A stretch of 64,000 bases of DNA, from assembly GCA_038400315.1 (NCBI GenBank), contig CP151667.1, positions 372,001-436,000 on the forward strand. Direction: 5' to 3'. Within the stretch, counting starts at the first letter, position 1. The number at the start of each line of letters is the position of its first letter. Both the position numbers and the translations under genes were made by a program. Positions 1 through 64,000 of this stretch are shown here, piece by piece. The notes beneath the pieces were generated by a model that searched no databases, had not been told where the DNA came from, and was given only the letters and a program-made list of their open reading frames with translations. This stretch comes from Isosphaeraceae bacterium EP7. Its GTDB lineage: Bacteria > Planctomycetota > Planctomycetia > Isosphaerales > Isosphaeraceae.

Positions 1-651
1 CAGGCCCCAGCGGATCGAAGGCCAGGTAACCAGGCGGAAGGTGGTCCAGCGGCCGGCGCCCAGGGTGTGCGCGACCTCCTCCTGATCGAGGCCGAACTCG
101 CGCAGGACGGGCACGACCTCGCGGACGACGAACGGCAGGGTCACGAACAGGCAGGCGAGGACCATGCCGGGCCAGGCGTAGACGACCCGGATGCCGGCGA
201 GTTCTAGCCAGGGGCCGAGCCACCCTTTCGGGCCGAAGACGATCACCAGCATCAGGCCCGCGACGATCGGCGAGACGGCGAAGGGCAGGTCGACCAGGCT
301 GTCGACCAGGGCCCGGCCGCGGAACCGATGGCGGACGAGGACGACGGCCAGGCCGAGTCCGAAGAGTGTGTTGACCACGGTGGTCGCCGCCGTGATCGCG
401 ATGGTCAGGCCGAAGGCGCGTTGGGCGTCGGCGGAGGCCAGGGCCTCGTAGAACGGCCGGGCGCCGCCCGCGAGCGCGGCCCTCACCAGGGCCAGGCCGG
501 GGACCAGGATGAGCAGTGCAAACCAGCCGACGACGGCGGAGGTCAGCAGCAGGCGGACGAACGGCGACGATCCATGTCCGCGGTGACTGACTCGCGCGGC
601 GCGGGGCTCGACGGCGGAGATCAGGCTCGGGTGTGTCGGCTCAACGGCCAT
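1..651 (-). CDS. cysW: Sulfate ABC transporter permease CysW (3' end cut by window edge)
   Basis: Inner-membrane permease subunit of a sulfate/thiosulfate ABC importer, pairing with CysT to form the channel. The 217 codons in the window read on without a stop to the left edge. The first ~50 residues hold a soluble tail followed by a hydrophobic segment. Further segments and the permease loop (residues like EEVAHTLGAGRWTTF, the EAA-type motif that docks the ATPase) follow. The ATG at 651 overlaps the cysT stop by 11 nt, so the two are translationally coupled. The C-terminus and the expected ATPase gene cysA lie outside the window. The assignment as CysW rather than ModB rests on the order Sbp-CysT-CysW. 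Confidence 0.88.
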   Translation of the reverse strand, partial: MAVEPTHPSLISAVEPRAARVSHRGHGSSPFVRLLLTSAVVGWFALLILVPGLALVRAALAGGARPFYEALASADAQRAFGLTIAITAATTVVNTLFGLGLAVVLVRHRFRGRALVDSLVDLPFAVSPIVAGLMLVIVFGPKGWLGPWLELAGIRVVYAWPGMVLACLFVTLPFVVREVVPVLREFGLDQEEVAHTLGAGRWTTFRLVTWPSIRWGL

Positions 652-1465
652 GGTCGCCTCCAGGCCTGCGTTGCAGCAGGTTCAGGGCGAGCAGGACGCC
701 GAGGGAGCAGGCCAGCAGCACGGCCGAGACGACCATCGCGCCGTGGCGGTTGCCGCTCTCGATCTCGCCGAAGATGTACATGGGGCTGGTCTTCGTCTCC
801 AGTGGACGGTTGCCCGCCACCATGATGACGCTGCCGAACTCGCCCAGGGCCCGGCTGAACGAGAGGCCCGCGCCGGTGACGATGGCCGGCCAGAGCGTGG
901 GCAGGGTCACCCTGCGGAAGGTCGTCCAGGGGCTGGCCCCCAGCGTTGCCGCGGCCTCTTCCTCGGCGTCTTCCATCTCGTACAGCACCGGCTGGACGCT
1001 GCGGATGACGAATGGGTAAGTGACGAACAGGAGTGCCAGCACGATGCCCGGCGACTGGTAGATCACCCCCCAGCCGTGCGCACCCAGGATGGCGCCCAGC
1101 GTGCTCGTCGGGCCGTAGAGGGCCACGAGCATCAGGCCGGTGACGACCGTGGGGACGGCGAACGGCAGGTCGATCAGGGCATTCATCGCGCCACGGCCGG
1201 GGAACGGGTAGCGGACCAGGACCCAGGCGGTGGCCGTGCCGGTGATGATGTTGACGACGACCATCGCCAGTGCGGTGATGATCGTCAGCTTCAGGGCGTG
1301 CCAGGCGAACGGATTGGACAGCTCCTTCCAGAACGCCGCGGGGCCCAGGTTGCAGGCACCCCACGCCAGTGCGACCAGCGGGAGCACGACCATGACGCCC
1401 AGATAGGAAAGCACGCCCCCGCGGATGGCCAGGCCGCCGGGGGAGATGGATGGCTCGGTTCGCAT
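641..1465 (-). CDS. cysT: Sulfate ABC transporter permease CysT
   Basis: A 274-residue inner-membrane permease, the usual length of CysT/CysU. About six hydrophobic segments are visible, beginning near residue 15 (GVLSYLGVMVVLPLVALAW). The central loop EEEAAATLGASPWTTFRRV is the EAA motif that contacts the ATPase, and LPFAVPTVVTGLML is characteristic of sulfate permeases. The ATG at 1465 overlaps the stop of the upstream binding-protein gene by one base (TGATG), so I chose it over the much longer open frame that extends upstream through the binding-protein gene in a shadow frame. It is the third gene of an Rrf2-Sbp-CysT-CysW operon. Transport is predicted to be driven by an ATPase encoded beyond the left edge. 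Confidence 0.93.
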   Translation of the reverse strand: MRTEPSISPGGLAIRGGVLSYLGVMVVLPLVALAWGACNLGPAAFWKELSNPFAWHALKLTIITALAMVVVNIITGTATAWVLVRYPFPGRGAMNALIDLPFAVPTVVTGLMLVALYGPTSTLGAILGAHGWGVIYQSPGIVLALLFVTYPFVIRSVQPVLYEMEDAEEEAAATLGASPWTTFRRVTLPTLWPAIVTGAGLSFSRALGEFGSVIMVAGNRPLETKTSPMYIFGEIESGNRHGAMVVSAVLLACSLGVLLALNLLQRRPGGDHGR

Positions 1466-2607
1466 CAGCCGGCCCTCCCGCCGGTGCCCAGACGCTTCGG
1501 GGCGTCGTTCGTCTTGGGGGCTTTGGTGGTGAAGAGCTTGTCCCAGACCCCGCCGGGGTCGTACACCGACTTCTTGATCTTGGGCCAGCCCCCCAGGTCG
1601 GCCATGCTGAACAGCTTCAGGGGGAGCGGGCGGCGGTCTCGCGTCGGGTCGAGCGGGCGGAAGCCCCAGTCGACGAGCAGGTCCTGCCCCTCGTCCGACC
1701 GCATGTACTCGAGGAAGGCCTCGGCCACCTTGCGGTTGCCGTGGCGTTTGACCGAGTCCTCGACGATTGCCGCGGGGCTCTCGATCTGGAGGGTGGAGGC
1801 CGGGATCACGTAGGGGACGGCCTCTCCCTTCAGCTTGTCCTGGAGCAGCAGCTCGTTCTCGTAGGTGACCACGGCGTCGCCGGTCCCACGCTCGAACGTG
1901 GCCATGCTCTGCCGGCCCGACGAGTCCATGTTCACGACCCGAGCCTGGACGCGTCTGAGGAGGTCGACGGCGGCGGCGGGGTCGGGCTTGTCTTTCCCCT
2001 CGCGGAGCATGCCGGCGCCGTAAATCGCGTTGATGTTCCAGCGGGCGCCGCCGGACGTCTTGGGGTCCGGGTAGAGCACCGAGACGTCCGGCTTGGCCAG
2101 GTCGTCCCAGACGGCAATCTTCTTGGGGTTGCCGGGGCGGACACCGATCACGACCAGGCTGCGGGTGACCATCCCTTTGCCCGGCCCGTCCTTCCAGGTC
2201 TTGTCGACCAGGCCGGCTTTCACGAGGTTGTCGACGTCGCTCTCCAGCGAGAGGATGGCGATGTCGGCATCGAAGCCCGAGGCGATGGCGCGGCTCTGGG
2301 CACCCGAGGCGTTGTACGACTCCTCGAACCGGACGACGCGGCCCGTCTTCGCCTTCCATTTCGCGGCGAAGGCGGGGAGCAGGCCCTGGTGCAGGGCCTC
2401 GCGGACCACCGAGTAGGCGCCGATGGTCAGCACGTCGACATCCCGGCCCTGGTTCGCGTCGACCGGGGCGCAGCCCGCGACGGGTAGCATCAGGGTGGCG
2501 CAAGCGAGGGCCGCCGCAAGGGCGACGGGCTTCGTTCGTCCGGCTGGGCCCCGATCGTTGGCGCCTTCGCGACTGCCGGCGTCGGCTGCGTCTGGGCGTC
2601 CGCTCAT
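1465..2607 (-). CDS. sbp: Sulfate-binding lipoprotein of the ABC importer (Sbp/CysP family)
   Basis: A 380-residue periplasmic solute-binding protein that captures sulfate or thiosulfate for CysT/CysW. The N-terminus has a polar stretch of ~25 residues, then a hydrophobic core ending in LMLPVAGC, a good lipobox, so it should be a membrane-anchored lipoprotein. The body carries family landmarks: LTIGAYSVVREAL near the start of the mature protein, FEESYNASGAQSRAI, VSVLYPDPKTSGGARWNINAIYG, and GTGDAVVTYENELLL. The length is slightly above E. coli Sbp (about 330) because of the long N-terminal extension. A 65-nt gap separates it from the upstream Rrf2 regulator. Sulfate versus thiosulfate preference cannot be read from the sequence. 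Confidence 0.92.
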   Translation of the reverse strand: MSGRPDAADAGSREGANDRGPAGRTKPVALAAALACATLMLPVAGCAPVDANQGRDVDVLTIGAYSVVREALHQGLLPAFAAKWKAKTGRVVRFEESYNASGAQSRAIASGFDADIAILSLESDVDNLVKAGLVDKTWKDGPGKGMVTRSLVVIGVRPGNPKKIAVWDDLAKPDVSVLYPDPKTSGGARWNINAIYGAGMLREGKDKPDPAAAVDLLRRVQARVVNMDSSGRQSMATFERGTGDAVVTYENELLLQDKLKGEAVPYVIPASTLQIESPAAIVEDSVKRHGNRKVAEAFLEYMRSDEGQDLLVDWGFRPLDPTRDRRPLPLKLFSMADLGGWPKIKKSVYDPGGVWDKLFTTKAPKTNDAPKRLGTGGRAG

Positions 2608-2672
2608 CTCCGCACCTTTCCCCTACGCATCGCGGGCCCCTTGGCCCTCCGGATGGGAGGAGAGGTCCCGCG

Positions 2673-3122
2673 TCAGATCGTCCAGTCGCCGACGTAATCC
2701 CGCGAACGCTCGCGGTTTTCCTTGAGCAGGTCGGCAAAGGTGGTCTGGTCAACGACGTCGGACATCGATTGCCGGAGGCGGCACCAGAAGCTGAAGAAGT
2801 GGCAAGCCCCGTGGAACTCGCACTCCTTCTTGCGCGACTGGCTGACGCAGTCGACCGGCGCGATCGGCCCGTCGACGTACCTCATCACCTCGCCCACGGT
2901 GATCGACTCGGCCGGCTTGGCGAGGCGGTAACCCCCCTCGGCACCCCGGCGACTGACGACGAAGCCGCCCCCCTTCAACTGCCCGAGGATCACTTCCAGG
3001 AACCGGACGGGGATTAACTCACGCTCGGCGATCACGGAGATCTTGAGCGGCTCGGTCCCCCCGTGCTCGGCGAGCGCGTAGACGGCCCGCAGCGCGTAGT
3101 AACACTTCGACGACAGGCTCAT
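2673..3122 (-). CDS. Rrf2-family transcriptional regulator
   Basis: A 149-residue winged-helix regulator of the Rrf2/IscR/CymR family. The start (MSLSSKCYYALRAVYALAEH) and the segment VRFLEVILGQLKGGGFVVS followed by the wing RRGAEGGYRLAKP are diagnostic. Cysteines at 92, 101 and 107, plus 114, lie where IscR and NsrR bind an Fe-S cluster. The spacing (C-x8-C-x5-C) differs from the usual x5/x5, so cluster binding is possible but unproven. It is the first gene of the sulfate-transporter operon, which suggests control of sulfur assimilation as CymR does in Firmicutes. A candidate promoter lies directly upstream, so autoregulation is likely. Confidence 0.9.
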   Translation of the reverse strand: MSLSSKCYYALRAVYALAEHGGTEPLKISVIAERELIPVRFLEVILGQLKGGGFVVSRRGAEGGYRLAKPAESITVGEVMRYVDGPIAPVDCVSQSRKKECEFHGACHFFSFWCRLRQSMSDVVDQTTFADLLKENRERSRDYVGDWTI

Positions 3123-3148
3123 CGACGGGCCCCCGGCTGAGCGGATGA

Positions 3149-3177
3149 ATCATCCACAAACCGACCAACCAAGTCAA
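3149..3177 (-). promoter_or_regulatory. Candidate sigma-70-type promoter of the rrf2-sbp-cysTW operon
   Basis: On the minus strand TTGACT (3177-3172) is followed by 17 nt and GATGAT (3154-3149), 27 nt before the Rrf2 start codon. The -35 matches the consensus in 5 of 6 positions and the -10 in 4 of 6. The position ahead of the first gene of the operon supports it; the planctomycete consensus itself is not well defined. Confidence 0.4.
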
Positions 3178-3246
3178 GTTGATCGCCGTCTTCCCGGCCC
3201 GTCGCGGAGATCTGGCCGGGGGTCGGCCTCGCGCCCAGTTCATTCA

Positions 3247-3609
3247 TCAAGGGGTCCTGCCATGGGAATCGCCGGGGGCCTGGCCCAGGTCGAAGGGGTC
3301 GAGCGGTATGGCGGCGTCGAACTCGAAGCTGGCGAGCTGCTCGCGCAGGCCTTTCGGCTCCAGGGAGAGCAGCCCGCGGCGGCCGGCGCACGCCAGGCAG
3401 AGCTTCTCCTCGTTGTTGCGCAGGTAGATCTCGCCGTCATTGAGCCGGTGGTAGTAGTCCTGGCCGGGAGCCATCGCGTAGCAGAACTCGCGTTCGCTTC
3501 CGACCTTATGCTCGACGCGCCAACCAATTTCGCCGACGAAGAGCCTGGGCGTCACGGCCGCGGCGGCGGGGACCTGGGCGGCGGAAAGCTTGGTCACGAT
3601 GTCGCGCAT
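3247..3609 (-). CDS. Conserved-looking small protein of unknown function
   Basis: A 120-residue soluble protein that I do not recognise. It has no signal peptide or membrane segment. Its middle part (YYHRLNDGEIYLRNNEEKLCLACAGRRGLL) is compositionally typical of a real globular protein and includes a CLAC pair. The ATG at 3609 overlaps the stop of the upstream HTTM gene by one base (TGATG), which fixes the start and marks it as the last gene of a three-gene coupled unit. Its role probably relates to the two membrane proteins before it. Confidence 0.65.
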   Translation of the reverse strand: MRDIVTKLSAAQVPAAAAVTPRLFVGEIGWRVEHKVGSEREFCYAMAPGQDYYHRLNDGEIYLRNNEEKLCLACAGRRGLLSLEPKGLREQLASFEFDAAIPLDPFDLGQAPGDSHGRTP

Positions 3610-5054
3610 CAGGGGCGTCTCCCCGGTCCGGCGGTCTGGGCGGCTTCCTGGGTCTGGGGCCCGTGCAGGCCGCAAGTTTCGTCGGTGCAATCGCCGTCGC
3701 GTCTGCGTGTCGACGCGATCCGATTGTACACCAGTCGCCCCGCCCAGGCCACGCCGGGCAGTCCTCCCAGGACGGCCAATGGACAGGTCAACGGCAATCT
3801 CCGGGCCATCGCCCGCACCGCGTCGTAGCCGCCCCTCACCTTGCCATCTGGCCCGACCCACTGCATCGCCGCGGTGCAGGCCTCGCGCGTCAGGGCCGGG
3901 TGGATGGTTCTGAGGTCGGCCACCGCGTTAAAGTCGATCGGGTCGAACGACCGGTCGAGGTCGGCCGCAAGGGCGACGGCCATGGTGGACCGACATCGGG
4001 GGCACCTGCCGTCGTAGAGCACCTTGCCGGAGTCGGCCGGCCAGTCGCCGGCGATCAGTGACCGTAGCCAGGGGCCGGACGCGAACGCAAGGCACCCCGC
4101 GATCATCGCCAGGCTGAACGTGGTCAGGCCCAGCATCAGGCCGATCGAGGCGTGCATCACCAGCGCAACGGCCAGGCCCAGCGGGCGCAACGGCTTGATC
4201 CACAAAAGGATAGGAAGGCCCAGCTCGAGCAGCAGGCCGGCGTGAGTTGCCGCCTCGATTAGCCGAGGATAGGCGGCCATCCAGGAGAGGTCGAACAGGC
4301 GAAACTCGGCCGCCGAGATCAGGCCCCAGGCTGCCTGGCCGTTCCACCAGGGCTCGCCTCGGAGCTTGGCCAGCCCGGCGCTCACGTAGATGAGGGTCAG
4401 GTGGAGCTGGATCAACCTGAGGGCCAGGTTCGCCCCGACGCTCGGCGCGGGCACGCCGCTGCCCAGGGCCGACCACCGCGGGGCCACATGGTTCGCCCCC
4501 TCCTTGCGTTGCCGGCGTGCCTCGGCCAGGGCGGGCCGCAGGCGAGCGAAGAAGCGGTCGACCGACAGGGCCTGTCCGCTGGAGAAGGTCGCGGCCAGGT
4601 AGAGCGCCCAGGTCGAGACGATCTGGTCGAAGCCGAAGAGCAGGACCGGCGTTCGCCTGGCGGTCGACACCGCGATCATCCAGGCGAGCACCGCCGTCGT
4701 CCGGCTGAACAGCCCCAGGGTGAACATCGTCAGGACGACCAGGCAACCCAGCCAGGCCGGGAAGAGCCAGGCGTCGGGCACGTGCAGCCAGAGCGACCAG
4801 CCCCAACCCCCCTGCTCGGCCAGCACCTGGCGGGCCACTTCGGGGTCAACCCAGCCGTCGGAGCCGAAGAAGGCCCTGAGGTCGAAGGCGCCGCCGACGG
4901 CCAGGCTCCAGAGCAAGAGCAGGCCGACCACGATGCGGACCAGGGCCAGCGGGGTTGGGTCGGCCGCCCTGAAGAAGAAGGAGTCCCAGGCGCGGGCGAG
5001 CCCAGGGCCCAGGCCAGCGGCGTAGCGCCCGAGGTCGATCAGGAAGCGTCGCAC
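3609..5054 (-). CDS. HTTM-domain membrane protein fused to a DCC (DUF393) thiol-oxidoreductase-like domain
   Basis: About 481 residues. The N-terminal ~330 residues are a multi-pass HTTM domain (the family of vitamin-K-dependent gamma-carboxylase-like membrane proteins). It starts with DPTPLALVRIVVGLLLLWSL and contains ALYLAATFSSGQALSVDRFF and LRLIQLHLTLIYVSAGLAKL. The C-terminal ~130 residues open with VLYDGRCPRCRSTM, the YDGxCxxC motif of DCC/DUF393 proteins, and end in a Cys-containing tail. I chose the GTG at 5054 because a longer reading frame would overlap the upstream gene by hundreds of bases, while this one overlaps its stop by only 16 nt. The substrate is unknown. Fusion of both parts in one chain suggests a membrane redox activity, as inference. 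Confidence 0.82.
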   Translation of the reverse strand: MRRFLIDLGRYAAGLGPGLARAWDSFFFRAADPTPLALVRIVVGLLLLWSLAVGGAFDLRAFFGSDGWVDPEVARQVLAEQGGWGWSLWLHVPDAWLFPAWLGCLVVLTMFTLGLFSRTTAVLAWMIAVSTARRTPVLLFGFDQIVSTWALYLAATFSSGQALSVDRFFARLRPALAEARRQRKEGANHVAPRWSALGSGVPAPSVGANLALRLIQLHLTLIYVSAGLAKLRGEPWWNGQAAWGLISAAEFRLFDLSWMAAYPRLIEAATHAGLLLELGLPILLWIKPLRPLGLAVALVMHASIGLMLGLTTFSLAMIAGCLAFASGPWLRSLIAGDWPADSGKVLYDGRCPRCRSTMAVALAADLDRSFDPIDFNAVADLRTIHPALTREACTAAMQWVGPDGKVRGGYDAVRAMARRLPLTCPLAVLGGLPGVAWAGRLVYNRIASTRRRDGDCTDETCGLHGPQTQEAAQTAGPGRRP

Positions 5055-5665
5055 GGGAACTCTCCGATCCGTTCGGGCACCGTGTAGAACTCGGGGGCAT
5101 CCAGGTCGACCCGTTCGCCCGATCGGAGCAGCTCTCGAACCCGATCCTGCGGCGGGATCAGGTGCAACTGGACCGCCAGGCTCACCGACTTGCAGCCCGG
5201 ATGCGTCTTGCCGAGATGCCTGGCGAACGACCGGGCCCATCGAGCCTGCGCAGGATCTCCGCCGGCGGCCCTGACGGCCTCGAGCTCGCCGATCAGGGCG
5301 TTGGCCAGCGCCAGGTGGCGCTGGTATCGCATCCTGGGCCACATCCCACGGTCGGGAAGGCGGACCGTCTCGTCGGGACGGCCGTCGGCGTAGCTCAGCG
5401 TGGCGATCGCCACCGGCGTGGGCGGCGGCTCGGGGGCGTAATAGCGATACGCATATCCCTGGTCAATCGCCTGGTAATAGGGAGAGAACCCCTGGGCGAC
5501 CTCCCGCTCAAGTCCCGACGCCGGGGGCACGGCCAGCGAGCCCGCCAGGATCGCGACGATGTGAACCGCCAGGGCGATCGAGACCACGACCCGCAGCGAT
5601 CGGGACCAGGTTCCCCCCGTTGCGCTGCCCACTTCTCGAAAATTGGCCGTCTCGTTGCTCATCAT
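5039..5665 (-). CDS. Membrane-anchored protein of unknown function, partner of the HTTM protein
   Basis: A 208-residue protein with one N-terminal hydrophobic segment (SLRVVVSIALAVHIVAILAGSLAV) after a ~24-residue cytoplasmic tail. The rest should be outside the cytoplasm. It contains YYQAIDQGYAYRYYAPEPPPTP, a Tyr/Pro-rich stretch, and later a segment ending in FYTVPERIGEFP. No named family is evident to me. It overlaps the start of the HTTM gene by 16 nt, so the two are almost certainly co-translated. Either of two adjacent ATGs (5665 or 5662) may be the start. Confidence 0.72.
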   Translation of the reverse strand: MMSNETANFREVGSATGGTWSRSLRVVVSIALAVHIVAILAGSLAVPPASGLEREVAQGFSPYYQAIDQGYAYRYYAPEPPPTPVAIATLSYADGRPDETVRLPDRGMWPRMRYQRHLALANALIGELEAVRAAGGDPAQARWARSFARHLGKTHPGCKSVSLAVQLHLIPPQDRVRELLRSGERVDLDAPEFYTVPERIGEFPCDAS

Positions 5666-6057
5666 CGATCCCTCAGAGATGGTCGCCCGCCGAACCGACG
5701 CGATCTCGATTGGCGCATCATCGCAGTTGAGATCCCAGGCAATCTTACCCCCAAGCGGGCATTTCGGCGAAGATCCGCCGATTTTGGGGAGATTCCCCCG
5801 GCAGAAGGACTAGTTGTCGGAATCTATCCAAAGCCCGCGAACTCTCTATTCCTCCAAATGGATTGCATCTTCAAGTTCTGTGGATTAGAATCTGCATAGG
5901 CTGAGGCGAGTCTGCCGGTCGGGGGATTCGAGCCGGGTCTGATGCGCAGGTCGGCGGCGTGGGTCGTCGGGTGTCGTTCGGGCACGGTCGCGGGAGCTGG
6001 GGATGATGACATCCTGGGCCCCGCCGCACCATTTGACGGACATCGGGGAGAATTAAG
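5666..6057. other. Intergenic region between divergent genes
   Basis: About 390 bases between the start of the minus-strand HTTM unit and the plus-strand Cys-rich gene. It is less GC-rich around 5735-5885 and should hold both promoters, but I cannot point to convincing -35/-10 pairs. A purine-rich GGGGAGAA at 6045-6052 is the likely ribosome-binding site of the gene at 6058. Confidence 0.5.
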
Positions 6058-6720
6058 ATGCAGGGAACCGTGGTGATGTTGATGGCCCTGAGCGGCCTTG
6101 GTTGTCATGCCAAGCACGCGGCTCCGGTCTCGTCCTGCTATAGCAGCTCTTGCTACAGCGGCAGCTCCTGCTACAGCGGCGGCTACGCGCCGGTGCTGAG
6201 CTACTCGGCGAACGTGGGCGGCTGCGGCACCTGCGAGACGACGTCGTACGCGTCGTGCTACTCGTCCTGCTACAGCAATTCCTGCTACAGCAGCGCTTGC
6301 TACAGCGGCGGCGGCCACGGCCACAAGGCGTTCAAGCGCCGGACGGGCCTCTTCGGCTGCTTCCGCAAGAAGCAGGCGAGCTACGACAGCTGCAATAGCT
6401 GCGGGCTGGGCGTCGTCGGCGACCTGGGCTACTCGGCCCCCGTCTTCGGCACCTACACCGACGTGGTCCCTTCGGGCCAGTACATCTCGTCGGGCCAGGG
6501 CTACAGCGCCCCGGTCGTGAGCTCGGCCCCCGCCGCTGCCTCCGAGCCCGTGGCCCCGGCCCCGCCGGTCCCGGCCACCAGCGAGCCGGTCGCCCCGCCG
6601 ACCCCCGCTCCCGTCCCCGACGCCGTGGTTGCCCCGCCGACCCCCGCCCCCGCGGTGGTCGTTCCCCCGGCCCCCGAGACGGTCATCCCCGCCGCCCCCG
6701 AGCCGAAGAGCACCATCTGA
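6058..6720 (+). CDS. Cys/Ser/Tyr-rich repeat lipoprotein with Pro/Ala-rich tail
   Basis: A 220-residue, low-complexity exported protein. The N-terminus [16 protein letters not shown] is a short signal ending in a lipobox-like LGLGC arrangement. Residues ~22-85 are dominated by CYSS/CYSG-type units (for example [18 protein letters not shown] and [16 protein letters not shown]), about ten Cys-Tyr-Ser repeats. A basic linker with [15 protein letters not shown] follows, then a Tyr/Gly/Ser region. The last ~75 residues are Ala/Pro/Val repeats (APPTPAPVP). The Cys-rich part could form disulfide-linked or surface material and the Pro-rich tail could span the cell wall; both are inference. A possible terminator follows at 6766. 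Confidence 0.75.
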
Positions 6721-6765
6721 ATTGGCGTCGGCCATCTGCGGCCGACACGCAGCGATCGATCGGAC

Positions 6766-6818
6766 GCGACCCGCCTCGCCACGGCACCCGCCGTTGGCCG
6801 TGGCGGGTCGCTTCGTTT
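6766..6818 (+). terminator. Candidate hairpin terminator after the Cys-rich gene
   Basis: GCGACCCG (6766-6773) pairs with CGGGTCGC (6804-6811), and CCACGGC (6779-6785) pairs with GCCGTGG (6797-6803), leaving a 5-nt bulge and an 11-nt loop. The stem is followed by TTCGTTT. It lies 46 nt after the stop codon at 6720. The T-tract is poor, so termination strength is uncertain. Confidence 0.5.
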
Positions 6819-6880
6819 GGTAGGGGCCCGTGGCCGGCCTCGCCGACCTTTGCTCCCGGCGGGCGGGTGAAGCTGCTTCC

Positions 6881-6910
6881 TTGCCGCCTCGGCTTGGCTT
6901 GGCTTATACT
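6881..6910 (+). promoter_or_regulatory. Candidate promoter of the GT2 glycosyltransferase gene
   Basis: TTGCCG (6881-6886), an 18-nt spacer, then TATACT (6905-6910), which matches TATAAT in 5 of 6 positions. It sits ~140 nt before the chosen start at 7053, giving a leader of about 135 nt. Confidence 0.42.
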
Positions 6911-7052
6911 CCGAAGTCCCCCGCGGAGCGGACGTCGATCTCGTCCCCGCGGGCCCGTCGAGGCCGCATCGAGCGGCATGGAGCCGATCCGTCCGCGGAC
7001 CGGGGCCCCGCTCACGCCCCCTCGCCGTCGTCGCCCACGTCAGGAGCCGGAC

Positions 7053-7901
7053 GTGCAAGTTGATCTGCAAACAGGGATGTTGACACCCCCCCTCGACGAG
7101 CAAGAGCGTAAGGACTGGCTCCTGCGCGCCCTGGGAGAGGACACCTGCCGGCTCCTGGGCATCTACCGGATTCCCGAAGACCTGACCCTCTCGGTGGTCA
7201 TCCCCGTCTACAACGAGATGGCGACCATCCACGAGATCCTGGCGCGGGTGCGCGCCGTGCCGATCAAGAAGCAGATCATCCTGGTCGACGACTGCTCCAA
7301 GGACGGCACCCGCGACCTCTTGCGCACCTGGGTCGAGACCGAGCCCGACCTGACCATCCGCTTCCACGAGGTCAACCAGGGCAAGGGGGCCGCGCTCCGC
7401 ACCGGTTTCCAGCACGCCACCGGCCAGATCGTCATCGTCCAGGACGCCGACCTGGAATACGACCCGGCGCAGTACCTCGCGCTCATCCAGCCGATCCTCG
7501 AGGGCAAGGCCGACGTCGTCTACGGCTCGCGGTTCATCGGCGACCACCATCGGGTGCTCCACTTCTGGCACTCGCTGGGCAACAAGTTCCTGACCCTCCT
7601 GTCCAACTGCTTCACCAATCTGAACCTGACCGACATGGAAGTCTGCTACAAGGTCTTCCGCCGCGAGGTGCTCCAGGGCATCACCCTGAAGAGCAACCGA
7701 TTCGGCTTCGAGCCCGAGGTCACCGCCAAGGTCGCCCGGTTCCACGTACCCGCCACCGAAGGCCGCCCCGCGCGCCGCTGCCGGATCTACGAGATCCCGG
7801 TCAGCTACAACGGCCGAGACTACCATGAGGGGAAGAAGATCGGCTGGAAGGACGGCGTGCAGGCCCTCTACTGCATCGTCCGCTACGCCTTAGGCGACTG
7901 A
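7053..7901 (+). CDS. Family 2 glycosyltransferase (dolichol-phosphate-mannose-synthase-like)
   Basis: A ~282-residue GT-A-fold transferase that moves a sugar from a nucleotide donor to a lipid-phosphate or similar acceptor. [12 protein letters not shown] (residues ~45-55), [12 protein letters not shown] (~76-86), [12 protein letters not shown] (~108-119) and [10 protein letters not shown] (~129-138, with the metal-binding DAD at 131-133) are the canonical GT2 motifs in order. [10 protein letters not shown] and [10 protein letters not shown] follow, as in DPM-synthase-like members. The start is the GTG at 7053, six bases after AGGAG (7042-7046). Upstream in-frame codons give a proline/arginine-rich stretch that looks non-coding. 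There is no C-terminal membrane domain. The acceptor is unknown. Confidence 0.87.
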
Positions 7902-8061
7902 GCCCGGACCGGTTCCCCCCTCCGCTCGACCGGTCGACGCCCGCCCGCCCGGCGCGAGCCGATTTCATGGCGGACGGCTGTCGCCACGCCTACGATAAGG
8001 GTCGAGACCCGTCCCTGCGCCTCGGTCGGGGACTCGAGATCCAGCCGGAGGGGGTTCCCCC

Positions 8062-8937
8062 ATGCCAAAGCCCGCGACCCGATCCGCCGCATCGAGCCTT
8101 CTCTGCCTGTTCCTGTCCTTCGGCCTGACCGGCGACGCCTTCGGCCAGGCCCCGCCGGCAGTCGACGAAGTCGCTCCCGCCCCGGCCAGGAAGGCACCCG
8201 CGAAGAAGGGGGCGCGGAGGGCTCGCGCGGCCGACGGGCCGAAGATGTACATGGGCCGGGCCATCGCGCCGGTGATGACCTTCCAGGGGGCCGAGTGGCT
8301 GGTCAGGCCCGAGCGCGAGCAGGAAGAGCAGCCCGAGAAGATGCTCGACGCCCTGAAACTGAAGGCCGGCGACGTGGTGGCCGACGTCGGTGCGGGGGTC
8401 GGCTACACCAGCCTGCGCATCGCGCGCCGGGTGGGGCCCAAGGGGTTGGTGCTGGCCACCGATATCCAGCCCGAGATGATCCAGATGCTCAAGGCCAACG
8501 CCGCCGAGTTCGGCGCCACCAACGTGCGGCCGGTGCTCTGCACGCCCACCGAGAGCAAGCTCCCGAAGGGCAAGGTCGACCTCATCCTGATGGTCGACGT
8601 CTACCACGAGTGCGACGACCCCGAGGCCGTGCTGCAAGACCTGAAGCAAGCCTTGAAGCCGGGCGGCCGGCTCGTCCTGGTCGAGTTCCGCGGCGAGGAC
8701 CCCGAGGTCCCCATCAAGCCCGAGCACAAGATGACCGTCGCCCAGGTGCGCAAGGAACTCGAGCCGCAGGGCTACAAGCTCATCGAGACGCACGAGTTCC
8801 TCCCCTGGCAGCACATCCTCATCTTCGAGACCGCCAAGGATGCTGCCGCCGAGGCCAAGTCCAGGCCCAAGGATGGCGCGACGCAGGCGCCCGAGACGCC
8901 GAAGGACGAGCCCAAGGCGTCCGAGCCGCCAAAGTAA
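8062..8937 (+). CDS. Exported SAM-dependent class I methyltransferase
   Basis: A 291-residue protein. Residues ~1-30 look like a cleavable signal peptide (SSLLCLFLSFGLTGDAFGQA), followed by an Ala/Pro/Lys linker. The Rossmann methyltransferase starts near residue 105: motif I VVADVGAGVGYTSL, then VLATDIQPEMIQML, KVDLILMVDVYHECDDPEAVL, and LKPGGRLVLVEFR. The C-terminal ~30 residues are Lys/Pro/Glu-rich. A strong GGAGGGGG (8047-8054) precedes the ATG. An exported methyltransferase is odd because SAM is cytoplasmic, though signal-bearing members of this type occur in planctomycetes. It is convergent with the RluA gene. Substrate unknown. Confidence 0.83.
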   Translation: MPKPATRSAASSLLCLFLSFGLTGDAFGQAPPAVDEVAPAPARKAPAKKGARRARAADGPKMYMGRAIAPVMTFQGAEWLVRPEREQEEQPEKMLDALKLKAGDVVADVGAGVGYTSLRIARRVGPKGLVLATDIQPEMIQMLKANAAEFGATNVRPVLCTPTESKLPKGKVDLILMVDVYHECDDPEAVLQDLKQALKPGGRLVLVEFRGEDPEVPIKPEHKMTVAQVRKELEPQGYKLIETHEFLPWQHILIFETAKDAAAEAKSRPKDGATQAPETPKDEPKASEPPK

Positions 8938-8952
8938 TTGATCTCGGCCCGC

Positions 8953-9858
8953 TCAGCCCCCCGCGCCGGCGATCCCGTAGCGTTTGCGGAGGTCGACGAT
9001 GAGGTCGGACAGGTCACGCGGCAAGGGGGCCTCGACCTGCACGTCCAGGCCGGTCATGGGGTGGCGGAAGCCGAGGGTCTGGGCGTGCAGGGCCTGGCGG
9101 CAGAAGTAGGCCTTGTTCTTGACCTGATTCCTGGGCCTGTAGACGGGCTCGCCCACGACCGGGTGGCCGATCTCGGCCATGTGGATCCGGATCTGGTGCG
9201 TACGCCCCGTCTCCAGCCAGCAGGCCACCAGCGACGCCACCGGCCCGAAGTGTTCCAGCACTTTGTAGTGCGTGATCGCCGACCGCCCCTCGCCGGGGGC
9301 ACGCCCCACCAGCCGCCTGAGGTCGCCGCGGTCGGTGATCAAGGGGAGGTCGATCGTCCCCTCCTCGCGCATCGGCCAGCCTTCGACCACGGCCAGGTAT
9401 TGCCGCTCGATGTCGTGGGCCCGGAAGAGCTGCTGGAACTCCTTCAGGGCCTGCGGGGTCCGGGCCAGCGCCAGGGCCCCCGACGTGTCCTTGTCCAGCC
9501 GGTGCACGACGCCGATGTACGGCTTGACGGTCCCGTGCCGCAAGGTAAGGTACTTCCCCGCCCGTTCGAGCAGCGTGTCCCGCTCGCGGTCGGGGGTCGG
9601 CATCGTCAGCACCCCGGCGGGCTTGTCGACGATCAGGAGGTGCCTGTCCTCGTGCAAGATCCGCAGCCGGCCGGCCACCTTGCGGGCCTTGGGCCTGCTG
9701 GGGAAGAAGGCCACGGGGGTCTCGGCCGTGACCGACCGCCCGGGCTCGTCGCAGCGCTCGCCGTCGACGTCGATCCTGCCGTTGAGCACGGCTTCCTGCG
9801 CGGCGCGGCGAGACAGCTTGAAACGTTCGGAGACGAGTTTATCCAGGCGTTCGGTCAT
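8953..9858 (-). CDS. RluA-family rRNA/tRNA pseudouridine synthase
   Basis: A 301-residue enzyme that isomerises uridine to pseudouridine in structured RNA. The N-terminal ~65 residues are an S4 RNA-binding domain (RLDKLVSERFKLSRRAAQEAVLNGRIDVDG). The catalytic domain has ILHEDRHLLIVDKPAGV (~67-83), the signature GVVHRLDKDTSGALALA with catalytic Asp122, and LETGRTHQIRIHMAEIGHPVVGE. The length and order fit RluD/RluC-like enzymes. The target uridine cannot be told. It is transcribed alone, tail-to-tail with the methyltransferase gene. Confidence 0.93.
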   Translation of the reverse strand: MTERLDKLVSERFKLSRRAAQEAVLNGRIDVDGERCDEPGRSVTAETPVAFFPSRPKARKVAGRLRILHEDRHLLIVDKPAGVLTMPTPDRERDTLLERAGKYLTLRHGTVKPYIGVVHRLDKDTSGALALARTPQALKEFQQLFRAHDIERQYLAVVEGWPMREEGTIDLPLITDRGDLRRLVGRAPGEGRSAITHYKVLEHFGPVASLVACWLETGRTHQIRIHMAEIGHPVVGEPVYRPRNQVKNKAYFCRQALHAQTLGFRHPMTGLDVQVEAPLPRDLSDLIVDLRKRYGIAGAGG

Positions 9859-10055
9859 GCGTCGGTCGACTAAGCTCGGGATTCGAACGGGTGCGGTCGC
9901 GAGGCGCGCGGATGTCGCCCGCGAATCCAGCTAAGTCTATCGAGATCCGGCCGGCCCGGCTACTCCACGGGCCCGCTCGCTACAAACCGGAGCGACCGGC
10001 CCTCCGACGCCCCGCGAGCCGGGTCGCGTCCGCGAGGGCCGCGAACGTCACCGGC

Positions 10056-11285
10056 TCATCCGCCGAGGTGGGCACCCACGGTTGACGTGGCCGGGACCCT
10101 GACGCCGATGCGGATGATCGGGTAGTCGGAGCTGCCGGCCTGGCCCCAGACGAAGTTGGGGATGAAGGTTGGGGTGGCGAACGGAGCGGCGATCCACCGC
10201 GACGTCGCCGGGTTGTAGTTGGCCGGGTCCTCCAGGCCGTCGCCGTTATAATCGCCGATGGCGAGCGACCAGTCGGCCCCCATGACATTATGGAAGAAGA
10301 AATCGGAGCCGTTCGTGAGCTTGGTCTCGAACATCCCCTCGAACCCCCCCGAGTTGGGGGCGAAGACCGATGGGTCGGCCTTGCCGTCGCCGTTGGCGTC
10401 GAGTGGCGCCGGGATGCCGGGGCCGAAGTCGGCCAGCGAGGGGAGCATGTAAGTTCCCGTCACGCTCCCGTCCGCCGAGTTCTTGAACAGCCAGAGCAGC
10501 TCGGAACTGCGGTAGATGGCGAAGTCGGCCTTGCCGTCGCCGTCAAAGTCGGCCGGGCCCGGCAGGTCTCCGCTCCCGGCGATCCCCCAGGTGAACACCG
10601 TCGGGTCGGTCCCGTCGGAGTTGTGGACGATCCATTGGGCCGTCGAGGGGCGATAGACCGCGATGTCGGTCTTGCCGTCGCCGTCGAAGTCGGCGACCAA
10701 CGGCATGTCGGCACTGCCGGCGATTCCCCAGACGATGGCGGTGGCGGTGCCATCCGCGGAATTTCGGATGGACCAGATCGAGGTCGTCGGGTCATAGGCC
10801 ACCGCGTCGGCCCTGCCGTCGCCGTTGAAGTCGCCCGACATCAAGGTGTCGTGGGAGCCGGTCAATCCCCAGACGAAGACCGTCGCGCTTCCGTCCGAAG
10901 AATTGTGGATCACCCACTGGGCCGTGCCGGGGACGAACACGGCGTAATCCGACTTGCCGTCGCCGTCGAAGTCTTCGCGGACGGGCGTGTTCGCCGTCGC
11001 CCCGGGAGAGTTGGACCCGAACGCCGGGGCGAAGGTGCGGTTCGCTTGGACTTGGGCGGGATTCTGGCCGATTGATGGACGACCGGCAAGCCTCCCCGGA
11101 TCGGGTGCAACATCGACGGACCCGCCGGATGGAACCGCGGGCGCCACGCCCTGGCTCAGCGTCGAGAGGCCCAGATCTCCGAGCAGGCCCGAGTTGAGCA
11201 GCGTCCAAGGTTCCAGCGACTCGACCGATGGGCGGACGCGAGGCCTGGCCGATCCCGATGGTCGAGATGACTTGAATCGCGCCAT
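10056..11285 (-). CDS. FG-GAP/VCBS-repeat protein with LEPR-XLL-like N-terminus
   Basis: About 409 residues. After a basic N-terminus, SVESLEPWTLLNSG resembles the planctomycete LEPR-XLL motif (usually LEPRxLLS); here the Arg is Trp. From ~residue 95 onward there are repeated units of the form DFDGDGKSDYAVFVPGTAQWVIHNSSDG, each with a DxDGDGxxD calcium-binding loop and spaced about 45 residues. I count seven or so repeats, as expected for a beta-propeller. It should be secreted or surface-attached and bind calcium. The in-frame TTG four codons upstream is a weaker start than the ATG at 11285. No neighbouring gene suggests a ligand. Confidence 0.85.
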   Translation of the reverse strand: MARFKSSRPSGSARPRVRPSVESLEPWTLLNSGLLGDLGLSTLSQGVAPAVPSGGSVDVAPDPGRLAGRPSIGQNPAQVQANRTFAPAFGSNSPGATANTPVREDFDGDGKSDYAVFVPGTAQWVIHNSSDGSATVFVWGLTGSHDTLMSGDFNGDGRADAVAYDPTTSIWSIRNSADGTATAIVWGIAGSADMPLVADFDGDGKTDIAVYRPSTAQWIVHNSDGTDPTVFTWGIAGSGDLPGPADFDGDGKADFAIYRSSELLWLFKNSADGSVTGTYMLPSLADFGPGIPAPLDANGDGKADPSVFAPNSGGFEGMFETKLTNGSDFFFHNVMGADWSLAIGDYNGDGLEDPANYNPATSRWIAAPFATPTFIPNFVWGQAGSSDYPIIRIGVRVPATSTVGAHLGG

Positions 11286-11628
11286 TGTCGCACCCAACCT
11301 GTCGCAAGAGTTGCTTCGCTTGCCGGGCTATGCCCCGGAAGACTCGCCTGAATTTTCAGGGGAAGGGACTGGCGGTGCAAGAGGATCGATCGCCGTCATC
11401 CAGGGGATGTTTATTGAACTCACCGATCTCATTGATCTTGCGGCCTCTCGGTCTCGTCGCGGCCCCCCGGACCCTTTCCCGCTCCTCGATCGTTGATCCT
11501 ATTCGCTCGTTCCAGGCGGTGGTGGACGGTCGAGCGTAGTTGGGGTTCACCCGGCTAGCCCGGAGCGGATACGATGGACATCTGACGACTTGCCCCCGAC
11601 CGAGCCCCTCGTTTCAGGCCCATTCCCT
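11286..11628. other. Intergenic region between divergent genes
   Basis: About 340 bases separating the FG-GAP gene from the gene at 11629. Short open frames here have no protein-like composition. I see no convincing promoter pair, repeat or RNA structure. Confidence 0.5.
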
Positions 11629-12363
11629 ATGAGCGATCGCAAGCGTACGGAAGCGTCGGGACCCACGGTCGGGCTGAAGGACGTCGTGCTGGCGCGCGAG
11701 GACTACGTCCGGGTCCGCGCACTGGCCGGGTTCACCAGCAAGTTCCACAAGATTCCCGACGCCGTCAACGAGGGCTCCAGGCGCCTGATGGCGAAGATCG
11801 CGCAGAAGGACCTCGAAGGCTTCCTCGACGAGGCCTACGCCGAGGTCCAGAAGCGGATGCGCTACACCCGCAAGGAGCTGACGCTCGAAAAGCCCGACGA
11901 CGGCGAAGGTCTCGGCTCGATCTCGACCCCCGACTTCTTCTACACCATCGCCGTCGTGCACCAGGAGGACGACCCCTCGCGAGTCGCGTTCGCCCGCGAG
12001 CTGTCCGAGCTGAGCGGCCCGGCGATCCTGGAGAGCGAGCCCTTCCGCGCCATCTTCGACGGCATGTTCGACACCGTCCGGGTCCGCTTCGCCGCCCCCC
12101 TGAAGGTCGAGACCGTCATCGACGCCATCGAGGACCAGCGCCGCGACGACCTGAAGGTGCAATACCCCAGCGACTGCGCCTACTGCGAGATCAGCCTCGC
12201 CCGCAACCCCGTCGCCATCCGGGTGACCCCCGGAGTCATGGAGCTGCGCCACCCCACCCGCCGCTCGGTCAAAGAGCTGGGCGACGCCCTCTCCATCGCC
12301 CTGGAAACCCTCTTCGGCAAGGAAGCCGGCCTTCTGCTCGCCCTGCCCGAAGCCGAGGCCTGA
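11629..12363 (+). CDS. Soluble protein of unknown function
   Basis: A 244-residue acidic cytoplasmic protein, probably all-alpha/beta, with no signal or membrane segment. Strong codon bias and the regular amphipathic pattern (MAKIAQKDLEGFLDEAYAEVQKRMRYTRKEL) support a real gene. A later part has YCEISLARNPVAIRVTPGVMELRHPTRRSVKELGDALSIALETLFG. I do not recognise a family. The ATG at 11629 is preferred over an in-frame codon 13 codons upstream because it begins a normal Ser-Asp-Arg-Lys start and the extension is proline-rich. Confidence 0.72.
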   Translation: MSDRKRTEASGPTVGLKDVVLAREDYVRVRALAGFTSKFHKIPDAVNEGSRRLMAKIAQKDLEGFLDEAYAEVQKRMRYTRKELTLEKPDDGEGLGSISTPDFFYTIAVVHQEDDPSRVAFARELSELSGPAILESEPFRAIFDGMFDTVRVRFAAPLKVETVIDAIEDQRRDDLKVQYPSDCAYCEISLARNPVAIRVTPGVMELRHPTRRSVKELGDALSIALETLFGKEAGLLLALPEAEA

Positions 12364-12401
12364 GATGTCCCCATGATGAAGATGTCATGTCGGGGGTGAC
12401 C

Positions 12402-12965
12402 ATGCGAGTGATTTACCGCGTCACGGAACGCTTCGACCCCTCCTGCGGAGAATCTTGGGCGAACTACATTGCCTGGTCCGGCCTGACGCAGCTTCGGGAG
12501 GTGGTCTCGCTAGACGGGATGCTCTGCCCCAGAGTCTTCGGAGATTTGACCGACGATGACTGGGACCATAACGTCCAGGAAGACTACAAGACGGACATGT
12601 TCCATGACCTTGATTACGTCCTAGGAAAGCTAGCCGGAGATGATCGGTCAAACGTCCTGGCGTTGATGCAGAACCCGACCGCCGATGAGGTCGGCTCGTT
12701 CCTCGACCCTCGGTTCGTGTTTCGTGGCTTCGACCTCATGGATCTGACGATGGGCATCAGCGCACTGTCGAATTGCGGCGGCTTCGACCGGGCATTCGCC
12801 CCGACGGATCTCTCAGATTGCGGCCTGATCTTGGTGCATGCGAAGGCGTTGAACGTCCAGACGCGACTGCGGGCCGAGTATCCCGACGAGTTTCATGCCG
12901 ACTGCGATGTTTGGGCCATCTGGCAGATGCAACGACATCCAGAAGACATCGACGCTCGCCCTTGA
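12402..12965 (+). CDS. Hypothetical protein
   Basis: About 187 residues, unknown family. It has no signal peptide. Acidic segments (TDDDWDHNVQEDYKTDMFHDLDYVLGKL) alternate with hydrophobic ones, and the C-terminal part has AEYPDEFHADCDVWAIWQMQRHP. The base composition is visibly less GC-extreme than its neighbours, which may reflect acquisition. I chose the ATG at 12402, preceded by GGGGGTG, over the ATG at 12387. It lies 38 nt after the previous gene and could be co-transcribed. Confidence 0.6.
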   Translation: MRVIYRVTERFDPSCGESWANYIAWSGLTQLREVVSLDGMLCPRVFGDLTDDDWDHNVQEDYKTDMFHDLDYVLGKLAGDDRSNVLALMQNPTADEVGSFLDPRFVFRGFDLMDLTMGISALSNCGGFDRAFAPTDLSDCGLILVHAKALNVQTRLRAEYPDEFHADCDVWAIWQMQRHPEDIDARP

Positions 12966-13324
12966 GCGTCCGCGTTCGCTTCCTCGGCACTTCGTCCCGG
13001 TCGTGGGGCCGATGCCTCAACGTCGGCGGGATGCTGTGTGTTTCGGCGCCTCCGGGCTTTGCCATTGGACGACCGCCGCGAGCCGAGCCGCGCGAGGTCG
13101 CGGCTGCGGACGGCTTTCGTGTGGCTGGTGAGGGCAAGGGGATTGGCCCGAAGACGTTCGCCAGAGGGATCAATGACGGGCAGAGCTTAATTAATTCAAT
13201 GCGCAAGTCAGAATTCTTCTTGCAACTCCGGCATCGCCATCAAATACTCATCCCGGCTGGAGTGCATCGCTCGGGCCACTGGTGAGGCGTGCGGACATTG
13301 TCAAGCCGCTGGAGGTCGTCATCC
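12966..13324. other. Intergenic region before the catalase-like gene
   Basis: About 360 bases with lower GC than the surroundings around 13185-13250. No credible gene. Short frames on both strands lack a protein-like pattern. No clear promoter pair was found on the plus strand. Confidence 0.45.
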
Positions 13325-14521
13325 ATGTCGTTTAGCATCCTTGCATCTATATGCATTACCTTGAACGCCCCTGTCGGTGGTGGCGAAAGTGCACCCAAAC
13401 CGTCGCAGTTCGAGAAGGTGCCAGCGGCGGAAGCGACCCAGATTGGTGACGTGATCGGGCTGACGGTCGAACAGCAAAAAATGAGATATCCGGGGAACAA
13501 ACCAGTCCTACGCGGTGTGCACCCGAAGGATCATGGCTGCGTGCAGGCCACGGTCGAGGTCCTCGAGGCGCTCCCCGAAAACTTGCGGATCGGTGTCTTC
13601 GCGAGCCCCGGCCGCAAATACGAAGCATGGATCCGGTTCTCCAACGCCGCGGTTCTGGTCGGCCCGGACTCGCCTTCGTCTCCCAGCAGGCACGGGAGCC
13701 GCGGGATGGCGATCAAGCTCATGGGCGTGAGCGGCAGCCCCCTCCTGGAAGTAGACGGGGCACTCACCCAGGACTTCCTCATGGTGAACCACCCGGTGTT
13801 CGCATTCTCGAACGTCGAGGACTATGGGGCGCTCAGTCAGGTCCTTCTCACGGATAAGGATAATCCGACCCGCTTCTTCGTCGAGCGGATCCGCGTCAAG
13901 GATGGCAAGCCGGATTTGAAGGACCCGATCACCCTTCGCGCGCTGAACACGAAGAGGATTTCCGAGCGCATCCAAAGTCTGAAGGTTGACGGCGATCGTG
14001 GCGCCTATCAGGATCCGCCGGCCAGCCCCGTCGACAACATCTACTTCAGCGCAGCTCCGTACCTCTTCGGTCCTGATCACGTGATGAAGTACTCGGTCAA
14101 GCCAGAAAACCCTCAGACCGGCGGGCCTTCGGACACCTCCGACCCCGATTATCTCAGGAAGGCGCTTTACGAGCGATTGGCGGGAAATGGGGCCAAGGAC
14201 ATCGTCTTGGATTTCCGGGTGCAGGTCCGGGGCAAGGCCGATCTCGAAGGGAAGATCGAGCACGAGATCGAGGACGCTTGCACGCTCTGGGACGAAAAGG
14301 AGTTTCCCTGGGCGACCGTGGCGAAGATCACAATCAAGCCGCAAGACTTCAACACCGAAGATCGCAAACGCCAGTGCGAGGCCCTCTTCTTCACACCTTG
14401 GCACGGGGTGGCCGATCACCAGCCGATCGGGGGCATCAACCGATTGAAGCTCGGGGTCTACCGGGCCTCATCGGCCTTCCGCCACTTCCCGAAGGAACCG
14501 TCGGGATTCGACGGACGATAA
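13325..14521 (+). CDS. Catalase-family heme-binding protein (y4iL-like), exported
   Basis: About 398 residues. The start MSFSILASICITLNAPVGGGES looks like a signal peptide. The body matches the divergent catalase-like family typified by rhizobial y4iL: GVHPKDHGCVQATVEVLEALPENLRIGVFASPGRKYEAWIRFSN near residues 62-105, SRGMAIKLMGV and TQDFLMVNHPVFAFSN. In classical catalases the corresponding N-terminal region contributes the distal His and Asn; His64 or His68 and Asn106 could play that part. It is shorter than catalases (about 480-700). The next gene encodes a RoxA-like di-heme cytochrome, a pairing that suggests extracytoplasmic peroxide or lipid-peroxide chemistry (inference). Confidence 0.78.
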   Translation: MSFSILASICITLNAPVGGGESAPKPSQFEKVPAAEATQIGDVIGLTVEQQKMRYPGNKPVLRGVHPKDHGCVQATVEVLEALPENLRIGVFASPGRKYEAWIRFSNAAVLVGPDSPSSPSRHGSRGMAIKLMGVSGSPLLEVDGALTQDFLMVNHPVFAFSNVEDYGALSQVLLTDKDNPTRFFVERIRVKDGKPDLKDPITLRALNTKRISERIQSLKVDGDRGAYQDPPASPVDNIYFSAAPYLFGPDHVMKYSVKPENPQTGGPSDTSDPDYLRKALYERLAGNGAKDIVLDFRVQVRGKADLEGKIEHEIEDACTLWDEKEFPWATVAKITIKPQDFNTEDRKRQCEALFFTPWHGVADHQPIGGINRLKLGVYRASSAFRHFPKEPSGFDGR

Positions 14522-14713
14522 ACTCTGGTCGCTGATTGTGTGGCAGGACCGAACAGGAGGAGCCTCCACTCTGTGGTCTCCCCGCCGAGTCTCGGGATCG
14601 ATGCTTACTTCGTTTGCCGGTCGGTCAGGACCAATGGTCGTGGCTCATCCTCGCTGATGGATTGAGCGGAAAAGTCGCGACGGAACGATTCCCGGTCTCG
14701 TAGGAGAGTCGCC

Positions 14714-16702
14714 ATGGTTTTCTCTCTGAAATGGCTCCTCATCGCACTGGCAATCCCCTCGCCACTTTGGGCCGCGGACAACCCCAGGCATGTCGATCTC
14801 GGGCCGGGTTTGAACGAGGTCAAAACCCTCGAACAGAACTGGGACGACGCCCTTTCCAATTGGTTCTACAACGTCCCGCAGGGCTCACGACTGCTGCCCT
14901 ACGACTGGTACATCAACCTGGAGCAACCGAGTTCGCAGGAACTCTTCAACGACCCGAGCCACATCCGGGCCCTGGGATACATCCCCAGGAAGCCCGACCC
15001 CAGCAACCCGAACGGCCTGCCGATCGGGTTCATCAAGGACGCACCTTATGAGGACCGCACGGCGGGGCTGGGGCTGACTTGCGCGGCGTGTCATACGAGT
15101 CAGATCAATTTCAAGGGGACGGCCTATCTCATCGACGGCGGGCCGACCATGGGGAACGTCGAGCGGCTCCTCAGGGGGCTGACCGACTCGCTTAACGCGA
15201 CCGCCGGGGATGATGCGAAATTCGAACGATTCGCGACGAGGGTTCTCCCCGCGGGGAGTTCCGAAGGGGAGAAGGTGGCACTCCGGGCCGGGATCCGGAC
15301 CATCGCGGCCGACCGTCAGGGGTACAACGACCGCAACCTCCCGTCCGCAGGGAAGGCGCCCTTCGGCCCCGGACGCGTCGACGCCTTCGGGTCGATCTTC
15401 AACGAAGTCTCGGTGACCTTCCTCGAGGTCCCGGAGAACCACCGCCCGGCGAATGCACCGGTCAGCTTCCCCTGCCTCTGGGACGCTCCTCAGCACGACA
15501 GGGTTCAATGGAACGGAGCGGCCGAGAACAAGGTGAGCCCGCTCGGCAAGACCCTGTTCGGGACCGATGAGGTCGGCGCGCTGGGGCGCAACTCGGGAGA
15601 GGTTCTGGGCGTCTTCGGGAACGCGACGGTCAACAAGCACGAGCTGCTCATCCCGAGACCCTACGACTCGACGGTCGAGAAGGCGAATCTGATCAAGATC
15701 GAGCAATCCTTGAAATCCCTCTGGTCTCCGCTCTGGCCGGAGGACACCCTGGGGAAGATCGACCTCGCGTCAAAACTTCGGGGCGAGGCCATCTACAAGG
15801 CGAACTGCATCGCATGCCATGATTCGATCGTCCGCGACTCCGGCAGCCGCAAGGTGACGGCCCGGCTCTCGGATGAGGGGACCGACCAGAACATGATCCG
15901 GAACTTCGCGGCGATCGTGAAGACCGGTCGCCTCAAGGGTCGGCAAAAAACCCTGACGAGTCTGGATCGGTTCGCCGCACAGGAGACCCGTGGCGTCATC
16001 CTGAAACACGTCGTCGAGCGGGTCATCCTCGACCCCTCCTTCAGTCCCCTCAAGTTCCCTCAATTGAGCGCCGAGGTTGCCAGGAATTTGCCGGAGTCGC
16101 TCGATTCGCTTAACCCCGGCTACCGCATGCAGGCGACGATCGATGTCGGCGACAAGACGCTGGTCGGCAATGTCGATTCTTTAATCGTCAATCGAGGGGA
16201 CCGATCCGTGACCGTCGGCGGCGGAAACTTCGAACTCCTGGACAAGGCGAAGGGAGCGATCAACGGACGAATCGACAAGGCGATCGTCGACCTTCGCAGC
16301 CGCGTGGGCGTCTCCAAGGCCGCCGCTGGCCAATTAAACGGCGTCGTCAAGCCGGAGGCCGCGAAGCCCGATGAGCAGGACAAAGTCAGCTTCCGCAACG
16401 CGACGGCAAAAGTCGGTTATAAAGCCCGGCCCCTCAACGGTATCTGGGCGACGGCGCCTTACCTCCACAACGGGTCGATTCCCAGCCTGGCGGAACTCCT
16501 GAAATCGCCGGCGGACCGCGTCAAATCGTTCCACGTTGGCAGTCAGGAATACGACCCCGAGATGGTCGGCTTCAAAGACGATGCGAGCCAGCCGGTCTTC
16601 GACACCACGGCCGACGGGAACTCCAATGCTGGTCACGATTACGGGGGGAAATTCTCCGAGAACGAACGGGCGGATCTCCTGGAGTATCTCAAAGCTTTAT
16701 AA
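14714..16702 (+). CDS. Di-heme c-type cytochrome of the RoxA/di-heme peroxidase superfamily
   Basis: A 662-residue periplasmic protein with a clean signal peptide (FSLKWLLIALAIPSPLWAA). Two covalent-heme motifs are present: CAACH at 123-127 and CIACH at 365-369. The C-terminal region has YKARPLNGIWATAPYLHNGSIPSLAELL, typical of RoxA-like (rubber oxygenase) and related di-heme proteins. The length is close to RoxA (about 680). Whether it is an oxygenase or peroxidase cannot be told. The 192-nt gap to the catalase-like gene and the same direction make co-transcription likely. The base composition is a little lower in GC than flanking genes. Confidence 0.85.
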   Translation: MVFSLKWLLIALAIPSPLWAADNPRHVDLGPGLNEVKTLEQNWDDALSNWFYNVPQGSRLLPYDWYINLEQPSSQELFNDPSHIRALGYIPRKPDPSNPNGLPIGFIKDAPYEDRTAGLGLTCAACHTSQINFKGTAYLIDGGPTMGNVERLLRGLTDSLNATAGDDAKFERFATRVLPAGSSEGEKVALRAGIRTIAADRQGYNDRNLPSAGKAPFGPGRVDAFGSIFNEVSVTFLEVPENHRPANAPVSFPCLWDAPQHDRVQWNGAAENKVSPLGKTLFGTDEVGALGRNSGEVLGVFGNATVNKHELLIPRPYDSTVEKANLIKIEQSLKSLWSPLWPEDTLGKIDLASKLRGEAIYKANCIACHDSIVRDSGSRKVTARLSDEGTDQNMIRNFAAIVKTGRLKGRQKTLTSLDRFAAQETRGVILKHVVERVILDPSFSPLKFPQLSAEVARNLPESLDSLNPGYRMQATIDVGDKTLVGNVDSLIVNRGDRSVTVGGGNFELLDKAKGAINGRIDKAIVDLRSRVGVSKAAAGQLNGVVKPEAAKPDEQDKVSFRNATAKVGYKARPLNGIWATAPYLHNGSIPSLAELLKSPADRVKSFHVGSQEYDPEMVGFKDDASQPVFDTTADGNSNAGHDYGGKFSENERADLLEYLKAL

Positions 16703-16778
16703 GCTAGTTATGAGTCATCAACGATCCGACTGACGGCTCACTCAATAGGATCCAAGAGCCGATTTCGGGTCCGATGCC

Positions 16779-17687
16779 TCAGTAGCGGCGAGATGACGTG
16801 TGTTTCGTCTCCGCCCCGGTCTTACCCTTGGCGAGCTGCTCCCTGGCCACGCTCCAGTGCTCGCCGTCGGTGTTGATGCGGATCGAGCCTTCTTTATTGG
16901 TTTGCAGCAGGGGGATTCGCTTCTTTTTCAGGAGCGAGACCGTCTCGGAGTGGGGATGGCCGTAGGAGTTGCCTGTGGCCAGGCTGGCGACGGTGAGCTC
17001 GGGGCGGATGAGGTCGATCCAGGCGGCGTCGGTGCCGTTGCGGCTGCCGTGGTGGGCCAGCTTGAGGATCGTGGCGTCTCGCAGGAGCTCGGGGTGGTGC
17101 TCGGTCCACCAGGCCCGCTCGCTCTCCTCGCTGTCTCCGGTCAGGATGACGGAGACCGAGCCGTAGCTCACCCGGATGCCGATGGAGTTGTCATTTTCCT
17201 CATCGGCGTTCATCGGCGGCTGGGGGAAGATGGTCAGCAGGACCGAGCCAAGCTCGACGTGTCGAGGCTTCTGGGTGGGACGGATCAGCTGGACGTTCTG
17301 ATCCTTGACCTGCTGCAAGACCTTCAGATACATCGACGTCGTGTGCGTGCTGTTCGTCGCCAGGAAGTACTTCGGCTTGAAGTGCTCGATCACCTGTCTC
17401 ATCCCGCCGTAGTGGTCGGAATGGTGGTGGGTGAGGGCGACGAAATCGATCGAGGTCAGGCCCTTCGCCTTGAGCGACTGGACCACGCCGTTAGACGGGC
17501 CGGCGTCGATCAGGGCGGTCTTCCCCTCGGGCGAGCGGATCAGGATCGAGTCGCCCTGGCCGACGTCGAGGAACTCGATGATCGCCGACACCGCGCCGGG
17601 CGTCCGGGCGGACAGGTGGGAGGGGAGGCATGCGACCGCGATGCCGACCGCGAGGAGGGCGCAGGCCCGGACGAGGCGATGTCTCAC
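16779..17687 (-). CDS. Exported ComEC/Rec2-like metallo-beta-lactamase-fold hydrolase
   Basis: A 302-residue protein with a signal peptide (CALLAVGIAVACLPSHLSA) and an MBL fold. IIEFLDVGQGDSILIRSPEG and LIDAG (~60) are the ComEC C-terminal-type signature, THHHSDHYGG (residues 86-95) gives the HxHxDH zinc motif (His87, His89, Asp91, His92), and ILTGDSEESER and ILKLAHHGSRNGTD complete the metal site. It lacks the ComEC membrane domain, so it is a stand-alone periplasmic hydrolase, likely a nuclease or phosphodiesterase (inference). It starts at GTG 17687, overlapping the DUF3006 stop by 4 nt (GTGA). Confidence 0.88.
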   Translation of the reverse strand: MRHRLVRACALLAVGIAVACLPSHLSARTPGAVSAIIEFLDVGQGDSILIRSPEGKTALIDAGPSNGVVQSLKAKGLTSIDFVALTHHHSDHYGGMRQVIEHFKPKYFLATNSTHTTSMYLKVLQQVKDQNVQLIRPTQKPRHVELGSVLLTIFPQPPMNADEENDNSIGIRVSYGSVSVILTGDSEESERAWWTEHHPELLRDATILKLAHHGSRNGTDAAWIDLIRPELTVASLATGNSYGHPHSETVSLLKKKRIPLLQTNKEGSIRINTDGEHWSVAREQLAKGKTGAETKHTSSRRY

Positions 17688-17929
17688 AGCTTGATGTCCC
17701 CGCCGTCGTCGCCCTTGGCCAGCTCATCCTGAACCTTGCCGGTGGCGTCGGCCACGGCCCTGGTTGCCCCTGCATCCTTCTCGATGACGAAGTTGAGCAC
17801 GTCTCCCGGGCGTGTCCCCTTGGGCAGAAGCGCCTTGGGGAACTCGAGGGGGTCGCCCCCCTCGGTGAGCAGGACTGCGATCGCTTTGCCTTCGCCTTCG
17901 AAGCGGTCGACGGTCAGGCGAGTGCTCAT
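17684..17929 (-). CDS. DUF3006 small protein
   Basis: An 81-residue protein starting STRLTVDRFEGEGKAIAVLL, the typical opening of DUF3006 proteins, which frequently sit next to ComEC-like MBL hydrolases as here. The function is unknown; the pairing suggests an accessory or inhibitor of the hydrolase (inference). It lies 21 nt downstream of the previous gene and overlaps the next by 4 nt, so it is the middle gene of a three-gene operon. Confidence 0.85.
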   Translation of the reverse strand: MSTRLTVDRFEGEGKAIAVLLTEGGDPLEFPKALLPKGTRPGDVLNFVIEKDAGATRAVADATGKVQDELAKGDDGGDIKL

Positions 17930-17950
17930 GGGTCGGGCCTCTCGGTGGGT

Positions 17951-18655
17951 TCAGCGGATCTTGATCGTCTCGTCTTCGTGATCGGCCACCCTCGACGAGG
18001 GCACGCTGGCCGCCTCGGGCTTCGACTCCAGCACCAGCTCGTTGCCCTCGAGGGCCGGGGCGTCGCCGCCGTGTTCGACGTGGGCGAGGGCGTAGGAACC
18101 CGAGCGGAGAGGGAAGACTCGCCCGCCGACGGAGGCCCACTCGAAGAGCTTCTTGTCGAAGATCCGGCCGCGGTCCCAGACTTCCAGCACGAACACGTCG
18201 CCGGGCTTCCAGCCGACGCGGACCGGTTCATCCCAGCCGGTCTCGATCTGAGCCCTGCCGACGACCAGGCGGTTCTCGCCGAGGCCCTGGCTGTCCCAGA
18301 CCGTCGTGTGGACGTGCTCCGCGTCTCGCTTGATGAGGCGGACCTGGAGGTCGACCTTCTGGCCGTGCTTGAACGTGCCGGGCTCGAGCCTGATCTTCGC
18401 GACCCTGACCTCGAAGTCGCCCGGCTCGATGTAGGCGTCGAGCGTCTTGATGACGTCGGCGACCTTGCGGATCTTCTCGACCCTGGAGAGGGGACCGCCG
18501 CCGGCTTCCGGCTCGAAGGCCTGCGTGTAGAGCCCCTGGATCAGGGGGTGGTCCTTCAGCTGCCAGCCGCCCAGCCCCGTGCCACCGCCGAAGAGAAGCA
18601 TGATCGTATATCGAATCCAGGGGCTGAACTTCTTCTTCTCGGCTGACTTCAGCAT
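17951..18655 (-). CDS. Membrane-anchored protein of unknown function
   Basis: A 234-residue protein with one N-terminal transmembrane segment (WIRYTIMLLFGGGTGLGGW) and an extracytoplasmic, beta-rich domain. Segments such as YIEPGDFEVRVAKIRLEPGTFKHGQKVDLQVRLIKRD and GWKPGDVFVLEVWDRGRIFDKKLFEW resemble a C2-like or jelly-roll beta sandwich, but I cannot name a family. It is the first gene of the operon with DUF3006 and the MBL hydrolase. A candidate promoter lies 50-80 nt upstream. Confidence 0.75.
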   Translation of the reverse strand: MLKSAEKKKFSPWIRYTIMLLFGGGTGLGGWQLKDHPLIQGLYTQAFEPEAGGGPLSRVEKIRKVADVIKTLDAYIEPGDFEVRVAKIRLEPGTFKHGQKVDLQVRLIKRDAEHVHTTVWDSQGLGENRLVVGRAQIETGWDEPVRVGWKPGDVFVLEVWDRGRIFDKKLFEWASVGGRVFPLRSGSYALAHVEHGGDAPALEGNELVLESKPEAASVPSSRVADHEDETIKIR

Positions 18656-18706
18656 CCGTGGGATCCTTTAGCGGTGGGCCATCCTGGGCCGGCGGAATGT
18701 GTCGGC

Positions 18707-18734
18707 AGTATCGATAAGCCCCAATGCACGTCAA
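18707..18734 (-). promoter_or_regulatory. Candidate promoter for the membrane protein/DUF3006/MBL operon
   Basis: On the minus strand TTGACG (18734-18729), a 16-nt spacer and GATACT (18712-18707). The -35 matches 5/6 and the -10 4/6. The leader to the ATG at 18655 would be about 45 nt. Confidence 0.4.
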
Positions 18735-18782
18735 GTCGAGAACGAGGGGCGTGCCCGGGGCTGGCGGCCCCCTGAAGTCGGA

Positions 18783-18811
18783 TTGACAGGGGCCGGGGAC
18801 CGGGCTAAGAA
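18783..18811 (+). promoter_or_regulatory. Candidate promoter for the lipoprotein gene at 18875
   Basis: A perfect TTGACA (18783-18788), a 17-nt GC-only-like spacer and TAAGAA (18806-18811). The -10 is weak (3/6), but the spacing and the position ~65 nt before the start are right. Confidence 0.42.
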
Positions 18812-18874
18812 CGGGCGGATCGATCAGCGAGGATGCTGAATTCGATCTCCACTCACGCGGATCGCCCGAATATC

Positions 18875-19414
18875 ATGCGAAATGGATTTCTCCTGATTCT
18901 CGGCGCCCTCGCCCTGGTCGCCCCCGGATGCGCGGCGATGCGGGCGACCACGGAAACGGCCAAGGTCGCCGGCAAGACGACCGTCACGGTCGTCAAGGCG
19001 ACGACGAAGGCCGTGACCTGGCCGGTGCGCGAGGCGATGACCGCCAGGAAGAGGAAGTCGCAGGCGACCGAGGACGTCCCCGCGATGGTCGTCAGCCACA
19101 CCTCTTCGACCCGGGAGAAGCCGAAGCAGGTGGTCGACGGCGATGTCGTTCTCGCCGGCGCGACCGAGGACGACCGCGAGGCATTGCCGGAGGACGCGGA
19201 TGAGGCACCCGCCCCGCGCAGGCCGCGGAAACGACACGCCTCCAAGCGATCCGAAGAGGTGAAGCTCGCGGACGTCGACGACGAGACTGACATGGACACC
19301 GAGCCCGAGACAGAGCTCGAAACGCCGAAGAAGAAGGCGGGCTGGAAATCCAGGGCATCGCCGGGCAGGACCGCGTCCTACGATTCGGACCCCGACACGA
19401 TCCGAATCGAGTGA
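18875..19414 (+). CDS. Lipoprotein with acidic/basic low-complexity C-terminus
   Basis: About 179 residues. MRNGFLLILGALALVAPGC is a lipoprotein signal with the lipobox VAPGC. The mature part starts with a Thr/Lys/Val-rich amphipathic stretch (ETAKVAGKTTVTVVKATTKAVTWPV). It continues with charged low-complexity sequence (DDETDMDTEPETELETPKKK) and ends DSDPDTIRIE, similar to the DxETIKIR end of the divergent gene at 17951. I prefer the ATG at 18875 over the one at 18833 because it puts the signal at the N-terminus. Function unknown. Confidence 0.7.
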   Translation: MRNGFLLILGALALVAPGCAAMRATTETAKVAGKTTVTVVKATTKAVTWPVREAMTARKRKSQATEDVPAMVVSHTSSTREKPKQVVDGDVVLAGATEDDREALPEDADEAPAPRRPRKRHASKRSEEVKLADVDDETDMDTEPETELETPKKKAGWKSRASPGRTASYDSDPDTIRIE

Positions 19415-19435
19415 GGCCGGTTTCGAGGGGACCGT

Positions 19436-20338
<903 letters not shown>

Positions 20339-20521
20339 CGGCGTGCTCCGGGGCGCGGGTGGGGGAGGCGCCCGTCCTGGGGCGAGATCATCGGGCCAAG
20401 GATAAACCGGCGGCCCCGGTTGGGGTAGGCCCTGCGCATCTCGGCTTGCTGCGAGACGTCCGGTTGTCTTACCCTCGGGGCCCACTGCCCGAGAAGCCTC
20501 GAAGACCGGGACCTACCGCCG

Positions 20522-21304
20522 ATGGGAACGCTCGCCGATGACCTCGAATTCACCAAGGCCCTGGCCGTCGAGGCCGCCGCGATGGCGATGGGCCGGTTCT
20601 CGCGGGTCACTCCGCAGGAGAAGGCCAACAAGAGCTACGTCACCGACCTCGACAACGACCTCGAACTGTTCCTCCGCGAGCGGCTGGGGGCCCGGTTCCC
20701 GGATGATCTGCTGACGGGCGAGGAATACGCCAACTCGGGCGGGGGCGGGCCCCGGCGCTGGTCGATCGACCCGATCGACGGCACCGGCAACCTGGTGCAC
20801 GGGCTGCCGCTCTGGGCGATCAGCCTGGGGCTGCTCGACGCCGGCGAGCCGGTGCTCGGGGTCATCATCTTGCCCATCTTGGGCGAGCTTTACTGGGCGA
20901 CGAAGGGGGGCGGGGCCTGGCGCGACGGCGTCCGGATTCAGGCCGCCGACGACGCCGACGTGTTCCACGTCCAGGACAACCTCTGCGTCGGCACCAATGC
21001 CCTGCGGGCGCTCGACCCCCGCACCTTGCCTGGCAGGTTGCGGGATCTGGGAAGCGCCTGCTGCGAGCAGGTCTTCACCGCCTGCGGCCGGCTGACCGCC
21101 TGCATCTTCCTGGGAGAGCAGGCCCATGACGTCGCCGCAGGCACCGTGATCGTGGCCGAGGCGGGATGCTCGTTCGGCACGATGGACGGCACGATTTTGA
21201 CTCCTGCTCAGATGGTGGCCGCCACGCCGGTGCCCAGGCCCACGTTCGTCGCCCCTCCCAGGCGGCTCGCGGCCTTGCAGCGCCAGGCGAGGCTCCTGGT
21301 ATGA
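20522..21304 (+). CDS. Inositol-monophosphatase-family phosphatase
   Basis: A 260-residue Mg/Li-sensitive-type phosphatase. GEEY (67-70) and WSIDPIDGTGNLVHGLP (80-96; Asp83, Asp86) form the first metal sites. The second conserved Asp motif, normally WDxAAG, appears as HDVAAGTVIVAEAGC. The family acts on inositol monophosphate, 3'-phosphoadenosine phosphate or histidinol phosphate; the specificity is not clear here. The stop overlaps the start of the next gene (ATGA). Confidence 0.9.
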   Translation: MGTLADDLEFTKALAVEAAAMAMGRFSRVTPQEKANKSYVTDLDNDLELFLRERLGARFPDDLLTGEEYANSGGGGPRRWSIDPIDGTGNLVHGLPLWAISLGLLDAGEPVLGVIILPILGELYWATKGGGAWRDGVRIQAADDADVFHVQDNLCVGTNALRALDPRTLPGRLRDLGSACCEQVFTACGRLTACIFLGEQAHDVAAGTVIVAEAGCSFGTMDGTILTPAQMVAATPVPRPTFVAPPRRLAALQRQARLLV

Positions 21305-21801
21305 GCCGACGACCCGCCGGGGCCTTGCGCCGATCGGCCTACGTGCTCCCCGAGTCGGTCACCGAGCTCTGCCTGGTGCGCGTCGGGTTCCGATACAAGG
21401 GGATCTCCGCCGCGTTCTTCGCCCGCAGGATTCGCCGGGACCTCGACGCCTCCGTCGTCCGGGCCCTGGCCGGAGGGCTCGGGCTGCTGCACTCCGACCG
21501 ATTCGAGATGGGCCGGGGGCACTTCGGCCTGCTGCAATACTGGGCAAGCTTCGCCGACGTGGAACGCTGGATCGGCCGCGAGCCGCACGCGGGCTGGTGG
21601 CGCGAGGCGCTGGACCGGGCGAGGTCGAAGGGAGACTTCGGGGTCTACCACGAGACCTACCTGGTGCCCAGGGATCGCGTCGAGTCGACGGCCTTGAACG
21701 TCGAGGCGACGGGGCTGGCGGCCTTCGGTACAATGGTCGATGCGACCGGCAAGGCCGCCAACAGCCGGGGTCGGCTGGGGCTCGGGCCGCGCGGCGGATA
21801 G
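21301..21801 (+). CDS. DUF4188-like / heme-monooxygenase-like small protein
   Basis: A 166-residue protein starting at ATG 21301, which overlaps the preceding stop by 4 nt. The pattern ELCLVRVGFRYKG, HFGLLQYWASFADVERWIGREPHAGWWREALDRARSKGDFGVYHETYLV matches the DUF4188 family, whose members have a dimeric alpha/beta-barrel like monooxygenases. No catalytic residues can be assigned. Translational coupling to the IMPase gene is certain from the overlap, but a functional link is not evident. Confidence 0.75.
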   Translation: MSRRPAGALRRSAYVLPESVTELCLVRVGFRYKGISAAFFARRIRRDLDASVVRALAGGLGLLHSDRFEMGRGHFGLLQYWASFADVERWIGREPHAGWWREALDRARSKGDFGVYHETYLVPRDRVESTALNVEATGLAAFGTMVDATGKAANSRGRLGLGPRGG

Positions 21802-21834
21802 TCCGGCATCCATGCGGAAAGGGCGCGGTCGACG

Positions 21835-22251
21835 ATGGGATACTGGGGCGTCAAGAGCTACGAGGGGGATGATGCCAGCGATGCGCTCGATGCCGCCTTC
21901 CAGCAGGTCCACGGCGATCGCTACGACGAGTTGATGGACGACGGCAACCCGATGCCCTTCGACGAGGTGCAGCTCAGCCTGGCCGACCCCAGGACCCTGG
22001 CCGTGGCCGTCGATGCGCTGGCCGAAACCTTCGGCACGGCTCCCTCCGACGCCTGGGACGACGAGCAGCGACTGGCCTTCGCCGGTGTGGTCGTCCGCCA
22101 CGCCGAGGCGGGGGTACCGATCCCGGCCGAGCAGGCCTTGCTCGCCCTTGGCTGGCTCGAATCCGAGGCGGTCGACTGGGACGAGGCGACCGTGCGGATG
22201 CTCCGCCGCAGGCAAGAGATCGCTCTGCTGACGAAGGCACCCCGCTCCTGA
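21835..22251 (+). CDS. DUF4259-like small protein
   Basis: A 138-residue acidic protein whose start MGYWGVKSYEGDDASDAL resembles the DUF4259 opening (MGxWGxxxFENDDAxD). The remainder is helical and acidic. DUF4259 proteins are sometimes found among immunity-type genes, but no toxin is seen nearby. It lies 33 nt after the previous gene and 34 nt before the next, so it probably belongs to the same transcript. Confidence 0.65.
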   Translation: MGYWGVKSYEGDDASDALDAAFQQVHGDRYDELMDDGNPMPFDEVQLSLADPRTLAVAVDALAETFGTAPSDAWDDEQRLAFAGVVVRHAEAGVPIPAEQALLALGWLESEAVDWDEATVRMLRRRQEIALLTKAPRS

Positions 22252-22285
22252 ACCGACCGAAGCCACCCGCGGGATCAGAATCCAG

Positions 22286-22795
22286 ATGAGCAACCGCCGA
22301 CGTACCCTCAGTTTTGGCGGCCTGCACGACGTGATGCCCGAAGTTGACCGGCTCCTGGCCGGGCACAGGACGGCGGGCCGCTGGTCGCTCGGTCAGATCT
22401 GCAACCATCTTGGCGCGGGCATCGTCCTGAGCGTGGATGGCTTTCCAGGGTCCGCGCCCTGGCCGATCCGGGCGACCCTGGGGCGGTTCTACAAGCGGAA
22501 GGTCCTCCGCTCGGGCGTGATGCCCGCCGGGGGCAAGCTTCCGGAGAAGTTCACCCCGAGGCCGGGGCTCGACGACCGGGCCGAGGCCGAGGCCCTGCGT
22601 GCCGCGATCAACGCGTTCTCGGCGCATCGGGGGCCGGTCGCGCCGCACCCGTTCTACGGCCCGATGACTTACGACGAGTGGGCCCGGCTGCATTCGATCC
22701 ATGGCGCCCATCACCTAAGCTTTACGTTCCCAGGGACGCTTCCCGACCCGGCTCCTGCCCGATTGGGCGAGAAAATCGGATCAACCCTCTCATAG
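22286..22795 (+). CDS. DUF1569 (DinB-like) protein
   Basis: A 169-residue protein. LLAGHRTAGRWSLGQICNHLGAGIVLSVDGFP with the HL motif, and the C-terminal LHSIHGAHHLSFT with a His cluster, are typical of DUF1569, a branch of the DinB four-helix superfamily whose three His residues bind a metal. The activity is unknown; relatives are thiol-dependent transferases or metal-binding stress proteins. Confidence 0.82.
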   Translation: MSNRRRTLSFGGLHDVMPEVDRLLAGHRTAGRWSLGQICNHLGAGIVLSVDGFPGSAPWPIRATLGRFYKRKVLRSGVMPAGGKLPEKFTPRPGLDDRAEAEALRAAINAFSAHRGPVAPHPFYGPMTYDEWARLHSIHGAHHLSFTFPGTLPDPAPARLGEKIGSTLS

Positions 22796-22965
22796 AAGCG
22801 GTGTTGATGCGTTCCGCCCGGATTAGGTCCACGGTTCGGAAAATTCGTCCTAGGATTGAACCATCCAAGAGGGGGCCGGACACTGTGAGATCGGCCCTCG
22901 CCCACCGGCAGGGAGACCCGGGGGGGCCCGCGCCCGTCGGGCCGAGATTTGCGGAGGCGTGACGC

Positions 22966-23922
22966 ATGAAAATCCTGATCGCCGACGATGATCCGGTCAC
23001 TCGGCTGGCCCTGAAGCGCGCCCTGGCCGACTCGGGCTACCGGGTCACCTCCGCGGATCGGGGCGACCTGGCCTGGCGCATGGTGCTGGACGACCCCGAG
23101 ATTTCGGTGGTCATCTCCGACTGGATGATGCCGGGCCTGGACGGCCTGGACCTCTGCCGGAACATCCGGGGCCTGCCGGATCGCCCCTATATCTACGTCA
23201 TCCTGCTGACGGCCCGCTCCGTCCGCGAGGACCGCCTGCTCGGCCTGGCTGCCGGCGCCGACGACTTCCTGGCCAAGCCCCTGGACCGCGCCGAGCTGGC
23301 CGCGCGGCTCAACGTGGCCAGCCGCATCCTGTCGATGCAGACCCAGCTCCGCGACCGGTCGTTGGAGCTGGAGTCGATGAGGGCCGAGCTCCAGCGACGC
23401 AACGAGCTGCTTGCCGAGCTGGCCACCACCGACGGCCTGACCGGCCTGTACAACAACCGGCACTTCCGCGAGATCCTGGAGTCGAGCCTCTCGCTGGTCA
23501 GACGTGAGCGGATGCCGCTGTCCCTGGTGCTCCTCGATGTCGACCAGTTCAAGGCCTACAATGACGAGTTCGGCCACCCGGCCGGCGACGAGGTCCTCAA
23601 GCGTGTGGGCCGGATCTTGCGGACGGGCATCCGCGAGTACGACATGGCCGCGCGGTACGGCGGCGAGGAATTCGTCCTGCTGCTCCCCTCGGCCCCCGCG
23701 GCGGCCGCCGTCCGGATTGCCGACCGGATGCGTCTGGCCATCGCCGGCCACCCCTGGCCACTCCGCCCGGTGACCGCCAGCTTCGGCGTGGCGACGACCG
23801 ACGAGGACGACTGCCGGGCCGACGACCTCATCGCCACGGCCGACCGCGCCCTGTATCACTCCAAGCGCAACGGCCGCAACTGCGTCACCCACGCGGGCGA
23901 CCTCAGGCTGGCCGCGGGGTGA
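22966..23922 (+). CDS. Response regulator with GGDEF diguanylate cyclase output
   Basis: A 318-residue two-domain signalling protein. Residues 1-~120 are a receiver domain with the acidic pair Asp8/Asp9, the phospho-acceptor Asp52 (VVISDWMMPG), Thr/Ser at ILLTA and Lys at FLAKPL. A short coiled-coil linker (SMQTQLRDRSLELESMRAELQRRNELLAEL) leads to a GGDEF domain with an intact active site GGEEF (232-236). The inhibitory I-site RxxD (R223, D226) lies exactly five residues before it. It should make cyclic-di-GMP upon phosphorylation, PleD/WspR-like but with a single receiver. No histidine kinase gene is nearby. Confidence 0.92.
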   Translation: MKILIADDDPVTRLALKRALADSGYRVTSADRGDLAWRMVLDDPEISVVISDWMMPGLDGLDLCRNIRGLPDRPYIYVILLTARSVREDRLLGLAAGADDFLAKPLDRAELAARLNVASRILSMQTQLRDRSLELESMRAELQRRNELLAELATTDGLTGLYNNRHFREILESSLSLVRRERMPLSLVLLDVDQFKAYNDEFGHPAGDEVLKRVGRILRTGIREYDMAARYGGEEFVLLLPSAPAAAAVRIADRMRLAIAGHPWPLRPVTASFGVATTDEDDCRADDLIATADRALYHSKRNGRNCVTHAGDLRLAAG

Positions 23923-24007
23923 GACGCGACGTCCCCCGATCGGTTAAGCTGGGACGCCCAGACCTACCGAACGCGCGAGACCGCGAGCCAACGGCGAGCC
24001 CCAAGCG

Positions 24008-24778
24008 ATGCCTCCCAGCTTCATCGTCGACATGGATGGCGTCATCTATCACGGCAGCCGCCTGATCCCGGGCGCGGCCGAGTTCGTCGCCCGGCTGCGT
24101 TCGCGCGGCCAGAAGTTCATGTTCCTGACCAACAACAGCCAGTGGACCGCCCGCGACCTGGCCCATCGCCTGAGCGTGCTGGGCATCGACGTCGAGGAGT
24201 CCGCCTTCCACACCTCGGCGCTGGCCACGGCCGACTTCCTCAATCAGCAGATGCCCGGCGGGACCGCCTACGTCATCGGCGGGGCCGGGTTGACCAAGGC
24301 GCTCTACGACGTCGGCTACACCCTCACCGAGCACAACCCCGACTACGTCGTGGTCGGCGACACCCGCAGCTACGACTACGAGAAGATCGAGCGCGCCACC
24401 CGGCTCGTCCTGGGCGGCGCCCGCTTCATCGCCACCAATCTCGACCTGACCGGCCCCACCGAGAGCGGCCTGACCCCCGCCTGCGGAGCCCTGGTCGCCC
24501 CCATCGAGCTGGCCAGCGGCAAGAAGCCCTACTTCATCGGCAAGCCCAACCCCCTGATGATGCGGACCGCCCTCCGCAAGATCGGCGCCCACTCCAGCGA
24601 GGCCTTCATGGTCGGCGACCGGATGGACACCGACATCCTGGCGGGCACCGAGGCCGGAATGCGGACCATCCTCGTGCTCTCCGGGGTCAGCACCCGTGAG
24701 ACCGTCAACGCCTACCCCTTCCGGCCCACCCACGTCTACGAGGACGTCGGCCAGATTCCCGTCGAGAGCCTGGACTGA
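24008..24778 (+). CDS. HAD-superfamily IIA phosphatase (NagD/phosphoglycolate-phosphatase-like)
   Basis: A 256-residue cytoplasmic phosphatase. FIVDMDGVIYHG gives the nucleophile Asp8 and the Asp10 acid/base, FMFLTNNSQ (~38-46) is motif II, the cap domain carries LGIDVEESAFHTSALATADFL and YVVVGDTRSYDYEKIERATRL, GKPNPLMM supplies the motif III Lys, and MVGDRMDTDILAG is motif IV. This is the complete HAD-IIA set. Likely substrates are small phosphates such as nucleotides or glycolytic by-products. Confidence 0.92.
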   Translation: MPPSFIVDMDGVIYHGSRLIPGAAEFVARLRSRGQKFMFLTNNSQWTARDLAHRLSVLGIDVEESAFHTSALATADFLNQQMPGGTAYVIGGAGLTKALYDVGYTLTEHNPDYVVVGDTRSYDYEKIERATRLVLGGARFIATNLDLTGPTESGLTPACGALVAPIELASGKKPYFIGKPNPLMMRTALRKIGAHSSEAFMVGDRMDTDILAGTEAGMRTILVLSGVSTRETVNAYPFRPTHVYEDVGQIPVESLD

Positions 24779-24965
24779 GGGCCGCCTAAATCCTTCGGAA
24801 AGATGGGGTTGGGTTGATTTCGGGCGGCACTGGCGGCGCGAAGGCGCACCGGTCACAATCATCGACAGCGGGGTTAAGAAGCCAGGTCTCGGAAGCGACC
24901 CTCGGCCTGCATTCGACGAGACGACTGGCGATCGTAGGCCGAGGCCTCGGAAGGCGAACGGACCG

Positions 24966-26627
24966 ATGGACGACCTGACACGAACCCAGCACGGGGCCGC
25001 ATCCCGGCCCGGCTCGCCGGCATCCGACCGCGACGATGGCGGCCTAGGCGTGGTCCTGGTCAAGAGCGGGCTGCTGACCAGCGACCACCTGAAGTTGGCC
25101 CAGCGCCATGCCGACGAGCACAAGATCGACCTGCTCCAGGCGGCCCTGACCCTCGGCCTGATCCCCGAATCGGTCCGTCCCGGCCTGGTCGCTTCGGCGT
25201 CCGCCCCCTCGGCCACGCCGACCGGCTCCCTGCCCGTCGCGTTGTCCACCCCCTCCCCCTCGGCCTTGGGGCCGATCCCGCTGTCGACGGACTCTTCGAC
25301 CGACCTCAGCCCGGCCTCCTCCTCCGGCCTGCCTTCGCACGTGGCGGCGCCCTCCGTCCCGGCGGCCTCGACCATTGGCGGACTGCCCATGGGGATGGGC
25401 TTCGTCCTGGGCGACCAGGCCAAGCCCGACCGCGACATCCGCGACGAGCTGCTGCACATCGCCCAGACGGCCAACGCCCCCGACCTGCTCAACGAGCTGG
25501 TCGGCCGGGCCATCGACACCCGGGCCACCGATATCCACCTCGATCCCCAGCGCGGGGCCTATCGCGTCCGCTACCGGATCGACGGACTGCTGCACGACGT
25601 CGTCTCGCTCGACACCGCGCTGACGACCACGATGATCAGCCGGATTAAGGTCGTCGCCAACCTCAGGTACACCGAGCGCAGGCACCCCCAGGACGGCCGG
25701 ATGGTCCTGGAGCACGCCGGTCTCCAGCGCGACCTGCGGATCTCGACCCTGCCCACGGCGATGGGCGAGAAGATCGTCATCCGGATCTTCGAGTCGCTCG
25801 GCGAGGCCGCACCGTTCGAACAGCTGGGGCTCGAGCCCGCGCAGGCCGAGGCCCTGACCCTTCTGACCCGGCGACCTTACGGCGCCGTGCTCACCGGCGG
25901 GCCCGTCGGCGCGGGCAAGACCACCACGCTGTACAGCTCGCTGGCCAAGGTCAACATTCCCGAACGTAACGTGATGACCATCGAGGACCCGATCGAGTAT
26001 CGCCTGGAGGGGGTCAATCAGGTCCAGGTCGACCCAAAGATCGACCTGACCTTCGGCGAGGGGCTGCGGGCCATCCTGAGGCAGGACCCCAACGTCCTGA
26101 TGATCGGCGAGATCCGCGACACCGAGACCGCGCAGATCGGCATCCGGGCCTCGCTGACCGGTGTGCTCGTCTTCAGCTCGATCCATGCCTCGGACGCCGC
26201 CAGCAGCATCGTCTCCCTGTACAACTATGGGATCCCCAGCTACCTGCTCTCCTCGGCCCTGCAGGGGATTGTCTCGCAGCGCCTGGTCCGCAAGATCTGC
26301 CCTGGGTGCAAGGTCCCCTACGAGGCCGATCGCCGGACCCTTGCGGCCCTGGACCTCAACCCCGACGAGTACGAGGGGCTGGCCCTCTTCCGCGGCCAGG
26401 GTTGCTCGGAATGCTTCCAGACCGGCTACCTGGGGCGGACGGGGGTCTTCGAGATCCTCGTCATCGAGGAGATCATCCGCGACCTCATCCTCCAGCAGAC
26501 CACACGCGATGTCTTCCGCCAGGTCGCCACCGACCTCGGCATGCAGTCGCTGCGGCAAAGCGCCATCAATAAAGTGCTTGCCGGCGTCACCACGGTGGAG
26601 GAAGTCCACCGGGTTGGACTCTTCTGA
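24966..26627 (+). CDS. GspE/PilB-family assembly ATPase
   Basis: About 553 residues, cytoplasmic, hexameric ATPase of type II secretion or type IV pilus extension. An N-terminal region with LVKSGLLTSDHLKLAQRHADEH (GspE-N-like) and a Ser/Pro/Ala-rich linker precede the core. The core has DIHLDPQRGAYRVRYRIDG, Walker A GPVGAGKTTT (312-321), the Asp box, and Walker B NVLMIGEIRD with the downstream His box SLTGVLVFSSIHASDAASS. A zinc tetracysteine motif (CPGCK at ~445 and QGCSECF at ~483) follows, as in GspE/PilB. No other pilus or T2SS genes are in the window. Confidence 0.92.
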   Translation: MDDLTRTQHGAASRPGSPASDRDDGGLGVVLVKSGLLTSDHLKLAQRHADEHKIDLLQAALTLGLIPESVRPGLVASASAPSATPTGSLPVALSTPSPSALGPIPLSTDSSTDLSPASSSGLPSHVAAPSVPAASTIGGLPMGMGFVLGDQAKPDRDIRDELLHIAQTANAPDLLNELVGRAIDTRATDIHLDPQRGAYRVRYRIDGLLHDVVSLDTALTTTMISRIKVVANLRYTERRHPQDGRMVLEHAGLQRDLRISTLPTAMGEKIVIRIFESLGEAAPFEQLGLEPAQAEALTLLTRRPYGAVLTGGPVGAGKTTTLYSSLAKVNIPERNVMTIEDPIEYRLEGVNQVQVDPKIDLTFGEGLRAILRQDPNVLMIGEIRDTETAQIGIRASLTGVLVFSSIHASDAASSIVSLYNYGIPSYLLSSALQGIVSQRLVRKICPGCKVPYEADRRTLAALDLNPDEYEGLALFRGQGCSECFQTGYLGRTGVFEILVIEEIIRDLILQQTTRDVFRQVATDLGMQSLRQSAINKVLAGVTTVEEVHRVGLF

Positions 26628-26848
26628 CCGCCGGCCGCGCACTCGTGCGTGCGTCAGTCCGGGCATGCATGCGGTTGACAGCTTGGCCAAGCATGGCGAT
26701 CCTCTGACGTTCAGGGAGATGGCCCGCCCGGCGTATCGACTCGCCAGATCCCCCCCGCCGCCGATTGCCTCTCGAGGAGCAGACGCCCGCCAACCGCCCC
26801 GGTGTCGACTCTGAGGGCGGCCTCTCCGAACAGATCTAGGAGGCCTAC

Positions 26849-28270
26849 GTGCCCGCCGCGATTCGCGTGAAATGCAGCTGCGGACGGATCTTGCGCACGA
26901 GTTCCGACAACGCCGGGATGGATATCCGTTGCTGGGACTGCCGCTCTGCGGTGCACGTCCCGCAGCCGTATACCCGGGGCCAGCTCGTGCTCGCGCTGCG
27001 CGACCAGGTCCAGGAGACGTGGACCTCCAGCAATCTCATGGTGATCGGCCTGGCCGCCCTGATGCTAACCCTGGCGCTCTGCGTGCCTCGGATCGGCATC
27101 TTAACGGCCGGTCTGGCGTTGCTGGTCTGCTCGCAGCTCTACTGCCTGACGATCCGCCGCGCCGGCCTGCGGGGCTCGGGGCAGGCGGGCAAGCTGGACC
27201 TGCGCACTCGCCTGACCTGGCTGGGCGTGGGCGGTCTGGGTGTCGTCGCGCTGGCCGCCCCGCCCATGCTCCGGTTCGCCGGGGTGGGCAGCGGCGAGAC
27301 GGGCCGCGTGATCGGGCCGATGGGCGTCGTGGCGCTGGTGCTCGCCTGGTCGATCGTCCCGCTGATCATGGCCGCCCTGGCCTCCAGCCACGGGCCCGGC
27401 CCGCTCGGCCTGGCCCGCATGGCGGGCTCCGTCACCAGGCACCCGATGGCCACCCTGGTGGCCTTGCTCGTCCTGCCCGTCGGCCTGATCGCCGTCGAGG
27501 CCGCCACGGCCTTCATGTCCTACCAGTACGGCTGGATAGACGGGTACCTGCGTGACCTCTCGCCCGTGACATGGTCGTACTGGGAGGGCCTCAAGCACGG
27601 CTACCTGCTCATCGGCGCCCTGCCCAGGTCGCTCCTGCGCGGGCCCTATCCGCCCACGAAGTTCGCCCCCGACGTGTCCTTCACGCACCTGGCCCGCGAA
27701 TATTACTACGCGATCCAGGCTGTTTACACCTACTTCATCCTGCTGGGCGTGATGGGGGTGCTGTCGTTGCAGGCGAGGCTGCTGGGCGTGATGGCCACCT
27801 GGAGTGTCCGCCACGCCGACGATCAGATGTACCAGCCCATGCTGGAGGCACCGGGCTGGGATTCGCAGTCGGCCGAGCCCCATCCCGGGACCGCCCTCAC
27901 GTCGCTTCCCTCGCCCGGCAACGGCCGGGGGGATGCCTCGTCGGACGGCCATCCCATGCCGCTCCAGGGCCTGATCCGGTCACTCGGCGGCGAGCTGGAG
28001 CTGGACCGAGATCGCTGGATGACCCAACTCCAGGACGACCCGTGTCAGTTGCTGGCCATCGTCCAGGAGATCCAGGATCGCGCCCGCTCGATGACCGACC
28101 GGATCTCGGCCTCGCTGCTCTCCGAGCTGATGGCCCAGGGGACCCACGACTCCCCGGCCGGAACCCCGGAAGAGCCCTGGGACTCCTCGACAGGGCCCCT
28201 CGACTCCCCCGGCAAGGCGCGAGGAATCGCCCTGGCCGACGGCCGTCAGGCGGTCGACGCATCGGCCTGA
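26849..28270 (+). CDS. Multi-pass membrane protein with N-terminal zinc ribbon
   Basis: A 473-residue protein. The first ~35 residues (VKCSCGRILRTSSDNAGMDIRCWDCRSAVHVP) carry two CxC/CxxC pairs in a zinc-ribbon arrangement common in planctomycete membrane proteins. About seven transmembrane segments follow between residues ~55 and ~320. The C-terminal ~130 residues are soluble, with GLIRSLGGELELDRDRWMTQL. The GTG start is preceded by AGGAGG at 26838-26843, a strong ribosome-binding site. It follows the GspE/PilB gene by 221 nt; a connection is possible but not shown. Confidence 0.75.
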   Translation: MPAAIRVKCSCGRILRTSSDNAGMDIRCWDCRSAVHVPQPYTRGQLVLALRDQVQETWTSSNLMVIGLAALMLTLALCVPRIGILTAGLALLVCSQLYCLTIRRAGLRGSGQAGKLDLRTRLTWLGVGGLGVVALAAPPMLRFAGVGSGETGRVIGPMGVVALVLAWSIVPLIMAALASSHGPGPLGLARMAGSVTRHPMATLVALLVLPVGLIAVEAATAFMSYQYGWIDGYLRDLSPVTWSYWEGLKHGYLLIGALPRSLLRGPYPPTKFAPDVSFTHLAREYYYAIQAVYTYFILLGVMGVLSLQARLLGVMATWSVRHADDQMYQPMLEAPGWDSQSAEPHPGTALTSLPSPGNGRGDASSDGHPMPLQGLIRSLGGELELDRDRWMTQLQDDPCQLLAIVQEIQDRARSMTDRISASLLSELMAQGTHDSPAGTPEEPWDSSTGPLDSPGKARGIALADGRQAVDASA

Positions 28271-28674
28271 ACGGGGAGGTTGGCGGAACTTGAGGGAACT
28301 TCGGACGGCCCCTCTAATTTTTCAGGCCAAGGTGCCGGTCATGCATTATACTAACCGCATCGCCAGGTCGGGCCCGCGATGCCCGACGTCGGATAGCGCC
28401 GCGTGATTTAGGACCTTGCCGCACACCGAAGCGGCTGCGACCCGACCTCAACCCGACCCGTCCGGGCCGGCGACTGGGGATTTTTCTCGGGCGTCAGTCC
28501 GGTTGTTACGCATCCGAGCCCGTCCCCCGCGGGGTGTCACAACGCCGCGGGGGACGGGTTGGTACTCACCCGCCCGCCATCCCGTCCGCCGGGCCCATCC
28601 GCGTCTTTTCGAAGGGATTCGAGCCGTTGACGCCGTCCCAATCTCCCGCCGATCGGCCCGGCCCGGGCACCCCC
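28271..28674. other. Intergenic leader of the gene at 28675
   Basis: About 400 bases. A good -10-like TATACT lies at 28347-28352, without a convincing -35. The 14-bp inverted repeat listed separately lies at 28519-28558. Nothing else protein-like; the long proline/arginine-rich in-frame extension of the next gene looks non-coding. Confidence 0.45.
28519..28558 (+). repeat. Perfect 14-bp inverted repeat (strong GC hairpin)
   Basis: CCCGTCCCCCGCGG (28519-28532) and its exact complement CCGCGGGGGACGGG (28545-28558) enclose a 12-nt loop. No T-tract follows, so it is not a canonical terminator. Its position ~120 nt before the membrane-protein start suggests a leader structure or an operator. Confidence 0.7.
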
Positions 28675-30306
28675 ATGCCCCGCCTTCGAGGGCACTGGCC
28701 GCTCGTGGCCGCGGTGCTTCTGGCGATGCTGCCCGCCCTGGCCGCCCCCCTGCTGGTCCCCGGATTCGTCACCCAGGACGGCTCCGCCCACCTGTATAAC
28801 GCCGAGATCCTCACCCGCACGCTGCGGGGCGACCCCGAGTTTTCGCCCTACTACGAGGTGCGCAAGGAGCCGCTGCCCAACTGGTCCGGGCACCTCCTGA
28901 CCATGGCGATGCTGGCCGCCTTCTCGCCGACCTGGGCCGACCGGCTCCTGATCGTCGCGATGGCGCTGGGCCCTGCCCTGGCCTTTGCCCGCCTGAGGGC
29001 GAGCGTGGCCGGCGACGGCTCTCCCTGGATGGTCGCGGCCGTCTCGGCCATGCTGGCGCTGAATATCACCTGGCTCTGGGGCTTCAACAGCTTCTTGCTG
29101 GGGGTCTGCCTGTTCCCGCTCACGCTGGCCTTCTGGTGGTCCAGGCGCGACCGGATGGGCCCGGGCGCGGCCCTGGCCCTGGCCAGCCTCCTGATCCTGG
29201 GTTACTTCTGCCACCTGATCAGCCTGGGACTCACCGGGCTGGGGCTCGTCACGCTCTGCCTGGCGACGCCGGGCCTGGACCGCCGCAGGCTGACCTGGAC
29301 CATCGCCGGCCTCGCCCCGATGGTCCCGCTGGCCTTGTTCTACCGGTCGATGACCCGGCGGGCGGCGTCCCCCTTCATGCCCGACTGGCAGTACCTCTCG
29401 ACCCCCTTCTCGCCCCGCGCCTGGCTGGCGCAGGTCGGTTGGGTCGACCCGATTTCACTGGCCTCACGGGTCACCTTGCCCTTCGTCCCGGGGACCTCGC
29501 GGTTTTACGGCCTGCTGACCCCGGTCGTCCCGTTCGGCCTGGCCGTCGCGATCCTGGCAGCCTCGACGCTCTGGCGCCGGAGGTCGTTGCGGGTCAGCCC
29601 CTGGGCCGTGCTGGGCGGGTTCCTCTGCCTGGCCGGGTTCGTCGGGCCCGACAGCTTCGGCGAGGCCCACGGCCAGTATTTGCCCCAGCGCGTGATGCTC
29701 CTCGGCTTGGTCGCCCTCCTCCCCTGGCTCGACCTGGCCGTCGACTCACCCGCGAGGCGCCTGGCCGCGGCCTTGCTGGCCCTGGCCCTGGTCGTTCAAA
29801 CGGCCACCATCTGGGACTACGCGGGCCGATCAGCCCGGACGGCCGGCGTCTTCCAGTCCTCGGCCGTCCGCGAGGCCGTCGGCAAGGGCCGGCGCGTGGG
29901 CACCTTGCTCACCGATATCAAGTCGCCGTTTCGCGGCAACCCCGTGCTGCACGCCGACAACTGGCTCGGCCTTGGCACCGGGAATATCCTCTGGTCAAAC
30001 TACGAGACCAGGCACTACTACTTCCCGGTCCAGTTCCGGGCCAACCTCGTCCGACCCCCGGCCTATGACTTCGAGGCGGTCGCACTCCTCGGCGACGACC
30101 CGGCCGCGCGGGCCCGCCGCTGGCTCGAACTCATCGACCGCTACGCCCCCGTCATCGACGTCCTTCTCGTCTGGGGAGACGACCCGGCCCTCGACGAGAT
30201 CAACGCCCGCTGGTACGAGCCCGTCTATCGCGAAGGCCCCCTCCGCGTCCTCCGCCGGCGCGATGCCGGAAGGGCCGCGGAGAACGACCCCCCGGGGCCC
30301 CGCTGA
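28675..30306 (+). CDS. Multi-pass membrane protein, possible GT-C-type glycosyltransferase
   Basis: About 543 residues with ten or more hydrophobic segments from residue ~7 (LVAAVLLAMLPALAAPLLVPG) to ~395, then a soluble C-terminal domain of ~150 residues. Early residues VTQDGSAHLYNAEILTRTL resemble the acidic first-loop motif of GT-C glycosyltransferases (D near the outer face). The family is not named with certainty. The start at 28675 avoids a proline/arginine-rich extension. It ends just 3 nt before the convergent dehydratase stop. Confidence 0.72.
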   Translation: MPRLRGHWPLVAAVLLAMLPALAAPLLVPGFVTQDGSAHLYNAEILTRTLRGDPEFSPYYEVRKEPLPNWSGHLLTMAMLAAFSPTWADRLLIVAMALGPALAFARLRASVAGDGSPWMVAAVSAMLALNITWLWGFNSFLLGVCLFPLTLAFWWSRRDRMGPGAALALASLLILGYFCHLISLGLTGLGLVTLCLATPGLDRRRLTWTIAGLAPMVPLALFYRSMTRRAASPFMPDWQYLSTPFSPRAWLAQVGWVDPISLASRVTLPFVPGTSRFYGLLTPVVPFGLAVAILAASTLWRRRSLRVSPWAVLGGFLCLAGFVGPDSFGEAHGQYLPQRVMLLGLVALLPWLDLAVDSPARRLAAALLALALVVQTATIWDYAGRSARTAGVFQSSAVREAVGKGRRVGTLLTDIKSPFRGNPVLHADNWLGLGTGNILWSNYETRHYYFPVQFRANLVRPPAYDFEAVALLGDDPAARARRWLELIDRYAPVIDVLLVWGDDPALDEINARWYEPVYREGPLRVLRRRDAGRAAENDPPGPR

Positions 30307-30309
30307 GAT

Positions 30310-31320
30310 TCAGGCGGGACGTGCGGTCCAGTCCCGGAACGCGTCCTCGTCGACGTTCCGGCCGCTGACGACGACCACGATGTCGCCTTCCCCGGCCAGG
30401 TCGACACCGCCCGTGAGCAGCGCCGCCACGCCGATCGCGCCCGAGGGCTCGGTGCGCAAGCCGTGGATGTCGTAGATTTTGCGCATCGCCTCCCGGGTGT
30501 CGGAGTCGGACACCGGGACCGATTGCCGCACCAGGTGTTCGAGGATCGGCCAGTTGTGCTCGCCGACGTCGTAGGAGAGCAAGCCGTCGCAGATGCTCGC
30601 CGGCCGATCGATGCGGACCCGCTTTCCGGCGATCAATGACCTGCGGAAGTCGTCCGCCCCCTCCGGCTCGACGCCGACGATCCGGGCCGCCGGGAACCCG
30701 TCGGCGATCGCGATCGCGTGGCCGGCCATCAGCCCGCCGCCGCTGACCGGGCAGAAGAAGTGCGACACGTCGCGCCCCTCGCGTTTCAGCTCGCGGACGA
30801 TCTCCAGCCCGCCGACCCCGTTGCCGGCGATCACGTAGGGGTCGTCATAGGGCGAGGCCTGGACGGCGTTCTCCACCTCGGCGATCTCACGCGTCAGGCG
30901 GTCCCTCTCGCCGGTCTCGTGGTCGCGGGCGATGTCATAGGTACGCACCTCGGCGCCGAACGACCGGGTCCGCTCGAACTTCACGCGCGGGGCGGACTCG
31001 GGCATGACGACGATGACGCGCCGGTCGTATCGCATCCCCGCGAAGGCGATCCCCGATGCGAAGTTGCCCGACGAGTGGGCCGCGACCGGCCGGTCGCCGA
31101 GCCCGGCCAGGTTGTTCGCCATCCAGTTCAAAGCGCCCAGAAGCTTGAACGACCCGGAGGGGGTCCAGCCGTAATCCTTGAGCCAGACCCTGCGGCTGGG
31201 CGGCAGCCCGAGTCTCGTTTCCAGGGCATACGAGCGGATGAGTGGCGCGGGCGAGACGTGCTGGAGGATGACGCCTTCGGCATCGCGGACGTCGTCGATG
31301 GTGACCAGTCGGACGGACAT
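30310..31320 (-). CDS. PLP-dependent threonine/serine dehydratase-like enzyme
   Basis: A 336-residue fold-type II PLP enzyme. VWLKDYGWTPSGSFKLLGAL holds the Schiff-base Lys59 in SxxFK. AAHSSGNFASGIAFAG is the substrate carboxylate-binding loop, and PVSGGGLMAGHAIAI the Gly-rich phosphate-binding loop. It ends with TEPSGAIGVAALL and DIVVVVSGRNVD. There is no ACT regulatory domain, so it is of catabolic rather than biosynthetic (IlvA) type. Serine-racemase-like activity is also possible. Confidence 0.9.
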   Translation of the reverse strand: MSVRLVTIDDVRDAEGVILQHVSPAPLIRSYALETRLGLPPSRRVWLKDYGWTPSGSFKLLGALNWMANNLAGLGDRPVAAHSSGNFASGIAFAGMRYDRRVIVVMPESAPRVKFERTRSFGAEVRTYDIARDHETGERDRLTREIAEVENAVQASPYDDPYVIAGNGVGGLEIVRELKREGRDVSHFFCPVSGGGLMAGHAIAIADGFPAARIVGVEPEGADDFRRSLIAGKRVRIDRPASICDGLLSYDVGEHNWPILEHLVRQSVPVSDSDTREAMRKIYDIHGLRTEPSGAIGVAALLTGGVDLAGEGDIVVVVSGRNVDEDAFRDWTARPA

Positions 31321-31408
31321 GGCGGAACTCCGGCGGCAGGCAAGAAGTGGGTCGTGCGGGGGACGGCTCGCCGGGGTGGTACATGGCCCGGCGGCCGCGA
31401 ACCTCGCG

Positions 31409-31834
31409 TCAGTCTTTCTTCAGCTCGTAAAGCCAGGACTCCCCGTCCGCCTCCTTGAACGTTCCCGGCCGCGTGTCGTAGCCCGGCGCGGCGACGCAGA
31501 GGAGCAGCTTCTCCCCCTCGAACTTGTAGATTGCCTTGAACTTCAGGCCCACCGCGTCGGCCGGCCCGGCGGTGATCTCCAGGTCGAGCTCGCCCGGGGT
31601 TGTCCCCTCCTTGACCTGGAACTTGCTCGTATACGTCTGCCCATCGGCGGTCGTCTTGACCGTCTCCTTGTCGAACGCCCAGGTGCTCTTCTCGCCGTTG
31701 CGTTCGCCGGTCCAGCTTCCCTGCATGGCCTTCAGGCCCTTCTTGCCCGCCGCGGGCTCGTCGCCTCGCGCCGCCGCGCCCAGGCCCACCACCAACAACG
31801 CCGCCAGGGCCAGGCCCGCCTGTCGCATGCTCAT
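31409..31834 (-). CDS. Small exported protein, TIGR03067-like
   Basis: A 141-residue protein with a signal peptide (RQAGLALAALLVVGLGAAARG) followed by a lipocalin-like beta domain: LKAMQGSWTGERNGEKSTWAFDKETVKTT, LEITAGPADAVGLKFKAIYKFEGEKLLLCVAAPGYDTRPGTF. This is the pattern of the planctomycete/acidobacterial TIGR03067 family, whose function is unknown. GGAGG 8-12 nt before the ATG at 31834 decides the start over longer in-frame extensions. Confidence 0.83.
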   Translation of the reverse strand: MSMRQAGLALAALLVVGLGAAARGDEPAAGKKGLKAMQGSWTGERNGEKSTWAFDKETVKTTADGQTYTSKFQVKEGTTPGELDLEITAGPADAVGLKFKAIYKFEGEKLLLCVAAPGYDTRPGTFKEADGESWLYELKKD

Positions 31835-32180
31835 CGGTCCGCCTCCGAGACTCCACGAGATCGCGCCGCCGACGGTCGGCGACCCTGTCCAGACGCAGAG
31901 TCTGTCCTCCCCGCGCCCCCCATTCAAGGGACGGCCCCGGCCTCCCCGCCGATTCAATCGGACGTCGGGCCCGACCCGATCGGCCCAATCCGCCCCACGG
32001 CGAGACAATGTTGGCGGCCCCCGGGCGAATCCGTCGACGTCGGGGGCGTTGCGGCCCGTATTCGTACGTGCTCGAAGTCGCGCCGAGGTCGGCTTTCTCG
32101 ATTCCCTCAGTGTGGCTATCCTCCTGAGCGGCGCCATTCGGGCGCCCCAAGCTCGGCTCACTCAAAGGACGGGGCGGGCC
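31835..32180. other. Intergenic region between divergent genes
   Basis: About 346 bases between the TIGR03067-like gene and the DAC-like gene. It must contain both promoters. I found no strong -35/-10 pair or repeat. Confidence 0.45.
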
Positions 32181-33599
32181 ATGGCAATTCCGGTCGGACG
32201 ATTGACGGTGGGTCCTGGCTTCGACGCGGGCCGCGAGAATCGGGCCGTCGCCGAGCTCTTCGTGACGTTCTTCCGCCGCGACCTCCTCCAGTTCTGCCCC
32301 AATCTGACGTTTGACGACGCCGGCGAGCCCGCCGCGTCCATCGACCCCTCCGCGGCCCCCAACTTCCGCCTCGCCTCCGTCGAAGGCCGGGGTGCCGGCG
32401 TCGAGCTGTTCGGCGCCCGATTCCGGCTCGTCCCCAGGCCGGGTACGCGCATCACCCCGCACGATCGCCGGATGATCCGGTCGATCGGCGCGGTGCTCAG
32501 CCTGCGCTACCACCACCTCTTCCGGCTCGGCAACTCGTCGCGCCTGGAACTCTACCGGGGCGGTTCCGAAGACCACTACGTCGCCGCCTTCGTCGAGCCG
32601 TCGGCCTACGCCCCCTCGGTCAGCAGGCCCAGCCGGGTCGCCTCGACGATCCAGACCTTGCGGGTCGCGGCCCTCTCCACCTACGAGAACCGCCGCGTCT
32701 CCACCGGAGCCCTGCTGCTCGGCCGAGCAGCCCGCTCGCCCCGCAGGCCCACGCCCACCCCCCACGATGCCCTCCCCTACGGCGTCGAGCTGACCGCCCT
32801 GAAGAGCATCCACCGGCTCTGCGACGGCCGCCGGACCCTCTTCCTGGTCGACCGCGAGGGGCGGCTTGCCGAGATCGTCGACATCGCCCGCTGGTCAGCC
32901 GAGGTCCCCTCCAGGACCCGCGCCGTCACCCCCAGCGCCCGGGCCTACGCCGCACACGCTCGGGCGACCCGCTCCGGCGGGCACGTCTGCCTGGTGCTCA
33001 GCCCCAACCAGGAGATCAAGCTGTTCGCCGGCGGCGTCCAGGCATTCGCGTTCGCACACGGACGTTGGCGTACGCTCGACCCCTCGGCGCACTTCGCTTC
33101 CTGGGAGGCCGCCGTCGCCCGCCCCGAACTGGCCCGATCCCTCTTCCAGGCCGCCCTCGACCTGGCCGAGACTCGCCAGGGGGGGCTCTTCGTCGTGGTG
33201 AATGACCCCGCCGAGGCGATCGGCCGGCTGATCTCGCCGCAGGACGCACTCGATTCCCCCGAAGCCAGGCCCGACGGCCCGCCGGCCGAGGGGGACCTCA
33301 TGGCCAAGCGAGACCTGCACTACCTGGCCCGGGGCCGCGACGTCGCCGGTCTCGACCCCTCGGTCCTCGAGGCCCTCGCCTGCATCGACGGCGCCACCGT
33401 CGTCGACCGCCAGGGCCGACTCATCGCCTTCGGCGCTATCCTCCGCAACGACCCCGCCGCGCAGCACGACGCCACCGTCGCCGAAGGGGCACGAACCACC
33501 GCCGCCTTCGCCGCCAGCCGCTTCGGCCCCGTCCTCAAGATCAGCGAAGACGGCGTCATCTCCTGCTTCCTCGACGGCGTCCGAGCCTGGGAGATGTGA
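32181..33599 (+). CDS. DisA/DAC-superfamily nucleotide-cyclase-like protein with altered RHR motif
   Basis: A 472-residue cytoplasmic protein. The C-terminal ~130 residues align with the diadenylate cyclase (DAC) domain of DisA. LEALACIDGATVVDRQGRL holds DGA at 403-405, AFGAILRNDPAA follows, and GARTTAAFAASRFGPVLKISEDGVISCFLDG holds the second motif. In DisA and CdaA this reads G-x-R-H-R; here it is G436-A-R438-T439-T440, so His and the second Arg, which contact the ATP triphosphate, are replaced by Thr. Activity is therefore doubtful; nucleotide binding or another substrate is possible. The N-terminal ~330 residues appear to hold other domains of unknown kind, possibly the sensor regions seen with divergent DAC proteins. 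There is no DisA-type HhH DNA-binding domain. Confidence 0.78.
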   Translation: MAIPVGRLTVGPGFDAGRENRAVAELFVTFFRRDLLQFCPNLTFDDAGEPAASIDPSAAPNFRLASVEGRGAGVELFGARFRLVPRPGTRITPHDRRMIRSIGAVLSLRYHHLFRLGNSSRLELYRGGSEDHYVAAFVEPSAYAPSVSRPSRVASTIQTLRVAALSTYENRRVSTGALLLGRAARSPRRPTPTPHDALPYGVELTALKSIHRLCDGRRTLFLVDREGRLAEIVDIARWSAEVPSRTRAVTPSARAYAAHARATRSGGHVCLVLSPNQEIKLFAGGVQAFAFAHGRWRTLDPSAHFASWEAAVARPELARSLFQAALDLAETRQGGLFVVVNDPAEAIGRLISPQDALDSPEARPDGPPAEGDLMAKRDLHYLARGRDVAGLDPSVLEALACIDGATVVDRQGRLIAFGAILRNDPAAQHDATVAEGARTTAAFAASRFGPVLKISEDGVISCFLDGVRAWEM

Positions 33600-33708
33600 T
33601 GTGGTGTGAGGCCCGGCCTGGCCCACGCCGTCCCCCGCCGGTTAGAATCGCCCCTCCACGCGAACTCGATCACTGTCCAATCGCAAGCCCGGACCCGCCC
33701 TCCCTTCG

Positions 33709-35712
33709 ATGAAACGGAACCACTTCGAAGGGCTGGCGAACTCATCCCTGGTCGGCCTCGCCCTCGCGGCGATCGGCCTGGTCCTCCTCGGCGCCGGGGC
33801 GTTGGTGGCCTTCGCCTGGATGCAGACACTCCCTCCGGCCATCCTCCGGTGGCTGGGGCAGGTCATGTTCGTCTGGGTGCTTCTGGGCGGCCCGATCGTC
33901 GCCCGCCGATTCGGCTTCGTCCGGCCCTGGGTGACGATCGATCCTGAGCATGAGTCCGCGGCGATTCGCCGGGGCAATGTCGTCGCCGCCCTGGTGCTCC
34001 AGGCCGTCACCCTCTCCTTCGCGATCCCGCTGTTCGCCCATCCGGGGGCGTCGGGCATCAGTGACTGGGATTATCACCTGCACGCCTACGAGGCCGTCCG
34101 CCGCTCGATCGTGGAGTGGGGCGAGTTCCCCTGGTGGGACCCCTGGAGCTGCGGCGGCTTTCCGCTGGCGGCCGAGCCCCAGGTGGGCCTCGCCTCGGTC
34201 GACACCCCGCTCGTGCTCGCGCTGGGCACTTCCGTCGGGCTGCGACTGGCGGCCGTCGCCGGCATCATGATCGCCGTCGAGGGGGCCCGCAGGCTGGCCA
34301 GGCTCTGGCTGAACGACCCCTGGGCGGTCGCCGCGGTCGCCTCGATCTATGGCTGGAATGGGTCGATCCTGATCTGGACCGTGGGCGGCCACGCGATCGG
34401 AATGAGCTTCCCGTTCCTCCCCTGGATGCTCCGCCCCGCATTTCTGCTGCACCGAGGCGCCAGCCAGGGGGTGAAGCTCGGCCTGGCCCTGGCCGCGAGT
34501 GCCCTGGCCATCATCCAGTATCCCACCGCCTACGGCCTGGTCATCACGGCTGCCGTGCTCGGCTGGGGCCTGCTGGCGCAGGACGTCCGCGGACGTGCGC
34601 GAATGGCCCGGGGCCTGGTCATCGCGGCCGGCCTGACCCTGGCCCTGTCCGGCTGGCGGCTGGTGCTCACCGGCGGGATCATGGTCGACTACCCCCGCAT
34701 CCGCGAGTCGGGCGTCGACGACTCCTTCTGGTCCGTCCTGCGCTCGACCCAGGAGCGGCCCACCCCGACCGCGAGCTGGGCCGAAGGGCTCAGCGGCCTC
34801 GTCGAGTTCGACGCCTACATCGGACCGGTCGCCCTGGCTCTGGCGGTCGTCAGCCTGCGCAGGGGTTGGCGGTGGTGGCATTCCCTCTGGATGGTCGGTT
34901 TCGCCCTGGCGATGGGGGCCCGGCACTGGTACCAGCCCAGCGCCTGGCTGGCCTCCTGGCCCGTCTTCTCGACGATGCACATGGTCAGCCGCTGGCGCAT
35001 CCCGGCAATGCTCGGCCTGGGCCTGGCCGCCGCCGACGAGCTCCAATCCTGGCATCGCTCCCCGCGCCTTCGCCGCCTCATCCCGCTCTTCGCCGCGGCG
35101 ATCCTCGTCGACCTGGCCGTTTACGCCCACCAGGTCCTTCCCGCCGCCTTCTCCCTGCCGCCATCGGCCCAGATCGACCCGGGCCCACCCCTCGGACACG
35201 CCTTCCCGGTGAGCCTGGAATTCAGCCAGACCCCCTCGGGAACCTCGCAGGCCTATCCCGCCGTCCGCGGCGGTTACGCCGTCATCCGAGGCTATCAGCC
35301 GCTCCTCACCTACGACCGCAGCCGCCCCACCGCCCGCCTCTGGCGCGGCCACCCCGACTACAAGGGCGAATACCTGGTCGACGGCGAGCCAACCGCCCCC
35401 ACCTCCTGGAGCCCCAACCACGTCGCCTTCCGGGTCGCCCCCAACGCGCAAGTGACCCTCAACGCCAACCCTGGCTCCTGGTGGTGGCTGGAGACCGGCA
35501 ACGGAGAGCTCCGCCCCTACGGAGACCTCCGCTGCGTCGAGCTGACCCTCCCCTTCACCGTCCGCGCCGACCTCCGAGGAGACCTCCTCCTCCGTATCCA
35601 GCCCCCCAACCTCCTCTGGGCCGCGGTCACAACCATCGCGGGCATCTGCCTCGTCCTGGTAGGCTGTGTCACCGGGCTCTGGGAGCATCCCCGGGGCCGA
35701 GCCGGGACTTGA
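33709..35712 (+). CDS. Large multi-pass membrane protein (GT-C/YfhO-like)
   Basis: A 667-residue membrane protein with about 11 to 13 transmembrane segments and a soluble C-terminal region (~500-620), followed by a final segment (LLWAAVTTIAGICLVLVGCVTGLW). SGISDWDYHLHAYEAVRRSIVEWGEFPWWDPWSCGGFPLAAEPQ is the acidic periplasmic loop plus G-F-P motif pattern common to YfhO-like and other GT-C transferases. Specificity unknown. It is unlike the 28675 protein in detail but probably of the same functional class. It may be co-transcribed with the 93-residue gene 11 nt downstream. Confidence 0.75.
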   Translation: MKRNHFEGLANSSLVGLALAAIGLVLLGAGALVAFAWMQTLPPAILRWLGQVMFVWVLLGGPIVARRFGFVRPWVTIDPEHESAAIRRGNVVAALVLQAVTLSFAIPLFAHPGASGISDWDYHLHAYEAVRRSIVEWGEFPWWDPWSCGGFPLAAEPQVGLASVDTPLVLALGTSVGLRLAAVAGIMIAVEGARRLARLWLNDPWAVAAVASIYGWNGSILIWTVGGHAIGMSFPFLPWMLRPAFLLHRGASQGVKLGLALAASALAIIQYPTAYGLVITAAVLGWGLLAQDVRGRARMARGLVIAAGLTLALSGWRLVLTGGIMVDYPRIRESGVDDSFWSVLRSTQERPTPTASWAEGLSGLVEFDAYIGPVALALAVVSLRRGWRWWHSLWMVGFALAMGARHWYQPSAWLASWPVFSTMHMVSRWRIPAMLGLGLAAADELQSWHRSPRLRRLIPLFAAAILVDLAVYAHQVLPAAFSLPPSAQIDPGPPLGHAFPVSLEFSQTPSGTSQAYPAVRGGYAVIRGYQPLLTYDRSRPTARLWRGHPDYKGEYLVDGEPTAPTSWSPNHVAFRVAPNAQVTLNANPGSWWWLETGNGELRPYGDLRCVELTLPFTVRADLRGDLLLRIQPPNLLWAAVTTIAGICLVLVGCVTGLWEHPRGRAGT

Positions 35713-35723
35713 GGAGGGTTCGG

Positions 35724-36005
35724 ATGAGATTTCATCGATCTTCCAGGTCGCTGATCGTCGCGGTGGCGCTCTGCGCCGCTTCCCTGGCGGTCTGGGCGCC
35801 GGCAATCAGGTGGGGTGGGCTCGAGAACTGGACTCGGGCAATCGCGCTGACGGTTATTTTCTCGATCATCGCCTACGTCACTCCGGCACTCAGGTCCAAG
35901 AACCCGATCTCATTGATGGTCGAGAATCCGAGAGCAACTTGGGATTTGCTCGTCATTATGCTGCCGATCCCCTTGCTGTTCATCATCAGGCTTCTTATGC
36001 CATAG
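35724..36005 (+). CDS. Small membrane protein of unknown function
   Basis: A 93-residue protein with three hydrophobic stretches: SLIVAVALCAASLAVWAPAI, AIALTVIFSIIAYVTPAL and WDLLVIMLPIPLLFIIRLLMP. A clear ribosome-binding site (GAGGAGG, 35711-35717) precedes the ATG, which strongly supports expression. It follows the large membrane protein by 11 nt and should share its transcript. No family recognised. Confidence 0.7.
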   Translation: MRFHRSSRSLIVAVALCAASLAVWAPAIRWGGLENWTRAIALTVIFSIIAYVTPALRSKNPISLMVENPRATWDLLVIMLPIPLLFIIRLLMP

Positions 36006-36041
36006 GAATCATTTCTCATTAAACAGTAGTTTCCCGGATTT

Positions 36042-36572
36042 TTAACCCCGGTCCACCAAATATCGGTGTCGTTGATCGTCACGCACGAACGCCTCAGCGT
36101 CGTCGATCACCAGGTCGAGGAAGTGGTAGATGTCTTCCGCAACGACCCTGACGTTCGCCTGGCGACCGTCGTAGCACCCACTGTGGAGGGGACCGGGCGG
36201 CAGATGAAGGACCCGACCACCCTGACGTTCGGCCATGAACAAACCGCCGCCGCCCGTGGACCCGAGCGGAACGACGGGGATCTCCGCTTCGAGGAGGATC
36301 GCGAGGGGCTCCGATGATGGGTCGTAATTCAAGACGCCTGGAAGCGGCTTGATGAAGTAGCCGGTATGGACATCCGGCATGCTGATCCCATCGCAGGCGG
36401 AATATAGGTCGGCCAGCCCTCCGACCCCGGACAGCCCCGCCTCGGCAAGCAGGGCGATCGTCCCGGGCCGGGGTGGCGAGATCGTGTTCTCACCCAATGG
36501 ATAGCCGAAGTCGATGGTGGCCAACTCGTCCAGGATCGTGGCGAGGCGTCGGATCTTCTGGGTGATCGACAT
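36042..36572 (-). CDS. SMI1/KNR4 (SUKH)-like protein
   Basis: A 176-residue soluble protein. The pattern (ISPPRPGTIALLAEAGLSGVGGLADLYSACDGISMPDVHTGYFI, then AEIPVVPLGSTGGGGLFMAERQGGRVLHLPPG and VRVVAEDIYHFLDLVIDDAEAFV) is that of a SMI1/KNR4 (SUKH) domain, often used as an immunity protein. No toxin gene lies next to it, so it may be an orphan immunity gene or a housekeeping member. The ATG at 36572 is chosen because the upstream extension is arginine-rich. Confidence 0.65.
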   Translation of the reverse strand: MSITQKIRRLATILDELATIDFGYPLGENTISPPRPGTIALLAEAGLSGVGGLADLYSACDGISMPDVHTGYFIKPLPGVLNYDPSSEPLAILLEAEIPVVPLGSTGGGGLFMAERQGGRVLHLPPGPLHSGCYDGRQANVRVVAEDIYHFLDLVIDDAEAFVRDDQRHRYLVDRG

Positions 36573-36651
36573 TCGGTTCCCTCTTCCGTCACCGAGGACC
36601 CTGCTCCGATGCCATCCCCGGCCTCTTGAACGGGGCATCTCCGAAGCGGAA

Positions 36652-36691
36652 CTTGATGGGTGCCTCACCTCCCATCCGGCACCGCATCAAG
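36652..36691 (+). repeat. Inverted repeat upstream of the transposase remnant
   Basis: CTTGATGGGTGCC (36652-36664) and GGCACCGCATCAAG (36678-36691) are complementary except for one extra base, with a 13-nt loop. The position, 10 nt before the ATG of a truncated transposase, suggests it belongs to the same insertion element. Confidence 0.55.
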
Positions 36692-36700
36692 GGATGCCCC

Positions 36701-36860
36701 ATGCGGCAAGCTACCCTCATATGGTGCCGCTGGCAACGATTGCTCCAACCTTTCGCCTCGGCATTCAATCGCCCCGAACACCGCCGCTTCGTCGAGAGGA
36801 TCACGGCCCTGGTTCTCAATGTCGAGGAGCACACCATCACCCAATCGGTCGTCGCCGTTG
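36701..36860 (+). pseudogene. Transposase N-terminal remnant
   Basis: From the ATG at 36701 the translation runs MRQATLIWCRWQRLLQPFASAFNRPEHRRFVERITALVLNVEEHTITQSVVAV. This resembles the N-terminus of DDE transposases (F-x-RPxxRRFVxxxTALxLNxEEHTITQ). The likeness stops near residue 53, and a stop occurs shortly after. The catalytic domain is missing, so this is a decayed or truncated insertion sequence. The remaining bases of 36573-36891 hold no gene. Confidence 0.6.
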
Positions 36861-36891
36861 TGTCCCATCCCTCGAGAATGGATAGATTCCC

Positions 36892-37356
36892 ATGGACAAA
36901 CTGCTCTCGGATCGCTCGCGGGCTGCCTTGGAGAAGGCGCGGGACGAGGCGTCTCGGCTCCACCACGAATACATCGGCACCGAGCACATCCTGCTCGGAA
37001 TCGCCGGCGAGGCGGGCGGCAACGCCTCGGCGACCCTGGCCAGCTTCGGTGTCACCCTCGATCGGATCCGTGTCGCCGTCGAGGCGTTGATCGGGATCGG
37101 GCCGCCCGGCGCGTCGCCCGACGATCGAGGCGTCACCCCCAGGGCGAAGCAGGTCATTGGCTTCGCGCAGGAGGAGGTCGACCGGAGCGGCCACAAGGAA
37201 GTCGATCCGGAACATCTCCTGATTGGACTGACGCGGGAAGTCCACGGGGTCGCCGCCCAGGTGCTCCGCAACCTCCAGGCTCCCCCAGAAGATGTCGTTG
37301 AGAAGGTCTCAGAGTTGCTTGGTCGAGGCGATGAGGGCGAGCCGCACAGCGGCTGA
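36892..37356 (+). CDS. Stand-alone Clp N-terminal domain protein
   Basis: A 154-residue protein containing two tandem Clp-N repeats: LEKARDEASRLHHEYIGTEHILLGIAGEA (residues ~13-41) and FAQEEVDRSGHKEVDPEHLLIGLTREVHGVAAQVLRNL (~90-127). These are the substrate/adaptor-binding repeats of ClpC/ClpA. No AAA+ module follows. Such free Clp-N proteins may compete for or deliver Clp adaptors; this is inference. The ATG lies just after the transposase remnant, so its promoter may have been altered by the insertion. Confidence 0.87.
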   Translation: MDKLLSDRSRAALEKARDEASRLHHEYIGTEHILLGIAGEAGGNASATLASFGVTLDRIRVAVEALIGIGPPGASPDDRGVTPRAKQVIGFAQEEVDRSGHKEVDPEHLLIGLTREVHGVAAQVLRNLQAPPEDVVEKVSELLGRGDEGEPHSG

Positions 37357-37500
37357 AGGTCGTGGGAAGCGAGTGGTCGACCCATCCTGCGCCTCGTTTC
37401 AAGGTCGACCCGACGACCCATCTCGATCCGGCCGGCCCCTAACGATGGCACATTCGTGGGGACGTCCGCGCCTTCGATCCTCAAAATTTCGGGCGCGGGC

Positions 37501-37528
37501 TTGAAGTATTCCCATTAGGGAATACAAT
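37501..37528 (+). promoter_or_regulatory. arsR-type promoter with embedded perfect inverted repeat; probable leaderless start
   Basis: TTGAAG (37501-37506), a 16-nt spacer and TACAAT (37523-37528). The spacer and flanks contain GTATTCCC (37506-37513), ATTA, and its exact complement GGGAATAC (37518-37525). The repeat covers the gap between -35 and -10, so binding there would block RNA polymerase, as expected for an ArsR operator. The ATG of the arsR gene is at 37535, about 7 nt after the -10, which leaves no room for a 5' leader. Confidence 0.68.
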
Positions 37529-37534
37529 CCTCGC

Positions 37535-37891
37535 ATGGCACGTTCGCCCACGACCTCAGACGCGTTCAACGCCGTCGCCGAGCCGCGACGTCGGCAGATC
37601 CTCGACCTGCTCGCCCCCGGCGAGCGGCCGGTCAACGACCTGGTCGCCTTGCTGGGGCTGGCCCAGCCGCAGGTCTCCAAGCATCTGCGCGTCCTGCGGG
37701 AAGTGGGCCTGGTCAGTGTGCGGGGCTCGGGCCAGCAGAGGCTGTACAAGTTGGACGCTGCGCGCCTCAAGGCGATCTACGACTGGGTCCGGACGTTCGA
37801 ACCCTTCTGGGATTCGCAACTCGACCGGATCAAGGAGCGAGCCGAACGGAAGGCGAGCGAGGCGAAGGGCAAAACCGACAAGGAGGATTAA
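37535..37891 (+). CDS. ArsR-family winged-helix regulator
   Basis: A 118-residue repressor. VAEPRRRQILDLLAPGERPVNDLVALLGLAQPQVSKHLRVLREVGLVSVRGSGQQRLYKL is the complete ArsR winged helix. It has no metal-binding CxC pair, so it probably belongs to the non-metal subgroup found upstream of SRPBCC (AHSA1-like) genes. The next gene is exactly such a protein, 2 nt away. The inverted repeat at 37506-37525 is its likely operator, so the operon would be autorepressed. Confidence 0.93.
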   Translation: MARSPTTSDAFNAVAEPRRRQILDLLAPGERPVNDLVALLGLAQPQVSKHLRVLREVGLVSVRGSGQQRLYKLDAARLKAIYDWVRTFEPFWDSQLDRIKERAERKASEAKGKTDKED

Positions 37892-37893
37892 GC

Positions 37894-38370
37894 ATGTCGA
37901 TGAGCGGAGTCGAGCAGGAAGTCCAGATCATCAGCATTACACGGGACATCGAGATTGCCGCGCCGATCGAGATCGCCTTCGAGGCGATCCTCGAGGAGAT
38001 CGGCCCTTGCAGCGAGATGCCGGGCGGCAAGCCGTTCCCGATGGTGATCGAGCCGTGGCCCGGCGGGCGGTGGTATCGCGACCTGGGCGCGAACGCCGGC
38101 CACCTCTGGGGGCACGTGCAGGTGATCAAGCCGCCGATGTTGCTGGAACTCTACGGACCGATGTTCATGTCGTTCCCCTCGGCCAACCACATCCAGTATC
38201 GGTTGACGGCCGACGGCGACGTTACACGCCTCAAGTTCTCGCACAGGGCGATGGGGCCCATCCCCGACGAGATCCGCGAAGGGGTGGGCCACGGCTGGGA
38301 CTACGGGCTCAACCGCATCGCCGAGATCGCCTCGCGGCTGGTGACCGATCGGCAAAAGGGGGCGAACTGA
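37894..38370 (+). CDS. SRPBCC/AHSA1-like ligand-binding protein
   Basis: A 158-residue START/Bet v1-fold protein: ITRDIEIAAPIEIAFEAILEEIG at the beginning, PMVIEPWPGGRWYRDLGANAGHLWGHVQVIKPPMLLELYGPM in the middle, and an amphipathic C-terminal helix. The family binds small hydrophobic ligands; in ArsR operons it may act as the ligand sensor or detoxifier. It overlaps the downstream DinB gene (TGATG) and sits 2 nt after arsR. Confidence 0.87.
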   Translation: MSMSGVEQEVQIISITRDIEIAAPIEIAFEAILEEIGPCSEMPGGKPFPMVIEPWPGGRWYRDLGANAGHLWGHVQVIKPPMLLELYGPMFMSFPSANHIQYRLTADGDVTRLKFSHRAMGPIPDEIREGVGHGWDYGLNRIAEIASRLVTDRQKGAN

Positions 38371-38864
38371 TGCGTGCGATCGAGCAGGTCCGCTGGGTGC
38401 TCGGACAGACCGACGAGCTGACCCGCGTGCTCGTCGAGGACATGCGCGATCAGCCGCTGACCCGGTCGGCACCGCGCGGCGGCAACCATCCCCTCTGGGT
38501 GCTCGGCCACCTTGCCGTCATCGAGGGGATGATCCCGCACACCGTCTCCGGCGAGGCGAACCCGGTGCAACACTGGTGGCCGATCTTCGGGACTCGCTCC
38601 CAGCCCTCCGACGACGCGGGGGAGTATCCCCCGTTCGATGAGGTCCTCGCCACCTATCGCGACCTCAGGGCGAAGAATCTCGCGATCCTCGAAGCGATCG
38701 GCGAGGATGGATTGGAGCGGGCGCCGAAGGTGATTCCGCCCGGCTTCGAAGACCGGATGAAGACGATCGGGCGGACCTTTCACCTCGTCGCCCTGCACCA
38801 GATGTTTCACCTCGGCCAGGTGGCCGACGCCCGCCGCGCCGCCGGCCGCGAGCCGTTCAACTGA
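38370..38864 (+). CDS. DinB-family four-helix protein
   Basis: A 164-residue DinB-like protein. RSAPRGGNHPLWVLGHLAVIEGMI supplies the first metal-binding His, and TFHLVALHQMFHLGQVADARRAAGREP carries the C-terminal HxxxH pair. It is coupled to the SRPBCC gene by a 1-nt overlap, completing an ArsR-SRPBCC-DinB operon. DinB members are thiol-dependent S-transferases or metal-binding stress proteins; this one is likely a small-molecule detoxification enzyme. Confidence 0.85.
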   Translation: MRAIEQVRWVLGQTDELTRVLVEDMRDQPLTRSAPRGGNHPLWVLGHLAVIEGMIPHTVSGEANPVQHWWPIFGTRSQPSDDAGEYPPFDEVLATYRDLRAKNLAILEAIGEDGLERAPKVIPPGFEDRMKTIGRTFHLVALHQMFHLGQVADARRAAGREPFN

Positions 38865-38949
38865 CCTGCCTATCGAGTCGATTGGACCTCGTCCCGGATT
38901 CCAGCCAGGTCACTTCGTTCCCCTTTCACTTCGATCATTGGAGGATCGC

Positions 38950-39723
38950 ATGGCCGATCACGCCGTCGTCCCTCGTGAGGAATGGATCGCGGCCCGCAAG
39001 GAACTGCTGGCGAAGGAGAAGCAGCTGACGCGGCTCCGCGACGAGCTCAGCCGCGAGCGCCAGGCATTGCCCTGGGTCGGGGTGGAGAAGACCTATGTCT
39101 TCGACGGCCCGGACGGCGCGGAGACCCTGTCCGATCTCTTCGCGGGCAGGAGTCAGCTGATCGTCCACCACTTCATGTTCAGCCCCGACTGGGAGGAAGG
39201 TTGTGTCGGCTGCTCATTCCACGCCGACCACGACGAGGGGGCCCTCGTCCACCTGGAGAATCACGACGTCAGCTTCGTGAGGATCTCGCGTGCACCGCTC
39301 GCCAAGATCCGGGGGTTCAACGAGCGGATGGGCTGGCACGCGAAGTGGGTCTCTTCCTCCGGGACCGACTTCAACCGCGACTACAACGTCTCCTTCACCA
39401 AGGACGAGGTCGCCAACGGCGAGGCCTACTACAACTACAACACGACGAAGGACGCCATCGAGGATCTCCCCGGCGTCAGCGTGTTCCTCAAGGATAACGA
39501 TGGGAACGTCTTCCACACCTATTCCTGCTTCGGTCGCGGCGACGAGGCGGCGGTGAGCACGTATTTCTACCTCGACCTCACCCCCAAGGGACGCAACGAG
39601 CGGGGCGGCGACGGCAACCTGACGGACTGGGTGCGGCACCACGATAAGTACGGCTTCAAGGGGTTCGTCGACACGAGGAGCCTCTACCGCATCGGCAGGG
39701 TGACCTACGAGCCGGCCCGATGA
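38950..39723 (+). CDS. DUF899 thioredoxin-like family protein
   Basis: A 257-residue protein of the DUF899 family, with a thioredoxin-like fold. VPREEWIAARKELLAKEKQLTRLRDELSRERQALPWV is the diagnostic N-terminus. IVHHFMFSPDWEEGCVGCSFHADH carries a C-x2-C-like pair in the place of the redox motif. The C-terminal FHTYSCFGRGDEAAVSTYFYLDLTPKGRNE is also characteristic. The ATG at 38950 is preceded by GGAGG. It overlaps the next gene by 4 nt. Function unknown, redox chemistry assumed from the fold. Confidence 0.88.
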   Translation: MADHAVVPREEWIAARKELLAKEKQLTRLRDELSRERQALPWVGVEKTYVFDGPDGAETLSDLFAGRSQLIVHHFMFSPDWEEGCVGCSFHADHDEGALVHLENHDVSFVRISRAPLAKIRGFNERMGWHAKWVSSSGTDFNRDYNVSFTKDEVANGEAYYNYNTTKDAIEDLPGVSVFLKDNDGNVFHTYSCFGRGDEAAVSTYFYLDLTPKGRNERGGDGNLTDWVRHHDKYGFKGFVDTRSLYRIGRVTYEPAR

Positions 39724-40055
39724 ACATTATCCCATGCTGCGAGGCGGGTTCCTCCGGCGAGGAACCCGCAAACGCGGAGACTCCGTCTCGCGCCGGCCGA
39801 CCCCCCTCCGGGCGCCGCACCCCGGTCGAGATCGCCGGATGGCTCATCCCCGGATTCATCCTGGCGTTCCTGCCGAAGTGCCCGGTCTGTCTGGCCGCTT
39901 ACGTCGCGATCGGGACCGGGCTCGCGCTCTCGGCCCCGCTCGCGGCCTTCCTGCGCACCACGCTCATCGTGGTGTGCGTCGTCTCGCTGTCGTACCTCGC
40001 GATGCGGCGTATCCGCCGTCTCATCGCGCGAAGTTCCGCGGAAGCACCCGGATAA
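39720..40055 (+). CDS. Small membrane protein with CPVC motif
   Basis: A 111-residue protein. Two hydrophobic segments (VEIAGWLIPGFILAFLPKCPVCLAAYVAIGTGLALS and FLRTTLIVVCVVSLSYLAM) flank PKCPVC, which resembles the metal/thiol motif of MerC-like small transporters. The N-terminus carries CC at residues 6-7. The start overlaps the DUF899 stop (ATGA), so the two are co-translated. The pairing with a thioredoxin-like DUF899 protein suggests thiol or metal handling, as inference. Confidence 0.72.
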   Translation: MNIIPCCEAGSSGEEPANAETPSRAGRPPSGRRTPVEIAGWLIPGFILAFLPKCPVCLAAYVAIGTGLALSAPLAAFLRTTLIVVCVVSLSYLAMRRIRRLIARSSAEAPG

Positions 40056-40440
40056 CTCCTCGGACATCTCGCCGCCGATGCGCCCGTCGGTCCAGGAGAC
40101 CCATCGTCAGAAGCCCCGCTCACCGCCTGCCACTCCGCGCACGCGTGTTCTGCTTCGACGACGGACCTGCGTTCATGTGTGGTCAGACAATTCCGACCAC
40201 CCGGCCCATGAATCAGGTCCGTCCCGTCATCCCCGTTCACGGACATGTCCTGCCCGCTCTCATGGCCCCGACGATGGTCGCCCCCCCCCTCATTCTCACG
40301 ATTTTCCTGGAATTCCAATTTTCCCCGCCGGATTTCCGCGCCGATTGCAACTGTAGGGTTTGGCCAATGCCGCGATCTCGTCCCAGCGACTCCGGCGGCC
40401 TCCTGGCTCTTTGGCAATTCGAACCGATCAACAAGCCGCC
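40056..40440. other. Intergenic region left of the minisatellite
   Basis: About 385 bases without a credible gene. Frames here are open by composition only. The base content drops toward the repeat (40300-40360). Confidence 0.45.
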
Positions 40441-40835
40441 GGCGCCAGAACGAAGCCACTTCGCCGGCGCCAGAACGAAGCCACTTCGCCGGCGCCAGAA
40501 CGAAGCCACTTCGCCGGCGCCAGAACGAAGCCACTTCGCCGGCGCCAGAACGAAGCCACTTCGCCGGCGCCAGAACGAAGCCACTTCGCCGGCGCCAGAA
40601 CGAAGCCACTTCGCCGGCGCCAGAACGAAGCCACTTCGCCGGCGCCAGAACGAAGCCACTTCGCCGGCGCCAGAACGAAGCCACTTCGCCGGCGCCAGAA
40701 CGAAGCCACTTCGCCGGCGCCAGAACGAAGCCACTTCGCCGGCGCCAGAACGAAGCCACTTCGCCGGCGCCAGAACGAAGCCACTTCGCCGGCGCCAGAA
40801 CGAAGCCACTTCGCCGGCGCCAGAACGAAGCCACC
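40441..40835. repeat. 25-bp tandem minisatellite, 15 full copies plus a partial
   Basis: The unit, reading GGCGCCAGAACGAAGCCACT then TCGCC, begins at 40441 and recurs every 25 bases to 40816. There are 15 complete copies and a 20-base sixteenth. The copies look identical by eye. Because 25 is not a multiple of three, three units give a 25-residue peptide period. There is no stop in any of the six frames, so several spurious ORFs cover the array. There are no spacers, so it is not a CRISPR. It lies between the CPVC gene and a convergent oxidoreductase. The right flank 40915-40970 has related short pieces such as CCCGGCGCCAG. Confidence 0.95.
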
Positions 40836-41033
40836 GATCAGGGAAGCTATTTCATCAAAAGAAGTTGCGTCGATCTGTGGGGGACGTGTGTGATCTGCCG
40901 CTCGACGCTTGAATACGAAACGAACCCGGCGCCAGGTGGGACGAACCCATCTCGATTCAAGGAAAACGGCGGGCGCGAGGGGCTGTCATGCCTCGCGACC
41001 GCCGTGGAGGTGGCTCGTCCAATTGACCTGGGA
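40836..41033. other. Intergenic region right of the minisatellite
   Basis: About 200 bases with CGAACCCGGCGCCAGGTGGG (near 40921-40942), which repeats the core of the minisatellite in degenerate form. No gene. Confidence 0.4.
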
Positions 41034-42197
41034 TCAGGAGATGTCGGGGACGTCGACCCAGGCGCCTTCCTGCTTCGAGCTGGCGACGGCCGCCTCGATG
41101 AAGGCCATGCCGGCGACTCCGTCGACGATCCCGGGGTGGTCATAGGGGGTCGGGGCGGTCTCGCCTCGCTGGCCTCGGATGGTCCATTCCAGGGTGCGGT
41201 GGAGGTTGGCAAGCGCCTCGTGGAAGCCCTCGGGGTGGCCGGCTGGCACCCTCATGTAGGGGTTGATCGACGCCGGGAAGTAGGGGTAGCCGGCCCCAAG
41301 GCGATAGAGGTGCACCGGGTGATCATTGGAGTAGTGCTTCAGGGTCTGATGGTCCGTGTTGGACCATTCCAGGGTCCCCTTGGTCCCGCTGATCCGGAAC
41401 GCGTTGTCGTTCTGCATGCCGATGGAGATCTGCGAGGCCGCGATGGTGGCGATCCCGCCGTTGTCCAGCTCGGCCAAGACGGTGAAGTCGTCGTCGAGGG
41501 CCCGGCCGGCGACGAACGCCTTGAGCCGTGCGCTCAGCCTGGTGGCACGCAGGCCGGCGACGAAGCGGACGAACTCGTAGGCATGCGTGCCGATGTCTCC
41601 GCCGCAGCCCGAGGCGCCCGACTTCGCGGGGTCGACTCGCCAGGCGGCCTGCTTCTGGCCCCCCTTCTCGATGTCGCTGGCCAGCCAGCCCTGGGGGTAC
41701 CAGGCCTCGACCTTGCGGACCTCGCCGATCTTGCCGTCGCGGATGAACTCGCGGGCCAACATCACCATCGGGTAGCCGGTGTAGGTGTAGGCCGTGACGA
41801 AGGGGATCTTCGACGCCTTGACCGTGGCCAGCAGCCGCTTGGCCTCGTCGAGCGAGGTCGTCAGCGGCTTCTCGCAGAGCACCCCGATGCCCGCGGCGGC
41901 GGCGGCATCGGCCGGGCCGAAGTGGGCGTCATTGGGGGTGACGATCGTGAGATAGTCGATGCGTTCGCCGACAGGCATCGCGGCCTCGGCCTTCACCAGG
42001 GCCTGCCAGTCGCCGTAGCCGCGGGTGAAGTACAGCTCCTTGGCGGCGGCCAGCGAGCCCGCTGCGTCGCTGCGCAAGGCGCCGGCGACGAGCTCGGCCG
42101 AGTTGTCCATCAGGATCCCCCGGCGGTGCGGCCCGCCGAAGAAATTCGAGGGGCCCCCGCCGCCGACCATCCCGACCTTCATCTTCTGCTGACTCAT
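41034..42197 (-). CDS. Gfo/Idh/MocA-family NAD(P)-dependent oxidoreductase
   Basis: A 387-residue sugar or inositol oxidoreductase-type enzyme. VGMVGGGGPSNFFGGPHRRGIL is the Rossmann start, with a slightly unusual glycine arrangement, YLTIVTPNDAHFGPADAAAAAGIGVLCEKPLTTSLDEA holds the EKP motif, and DIGTHAYEFVRFVAG supplies the catalytic-region Asp/His. The C-terminal domain is complete. There is no Tat or Sec signal, so it is cytoplasmic, unlike many planctomycete members. The substrate is unknown. It is a single-gene unit. Confidence 0.92.
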   Translation of the reverse strand: MSQQKMKVGMVGGGGPSNFFGGPHRRGILMDNSAELVAGALRSDAAGSLAAAKELYFTRGYGDWQALVKAEAAMPVGERIDYLTIVTPNDAHFGPADAAAAAGIGVLCEKPLTTSLDEAKRLLATVKASKIPFVTAYTYTGYPMVMLAREFIRDGKIGEVRKVEAWYPQGWLASDIEKGGQKQAAWRVDPAKSGASGCGGDIGTHAYEFVRFVAGLRATRLSARLKAFVAGRALDDDFTVLAELDNGGIATIAASQISIGMQNDNAFRISGTKGTLEWSNTDHQTLKHYSNDHPVHLYRLGAGYPYFPASINPYMRVPAGHPEGFHEALANLHRTLEWTIRGQRGETAPTPYDHPGIVDGVAGMAFIEAAVASSKQEGAWVDVPDIS

Positions 42198-42294
42198 CGC
42201 GCAAGCCCCTTCCGGACTGCCCCAGATGCCCGACCGTTGGACAGGCCACTATAGCCGCACGCAGGGCGCCCGCAAGGGTCAGGGACCCGCCCGC

Positions 42295-45078
42295 TCAGGG
42301 GGACGCGATCGGGCGGCGGTCGACCTCGGCCCGGGCGCGGAGCCCCTGGCCCTCGAAGCTGACGCCCAGACGGGCCGACCGGAGCCTGGCCAGAAGGTCG
42401 ACCTCGGCCGGCCCTTCCTTCGGGTTCGAGGGGCTGCCGAAGGTGGTCGACTCCATCGTGCCGAGCCCGTCATTCCAGGCATACCCGCCGGAGAGCCGGA
42501 CCCCCCAGGCGGCCTCGTGCAGCTCCACGGGATCGGACCCGGGGGCCAGCCTGTGCCACTCGTTGAGGATCGGCAGGTTGGCCCAGGCCGCCACCCGCTG
42601 GGCCTCGCGATACTTGTCGCGGAAGCCGGTGTCCAGCAGCCTGAGCGACCCGTCGTTCGCCCGCAGCGCCAGGCCGGTGCCCAGCCATGGACCTTGTGCC
42701 TCGGCCAGCGCCTTCGCCTTGTCGGGGTCCGCGGCCCGCTCCAGCACACGCTTGATGACCGCCTCGCTGGTCGTGATGGTGAACGACTTTGGCGAGGCCG
42801 AGTAGTAGAGGGCCAGCTTGGCCGCGGGCCCGGCCATCTCGGCGGCCTCGGCCGCGGGGGCCACCTTCACGTAGGGTTTGCCGGCGTGCTCAAGGTTCGA
42901 CCAGACCGTCATCTGGGGCGCCGTCTGCTCGATGAACCCGCGAAGGGCCGACAGGAACAGGGTCAGGCCCAGGGGGTTGGAGACCTCGGCGCGGATGGCC
43001 ACCGGCAACCGATCGACATTCGCCAGGGTGAAGGCCTGGGCCTCGGGCGCCTTGGCGAGCTCGGCCCAGAACGGATCGGCGTCCAGGTAGAAGGAGACGC
43101 TCTTGCCCAGCCAGCCGAACGCCAGACCTCCGGGGCCTTGAAGCATGGTCCTGACCGAGGCCTCCTGCCGCTTGATGAACTCGGACTCGACGTCGAACGC
43201 CATCGCCAGATGCACCAGCGCCTCGGGGTGCAAATCAGCCCCCAGGGGCGGGATCTCCGCCTTGCCGATGACCTGGAGGAACGGCCGGTAGTCGCTCCCC
43301 ACGATCAGGGGGATCACCGTCAGGTCGGCCGAGACCTTCCCTTCGGCCAGCCCGAACCGCACCGCGATCGGGTCGAACGACTGCCGCCAGTTCGCCTGAT
43401 ATCCGTCGCGCCAGCGGCCATAGGCCTCGGCCTCGCGGGCGTCGACCGTCTCCATCGGAAGCTCGACGATTGGGGTCAGGAACTGCACCGATCCATAAGT
43501 GGACGACACAACACCCCGGACGGTCCGGGCGATGGTCCCCAGGTCGAGGTCGGCCGCCGCGGGGGGGACGACGAACGGCCCTGCCGGCGCCTGGCCCCGG
43601 GCGATCTCGGCCATTCCGCCCGCCTGCATCTCGGCCAGCGCCGCCGCCGCCCGCACGCGCCGCTGCGCACCGATCCGCCAGCGCGGCCCGCACCAGCGGC
43701 GGATCGTCGCGTCGGTCAGCACCAGCAGGCCCGACTCGGCCGCCTCGCCCTTCGTGTAGCGATCGCGGAAATAGGTGTACTCGGGGGCATCGGCCAGCTT
43801 CGGCACCTTGCCGGTCGAGGCCTCGACGACCCCCTTCAGGCCCTGCACCGAGTTACCCAGGGCCACCGCGCCCCCCAGGTCGGCCACAAATCCGCTCAGG
43901 CTCCGATCGGGATTGACCGTACCCAAATAGCCCACGCCGCCGAGGTCGCCTTGCACGGCCGTCGCCGTCGGATCGGCCAGCCTCGCGGTCTCCAGGGCTT
44001 GCCTCAGCGATTCGGCCAGTGCCTTCGAGTCGGCCGATTCCAGCAGCAAGACGACGTCGGTTCCCGTCGGCAGGAAGGGGTCGGAACCGGTCATCGCCAC
44101 GGCGCCGATCTTGCCACCGGCCGCCAGTTTCGCCAGCCCGTCGAGGCCGATGCCGAGCTGTCGCTCGTAGCGTTCGAGCAGCCGTTCATCCTCGGCCCGC
44201 TCCATCCCCATCCTGGCCAACCCGAACCCGCCGGAGAAGACCTCGCGGGCCACCGCCCCCAACGCACCCACCCCCGGGGAGAACAACGCATGCTGATCCG
44301 CCGGGATTCGCCCCGCCAGGGCATCGAGCTTCGGCGCCTTGCCCGCGATCAGGGGCTTCCAGTCGATCTCCGCGACCGTGATCCCCGGCAGGCCGGCAAT
44401 GGCCACGCCGGGGACGGCCTGGTTGCCGGCCGGCCCGACGAGCAGCGGGCGGTCGAGCTGCAGGTTCTCGCTGACGGCCCGGCCGCCGCCGAACAGGTCG
44501 AACGTCCGCTCCAGGTCGTCACGCGGCGGCTCGCCCGCCCGATTCGGCCCCGCGACCGCCGGCATCGCCCCCGGCACCGCGGCGCGGGCGACGGCCGCCT
44601 GATGCCGGAACCAGGCCGAGCCCGGTAGGGCTCGCGCGGCCAGATGCTCGTAATATCGCCACTTCGCCTTGAGGAACGCGCCCTTCGCCGTCGGGTCGGC
44701 CGCCGCGGGCAGCTTGACCGTCCGGCGCCGGTGCTCGGCCCCGTCCGCGGCGACGAACCAGGCCTCCGCCTCCCTCGCCTCGGGGAGCCTCACCGCCACG
44801 CCGACGACTTTGGGGATGTTCCAGCTCGCGGCGGCCGGGATCAGGCCCGGCTCGACCTGCTCCCCTTCGAAGACAGGGTACGCCTCGCCCGGGCCGACCA
44901 CGCCCGAAGTCGGGACGAGGTTCCTGTCGAAGGACGAGGGGTCCGCCGCCGGCACGCTCGCCTGAGCGAAGTGGTCCTCGGCGAACGTGGCGGACGGCGT
45001 TAGCAACAGGACGGCGGCCAGGGCGATGCCGACGCGCGGCCTCCCGCTGGGGCGTGGTCCGCGACGCTGGCTGGTCAT
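42295..45078 (-). CDS. Large exported planctomycete protein of unknown function
   Basis: A 927-residue protein with a signal peptide (GIALAAVLLLTPSATFAED). The composition is high in Ala, Gly, Leu and Glu with few Cys. Recurrent features are long amphipathic helices (YERQLGIGLDGLAKLAAGGKIGAVAMTGSDPFLPTGTDVVLLLESADSKAL) and beta-rich ends. No named domain is recognisable to me. The consistent codon usage over the entire length supports one gene. It is 97 nt upstream of the oxidoreductase gene on the same strand; a shared transcript is possible. Confidence 0.8.
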   Translation of the reverse strand: MTSQRRGPRPSGRPRVGIALAAVLLLTPSATFAEDHFAQASVPAADPSSFDRNLVPTSGVVGPGEAYPVFEGEQVEPGLIPAAASWNIPKVVGVAVRLPEAREAEAWFVAADGAEHRRRTVKLPAAADPTAKGAFLKAKWRYYEHLAARALPGSAWFRHQAAVARAAVPGAMPAVAGPNRAGEPPRDDLERTFDLFGGGRAVSENLQLDRPLLVGPAGNQAVPGVAIAGLPGITVAEIDWKPLIAGKAPKLDALAGRIPADQHALFSPGVGALGAVAREVFSGGFGLARMGMERAEDERLLERYERQLGIGLDGLAKLAAGGKIGAVAMTGSDPFLPTGTDVVLLLESADSKALAESLRQALETARLADPTATAVQGDLGGVGYLGTVNPDRSLSGFVADLGGAVALGNSVQGLKGVVEASTGKVPKLADAPEYTYFRDRYTKGEAAESGLLVLTDATIRRWCGPRWRIGAQRRVRAAAALAEMQAGGMAEIARGQAPAGPFVVPPAAADLDLGTIARTVRGVVSSTYGSVQFLTPIVELPMETVDAREAEAYGRWRDGYQANWRQSFDPIAVRFGLAEGKVSADLTVIPLIVGSDYRPFLQVIGKAEIPPLGADLHPEALVHLAMAFDVESEFIKRQEASVRTMLQGPGGLAFGWLGKSVSFYLDADPFWAELAKAPEAQAFTLANVDRLPVAIRAEVSNPLGLTLFLSALRGFIEQTAPQMTVWSNLEHAGKPYVKVAPAAEAAEMAGPAAKLALYYSASPKSFTITTSEAVIKRVLERAADPDKAKALAEAQGPWLGTGLALRANDGSLRLLDTGFRDKYREAQRVAAWANLPILNEWHRLAPGSDPVELHEAAWGVRLSGGYAWNDGLGTMESTTFGSPSNPKEGPAEVDLLARLRSARLGVSFEGQGLRARAEVDRRPIASP

Positions 45079-45298
45079 CGATCAATCTCCGACGAGGGGG
45101 AGCCCGGCACAAGGCTGAATCCACGCACGCTACCCCCCAACGGCCCGGCCTGCAAGCCGGCCCGCCTCGATCCCGTCCAATCCGCATGCGTGATTTCGTC
45201 CGATTCATCGCCCAGATTTCCCGAACCTTCGCGACGGGCATGACGATTGCGGAGTCGGCATGCCGACCGCCCAGGCCGCCTCAACGAGGATTTTGACG

Positions 45299-46219
45299 AT
45301 GGCAACCGAAGGCGAAGGCTCGGCCTCGAAGAAGCCCAAGGCCCGCCCCAAGAAGACCGCGAGCAAGGGGCCGACCAAGGACCCCAAGGGAGGCCTCACC
45401 GCCGCCGGCCGGGCGGCCTTCAAGAAGTCGGAAGGGGCCAACCTCAGGCCCGGCGTCACCAAGCCGCTGGCCGACATGACGCCCGAGGACATGAAGCGCA
45501 AGGGCTCTTTCCTGCGTCGCCACTTTGTCACATTGCGCGGCCCCTTGGTCGACGACAAGGGCGAGCCCACCCGTCTCGCCTTGCAGGCCCACGCCTGGGG
45601 CGAGGCCGTCCCCAAGACGCCCGCGGATGCGAAGAAGCTGGCCGAGAAGGGAGCGGATCTGCTCGATCGTTATCACAAGGCCCAGGACTCCGAGAAGTCC
45701 AAGGCAGGGACCAAAACGAACGCTCCGAAGGCCAAGGCTAAGAAGGCCGATCACAGCGATGCCAAGCCGAAGGCGAAACCGGCCGCTTCCAAGAAAGCTT
45801 CCTCTAAATCGACCGACAAGACCTACACCGACCCCGGCTTGCGCGAGCGCCTGAAGGCCCAAATTATGGCCGGCGACAAGGGGGGCAAGCCCGACCAGTG
45901 GAGCGCCCGCAAGTCGCAGCTTCTGGCCGCCGAGTATAAGAAGGCCGGCGGCGGCTATACCCGTGGAAAGGCAATGAAGACCGAGAGCCAGGAGCACCTG
46001 GATCACTGGACCGATCAGGACTGGACCACAGCCGACGGCAAGCCGGCGGAGCGCGACGGCGAGACTGCCCGCTACTTGCCCGAGGCCGCCTGGGACGAGC
46101 TGACCCCCGCCCAGAAACAGGCCACCGACTCCAAGAAGAATGCGGCATCGAAGGGGGGCAAGACGTCGGTCGCCAACACCAAGGCGGCGAAGAAGGCCGT
46201 CAGGAAGGCGACCTCCTGA
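45299..46219 (+). CDS. Lys/Ala-rich protein, DUF6321/DUF5872-like
   Basis: About 306 residues, strongly basic. The N-terminal part (GGLTAAGRAAFKKSEGANLRPGV, KRKGSFLRRHFVTLRG) resembles DUF6321. Then comes a Lys/Ala/Ser linker (~140-180). The C-terminal part (PDQWSARKSQLLAAEYKKAGGGYTRGKAMKTESQEHLDHWTDQDWTT) resembles DUF5872. Both families are small, basic and often seen in phage or large-virus genomes as well as bacteria. Nucleic-acid binding is a reasonable guess from the charge. The ATG at 45299 begins Met-Ala-Thr-Glu; the longer frame starts in an unrelated stretch. Confidence 0.7.
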   Translation: MATEGEGSASKKPKARPKKTASKGPTKDPKGGLTAAGRAAFKKSEGANLRPGVTKPLADMTPEDMKRKGSFLRRHFVTLRGPLVDDKGEPTRLALQAHAWGEAVPKTPADAKKLAEKGADLLDRYHKAQDSEKSKAGTKTNAPKAKAKKADHSDAKPKAKPAASKKASSKSTDKTYTDPGLRERLKAQIMAGDKGGKPDQWSARKSQLLAAEYKKAGGGYTRGKAMKTESQEHLDHWTDQDWTTADGKPAERDGETARYLPEAAWDELTPAQKQATDSKKNAASKGGKTSVANTKAAKKAVRKATS

Positions 46220-46239
46220 AAATTCAAGACATCTAGAAC

Positions 46240-47403
46240 CTAGAATGCGTAGCGGATGCGGCAATAGGGCATCCGCTCGCCCATCAATCGGGTGAGGTCG
46301 GCGACCAGGGCCCCCTTCAGCCCCCGGCGATAGCGGACGTTCCGGCCCCCCGTCTCGGAGACCTTCGCCTCCTGGATCTCGGGCACCCAAAGCAACTCCT
46401 CGGCCCTGGGGTGCCAGGCCATGTTCACTTCGTGCAGCTCACGATTATGGGTGAGGAAGATCACCTCCGCGGCGAGCTGCGCCTTGGCCCGGGGTGAGAG
46501 CGCCGCGTCGACCCGGCGGAAAAGCTCGTCATAGTCCTCTAGCCACCCCTCATAATAGATCACCGGGCTGATGTTGATGTGGACCTCATATCCGGCCTCG
46601 ACAAACTCGTTCAGGGCCGCGATCCGCCCCGCCATCGGCGTGGTCCGCACATCGACCACCCGCGCGATCACCGGCGGCATCAGGCTGAAACGGATGCGTG
46701 TCTTGCCTCGCGGGTCGTACTCCAGCAGGCTCTTGTTGACGAACTTGGTGGCGAACGACCCCTTGGCCCCGGGCAGGTCGCGGAACAACGTCACCAGGTC
46801 CTTCAGATTGTCCGAGATCAAGGCATCCACCGACCCGTCGCCGTTCTCTCCCACGTCGTAGACCCAGTCTCGCTCGTCCACCTGGTTGGGCGTGGTTTTC
46901 GGCCCGAGCCCCTCGGCATGCCGGCGGATCGCGTCGCAGATGTCCTCGATATTCACGAAGGTGCTGATCGGATTCGAGTAGCCCTTACGCCTGGGCACAT
47001 AGCAATACGAACATGCCATCGCGCAGCCGTTGGAGTACCCGGGCGCGATGAAGTCGGCCGAACGCCCGTTGGGGCGCACGTCCATCGACTTGCGGGTGCC
47101 CAGCACCAGCACTCCCTTCTTGATCGCCAGCCAGTCCTCCGCCGCCCGCTCGTCCTTGCGCAAGCCGGCGATGTTCCAGTGCGACCCCACCACAACCTGC
47201 CGCGCATCGGGGAACCGGGCCAGGATGTCTCGCCCACGCTCATAAAGCCGGACCGCGGGCTCGAGGTAGATCGTCTCCACGTCAAGCAGCCGAGAGGCCG
47301 CCAGCCCCGCCGGAACGCCCGAGACCAGCGTTGAACGATCCGCCTCGACCATCGTCAGGCCCCTCGCACTACGGACGGCACCAGAACCCGCTTCGGCCCC
47401 CAT
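46240..47403 (-). CDS. Radical SAM protein of the spore-photoproduct-lyase-like family
   Basis: A 387-residue radical SAM enzyme. GYSNGCAMACSYCYVPRRKG gives Cys127, Cys131 and Cys134, the CxxxCxxC cluster motif. The N-terminal region (ETIYLEPAVRLYERGRDILARFPDARQVVVGSHWNIAGL) and the C-terminal AEVIFLTHNRELHEVNMAWHPRAEELL are those of SPL-family proteins. It lies in a genus that does not sporulate, so the DNA-repair role is by homology only. Start 47403 versus 47352 (MVEADRS) is uncertain; the SPL homology begins after both. Confidence 0.85.
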   Translation of the reverse strand: MGAEAGSGAVRSARGLTMVEADRSTLVSGVPAGLAASRLLDVETIYLEPAVRLYERGRDILARFPDARQVVVGSHWNIAGLRKDERAAEDWLAIKKGVLVLGTRKSMDVRPNGRSADFIAPGYSNGCAMACSYCYVPRRKGYSNPISTFVNIEDICDAIRRHAEGLGPKTTPNQVDERDWVYDVGENGDGSVDALISDNLKDLVTLFRDLPGAKGSFATKFVNKSLLEYDPRGKTRIRFSLMPPVIARVVDVRTTPMAGRIAALNEFVEAGYEVHINISPVIYYEGWLEDYDELFRRVDAALSPRAKAQLAAEVIFLTHNRELHEVNMAWHPRAEELLWVPEIQEAKVSETGGRNVRYRRGLKGALVADLTRLMGERMPYCRIRYAF

Positions 47404-47433
47404 TGTAGACGCCCGTCCAGGCGCGAGGGATTC

Positions 47434-47510
47434 CTGTTATTTCTTTAACGAAACCGCTTGCGGCCATCGCCAAGCCGCGTTAACCTGCACTTCTGTTAAA
47501 GAATCAACAG
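47434..47510 (+). promoter_or_regulatory. Candidate BlaI operator pair upstream of the BlaI/M56 operon
   Basis: CTGTTATTTCTTTAAC (47434-47449) and GTTAAAGAATCAACAG (47495-47510) are complementary at 14 of 16 positions with a 45-nt spacer. Each copy also has a GTT...AAC dyad of its own (GTTATTTCTTTAAC; GTTAAAGAATCAAC). A weak promoter-like TTGCGG-N17-TAACCT lies between them (47458-47486). The placement, ending 13 nt before the blaI-like start, fits autoregulation of a BlaI repressor. Confidence 0.6.
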
Positions 47511-47523
47511 GAGGGCGTGAGCG

Positions 47524-47949
47524 ATGGCACGAGGACGGTCGGAGTCGCTGACCGGGCGCGAGTCGCAGATCATGGACGCGCTCTGGCGGCTGGGCGAGGC
47601 GACCGCCGATCATGTGCGCGAGGCCCTGCCCGATGATCCGCATGATTCGACGATCCGGACCATGCTGCGGGTGCTCGAAACCAAGGGGTATGTCACCCAC
47701 GAGGTCCGGGGCAAGGCCTACCACTACCGCGCGGCGGTCGCCCGCCAGAAGGCGCAGCGCAACGCCCTGTCGGGGTTGCTGGCGCAGTTCTTCGGTGGCT
47801 CGGCCGAGGACCTGGTCCTTCGCCTGATCGAAGACGAGCAGATTACTCTCAAGCAACTCGACGAGCTGCGCCGCGCCAATCCCCCGGGGCGCGTCGAGGC
47901 GAACGACAAGCGAGGCACCAAGGGCCGCGGGACCGACCAGGGAGCCTGA
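47524..47949 (+). CDS. BlaI/MecI/CopY-family repressor
   Basis: A 141-residue winged-helix repressor. LTGRESQIMDALWRLGEATADHVREALPDDPHDSTIRTMLRVLETKGYVTHEVRGKAYHYRA is the full BlaI DNA-binding domain. The C-terminal dimerisation part (ARQKAQRNALSGLLAQFFGGSAEDLVLRLIED) is present. In BlaI the repressor is cleaved by the zinc protease BlaR1; the next gene, 2 nt away, begins with an M56 (BlaR1-like) protease, so the same switch is expected. Confidence 0.93.
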   Translation: MARGRSESLTGRESQIMDALWRLGEATADHVREALPDDPHDSTIRTMLRVLETKGYVTHEVRGKAYHYRAAVARQKAQRNALSGLLAQFFGGSAEDLVLRLIEDEQITLKQLDELRRANPPGRVEANDKRGTKGRGTDQGA

Positions 47950-47951
47950 CC

Positions 47952-50900
47952 ATGCTCGACATCCTGCCGATCGATTTTCCGCCTGCCCGGGCGGCCCTCG
48001 TCATCGCGGTCGACGTCGCCCTGAAGTCCGGCGCGTTCCTCGCCGCGGCCTACGCCGCGCACGCCCTGCTCGGCCCGCGCCGGGCCCTGGCCCGGTCGGC
48101 CCTCTGGAACGCCTGCCTCGTCGGGCTGGTGTTGCTGCCGGTCACGACGCTCCTCGTCCCCAGGCTGAACATCCCCCTGCCCTGGCCGGCCGTCGAGGTC
48201 GCTCGCCCGGCAACCATGCCGGCGACCGCCCCCCCGGCCCCTCGCCCCATCGCTGTCGCGACCCCGTTCATGAGGCCGGAGCCCCGCTTGCTCGTCAGCC
48301 CGATCGGGCCGAGAATCGCCTCGCGAACTCCCGATTTCGCCTCGGACGCTCCTGCCCGTAGAATTGGCATGTTCACCATCATTGGTGGCGTCTATTTCGT
48401 CGTCATCGCACTGCTCGCGGCAAGGTTGTTCGGCTCCCTGGCGGCGGTCGCCAGGCTCTGCCGCAGTTCCACGCCGGTCGCAAATTCGGCCTGGCTCGCG
48501 GTGCTGGAACGCTGGCGAGGCCGGCTCGGGGTCTCCCGTCGTGTGGCCTTGCGGGCCTCCGATCGAGTGACGGTCCCCCTCGTCGTGGGCTGGCTGCGGC
48601 CCGCGATCCTCCTTCCCCGGTCGCTTTCCGCGGACGAATCCCCCACCCTCATCGACGCGGTCCTGCTCCACGAACTGGCCCACATCCGCCGGGGCGACTT
48701 CGGCTGGAACCTGGTGCGCCGCCTGGTGCAGATCGTTTACTGGCCGAACCCGCTCACCTGGCCGCTCGGCCGGATCATCGGATCCGTGCGCGAGCAGTCC
48801 TGCGACGACCTCTGCGTCCACGCCCTGGGCGACGCCAACGCCTACCGCGCCACCCTCCTCGACGTCGCCGCCGCCCTCGTCCGCCGCCCCGACGCGGCGC
48901 TCGGCCTGGCCATGGCCCGCCCCACCAACCTGGCCCATCGCCTCGCCTGGATCGACCGCACCGCCGGCTCATCCCGCTGCCTGATGCCCACCCCCGCCCG
49001 CCTCACCTTCGCCGCCCTGATCCTGTCCCTCGCAGGCCTCCTCGGAACCCTCCAGTTCGCCCGAGCCTCACGAGCGGCCGACGACCCCGCGCCGGCCAGG
49101 CCAGTCGTCACCAGGCCGAGTGCTGAGACCAAGTCGGTCGATATTCGGGTGCTGGCAGATGACACCGGTAAGCCGCTTCCTGGCGCAATTGTGAAGGTCG
49201 AGATGGATTTCACCGAGGCCGACAAGTTGGCGGATGCCGACGGCAGGGTCCGCGTCGACCTCTCCAAGCGGAGGTATAAGGAGAGCCTCAGCCTTGAAAT
49301 CTGGGCCGAAGGCTACGTCCAGAAGCAGCATTACTTCTCCCGCGATAACCCGAAATTCCCCGATGTCACCGCGACGCTTACCGTCAGGTTACACCCCGCC
49401 GACGAGACGCTCGGAGGCCTCGTCACGGACGAGGAAGGCAAGCCGATCGCCGGGGCCAAGGTCGAGATCAGTGGCCAGCTTGGGGGAGAGGCGATCGAAG
49501 GCGAGCGTGCATACAAAGTCCCCGCGATCACCGATGCCGTGGGCCGGTGGCGGAGTCGCTCCTTCCGGGCGATGAAATCGGCATCCCTTTACCTATCCCA
49601 TCCCGATTTCGTCGGCAATGATCAACTCGATCCTCGATTCCACGCCGAGATGGATCCGTCTGGAAGGCCGAGGCCCGGCGTCAAATCGATTGCCTCCCTG
49701 CGTGACTTCTCCGACGTCGAAGTCATGACGCGTGGCGTCTCTCTCGACGGGATCGTCACCGACTCGAAAGGCCGTCCCGTCGCGGGCGCCCACGTCGGCA
49801 AGACCGATGCGCAGAACGCGAGAAGTACACTCGACATGTTCCTCGACAAGACGGTCACGGACGCAGCCGGACACTTCCGGTTTTCCCACACGCGGCCCGT
49901 CCCGACGACGCTCATCGTCAAGGCCCCTGGGCACGCCCCCGGCCTGAAGACCGTCGAGGTCGGCGAGAAATCCGGCCCGGTCTCGATCCAGCTTGACCCG
50001 CCCCGCCCCTTCTCCGGCCGCGTCGTCGACTCTCGTGGGACGCCGATGCCGAACGCCAACGTGTACATCGGATCCTGGCGCAATCTCAGGTTAATCGGCG
50101 AGGTTTTCGTGACTGATTCGGAGGGGAGGTTTCGCTGGGATTCAGCCCCCGCGGATACCTTCCAGATCTCCGCGAGCCTGGGGAGCGAACTCATCGTCAC
50201 TCGCGACATCTTCCCGGGTGAAGAGAAAGTGACGCTGCCTCTCAATCGGAGGCTCTCCGTCACCGGCAAGATCCTGGACGACGAGACCGGCAAGCCCGTC
50301 GCGCAAGCCGATCTCGAAGTCGGCCTGCCGGATCCAGCGTCGGGCGAGATCTGGTGGAAACCAAGGCCGAATGCATTCGATCCGGATGCGGGGTACTCGG
50401 TCTGGCTCGACGCCGAGGACTATCCTGAGTATCGCCTTCGAATCAAGGCACCAGGATATCAAGACTTTGAGACACGCCCATTTCGCAGCGACGCAGGGAG
50501 CAAGGAGGAGGACATCCGCCTCGTGAAGAGTCGTGGGCCGACCGATCGAGGCAAGATCGCCGGATTTGTCAACCGGCCCGACGGTTCCCCGCTGGAGGGT
50601 GCGGACGTCGTCCTGGCACTTCCCAGCGAAACGGCCGGGTCTCATCCCGTCTCGATCGTGAACGGGACGATCAAGCCGGGGCGGGGTCAGGAGGTCGTCA
50701 AGACCGATCAACGAGGGCGATTCGCCCTGAACCGGCCTGGGCCGGACGAAGGGTCGTTCTCCGTGGTCATCGTCCACTCCGACGGTTATGCCGAGCCCAG
50801 CCGGTCCGAGCTCGAGGCCGATCCGAGAATCAGATTAAAGCCCTGGGGGCGAATCGAAGGTTCGACCTTGCCCGGCATCAAAACCGGCCCCGGCTCCGAG

Positions 50901-51983
50901 ATCAGCTACCAATCCGATCGGCTCGGCAATCCCGACGTCCCCGCGATCTATGCCAGCGGCAAGGCAGTGATCGACAAGCAAGGTCGTTTCCTCATCGAGC
51001 GAATCGTCCCCGGCGACGTCAGGGTCGGAATTGGGCCCGATCGCAAGTCCGTCCCGCGCGGATCGCGAGATAATGGGACGCTCGTGGATGTGCACGCGGG
51101 CGAGACCAGCCGGGTCGAGGTCGGCCGACGCGGGCGACCGGTCATCGCGAAGGTTCAGTTCCCTGTTGGGAACAACCCGACCGACGACTACTCGAGTCGC
51201 ACGATCGTCGAGATCCAGAGCGGTCGCCCGCACATCCCCGCACCACCGGCCGGCGCCATCGAGCCGTCGACGACCTGGACCAAACAGTGGTGGGCGTCGG
51301 CCGAGGGGCGCGAGTACCGACGCAATTGGATCGAGATTGAGCCGACGACCGTGCAACCCGACGGGTCCATTCGCATCGACGACGTGCCCGCCGGCACCTA
51401 TTTCCTGAAGGTGAAGTGCAGCCCTGATGAGATCTGGAATGCCTATCCCGAGCGTATTGCGACCGCGACGAGGCAGTTCCTCGTCCCGCCAATCCAGGGC
51501 GGCCAGTCCGATGTCCCGCTGGACCTGGGCGTGCTGCGGCCGGCGATCAAAGCGACCCTGAACATCGGCGAGCCGGCGCCCGACTTCCGGGTCGAGACCC
51601 TGGATGGCAAGGTCCTGACGCTGGCCGACTTTCGCGGCAGGTTCTTGCTGCTCGATTTCTGGGCGACCTGGTGTGGCCCTTGCATTGGCGAGTTGCCCTC
51701 GTTCAAGGAAGTCTACGCGAATTATGGGAAGGATCAGCGTTTCGCAATGCTCAGCCTGAGCCTCGATGCCGACAAGGATGCCCCGCGCAAGTTCGCGGCC
51801 GAGAACGGCATGGCCTGGGATCAGGGATACCTGGGCCAGGGTGAGGGCGGAATGCAGGAGGCTTATCACGTGCAGCAAATCCCTTCCACGTTCCTGATCG
51901 GGCCCGACGGCATGATCCGGGCGAACGGGCTGCGGGGCGACACGATTGGCCGGGCCGTGGAGGAGGCTCTAAAGGTCGATTGA
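47952..51983 (+). CDS. M56 (BlaR1-like) membrane protease fused to carboxypeptidase-regulatory repeats and a TlpA-like thioredoxin
   Basis: A 1343-residue chain. Residues 1-~370 carry four transmembrane segments around the M56 protease core with HELAH at 240-244 (LLHELAHIRRGDFGWNLV) and a later SVREQSCDDLCVHALG. From ~395 to ~890 come six or more carboxypeptidase-D-regulatory-like beta sandwiches (LGGLVTDEEGKPIAGAKVEI, LDGIVTDSKGRPVAGAHVGK, and so on). The last ~140 residues are a TlpA/AhpC-TSA-like thioredoxin with FWATWCGPC (CxxC at 1241/1244). The beta-lactam-binding sensor of BlaR1 is absent, so the signal is something else, maybe a redox state or ligand sensed by the external repeats and thioredoxin. 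It would cut the BlaI-like repressor. Confidence 0.9.
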   Translation: MLDILPIDFPPARAALVIAVDVALKSGAFLAAAYAAHALLGPRRALARSALWNACLVGLVLLPVTTLLVPRLNIPLPWPAVEVARPATMPATAPPAPRPIAVATPFMRPEPRLLVSPIGPRIASRTPDFASDAPARRIGMFTIIGGVYFVVIALLAARLFGSLAAVARLCRSSTPVANSAWLAVLERWRGRLGVSRRVALRASDRVTVPLVVGWLRPAILLPRSLSADESPTLIDAVLLHELAHIRRGDFGWNLVRRLVQIVYWPNPLTWPLGRIIGSVREQSCDDLCVHALGDANAYRATLLDVAAALVRRPDAALGLAMARPTNLAHRLAWIDRTAGSSRCLMPTPARLTFAALILSLAGLLGTLQFARASRAADDPAPARPVVTRPSAETKSVDIRVLADDTGKPLPGAIVKVEMDFTEADKLADADGRVRVDLSKRRYKESLSLEIWAEGYVQKQHYFSRDNPKFPDVTATLTVRLHPADETLGGLVTDEEGKPIAGAKVEISGQLGGEAIEGERAYKVPAITDAVGRWRSRSFRAMKSASLYLSHPDFVGNDQLDPRFHAEMDPSGRPRPGVKSIASLRDFSDVEVMTRGVSLDGIVTDSKGRPVAGAHVGKTDAQNARSTLDMFLDKTVTDAAGHFRFSHTRPVPTTLIVKAPGHAPGLKTVEVGEKSGPVSIQLDPPRPFSGRVVDSRGTPMPNANVYIGSWRNLRLIGEVFVTDSEGRFRWDSAPADTFQISASLGSELIVTRDIFPGEEKVTLPLNRRLSVTGKILDDETGKPVAQADLEVGLPDPASGEIWWKPRPNAFDPDAGYSVWLDAEDYPEYRLRIKAPGYQDFETRPFRSDAGSKEEDIRLVKSRGPTDRGKIAGFVNRPDGSPLEGADVVLALPSETAGSHPVSIVNGTIKPGRGQEVVKTDQRGRFALNRPGPDEGSFSVVIVHSDGYAEPSRSELEADPRIRLKPWGRIEGSTLPGIKTGPGSEISYQSDRLGNPDVPAIYASGKAVIDKQGRFLIERIVPGDVRVGIGPDRKSVPRGSRDNGTLVDVHAGETSRVEVGRRGRPVIAKVQFPVGNNPTDDYSSRTIVEIQSGRPHIPAPPAGAIEPSTTWTKQWWASAEGREYRRNWIEIEPTTVQPDGSIRIDDVPAGTYFLKVKCSPDEIWNAYPERIATATRQFLVPPIQGGQSDVPLDLGVLRPAIKATLNIGEPAPDFRVETLDGKVLTLADFRGRFLLLDFWATWCGPCIGELPSFKEVYANYGKDQRFAMLSLSLDADKDAPRKFAAENGMAWDQGYLGQGEGGMQEAYHVQQIPSTFLIGPDGMIRANGLRGDTIGRAVEEALKVD

Positions 51984-52190
51984 CCGGGCCTTGCAATCAC
52001 GCCTGAGGGCGGCGATCCTAAGGGGCCGGCCGGGTCCGGGGTTTTTCCCGGTCCTGACTCGGGTTGATCGGCGGGGCCTCGACGACGAGAGGCCGTCTCG
52101 CCGGATCAAAGGCGGCGGGGCCCGGCCGATCCGTCTCGTCCGGCGTCCCTCTCGCCACCGGGGCTCGCCCCTCCATCGGAGAATCGTCTC

Positions 52191-53027
52191 ATGTCGGTCG
52201 CCACGCCCGTCGTCAACGAGGAATTGCCGCGTGAAGTGGTCCTCATCAGCCACTCGCCCATCTTCTACTGGTGGCCGGTCTGGCTCGTCGGCTTCCTGAT
52301 GGCGGGCCTGACCTACCTGAGCGGGCAGCAGATGGCCATCGTCCCGCTGGGAACCGTGGCCGAGCAGGCTCGCACCGTCGCCGGTCATGAGGGGGCACGC
52401 GACATCCTGATCGCCCCGCTGGGCTTGCCGCTTCCCCTCGACCGGAAGACGGAGATGCTCATGCAGCCCACCAACCGGATGACCGCCAGCAACAACCCGG
52501 GCGTGATCTTCGCGATCACGCTGGGCCTGGTCATCGTCATCACCAACATCCACCTGCGCGGGCTCTGGTCGGTGATCGTGGTGCTGGGCATCGCCCTGGC
52601 CTCCGTCCTGCTGGCGACCCTGGGGTGGTGGGACGCGATCTTGAAGGCGCTGGGGTGGATCGACATCCACATCAACGCGTCGGGCTACTTCTCGCTGGCC
52701 CTGTTCCTGTTCGTCATCTGGGCGGGCACGTACCTGATCTACGACCGCAGGAGCCGGATCATCTTCAGCCGGGGTCAGTTGCGTATCCGCGAGGCGGTCG
52801 GCTCGGGCGAGGCGACCTTCGACACGCTTGGCATGGTCGTCGAGAAGCACCGCGACGACGTCTTCCGCCACTGGCTGCTGGGTTTCGGCTCGGGCGACCT
52901 GACCGTCCGGACCTCGGGGGCCAACACGCGCCAGATCGAGGTCCATAACGTCATGAGGGCCGACCGCAAGCTCGCCCTGATCCGCCGGATGCTCCAGGAA
53001 CGAGAGGTCGTCGGCGGCCGGTCCTGA
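52191..53027 (+). CDS. Four-pass membrane protein with C-terminal PH-like domain
   Basis: A 278-residue protein with transmembrane segments near residues 27-45 (FYWWPVWLVGFLMAGLTYL), 105-125 (GVIFAITLGLVIVITNIHL), 128-146 and 170-186. The C-terminal ~80 residues (YDRRSRIIFSRGQLRIREAVGSGEATFDTLGMVVEKHRDDVFRHWLLGFGSGDLTVRT) match the bacterial PH-like pattern. Function unknown. It sits 79 nt before the DUF4139-like gene in the same direction and may share a transcript. Confidence 0.72.
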   Translation: MSVATPVVNEELPREVVLISHSPIFYWWPVWLVGFLMAGLTYLSGQQMAIVPLGTVAEQARTVAGHEGARDILIAPLGLPLPLDRKTEMLMQPTNRMTASNNPGVIFAITLGLVIVITNIHLRGLWSVIVVLGIALASVLLATLGWWDAILKALGWIDIHINASGYFSLALFLFVIWAGTYLIYDRRSRIIFSRGQLRIREAVGSGEATFDTLGMVVEKHRDDVFRHWLLGFGSGDLTVRTSGANTRQIEVHNVMRADRKLALIRRMLQEREVVGGRS

Positions 53028-53106
53028 TCCCGGATTTCGCATGGGACTTGCGATCCTCGGCTGGAATCGACCGCGATCCTCCTGAGATTGCCAAGGGGAG
53101 CGGGCC

Positions 53107-55056
53107 ATGAACAGCGTCAGGCTCTACAGCAACGGCACCGCGGTCATTCGCCGGGAGTATGCGCTCGGGGATCGTGAGCCGCTGCGGATCACGATCCCCG
53201 TCCGCAAGACCGACCTCGACGACGTGATCTCATCCCTCTGCGTCTTCGGCGACGTGACGATCACCGAGCCGCCGACCTACACGCCGACGAACGCCGATGC
53301 CCCGGCGCTGTTCCTCAACCCCGCCAACCCCTTCTCGGACCTGGCGACAAAGCTGGCGGGGGCCTCGGTGGAAGTCGACGCGGGGCCCACCTACGCGGGC
53401 ACGCTCATCGGCCGCCATTCCTATCGCAGGGAAGCCAACGGTGTCTTCCACGAGCAGAGCCGCATCCTCGTCCTGACCGCGAAGGGAGTGCAGCAGATCG
53501 AGGAGAGCTCGGTGACGGCCATCAGGTTCACCGATCCGGCGGTCCGCTCCGAGATCGACAAGTCGCTCCGCGCAAGCCTCGGTCGGATCAGGCCGGACAG
53601 CAGCGAGGTGACGTTGACTCTGCGGGGGAACCCCGGCGCGACGACCGCCGCGGTGACGTACGCCACTCCCGTCGCCGCCTGGAAGATCCGCTACCAGCTG
53701 AGACTCTCTCCGGACGGTGCGGAGCTGGAAGGCCAGGCCGTCGTGGACAACGACACCGACGACGACTGGTCCGAGACGCTGATCACGGTCATCGCCGGCG
53801 AGCCGATTAGCTTCTCGACCGACCTCGCCGAGATTCGCCGCCCCGAACGGGACCGGGTGAATCTCGTGGCGGATCGCACGGTCGGGGCGGTCGCCGCCGC
53901 GCCAGAAATGCCGGAGAGATATTTTGACAGCCAGATGCCCAACATTGTTGGAGCTAGCCGGGGTCTCGGTCGCGAAATGGCTATGAGGTCAGTGGCGCTG
54001 GAAAGCGATTTCTCGGACGCTATGGTGATGCAGAAGGCCTATCAGCCTCAGGCCGAGGTTCGCGAGAGCGGAGATTTCAGCGTCTTCACGTCGCCCGACC
54101 CCGTGAATCTCGGCGCCAAGCGGTCGGCGATAATCCCACTGTTCAAGGCTCCAGTCGGCGATCCTCAGGTCATCCTGTTCTACAAGGAGAGAGATGACCC
54201 GCAGCGTCCCTTCCGGGCCGTCCGTTTCAAGAACCAGGCCACCCACTCGCTGGGGCGGGGCCTCTGCGAGGTCTTCCTCGACGGCGACTTCCAGGGGAAG
54301 TGCGTTCTGGAGCCGACCAAGCCGGGCGGCGAACTCCTGCTCGTCCACGCCAAGGAGACCGGCGTCCGAGTCTTCAAGGAATGCAGCCGACCCGAGACGC
54401 GACGCCTGGGGGTCAGGATCTCCGAGGGGATCGGCTATTGCGAGGAGTTGAGCCGCCGGGAGACGGTCTACCGCGTCCAGAACAGCCACCAGGAGGCATT
54501 CGCCCTGGAGATCGAACATCCACGCGACCTGCCCAATTCCAGGCTGGAAGTGACCGTGTCCTCGGGTAACCACGAGGAGTCGGACATCCCCGATGGGCAG
54601 CGCATTCGTACGATCCTCCAGGCCGGCGGGAACCTTCAGGTCAATGTGAAGGAGGAGCGGGTTGAGGAGGTACACGTCGGCCTGAGTGCCTCGTGGCTCC
54701 AAACGGACGTGATTGGGTTGAAGGCCCCATCATCGGGGGACGAGGCCGTCGAGGGTTGCATTCGCCTCCAGAAGGAGGTCGATCGGCTCCAGGCCGAGAT
54801 CAAGGAGAGGCAGGCAGACGCGGCGACGATCACCCAGGAGCAGGTTCGGCTGATCGAGCTGATCCCTCACGGCCACGGCGAGCAGGCGAATGCGTGGCGC
54901 AACGACCTGGCGGACGCGGAGAAGCAGCTCCGCGAGATCAAGCGGTCGACGATCCCGACCTTGAAGAGCCAATTGCGGAAATCCATGGAAGCCCGGAACG
55001 AAGCCTTCGCCGGCCTGCGTTATCATTGGTCGGAAGCACCGCGAGCCGGGAGCTGA
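53107..55056 (+). CDS. DUF4139-like protein with C-terminal coiled coil
   Basis: A 649-residue cytoplasmic protein. RLYSNGTAVIRREYAL at the N-terminus, KIRYQLRLSPDGAELEGQAVVDNDTDDDWSETLITVIAGEPISFSTDL, and later VRFKNQATHSLGRGLCEVFLDGDFQGKCVLEPTKPGGELLLVHAKETGV match the DUF4139-type layout. The last ~100 residues form a coiled coil (IRLQKEVDRLQAEIKERQADAATITQEQVRL; LADAEKQLREIKRS). In most DUF4139 proteins the coiled coil lies near the N-terminus, so the domain order here is unusual. Function unknown. Confidence 0.75.
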   Translation: MNSVRLYSNGTAVIRREYALGDREPLRITIPVRKTDLDDVISSLCVFGDVTITEPPTYTPTNADAPALFLNPANPFSDLATKLAGASVEVDAGPTYAGTLIGRHSYRREANGVFHEQSRILVLTAKGVQQIEESSVTAIRFTDPAVRSEIDKSLRASLGRIRPDSSEVTLTLRGNPGATTAAVTYATPVAAWKIRYQLRLSPDGAELEGQAVVDNDTDDDWSETLITVIAGEPISFSTDLAEIRRPERDRVNLVADRTVGAVAAAPEMPERYFDSQMPNIVGASRGLGREMAMRSVALESDFSDAMVMQKAYQPQAEVRESGDFSVFTSPDPVNLGAKRSAIIPLFKAPVGDPQVILFYKERDDPQRPFRAVRFKNQATHSLGRGLCEVFLDGDFQGKCVLEPTKPGGELLLVHAKETGVRVFKECSRPETRRLGVRISEGIGYCEELSRRETVYRVQNSHQEAFALEIEHPRDLPNSRLEVTVSSGNHEESDIPDGQRIRTILQAGGNLQVNVKEERVEEVHVGLSASWLQTDVIGLKAPSSGDEAVEGCIRLQKEVDRLQAEIKERQADAATITQEQVRLIELIPHGHGEQANAWRNDLADAEKQLREIKRSTIPTLKSQLRKSMEARNEAFAGLRYHWSEAPRAGS

Positions 55057-55203
55057 TGGGGGCGTTCCTCGAAGCGAGTCCGGGTCGTGGCCGTGTCGAC
55101 TCACGGTCGCGTAAGGCCCGGCCCTGTCGGTTGACGAGGAGGAGGGGAGATCCCGCCCCGGCCAGATGATCGCGGGCTGGGATCGGATCCTGGAGAGTCG
55201 GGC

Positions 55204-55818
55204 ATGGACCTGAAGGAACTGGAGGCGATCGCTGGTCAGGAGTTGGCGAAGCACGGCCTGCGCGGCTGGACCTTCGGCCTGGCGAAGACGAAGCGTCGGA
55301 TGGGCGTCTGCAAGTATCGGACGAAACGCATCGAGATCGCCGAATTTCACGCCTTGAATAACACGCCTGCGACGGTCCTCGACACGCTCCTGCACGAGAT
55401 TGCCCACGCGATTGCCGGCCCCGCCGCCAAGCATGGCCTGGCCTGGAAAGCGGTCGCCATCCGGTTGGGTGCGACGCCCCGAGCTTGCGACACCTCGCAC
55501 GAGACGGTCGTCACGCCGGGTGATTGGCAGGCGAAGTGCCTGGCCTGCCGGAAGACGTTTCACCGCTACAAGCGACCGATGAGCGTGGGCGGCTACCGAT
55601 GCCGGTGCGAGGCACGGACACCCCTCGTTTTCGAGTTCATGGGTGATCCGGCGCTCAAGCCTATCATGCCGAAAACCGTCGAGGAGTCGGCACGATGGGA
55701 GGCCCGGTGCGCGGGCTGCGAGGCCGTGCACCTCCGGTTACGCAGGCCAAAGGCGGGCGTCTGGCGCTGCAAATGCCCGCATCGGAGCGAACTCGCATGG
55801 CGATTCCGGCCCCGTTGA
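55204..55818 (+). CDS. SprT-like zinc metalloprotein
   Basis: A 204-residue protein. LLHEIAHAIAG (His64, Glu65, His68) is the SprT-type zinc-protease motif. Beyond it are two zinc-ribbon-like segments: CLACRKTFHRYKRP with YRCRCE, and CAGCEAVHLRLRRP with WRCKCPHRSELAW. The set matches the SprT-like family, related to DNA-protein-crosslink proteases of the SPRTN type, though the bacterial role is not established. Confidence 0.87.
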   Translation: MDLKELEAIAGQELAKHGLRGWTFGLAKTKRRMGVCKYRTKRIEIAEFHALNNTPATVLDTLLHEIAHAIAGPAAKHGLAWKAVAIRLGATPRACDTSHETVVTPGDWQAKCLACRKTFHRYKRPMSVGGYRCRCEARTPLVFEFMGDPALKPIMPKTVEESARWEARCAGCEAVHLRLRRPKAGVWRCKCPHRSELAWRFRPR

Positions 55819-55898
55819 TGCCGGAATCGCTCATCGCGTCGATTCGAGATTCTGGCTGTGGAACTTCCGAGCTCCCCATTGGATGACACCGCCCGGCC

Positions 55899-56180
55899 TC
55901 ACTCCGTTCCCGATCCCAACATCGGTTCTCGTCCGGTCAGGAGCCATGTTGGACTGACATCCGTTCGCTCGACGAGGAGGACCAGGACCTCGCCGGGGAT
56001 CACGACTCCGGACTCGTAGTTGTACATGGTCCGGACTGGCAAGCCCAAGATCCTCGCCAGTTCCGGCCCTCCACGTTCGCCGAAAAGTTCGTGTCGGAGA
56101 GCCTTGAGCCGCGAGGTCAGGGCGATCCTCCCGGCATCGAGCCCTGCATCAAGCGAGTCGTCGGTCGTCTTATCGGTCAT
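55899..56180 (-). CDS. XRE-like helix-turn-helix protein
   Basis: A 93-residue protein with ALRHELFGERGGPELARILGLPVRTMYNYESGVVIPGEVLVLLVERTDVSPTWLLTG, an XRE-type helix-turn-helix. The recognition segment RTMYNYESG is typical. It is convergent with the SprT-like gene and divergent from the hydrogenase maturation operon, so it may or may not control the latter. Confidence 0.8.
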   Translation of the reverse strand: MTDKTTDDSLDAGLDAGRIALTSRLKALRHELFGERGGPELARILGLPVRTMYNYESGVVIPGEVLVLLVERTDVSPTWLLTGREPMLGSGTE

Positions 56181-56804
56181 CGAATGCTCCTGAACCTGGC
56201 AGGGGACCTCTGACCAAAGGTCATGGTATCTCCGAAGAATTGCTTACGCCAGACATCGATGCGAACGATGAGATCTTTCCGAGTCTAAACAACGACCTGG
56301 CCTGCCGAGATTCGGAGGAGCCTGCCGAGCCGCTCGGTGCTCCGTCGCCGAGCGATCGATCACGATGAGGATGTTCGAGCCAGTCAATCCGGCACGTCCG
56401 GTCTCGTCCACGAATTTCGGTTGGTTCACTCCCTCCCCCGGACAGTCGCGATTCAGGAGGCCGATCACGGGCGATCGAGCGACCACTGCAATTTGCCTGC
56501 TGGGCTTCGAGGGAGACTTTCCGGACTGGGAGCCGCCACAGACTGTTGAATCCCCGGAGTTGCTGCGTGAATTGTCGCACTCCTCGCTCGCCCTGGCCGA
56601 AAAGTGATTTCAATTGGCATCAGTCAGATTAAGTTCTTGACAGAAGTTTGGGTTAGTGGAAGCCTGTGAGAGATAAGGTCTCGAAACCATCGATGTCATT
56701 GATTCTTCTTGAACGGATCGCTTGCACTCGTAGCGAGCCACGTCGCGGCCGGGGACCGTTGCTCTTGAATTCGAGGATGAGCAGTTTGTGCCTGGAGCAC
56801 ACCG
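56181..56804. other. Intergenic region upstream of hypF
   Basis: About 620 bases, the longest gene-free stretch outside the repeat. A perfect TTGACA lies at 56637-56642 but lacks a good -10 at 16-18 nt. A minus-strand frame at 56244-56550 contains a segment PKFVDETGRAGLTGSNILIVID, which vaguely recalls TIGR03435-type ends and could be a gene relic, but I cannot support a call. The promoter of the hyp operon must lie in the right half. Confidence 0.45.
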
Positions 56805-59081
56805 ATGGAACGTCGAGCGATTTCTGTCCGAGGAATCGTCCAAGGGGTGGGCTTCCGTCCCTTCGTTCACCATCTCGCCTCGAGGTACGGACTTCGTGGC
56901 TTCGTGAGGAATCAGACCGACGGGGTGCTGATCGAGGTGGAGGGAAAAGGTCGCTCACTGGACCGGTTCTTGACCGAACTGACGTCCCAGCCGCCGCCAT
57001 TGGTGCAAATCGACGAAGTCCGCTGGGTGGCCCGAAGGCCTCGCGGCGATCCTCTCTTCCAGATTAATCTCAGCACCAACGACGCGACCGGCGTGGTCTT
57101 CCACTCGCCTGATGTCGCTACGTGCGACGACTGTCTCGTTGAACTGTTTGATCTGCGTGACCGGCGGTATCGGTATCCTTTCCTGAATTGCACCAACTGC
57201 GGCCCGCGTTTCACGATCATCCGTGGCGCCCCCTACGACCGCGAGCGGACGACGATGGAGTCGTTTGCGATGTGCCCCGCGTGCCTCGCGGAGTATCAGG
57301 ATCCGAGCAACCGTCGATTCCATGCCGAACCGATCGCCTGTCCCGCGTGCGGTCCTCGGTTGCAGGCCCTCGACGCGCATGGCCAATCGATCTCGTCCGA
57401 AGATCCGCTGGCTGCGGCGGGCGCCGCGTTGCGTCAGGGGAGGATCCTCGCCCTCAAGGGCCTGGGGGGTTACCACCTGGCTTGCCTCGCGACCGACGGG
57501 CGGGTCGTCTCGGAGTTGAGACGCCGCAAGCATCGCGATGAGAAACCGTTTGCCATCATGGTGCGCGATCCGGCGGAGGCCCGTCGAATCGCCGAGCTTT
57601 CCCCGGCCGAAGAGGCGTTGCTGGTTTCCCGGCGACGACCGATCGTCTTGCTCCGTCGACGTGCCGGCGTCGACGTGGCCGACTCGGTTGCTCCCGGGAC
57701 TCGCGAACTCGGCCTGATGCTGCCTTACACGCCATTGCACCACCTCTTGCTCGATGAGCTCGGGGCGACTCCTCTGGTGATGACCAGCGGCAACCGGGCC
57801 GACGAGCCGATTGCCTACGACGATCACGATGCGCAAGCTCTCCTTTCCGGCATCGCAGACCTTTACATGACCAATAATCGATCGATCCACATGCGATGCG
57901 ATGACTCGGTCACGCGTTTTGTCGCGGGCGATGAGATGCCGATCCGCCGATCACGTGGCTATTCCCCGCAACCATTGAGGCTTCCCATCGCCTGCCTGAG
58001 GCATACGCTGGCGCTCGGCGGGCAACTGAAAGCGACCTTTGCACTGGGACGCGATCGCCTTGCCATTCTGAGCCATCACATCGGCGATCTCGACCACTTC
58101 GAAGCGTACCGGTCGTATACCGAGGCCATCACGCACTACGAACGACTCTTCGCCTTTCGGCCTGAATTCCTGGCGCACGACTTGCATCCGGATTATGCTT
58201 CGACGCGCTACGCAGCAGAGCACCCTGCCCTGGTGCTGCTTGGGGTGCAGCATCATCATGCGCACATTTCAAGTTGCATGGCCGAGCATGGCCTGAACGA
58301 GCCCGTCATCGGCGTTGCTTTTGATGGGACGGGTTATGGGGCCGACGGCGCGGTCTGGGGCGGCGAGTTCCTGACGGGAGACTACCGCGCGTTCAGGCGT
58401 GCGGCGCACCTGATGTACGTTCCCATGCCAGGCGGGGATCAGGCGATCCGAGAGCCGTGGAGGATGGCCGCCGCCCACCTCGTCAATGCTGGGTATGATC
58501 TTTCGCAACTCCGCGAATACGTTCACGCAACGACGCTGGCCGGTGTTCATCAGCAGATCGAGCGTCGATTCAACGCCCCGTTGACGTCGAGCGTCGGCCG
58601 ACTCTTCGACGCCGTCGCGGCACTGGCCGGCGTGCGCCAACGGGTCAGCTATGAAGGCCAGGCGGCGATCGAACTCGAAGGATTGGCATCGACCGTCTCG
58701 GACGACGGAGTCTATCCGTTCGCGATCGAGTGCGGTTCGAGCCTCGTCATCGACACACGACCGCTGATTGCCCAGGTGGCCGAGGAGGCCCGCAACGGCT
58801 GCGAGGCGTCGGTCATCGGCCGCCGATTCCATTCGACCCTGGTTGAGATGATCGCCCGAGTCTGCTCGCGCTTGGCCGAGGAGACCGGGATCCGCACGGT
58901 TGTCCTCAGCGGCGGCGTCTTCATGAACGTTTTGCTGACGACCGAGACGGTCGCGAGGTTGACGCGCGACGGGCTCCGGGTCTACCGGCACCGGAGAGTT
59001 CCGACCAACGACGGAGGGTTGTGCCTGGGTCAGCTCGCCATTGCGGCCGCGTGGCAGGAGTCAGGGGTGGTCTCAGGATAG
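56805..59081 (+). CDS. hypF: Carbamoyltransferase HypF, [NiFe]-hydrogenase maturation
   Basis: A 758-residue protein. The N-terminal acylphosphatase domain has VRGIVQGVGFRPFVHHLA, zinc fingers follow with Cys107/110, 129/132, 157/160 and 179/182, then the YrdC-like domain (ALKGLGGYHLACLA, DEKPFAIMV, PYTPLHHLLLDELG), and the Kae1-like C-terminal domain (VQHHHAHISSCMAEHG, GVAFDGTGYGADGAVWGGEF, SGGVFMN). It converts carbamoyl phosphate and transfers the carbamoyl group to the HypE C-terminal Cys, the source of the CN ligands of the active site. It is the first gene of hypF-C-D-E, 10 nt before hypC. Confidence 0.97.
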   Translation: MERRAISVRGIVQGVGFRPFVHHLASRYGLRGFVRNQTDGVLIEVEGKGRSLDRFLTELTSQPPPLVQIDEVRWVARRPRGDPLFQINLSTNDATGVVFHSPDVATCDDCLVELFDLRDRRYRYPFLNCTNCGPRFTIIRGAPYDRERTTMESFAMCPACLAEYQDPSNRRFHAEPIACPACGPRLQALDAHGQSISSEDPLAAAGAALRQGRILALKGLGGYHLACLATDGRVVSELRRRKHRDEKPFAIMVRDPAEARRIAELSPAEEALLVSRRRPIVLLRRRAGVDVADSVAPGTRELGLMLPYTPLHHLLLDELGATPLVMTSGNRADEPIAYDDHDAQALLSGIADLYMTNNRSIHMRCDDSVTRFVAGDEMPIRRSRGYSPQPLRLPIACLRHTLALGGQLKATFALGRDRLAILSHHIGDLDHFEAYRSYTEAITHYERLFAFRPEFLAHDLHPDYASTRYAAEHPALVLLGVQHHHAHISSCMAEHGLNEPVIGVAFDGTGYGADGAVWGGEFLTGDYRAFRRAAHLMYVPMPGGDQAIREPWRMAAAHLVNAGYDLSQLREYVHATTLAGVHQQIERRFNAPLTSSVGRLFDAVAALAGVRQRVSYEGQAAIELEGLASTVSDDGVYPFAIECGSSLVIDTRPLIAQVAEEARNGCEASVIGRRFHSTLVEMIARVCSRLAEETGIRTVVLSGGVFMNVLLTTETVARLTRDGLRVYRHRRVPTNDGGLCLGQLAIAAAWQESGVVSG

Positions 59082-59090
59082 GAGTCGCCG

Positions 59091-59342
59091 ATGTGCCTCG
59101 GGGTCCCCGGAAGAGTGGTCGAGACCTACCAAGAGCACGACGTCTTGATGGGCCGAGTCGAGTTCGGCGGGGTCTATAAACGGGTCTGCCTGGAGCATGT
59201 CCCCGAGGCACGAGTTGATGATTATGTCCTCGTCCATGTCGGGTTCGCCCTCTCGCGGATCGACGAGGTCGAAGCGCATCGGGTGTTCGCGTTTCTGAAG
59301 GAGATGGACCAACTCGACGAGTTGGAGGCATCCTCGCCATGA
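59091..59342 (+). CDS. hypC: Hydrogenase assembly chaperone HypC
   Basis: An 83-residue protein starting MCLGVPGRV, with the essential Cys2 next to the start Met, and ending in an acidic helix. It carries the Fe(CN)2CO unit with HypD and delivers it to the large subunit. The start follows hypF by 9 nt, and its stop overlaps the hypD ATG (ATGA). Confidence 0.95.
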
Positions 59343-60505
59343 AATACCTCGACGAATATCGAGACGGCGCGGCGGCTGAGAAGCTCGCGGCGGCAATCGC
59401 ACGCACCGTCACTCGCCCATGGACGATCATGGAGGTTTGCGGCGGCCAGACGCATTCCATCGTGAAGTATGGGATCGATCGGATCTTACCCCCCGAGGTC
59501 GAACTCGTGCATGGGCCGGGGTGCCCGGTTTGCGTGACCTCACTCGAGATGATCGACCGGGCGCATGCGATCGCCTCGAAGCCCGACGTCATTTTCTGCT
59601 CCTTCGGCGATATGCTCCGCGTTCCGGGCTCGCGTGGCGACCTCTTGCAGCTCAAGTCGCAGGGGAGCGACGTACGGATCGTCTACTCCCCTCTCGACGC
59701 CGTGAACCTGGCGGCGGCCAACCCGTCGCGGCAGGTCGTCTTCTTCGCGATCGGGTTCGAGACTACGGCGCCCCCGAACGCGATGGCGGTTTGGATGGCG
59801 AAGCGTCGAGGACTGACCAACTTCAGCGTCCTGGTCTCGCATGTGCTTGTGCCGCCGGCGATGGCCGCGATTCTCGAGTCGCCCGGTAACCGCGTCCGGG
59901 GGTTCCTGGGGCCGGGGCACGTCTGTGCCGTGGTCGGTACGAGCGAGTACGTGCCGATCGCCGAACGTTACCTCGTGCCGATCGTCATCACGGGCTTCGA
60001 GCCGCTCGACCTTCTCGAAGGGGTGCTCAGGACCGTCAAGCAACTCGAGAGCGGGCGTGCGGAGGTCGAGAACGCGTACGCCCGAGCCGTCCGCTCCGAA
60101 GGGAATCCCGCGTCGAGAAGGCTCATCGACGACGTCTTCGAAGTCTGCAACCGCAAGTGGCGAGGGATCGGAATGATCCCGCAGAGCGGATATACTCTCC
60201 GCCCCGAGTACCGCGAGTTCGACGCCGAGCGCAGATTCGAGGTCGCTGGGATCGAGACGCACGAATCCTCGATCTGCATCAGCGGAGAGATCCTCAAGGG
60301 GAACAAGAAGCCTCACGACTGCCCGGCCTTCGGTCGGCTCTGTACGCCGCAAAACCCGCTCGGCGCGACGATGGTCTCCTCCGAAGGTGCTTGTGCCGCC
60401 TATTTCGCCTACGGTCGGCATCGAGAGGCGTGGCCTAATGAATCGATCGTTCCTGTCGAAGACCTGGCCCCCCTCGTGGCCAGCGGGGAGGGCGTCGGCT
60501 CATGA
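59339..60505 (+). CDS. hypD: Hydrogenase maturation Fe-S protein HypD
   Basis: A 388-residue protein. [12 protein letters not shown] holds the conserved Cys34 and GPGCPVCVT holds Cys62 and Cys65. The C-terminal region has conserved CISGEILKG and DCPAFGRLC with the Fe-S-binding Cys. It is the scaffold on which Fe(CN)2CO is built, working with HypC and HypE. It is coupled to hypC and hypE by 4-nt overlaps on both sides. Confidence 0.96.
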
Positions 60506-61590
60506 CTGATCGCCGTTCGACGATCGATGTCGGACTCCTTGGGGCCTGTCCGGTCCCCCTGTCGCGGTACGACCGGATCGTGCTCGGGCACGGTGGCGGT
60601 GGGTTGCTGACTGCCGAACTCATTCAGCGAGTCTTCCTCCCCGCGTTCGACAACGATGTGCTCGACGCACTCGAGGATCAGGCCACGCTCCGACTCGGCG
60701 GGGATAACGGTGTAAAGGCTCCTCGAATCGCCTTCTCCACCGATTCGTTCGTCGTCCGACCGCTCTTCTTCCCCGGTGGCGACATTGGCAAGCTCGCGGT
60801 CCACGGGACCGTGAACGACCTGGCGGTCGGCGGTGCTCGTCCACTCTTCCTGTCGGCGGCATTCATCCTCGAAGAGGGGCTGCCGATCGCCGATCTGAAA
60901 CGAATCGTCGCCTCGATGCGGTCTGCCTGCGATGAGGCGGGAGTGGTGCTCGTGACCGGTGATACCAAAGTCGTCGACCGGGGCAAGGGTGATCAGGTTT
61001 TCATCACGACCGCGGGGATCGGCCTTGTGCCCGAGGGCCGTTCGCTCTCGATCCGGTCGGCTCGGGCGGGCGATTGCCTCGTGGTATCCGGGACGATCGG
61101 GGATCACGGGATCGCCATCATGTCAGTACGCGAGGGGATCGAATTCGAGACCGTGCTCGAAAGCGATACCGCCCCGCTGAACGACCTCGTCCGAATCATG
61201 CTCGACGCCTGCCCCTCGATCCGAGCGATGCGCGACCCGACCCGAGGCGGCGTGTCGAGTGCCTTGAATGAGCTGGCCGAGGCGTCTCGCGTGGGAGTCA
61301 AGCTCGACGAGGCGTCGATCCCGGTCCGTTCCGAGGTCCGAGGTGCCTGCGAGATGCTCGGGCTCGACCCCTTGTACGTTGCCAACGAAGGTAAGCTGAT
61401 TGCCGTCGTCCCCAGCGAGGATGCAGAGCGGCTCGTCACGGTCATGCGATCGCACCCATTGGGCCGGGACGCGGCCCTGATTGGCAAGATCGTGGCCGAG
61501 CATCCGGGCATGGTCACCATGAGATCGCTCGTGGGAGGCGAACGGGTCGTCACCCTGCTTTCAGGGGAACAATTGCCGCGCATCTGCTGA
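60502..61590 (+). CDS. hypE: Hydrogenase maturation protein HypE
   Basis: A 362-residue PurM-like ATPase. [55 protein letters not shown] and [17 protein letters not shown] are the family motifs. The protein ends in LPRIC, the C-terminal Cys that receives and dehydrates the carbamoyl group to thiocyanate. It begins with ATGA overlap to hypD. Length (about 340-360) is normal. Confidence 0.97.
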
Positions 61591-61636
61591 TCCTCCATTC
61601 GACCCAAGATCATCGCCGTGTGGGAGGGGTGCCGAC

Positions 61637-62072
61637 ATGAGCTCCGCCTTGAAACACGTGAAGGTCAAGGAGCCCGAGCCCAAGAGGACCGCGTGGCAGG
61701 TCATGTACCACGAGATCATCGAAGGGCTGGGCGTGCTTGATCGGCTGTCCTTCGCACTGTCGATCTCCAGCCTGGCGGCGGGGCTGGATCTGGACTGCGG
61801 CCCATTCTCCATGGCGTTCGTGCTGACCGATGTCGATGGGAAGCGACCGCAAGTCTTTGGTCAATGCCTACGTCAAAGTGTGGCTCATCTCTGCGGCCAT
61901 CGGGCCAGGTGGCCTCCATCACGTGGCCTTTGGGACCGTGGAGATCTTCGCCGGGCGGAGAGCGCCGCTTCCCCGGTTTGGCCACTTCCTTCTCCGGTCG
62001 AGGCTGGGCAAGATCATCGGAGGGAGCTTAATCGTCGCCTTGATCGAGTGCGGTCATGCGAGACCGGACTGA
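61637..62072 (+). pseudogene. Decayed formate/nitrite transporter (FNT) gene, deleted and frameshifted
   Basis: In the first frame, from the ATG at 61637, PKRTAWQVMYHEIIEGLGVLDRLSFALSISSLAAGLDLDCGPFSMAFVLTDVDG matches the N-terminus of FNT-family channels (EIxEEGLxELxRxSxxLxxSGLxAGLDxGF). From ~61857 the next frame gives LVNAYVKVWLISAAIGPGGLHHVAFGTVEIFAG and FGHFLLRSRLGKIIGGSLIVALIECGHA, the FNT C-terminus (HHxIxGSVEVxAG, LGNIxGGVxxVALLNYGHA). The middle ~120 residues of a normal ~270-residue channel are missing. So this is a relic, not an intact hydrogenase gene. It sits 46 nt after hypE and 47 nt before the small-subunit gene. Confidence 0.75.
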
Positions 62073-62119
62073 CCTAACCCGCTCTTCCTGAGGGTCCCAC
62101 AAGCGAGAGGAGTCGGATC

Positions 62120-63193
62120 ATGGCAGAAGCGACGGTCCCCTACGGACGAAAGACGCAACGAGCGTCTGCCGTCAAGGAAGTTCACATTCTCTGGATCACG
62201 GCCGGTCTCGGCTGCGATGGCGACTCGGTCTCGATCACGGCGGCCACCCAGCCCAGCATCGAGGATGTCCTGCTCGGCGCCATTCCGGGGCTCCCCAAGG
62301 TCCACCTTCATAATCCCGTGCTCGCCTTCGAAAATGGCGATGAGTTTATGAGCTACTGGTATCGGGCCGACGAGGGCCGGCTCGAGCCATTTGTGCTGGT
62401 CGTCGAAGGGTCGATCCCCAATGAGAAGATCAAGGAGGAAGGGTATTGGGCCGCGCTCGGTACGGACAAGAAGACCGGGCAGCCGATCACGACCTGTGAG
62501 TGGATCGACCGTCTCTCCCCCAAGGCCACGGCCGTCGTGGCGATCGGCACCTGCGCGACCTACGGCGGCATCCATGCGATGGAGGGGAACCCCACCGGCT
62601 GCATGGGCCTGCCCGACTACCTCGGCTGGCACTGGAAATCCAAGGCGGGCCTGCCGATCGTCTGCGTGCCGGGCTGTCCCGTTCAGCCCGACAACTTCAT
62701 GGAGACGCTCCTGTACTTGCTTTACCAGCTGGCGGGTCTCGCGCCGATGATCCCGCTGGACGACTGCCTCCGGCCCACCTGGCTCTTCGGCAAGACCGTG
62801 CACGATGGTTGCGACCGCGCGGGGTACTACGAAGAGGCCAATTTCGCGACCGAGTACGGGTCTCCGAAGTGCCTGGTCAAGCTCGGCTGCTGGGGGCCGG
62901 TGGTCAACTGCAACGTTCCCAAGCGAGGCTGGATGGCTGGCATCGGGGGCTGTCCCAACGTCGGTGGGATCTGCATCGGCTGTACGATGCCGGGGTTCCC
63001 CGACAAGTTCATGCCGTTCATGGACGAGCCGCCAGGCGCACGACTGTCATCGACCGCGATCGGGTTGTACGGCCGGATCATCCGAAAACTCCGCCACTGG
63101 ACCATGGACACGGCCAACAAGGAGCCCAAGTGGCGTCACAATCGTCCCGAGTTGACCACCGGATACCGCCCTCAAACACCCGTCAGGTCATAA
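62120..63193 (+). CDS. hhyS: [NiFe]-hydrogenase small subunit, group 1h (actinobacterial) type
   Basis: A 357-residue Fe-S subunit. The start ILWITAGLGCDGDSVSITAATQPSIEDVLLGAIPGLPKVHLHNP is specific to group 1h/5 enzymes. Cys32 and Asp35 (C-D-G-D) stand where other groups have CxxC; in the Ralstonia eutropha enzyme of this group Asp is one ligand of the proximal 4Fe-4S cluster. Other Cys ligands (GTCATYGG, CVPGCPVQPDNF, CLVKLGCWGPVVNC, CIGCTMPGFP) are present. No Tat signal precedes the mature start, as is usual for this group, so it would be cytoplasmic or loosely membrane-associated. It oxidises H2 at very low concentrations together with the large subunit. Confidence 0.93.
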   Translation: MAEATVPYGRKTQRASAVKEVHILWITAGLGCDGDSVSITAATQPSIEDVLLGAIPGLPKVHLHNPVLAFENGDEFMSYWYRADEGRLEPFVLVVEGSIPNEKIKEEGYWAALGTDKKTGQPITTCEWIDRLSPKATAVVAIGTCATYGGIHAMEGNPTGCMGLPDYLGWHWKSKAGLPIVCVPGCPVQPDNFMETLLYLLYQLAGLAPMIPLDDCLRPTWLFGKTVHDGCDRAGYYEEANFATEYGSPKCLVKLGCWGPVVNCNVPKRGWMAGIGGCPNVGGICIGCTMPGFPDKFMPFMDEPPGARLSSTAIGLYGRIIRKLRHWTMDTANKEPKWRHNRPELTTGYRPQTPVRS

Positions 63194-63205
63194 AGGAGAG
63201 GCTCG

Positions 63206-64000
63206 ATGGCCATCGATGTCACCCCCGAGAAAGACGTTCGCGCCTCGGCCGGCAACCTGGTCGAGATGTCCTGGGATCCGATCACCCGGATCGTGGGGAG
63301 CCTGGGGATCTACACGAAGATTGATTTCGCGGCCCGCAGGGTCGCCGAATGCTATAGCACCTCGTCGATCTTCCGGGGCTACAGCATCTTCATGAAGGGC
63401 AAAGACCCCCGCGACGCCCACTTCATCACGAGCCGGATCTGCGGGATTTGCGGGGATAATCACGCAACCTGCGCGTGTTACGCTCAGAACATGGCCTTCG
63501 GCATCCGCCCGCCCAACATCGCCGAATGCATCGTTAACCTCGGCGAAGCGGCCGAGTACATGTTTGACCATAACCTGTACCAGGACAACCTGGTCGGCGT
63601 CGACTTCTGCGAAAAGATGGTCAAGGAGACCAACCCTGGCGTTCTCAACCTGGCCGAGCGGACCGAGTCGCCCCACGCTGAACTGCACGGCTACAAGACG
63701 ATTGCCGACATCATGCGCGCCCTCAACCCGTTCACCGGCACATTCTACCTGGAAACCCTCCAGATGAGCCGGATGACCCGCGAGATGTTCTGCCTGATGG
63801 AAGGGCGGCACGTTCACCCCTCGACACTCTACCCTGGAGGCGTTGGCACAGTCCCCACGGTCCAACTCTTCACGGACTACCTCGTTCGGCTGATGAAGTA
63901 CGTCGAATTCATGAAGAAGGTCGTGCCGCTCCATGACGACCTGTTCGACTTCTTTTACGAGGCCCTGCCGGGCTACGAGGAAGTGGGTCGACGGCGGATC
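63206..64000 (+). CDS. hhyL: [NiFe]-hydrogenase large subunit, group 1h type (3' end cut by window edge)
   Basis: The first 265 codons of the catalytic subunit. MSWDPITRIVGSLGIYTKIDF is the N-terminal signature, and SRICGICGDNHATCACY carries the L1 motif RxCGxC with Cys79 and Cys82, two of the four nickel ligands. The C-terminal motif (DPCxxCxxH) and processing site lie outside the window. A good AAGGAGAG precedes the ATG at 63206. It follows the small-subunit gene by 12 nt. Confidence 0.95.
   Translation, partial: MAIDVTPEKDVRASAGNLVEMSWDPITRIVGSLGIYTKIDFAARRVAECYSTSSIFRGYSIFMKGKDPRDAHFITSRICGICGDNHATCACYAQNMAFGIRPPNIAECIVNLGEAAEYMFDHNLYQDNLVGVDFCEKMVKETNPGVLNLAERTESPHAELHGYKTIADIMRALNPFTGTFYLETLQMSRMTREMFCLMEGRHVHPSTLYPGGVGTVPTVQLFTDYLVRLMKYVEFMKKVVPLHDDLFDFFYEALPGYEEVGRRRI

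Follow-up and report, generated by a model that had tools for sequence, protein, structure and literature searches.

P0001, a protein of 472 amino acids encoded within the window analysed here (64,000 nucleotides of the genome of Isosphaeraceae bacterium EP7, contig CP151667.1, positions 372,001 to 436,000 of the forward strand), is best explained, from its predicted structure, as a soluble single-chain pair of diadenylate cyclase (DAC) folds, in which a variable N-terminal domain is followed by a pseudo-DAC domain (residues 149–302) and a C-terminal DAC domain (residues 303–472). The C-terminal domain belongs to a class in which the histidine of the RHR motif is replaced and a lysine is present nearby, referred to below as the lysine class. 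A tandem DAC in one chain with a lysine-class C-terminal half would represent a new variant of the DAC superfamily.

Table 1. Coordinates of the P0001 gene, its domains and motifs in the window, and of one further DAC gene in the host genome
Feature	Position	Strand	Basis or remark
Whole gene, single-chain tandem DAC protein	32181..33599	+	ORF and translation; 48 relatives with 39–65% identity from Isosphaeraceae
N-terminal domain, residues 1–148, weak GAF-like resemblance	32181..32624	+	VIA matches within residues 14–120
Middle domain, residues 149–302, cryptic pseudo-DAC (predicted)	32625..33086	+	Model, Foldseek, VIA, hhalign; weak partial Pfam DACNK match
GALI counterpart in the middle domain, GALL, residues 176–179	32706..32717	+	Aligns with GGLF of the C-terminal domain
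DGA counterpart in the middle domain, D215-G216	32823..32828	+	67/67 in alignment A2; aligns with DGA of other DACs
C-terminal DAC domain, residues 303–472	33087..33596	+	VIA Z 11.6–14.1 to 40 DAC entries; hhalign E 1.7e-17
GALI-type motif GGLF, residues 334–337	33180..33191	+	G334 67/67, L336 65/67
DGA motif, residues 403–405	33387..33395	+	D403 and G404 67/67, A405 64/67
Altered RHR motif GARTTA, residues 436–441	33486..33503	+	R438 66/66 rows with a letter; residue 439 T in 63, S in 3
KISEDG, residues 453–458: gained Lys, motif Ser, acidic residue	33537..33554	+	K453, S455, and D457 each 65/65 rows with a letter
RH-type DAC L001	C1:6967690-6968067		DGG instead of DGA, with GTRHW

Gene and predicted structure of P0001

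The open reading frame starts with ATG at 32181 and ends with a stop codon at 33597–33599. Its frame remains open for a further 645 bases in the 5' direction (31536–32180, plus strand), as far as a TTG at 31536, and this upstream stretch is antisense to a minus-strand ORF at 31409–32161. Aligned relatives, judged by eye, suggest a start near 32181.

A full-length AlphaFold2 model of P0001, predicted with 67 sequences, had a mean pLDDT of 89.9 and a pTM of 0.90, and the best 50 Foldseek matches listed for it belonged without exception to DAC proteins, with E values from 9.1e-5 upwards; E was ≤0.001 for 51 matches. By sequence, Pfam returned nothing over its cut-off for P0001 by itself, and searches of the PDB with P0001 and with the family alignment A1 as queries returned no DAC; the matches of A1 to RNA polymerase I subunit RPA49 (E 0.09 and worse) were judged to be due to chance.

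The N-terminal domain is the least conserved part of the protein, with 4 of 148 positions conserved at ≥95%. In the model, these 148 residues look weakly GAF-like; the VIA rows falling inside residues 14–120 were 3eea (Z 5.0) and 4fof (Z 4.9), under the level at which VIA is reliable.

The C-terminal domain

VIA analysis of the C-terminal part of the model revealed that the best 40 rows were all DAC entries, with Z scores of 11.6–14.1, and that the next row scored 5.0. The matches included M. tuberculosis DisA (9y4s; Z 13.5, 2.8 Å over 128 residues) and the CdaA–ATP structure 8c4o (Z 13.0). In hhalign, the domain matched 33 DACs of other classes with a probability of 98.9 and an E value of 1.7e-17 over 137 columns. 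Conservation within the domain was concentrated at the motifs, 19 of its 38 conserved positions lying inside motif windows that span 34 of 170 residues, and the third letter of the DGA motif was the usual one in 64 of the 67 rows of alignment A2, with DGG in two rows and DGL in one. As modelled, the C-terminal domain is a DAC fold.

These results bear out part of the first-pass annotation of this DNA, which had assigned the C-terminal domain to the DAC superfamily, read its DGA as kept and its RHR as R-T-T, and excluded both DisA and CdaA. DGA is present, and the R-T-T form, GARTTA, is conserved across relatives. The DAC domain ends the protein at residue 472, leaving no room for the linker and HhH domain of DisA; no membrane segment of the CdaA kind was found, the best 19-residue Kyte–Doolittle mean being 1.16, below 1.6 (a statement from hydropathy rather than from a dedicated membrane predictor). 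The structural model placed a DAC fold at residues 303–472, and the HMM comparison matched PF02457 in 29 of the 49 sequences making up the family alignment (E ≤1, best 1.8e-7) and the Pfam family DACNK, weakly, in 8 of these 49 members (E ≤1, best 0.0025). For P0001 alone, Pfam gave no PF02457 match, even at E up to 10; the 27-bit cut-off of that family was reached in situ by members of the P0001 paralog group in nine other genomes.

The middle domain

The first-pass annotation had missed that residues 149–302 form a second, cryptic DAC fold, which we consider well supported. The order of helices and strands in this region, judged by eye in the model, is the same as in DAC domains, and the stretch 'TGALLLG ... 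CDGRRTLFLVDREGRL' resembles 'GALI ... DGA'. When the domain was predicted alone (67 sequences), it was modelled with a pLDDT of 86.2 and a pTM of 0.85. The best 50 Foldseek matches listed were again all DAC (best E 5.8e-5, 16 with E ≤0.001), and their TM scores by query, 0.44–0.56, indicate a moderate match. In VIA, the best 40 rows were all DAC entries with Z scores of 8.1–9.9, the best being 8c4n (3.4 Å over 121 residues), and the score dropped to 3.0 at row 41.

An initial profile comparison between the middle and C-terminal domains gave a negative result (E 0.092, probability 0.37). A second one, run with a larger set of rows, fresh alignments, different settings, and DACs of other classes as the partner, matched the middle domain to the 33 other-class DACs with a probability of 65.7 and an E value of 5.8e-5 over 132 colinear columns, compared with a probability of 0.4 and an E value of 0.13 for the reversed control; the match to the protein's own C-terminal domain was still weak (probability 11, E 0.0027). 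The DACNK match of P0001 covered residues 161–226 and scored 11.7 bits against a Pfam cut-off of 27 bits.

The middle domain has no conserved R/H/acid set in A2, although D215-G216 is invariant there; this pair is missing from the distant relatives L082–L085 and present in L169 and L176. Conserved positions appear only modestly concentrated at the motif places, with 11 of 27 lying in windows, set by eye, that span 34 of 154 residues, a count reached by 7 of 154 shifts.

The altered RHR motif and the lysine class

Among the Isosphaeraceae rows fetched, DGA and GAR-(T/S) were present in 50 of 50, P0001 included (L052 duplicates L022). GxR-(T/S) occurred in 66 of the 67 rows of A2, from which the short sequences L167 and L168 were left out, and the remaining row ends before the motif. 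Compared with the catalytic motif GxRHRxA, P0001 has GARTTA, and Thr or Ser stands at the His place in 66 of the 66 A2 rows with a letter there.

A lysine two residues before the motif Ser was found in all 77 rows without the His (RxN rows aside), corresponding to 72 distinct genes because P0001, L146, L085, L084, and L083 each occur a second time (as L170, L171, L172, L173, and L175, respectively); none of the 22 RH rows and none of the 5 RxN rows has this lysine. The sample comprised 108 rows, four of which could not be parsed (L086, L089, L112, and L162), and the motif classes were named only after the motifs had been seen. For the added DACs, 392 genomes of the phylum were searched, 42 had a match, and the loci of 30 were fetched and combined with earlier finds. 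In L083 and L175 the motif reads GARRA, with the lysine present. Five CdaA-type rows had been picked by their GTRHRAA motif and so do not test the His/Lys rule, and L201, L206, and L207 were excluded. Within the RH-class relatives, Ala also occurs at the Thr102 place, and the third motif residue is variable (RHW, RHQ, RHE).

In a phylogenetic tree built without the motif columns, 72 lysine-class rows fell on one side of a single branch (support 99/93; 100% of 200 bootstrap trees). The RH rows needed two changes rather than one, with L088 on a long branch. L112, L162, and L086 were absent from this tree, and L194 was treated as RxN. Because the lysine class forms one branch, the His-to-Lys exchange may have happened once; given a short alignment and some long end branches, the tree shows the class and not repeated independent exchanges. 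The RxN-type DACs L087, L089, L183, L190, L194, and L195, whose motifs include GARYN, GARLN, and GARFN, occupied a separate branch (99/85). In L087 and L089, a DAC match is combined with DACNH, and L089 and L194 have both DACNG and DACNH. As far as the sequences tell, the RHR change marks a class that is conserved across Planctomycetota and Acidobacteriota and is not a sign of decay.

In the available part of PMC7288161, the side-chain contacts of CdaA to ATP are given as Leu31 (GALI), Asp71 (DGA), Thr102, Arg103, and His104 (GxRHRxA), and Ser122, with Glu124 holding Mg; the contacts listed in that part do not include the third R of RHR. The counterparts Leu336, Asp403, Arg438, and Ser455 are kept in P0001, Asp457 takes the place of Glu124 (the 'SEE' counterpart reads ISED), and P0001 has lost the equivalents of Thr102 and His104. 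The first-pass claim that the RHR change should remove key triphosphate contacts is therefore too strong, since the CdaA-type contacts are mostly kept and Lys453 lies nearby in the sequence. From strand alternation, Lys453, on the strand leading into the motif Ser, would be well placed for a phosphate contact.

Relatives and distribution

Relatives of P0001 were found in 40 of 45 Isosphaeraceae genomes, where they form two paralog groups with 52–65% and 39–45% identity to P0001. Both groups were present in 20 of these 40 genomes, as counted from the list of relatives, and the host genome of P0001 carries two members, one per group. In a wider search, relatives occupied at least 68 distinct loci in Planctomycetota (Singulisphaera, Paludisphaera, Aquisphaera, Tautonia, and MAGs), Acidobacteriota MAGs, and one Desulfuromonadales MAG.

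All 45 Isosphaeraceae genomes contain a DAC match of at least 75 bits (the motif was not read in each), including the five without P0001 relatives. Co-occurrence therefore says little, and loss of P0001 relatives after loss of canonical DACs is an uninformative comparison because every one of the 45 genomes holds a DAC over the cut-off. Outside Isosphaeraceae, 24 of the 24 genomes reached via the loci have a DAC match over the cut-off, the best match being at least 108 bits in 23 of them. The other DAC match in G664, a Bryobacterales MAG with a P0001 relative (L154), scores only 31.9 bits; this genome may be incomplete or may be a case without an ordinary DAC.

Host genome and gene neighbourhood

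The host genome encodes two RH-type DACs, L001 (Table 1) and L002 (DGA, GTRHE), and contains a c-di-AMP riboswitch (RF00379, 87.4 bits, C1:6793400-6793545, corresponding to L208:1501-1646), so that P0001 is not its only likely source of c-di-AMP. The riboswitch precedes a mechanically called ORF whose product would be a small protein, perhaps one of the membrane.

Pfam analysis of the nine ORFs neighbouring P0001 (26849–38370) identified a PLP enzyme and Clp_N, ArsR, and AHSA1 proteins and left five without a name. We compared the neighbourhoods in 70 stretches, taking at most 8 kb of flanking sequence around the loci and assigning gene names by eye. In the P0001 paralog group, no neighbour cluster was common to more than seven loci of these 70 stretches. 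The other Isosphaeraceae paralog group shares gene order, with a membrane-glycosyltransferase-like gene of about 540 residues in 11 loci (L118, L126, L142, and eight others of this group); in three of the maps drawn for the group it lies immediately upstream in the same orientation, which may hint at a role in the cell envelope. Near the relatives in Acidobacteria, an epimerase-like gene was present in 21 loci. A cluster of PLP-enzyme-like genes had members in the window, in L111, and in 17 loci of Acidobacteria, making 19 stretches; its member in the window is a PLP-dependent enzyme (PALP) at 30310–31320 on the minus strand. Orientation and distance differ among these stretches, and the recurrence is perhaps due to chance. 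We read shared neighbours as shared gene order, which does not in itself prove a pathway.

Comparison with known systems

Both P0001 DAC domains resemble in fold the DAC/DisA_N (PF02457) domains of DisA, CdaA, CdaS, and DacZ, with which the C-terminal domain shares DGA, the RHR Arg, the motif Ser, and an acidic residue. P0001 differs from these DACs in lacking the His and second Arg of RHR, in having gained a Lys, in carrying two DAC folds in one chain, and in having a different N-terminal part. DACNK stands before DAC domains, and Pfam describes it as a 'probable sensor domain'; in P0001, the region with the weak DACNK match is a DAC fold in the model. The RxN-type DACs with DACNG and DACNH (L089 and L194) resemble P0001 in their altered RHR (GARYN, GARLN), SEDG, and large N-terminal half, but they have no Lys, lie on another tree branch, and carry other N-terminal domains. 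The C1/C2 pair of class III adenylyl cyclases embodies the same one-chain idea in an unrelated fold, with one catalytic half equipped and the other degenerate.

In the literature search, the papers examined for tandem DAC domains concern, in the parts available, ordinary dimers; Galperin 2023, which reportedly covers DAC domain architectures, lay outside that search. By title, the only match for degenerate or inactive DAC domains concerned a K+ transporter, the only match for DACNK and its sister names was unrelated, and nothing returned dealt with c-di-AMP in Planctomycetes and Acidobacteria.

Possible functions

In the parts of these papers available, ordinary DACs are reported to act only when a pair of DAC domains is arranged head to head (PMC8573169; described as face to face in PMC10167629), and the DGA Asp reportedly contacts ATP bound to the partner molecule (PMC6741144). 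We suggest, at slightly less than even odds (about 45%), that P0001 is a regulator binding an Mg-nucleotide or c-di-AMP and built as an intramolecular DAC pair. The C-terminal pocket would bind an Mg-nucleotide (ATP or c-di-AMP) via D403, R438, K453, S455, and D457, with Lys453 replacing the lost His at a phosphate contact; the pseudo-DAC would stand in for the second protomer, its D215-G216 reaching the nucleotide on the C-terminal half; and the N-terminal half would pass c-di-AMP or ATP occupancy on to a partner. With only one well-equipped nucleotide site, P0001 alone would make c-di-AMP inefficiently and is thus most likely a reader of c-di-AMP or ATP. Retention of D215-G216 without the R/H/acid set is what would be expected if the middle half helps with the ligand of the other half and binds none itself; the loss of this pair in L082–L085 indicates that the idea of an Asp acting in trans is not general. 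The reading is favoured by the two predicted DAC folds, the conserved lysine class and pocket residues, the RH-type DACs and riboswitch of the host genome, and the effect of RHR replacement in two other DACs (below). Against a reader, the invariant DGA Asp and the acid at the Mg place exceed what a pure c-di-AMP reader would need and would fit a living catalyst, and the neighbour genes of the loci compared point to no pathway. The moderate Foldseek match of the middle domain, its negative initial profile comparison, and the modest concentration of its conserved positions also weigh against the proposed pair.

Such a catalyst could be an active cyclase whose basic residue has been relocated, in which Lys453 does the work of the His and two nucleotides are joined by the C-terminal domains of separate chains, or by one such domain together with the pseudo-DAC, the predicted product being c-di-AMP or another cyclic dinucleotide. 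The DGA Asp, the RHR Arg, the motif Ser, and the acidic residue are all kept, the Lys is present exactly where the His is gone, and the class spans Planctomycetota, Acidobacteriota, and one Desulfuromonadales MAG. We nevertheless regard activity as somewhat unlikely: the His touches phosphate in CdaA (PMC7288161), replacement of RHR by AAA abolishes activity and ATP binding in M. tuberculosis DacA (PMC3328451) and activity in M. bovis CdaM (PMC13022847), as far as the available portions of these papers report, and the host genome already has two RH-type DACs. More doubtful still would be a pseudo-heterodimeric cyclase in one chain, whose degenerate half would give the Asp in trans while Lys453 replaces the RHR His in the working half; with one nucleotide site, its product would possibly differ from symmetrical c-di-AMP.

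The need of ordinary DACs to pair, and the proposal that GlmM inhibits CdaA by blocking pairing (PMC8573169, consulted in part), make it conceivable that the C-terminal DAC forms face-to-face pairs with an ordinary DAC, dampening it by blocking productive ones; 45 of 45 Isosphaeraceae genomes have a DAC match (at least 75 bits, motif not read in each). A built-in pseudo-DAC partner lessens the need for an outside one, and DAC matches also occur in genomes without P0001 relatives, which makes this role improbable. A structural pseudoenzyme with no nucleotide ligand would be in line with the alteration of both RHR and SEE and with the absence of a telling partner gene, yet the pocket residues are among the best conserved, as reflected in the concentration of conserved C-terminal positions in the motif windows, and we consider it quite improbable. 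The profile NF053872 (DS2_3_antiphage), which we take from its name to be the DS-2 DAC, gave weak matches (E ≤1) to 34 of the 49 members, the best at 2.3e-4. A CBASS-linked DAC is needed for defence in DS-2 (PMC13092281, in the part available). A corresponding anti-phage role for P0001 is disfavoured as very improbable, in that its own match to this profile reached 18.3 bits against a cut-off of 630 and covered 52 residues of the DAC core only, PADLOC returned 0 families for the 49 members, and Pfam found no CD-NTase or phospholipase in the nine neighbouring ORFs (five unnamed).

Implications

As a natural fused DAC pair, P0001 would make it possible to tell the roles of the two protomers apart by mutation, something that homodimers preclude. 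From the His-to-Lys exchange follows a rule, open to testing, on nucleotide binding or turnover by DAC-like proteins. The case further suggests that a region weakly matching a 'probable sensor domain' in Pfam can itself be a DAC fold, and the lysine class points to a component of Planctomycetota and Acidobacteriota that may be related to c-di-AMP.

Follow-up and report, generated by a model that had tools for sequence, protein, structure and literature searches.

A probable YfdC-type FNT pseudogene located between hypE and hhyS of the group 1h [NiFe]-hydrogenase operon of Isosphaeraceae bacterium EP7

A gene for a formate/nitrite transporter (FNT) inside a hydrogenase operon is known from Escherichia coli, where FocB is encoded in the hyf (hydrogenase-4) operon (PMC11841067). 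The YfdC members of the family were reported, in a survey of FNTs, to lack genetic linkage with a specific metabolic enzyme, and the same work describes an Asn in transmembrane segment 6 (TM6) that is invariant across the FNT family (PMC5525234). Operons of group 1h [NiFe]-hydrogenases are known from Acidobacteria, Planctomycetes, and others (PMC8027828); a literature search for a link between group 1h hydrogenases and FNTs yielded no paper.

Here, we analyzed a window of 64,000 nucleotides from Isosphaeraceae bacterium EP7 (contig CP151667.1, positions 372,001 to 436,000), in which the space between hypE and hhyS holds two FNT-like parts. We consider it very probable that positions 61637-62072 represent a decayed gene for a YfdC-type FNT channel, formerly part of a hypFCDE-FNT-hhySL operon. 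The genes and parts are the following:

56805..59081, plus strand: hypF, intact (TIGR00143, E 5e-240)
59091..59342, plus strand: hypC, intact (TIGR00074, E 6e-19)
59339..60505, plus strand: hypD, intact (TIGR00075, E 9e-149)
60502..61590, plus strand: hypE, intact, flanking the relic on the left (TIGR02124, E 3e-138)
61637..61850, plus strand: N-terminal part of the FNT relic, with start codon, cytoplasmic N-terminus, and TM1 (MSSALKHVKVKEPEPKRTAWQVMYHEIIEGLGVLDRLSFALSISSLAAGLDLD...); FNT profile 37.4 bits, tblastn
61637..62077, plus strand: residual open frame of 146 aa, with TM1 followed by an out-of-frame tail; no Pfam match as a whole
61845..61860, plus strand: approximate deletion junction of the relic, with about 120 codons gone (TM2, Omega loop, TM3, TM4) and a frame change of +1; alignment with the G010 FNT
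61851..62072, plus strand: C-terminal part of the FNT relic, with TM5, S-loop, and TM6 in the next frame and the stop codon at 62070-62072; PF01226, FNT profile 51.9 bits, alignment
62120..63193, plus strand: hhyS, hydrogenase small subunit, intact, flanking the relic on the right (hydrogenase small-subunit models)
63206..64000, past the window end, plus strand: hhyL, hydrogenase large subunit, intact in the genome with 601 aa (PF00374, E 2e-62; L022:11207-13009)

The relic matches the FNT family in both of its parts. The C-terminal part (61830-62072) matched Pfam PF01226 with an E value of 0.0036 over profile positions 166-237 of 240, which is below the gathering score; a Pfam search with the N-terminal part alone gave no match, and a PDB search with the C-terminal part returned chance matches only. 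The bit scores listed above were obtained with a class-specific profile built from 11 intact planctomycete FNTs, for which the top score among 500 dinucleotide shuffles, each read in six frames, was 4.1 bits. Furthermore, the N-terminal part matched intact FNTs by tblastn with E values down to 8e-10. With the intact FNT of G010, a genome of the same family, as the tblastn query, residues 1-45 and 167-236 were colinear on either side of approximately position 61851, with a frame change of +1. In the G010 numbering, residues ~77-202 are absent from the relic, and about 120 residues are lost; the breakpoint is exact to within a few codons, and the junction bases can be read from either side. A second loss, an in-frame deletion of 4 residues, lies between TM5 and TM6. 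FNTs have six TM segments, an Omega loop, and an S-loop pore; since TM2 to TM4 and the Omega loop are absent, the relic counts as an FNT pseudogene rather than as a working member of the family. Profile, tblastn, and alignment thus agree with the first-pass annotation, which had recognized, from the letters of the DNA, the two ends of an FNT in different frames with the middle missing, had placed them between hypE and hhyS, and had the coordinates right; both pieces do match FNT proteins.

The surrounding operon is a group 1h [NiFe]-hydrogenase operon, as judged from the HhyS identities (81-90% to Singulisphaera, Edaphobacter, and other soil bacteria; 90% for the hhyS of Singulisphaera sp. GP187) and from the NifU-like and DUF5947 accessory genes. 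Downstream, the genes for the NifU-like, DUF5947, and DUF6084-like proteins, the maturation protease, and hypB are free of stops. The hypB of this genome (L022:17000-18165) shares only about 41% identity with its G010 counterpart. No hypA was detected in the genome by tblastn with the G010 protein, and hypA is weakly conserved in the relatives. A search of the whole genome revealed no further FNT.

An intact FNT at the same locus was found in relatives, as the first-pass annotation had envisaged, although its distribution is patchy. G010 has an intact FNT of 284 aa between hypE and hhyS (PF01226, E 6e-48), and G475, which belongs to another family of the class, likewise carries an intact FNT there. 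In G580 (G580:C132; L150, L144), the FNT between hypE and hhyS is split by a frame change and lacks about 23 residues around TM3. The same slot of Schlesneria sp. Umea3_bin-0292 (L078:9421-9982, also G561) holds what is left of an FNT gene, with its frame changed at a poly-T run close to TM1; this copy stops after approximately residue 105 and is without the C-terminal half. The lesions in G580 and Schlesneria differ from that of the relic, and the one in G580 is a second, independent lesion at this slot. Both genomes are draft metagenome-type assemblies, and part of the FNT damage in them could be assembly error. Altogether, hypE immediately precedes hhyS at 18 loci in the class, and FNT sequence lies between the two genes in 5 of them (2 intact, 3 broken). 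The FNT profile found no trace in the hypE-hhyS gaps of G037, G038, G009, G607, G525, and G648, and neither did tblastn in the short hypE-hhyS gaps of other planctomycetes. The gaps in G037 and G038, the Singulisphaera-type genomes that are closest by hhyS, span 370-420 nt and are FNT free. When the nearest group 1h loci of other phyla, 80 in all, were examined, an FNT near hhyS was found in Schlesneria alone, and none of the remaining planctomycete FNTs adjoins hyp or hhy genes. As side observations, the gap of G037 (L002 and L003 are the gaps of G037 and G038) contains repeated CCCCGGAGGGGCGACCGT-like inverted motifs that resemble small dispersed repeats; G616:C283, G639:C388, and G073:C6 have hhyS matches with one in-frame stop, which may be decaying hydrogenases or edge effects; and G013 and G554 each carry two diverged hhyS copies.

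The copy in the window bears further signs of decay. It covers 38 columns that do not vary among nine close intact FNTs and keeps only 19 of them, the TM6 Asn being among those changed. In a leave-one-out comparison, every intact FNT retains 22 constant columns out of 22 to 25, and the relic 16-18. The nearly invariant Asn of TM6 (FocA Asn-262) is replaced by Lys, so that GN of the intact copies reads GK; the LHH motif near the C terminus is retained. In the FNT tree, the branch of the relic measures 1.75 substitutions per site, compared to 0.06 for hhyS of the same operon. The decay is not advanced in every respect: the N-terminal part has an intact start codon with a ribosome-binding-like site (GGGAGG) just upstream, and base composition is little decayed, with a third-position GC of 0.86 and 0.77 in the relic versus 0.77-0.83 in the neighbour genes. 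Since the third-position GC is still high, the decay is not very old.

The intact start codon and ribosome-binding-like site would also fit a re-use of the fragment as a small membrane protein with TM1 only (the frame of 146 aa) that anchors or regulates the hydrogenase, as would its co-directional location in the operon and the high third-position GC of the N-terminal part. We nevertheless regard such a re-use as improbable: TM1 has drifted away from the conserved residues, the tail past the junction is out of frame, and a search of the 80 nearest group 1h loci and of the other hypE-hhyS gaps gave no homologue. Moreover, the C-terminal part is still FNT-like in the other frame, which is what chance survival would give.

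Even less probable is an FNT gene that is really intact and looks broken through an error of sequencing or assembly. The junction is known from the assembled sequence alone; however, base-calling error cannot remove about 120 codons, conserved positions beyond the junction are also damaged, and the contig is 7.0 Mb long with clean neighbouring genes. The frame change thus goes back to a deletion, and the earlier view that the FNT is decaying here is borne out by the loss of about 120 residues, the change of half of the constant positions, and the loss of the TM6 Asn. Chance resemblance to an FNT, to which the weak plain Pfam match might point, is refuted by profile scores of both parts far above the 500 shuffles, by the correct order of the parts, and by the existence of syntenic intact genes.

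In the hhyS tree, the five FNT bearers are scattered, each beside FNT-less lineages, and five changes are needed to account for them. Because the slot is shared, a single old insertion followed by several losses, or a transfer of the entire operon, is favoured over five insertions. Any timing of the FNT gain and loss is tentative, as the closest hhyS relatives, G037 and G038, show no FNT trace. Loss of the FNT has occurred repeatedly with the rest of the operon intact, and hence, the channel seems to be optional. We also considered descent of the relic from the G010 copy, which the FNT tree cannot show, as the relic sits on a long unresolved branch.

In our model, the FNT of the intact relatives is a putative small-anion channel of the inner membrane that would be co-produced with the group 1h uptake hydrogenase, as its family and position suggest. 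In the lineage of the window, an internal deletion of roughly 360 nt took out TM2 to TM4 and the Omega loop and shifted the frame, so that no channel can form, and point changes and a small deletion afterwards struck the remaining FNT parts, as the sequence shows. The rest of the operon is still open, and therefore, the hydrogenase of this organism can presumably do without the channel. The remaining start codon and ribosome-binding-like site may still yield a dead peptide of 146 aa.

A tentative idea, which we hold to be rather unlikely, is that some atmospheric-hydrogen hydrogenases of planctomycetes have a YfdC-type anion channel as a true partner in function. If it were true, it would be the first metabolic linkage for the orphan YfdC channel subfamily; as a guess, such a partner might move formate or a different small anion that serves maturation or mixotrophic energy supply. 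The first-pass annotation expected an intact relative to link formate or nitrite transport to this hydrogenase. Its first half holds, with an intact FNT in the slot, but the channel is of the YfdC type, and formate or nitrite would be no more than candidate substrates even in the intact relatives.

The pseudogene itself is ordinary. The arrangement hypE-FNT-hhyS is a mildly new point, because the published FNT survey saw none of the YfdC members linked to other genes. By way of the relic, intact copies were found at this locus, and with them a repeatable link of a YfdC-type FNT with the group 1h hydrogenase operon, a modestly interesting, patchy gene neighbourhood for a subfamily previously without a reported operon partner.

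In comparison with the described systems, the intact copies resemble YfdC FNTs (PMC5525234) in the Glu after LFT, the Arg before SELF, and the Gly at the TM4 position. By alignment, the Omega loop of those of G010 and G475 reads GRSELFTEQT and their TM4 AGWLMG; with the diagnostic positions placed by motif, the residues matching Ser-92, Asn-172, and Gly-86 of FocA are Glu, Gly, and a basic residue, respectively. The relic shares the C-terminal LHH motif with the YfdC proteins and differs from them in being without TM2-TM4 and the TM6 Asn; the planctomycete gene differs in its location inside a hydrogenase operon. The latter is reminiscent of FocB in E. coli, likewise encoded within a [NiFe]-hydrogenase operon (PMC11841067), although FocB belongs to another FNT subfamily and the hyf operon is one of formate hydrogenlyase, whereas the operon described here encodes a group 1h uptake hydrogenase, and no formate dehydrogenase was found in it. 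With the described group 1h operons (PMC8027828), the locus has in common the hyp genes, hhySL, and the genes for the NifU-like protein, DUF5947, and the maturation protease; what sets some planctomycetes apart is an extra FNT gene between hypE and hhyS.
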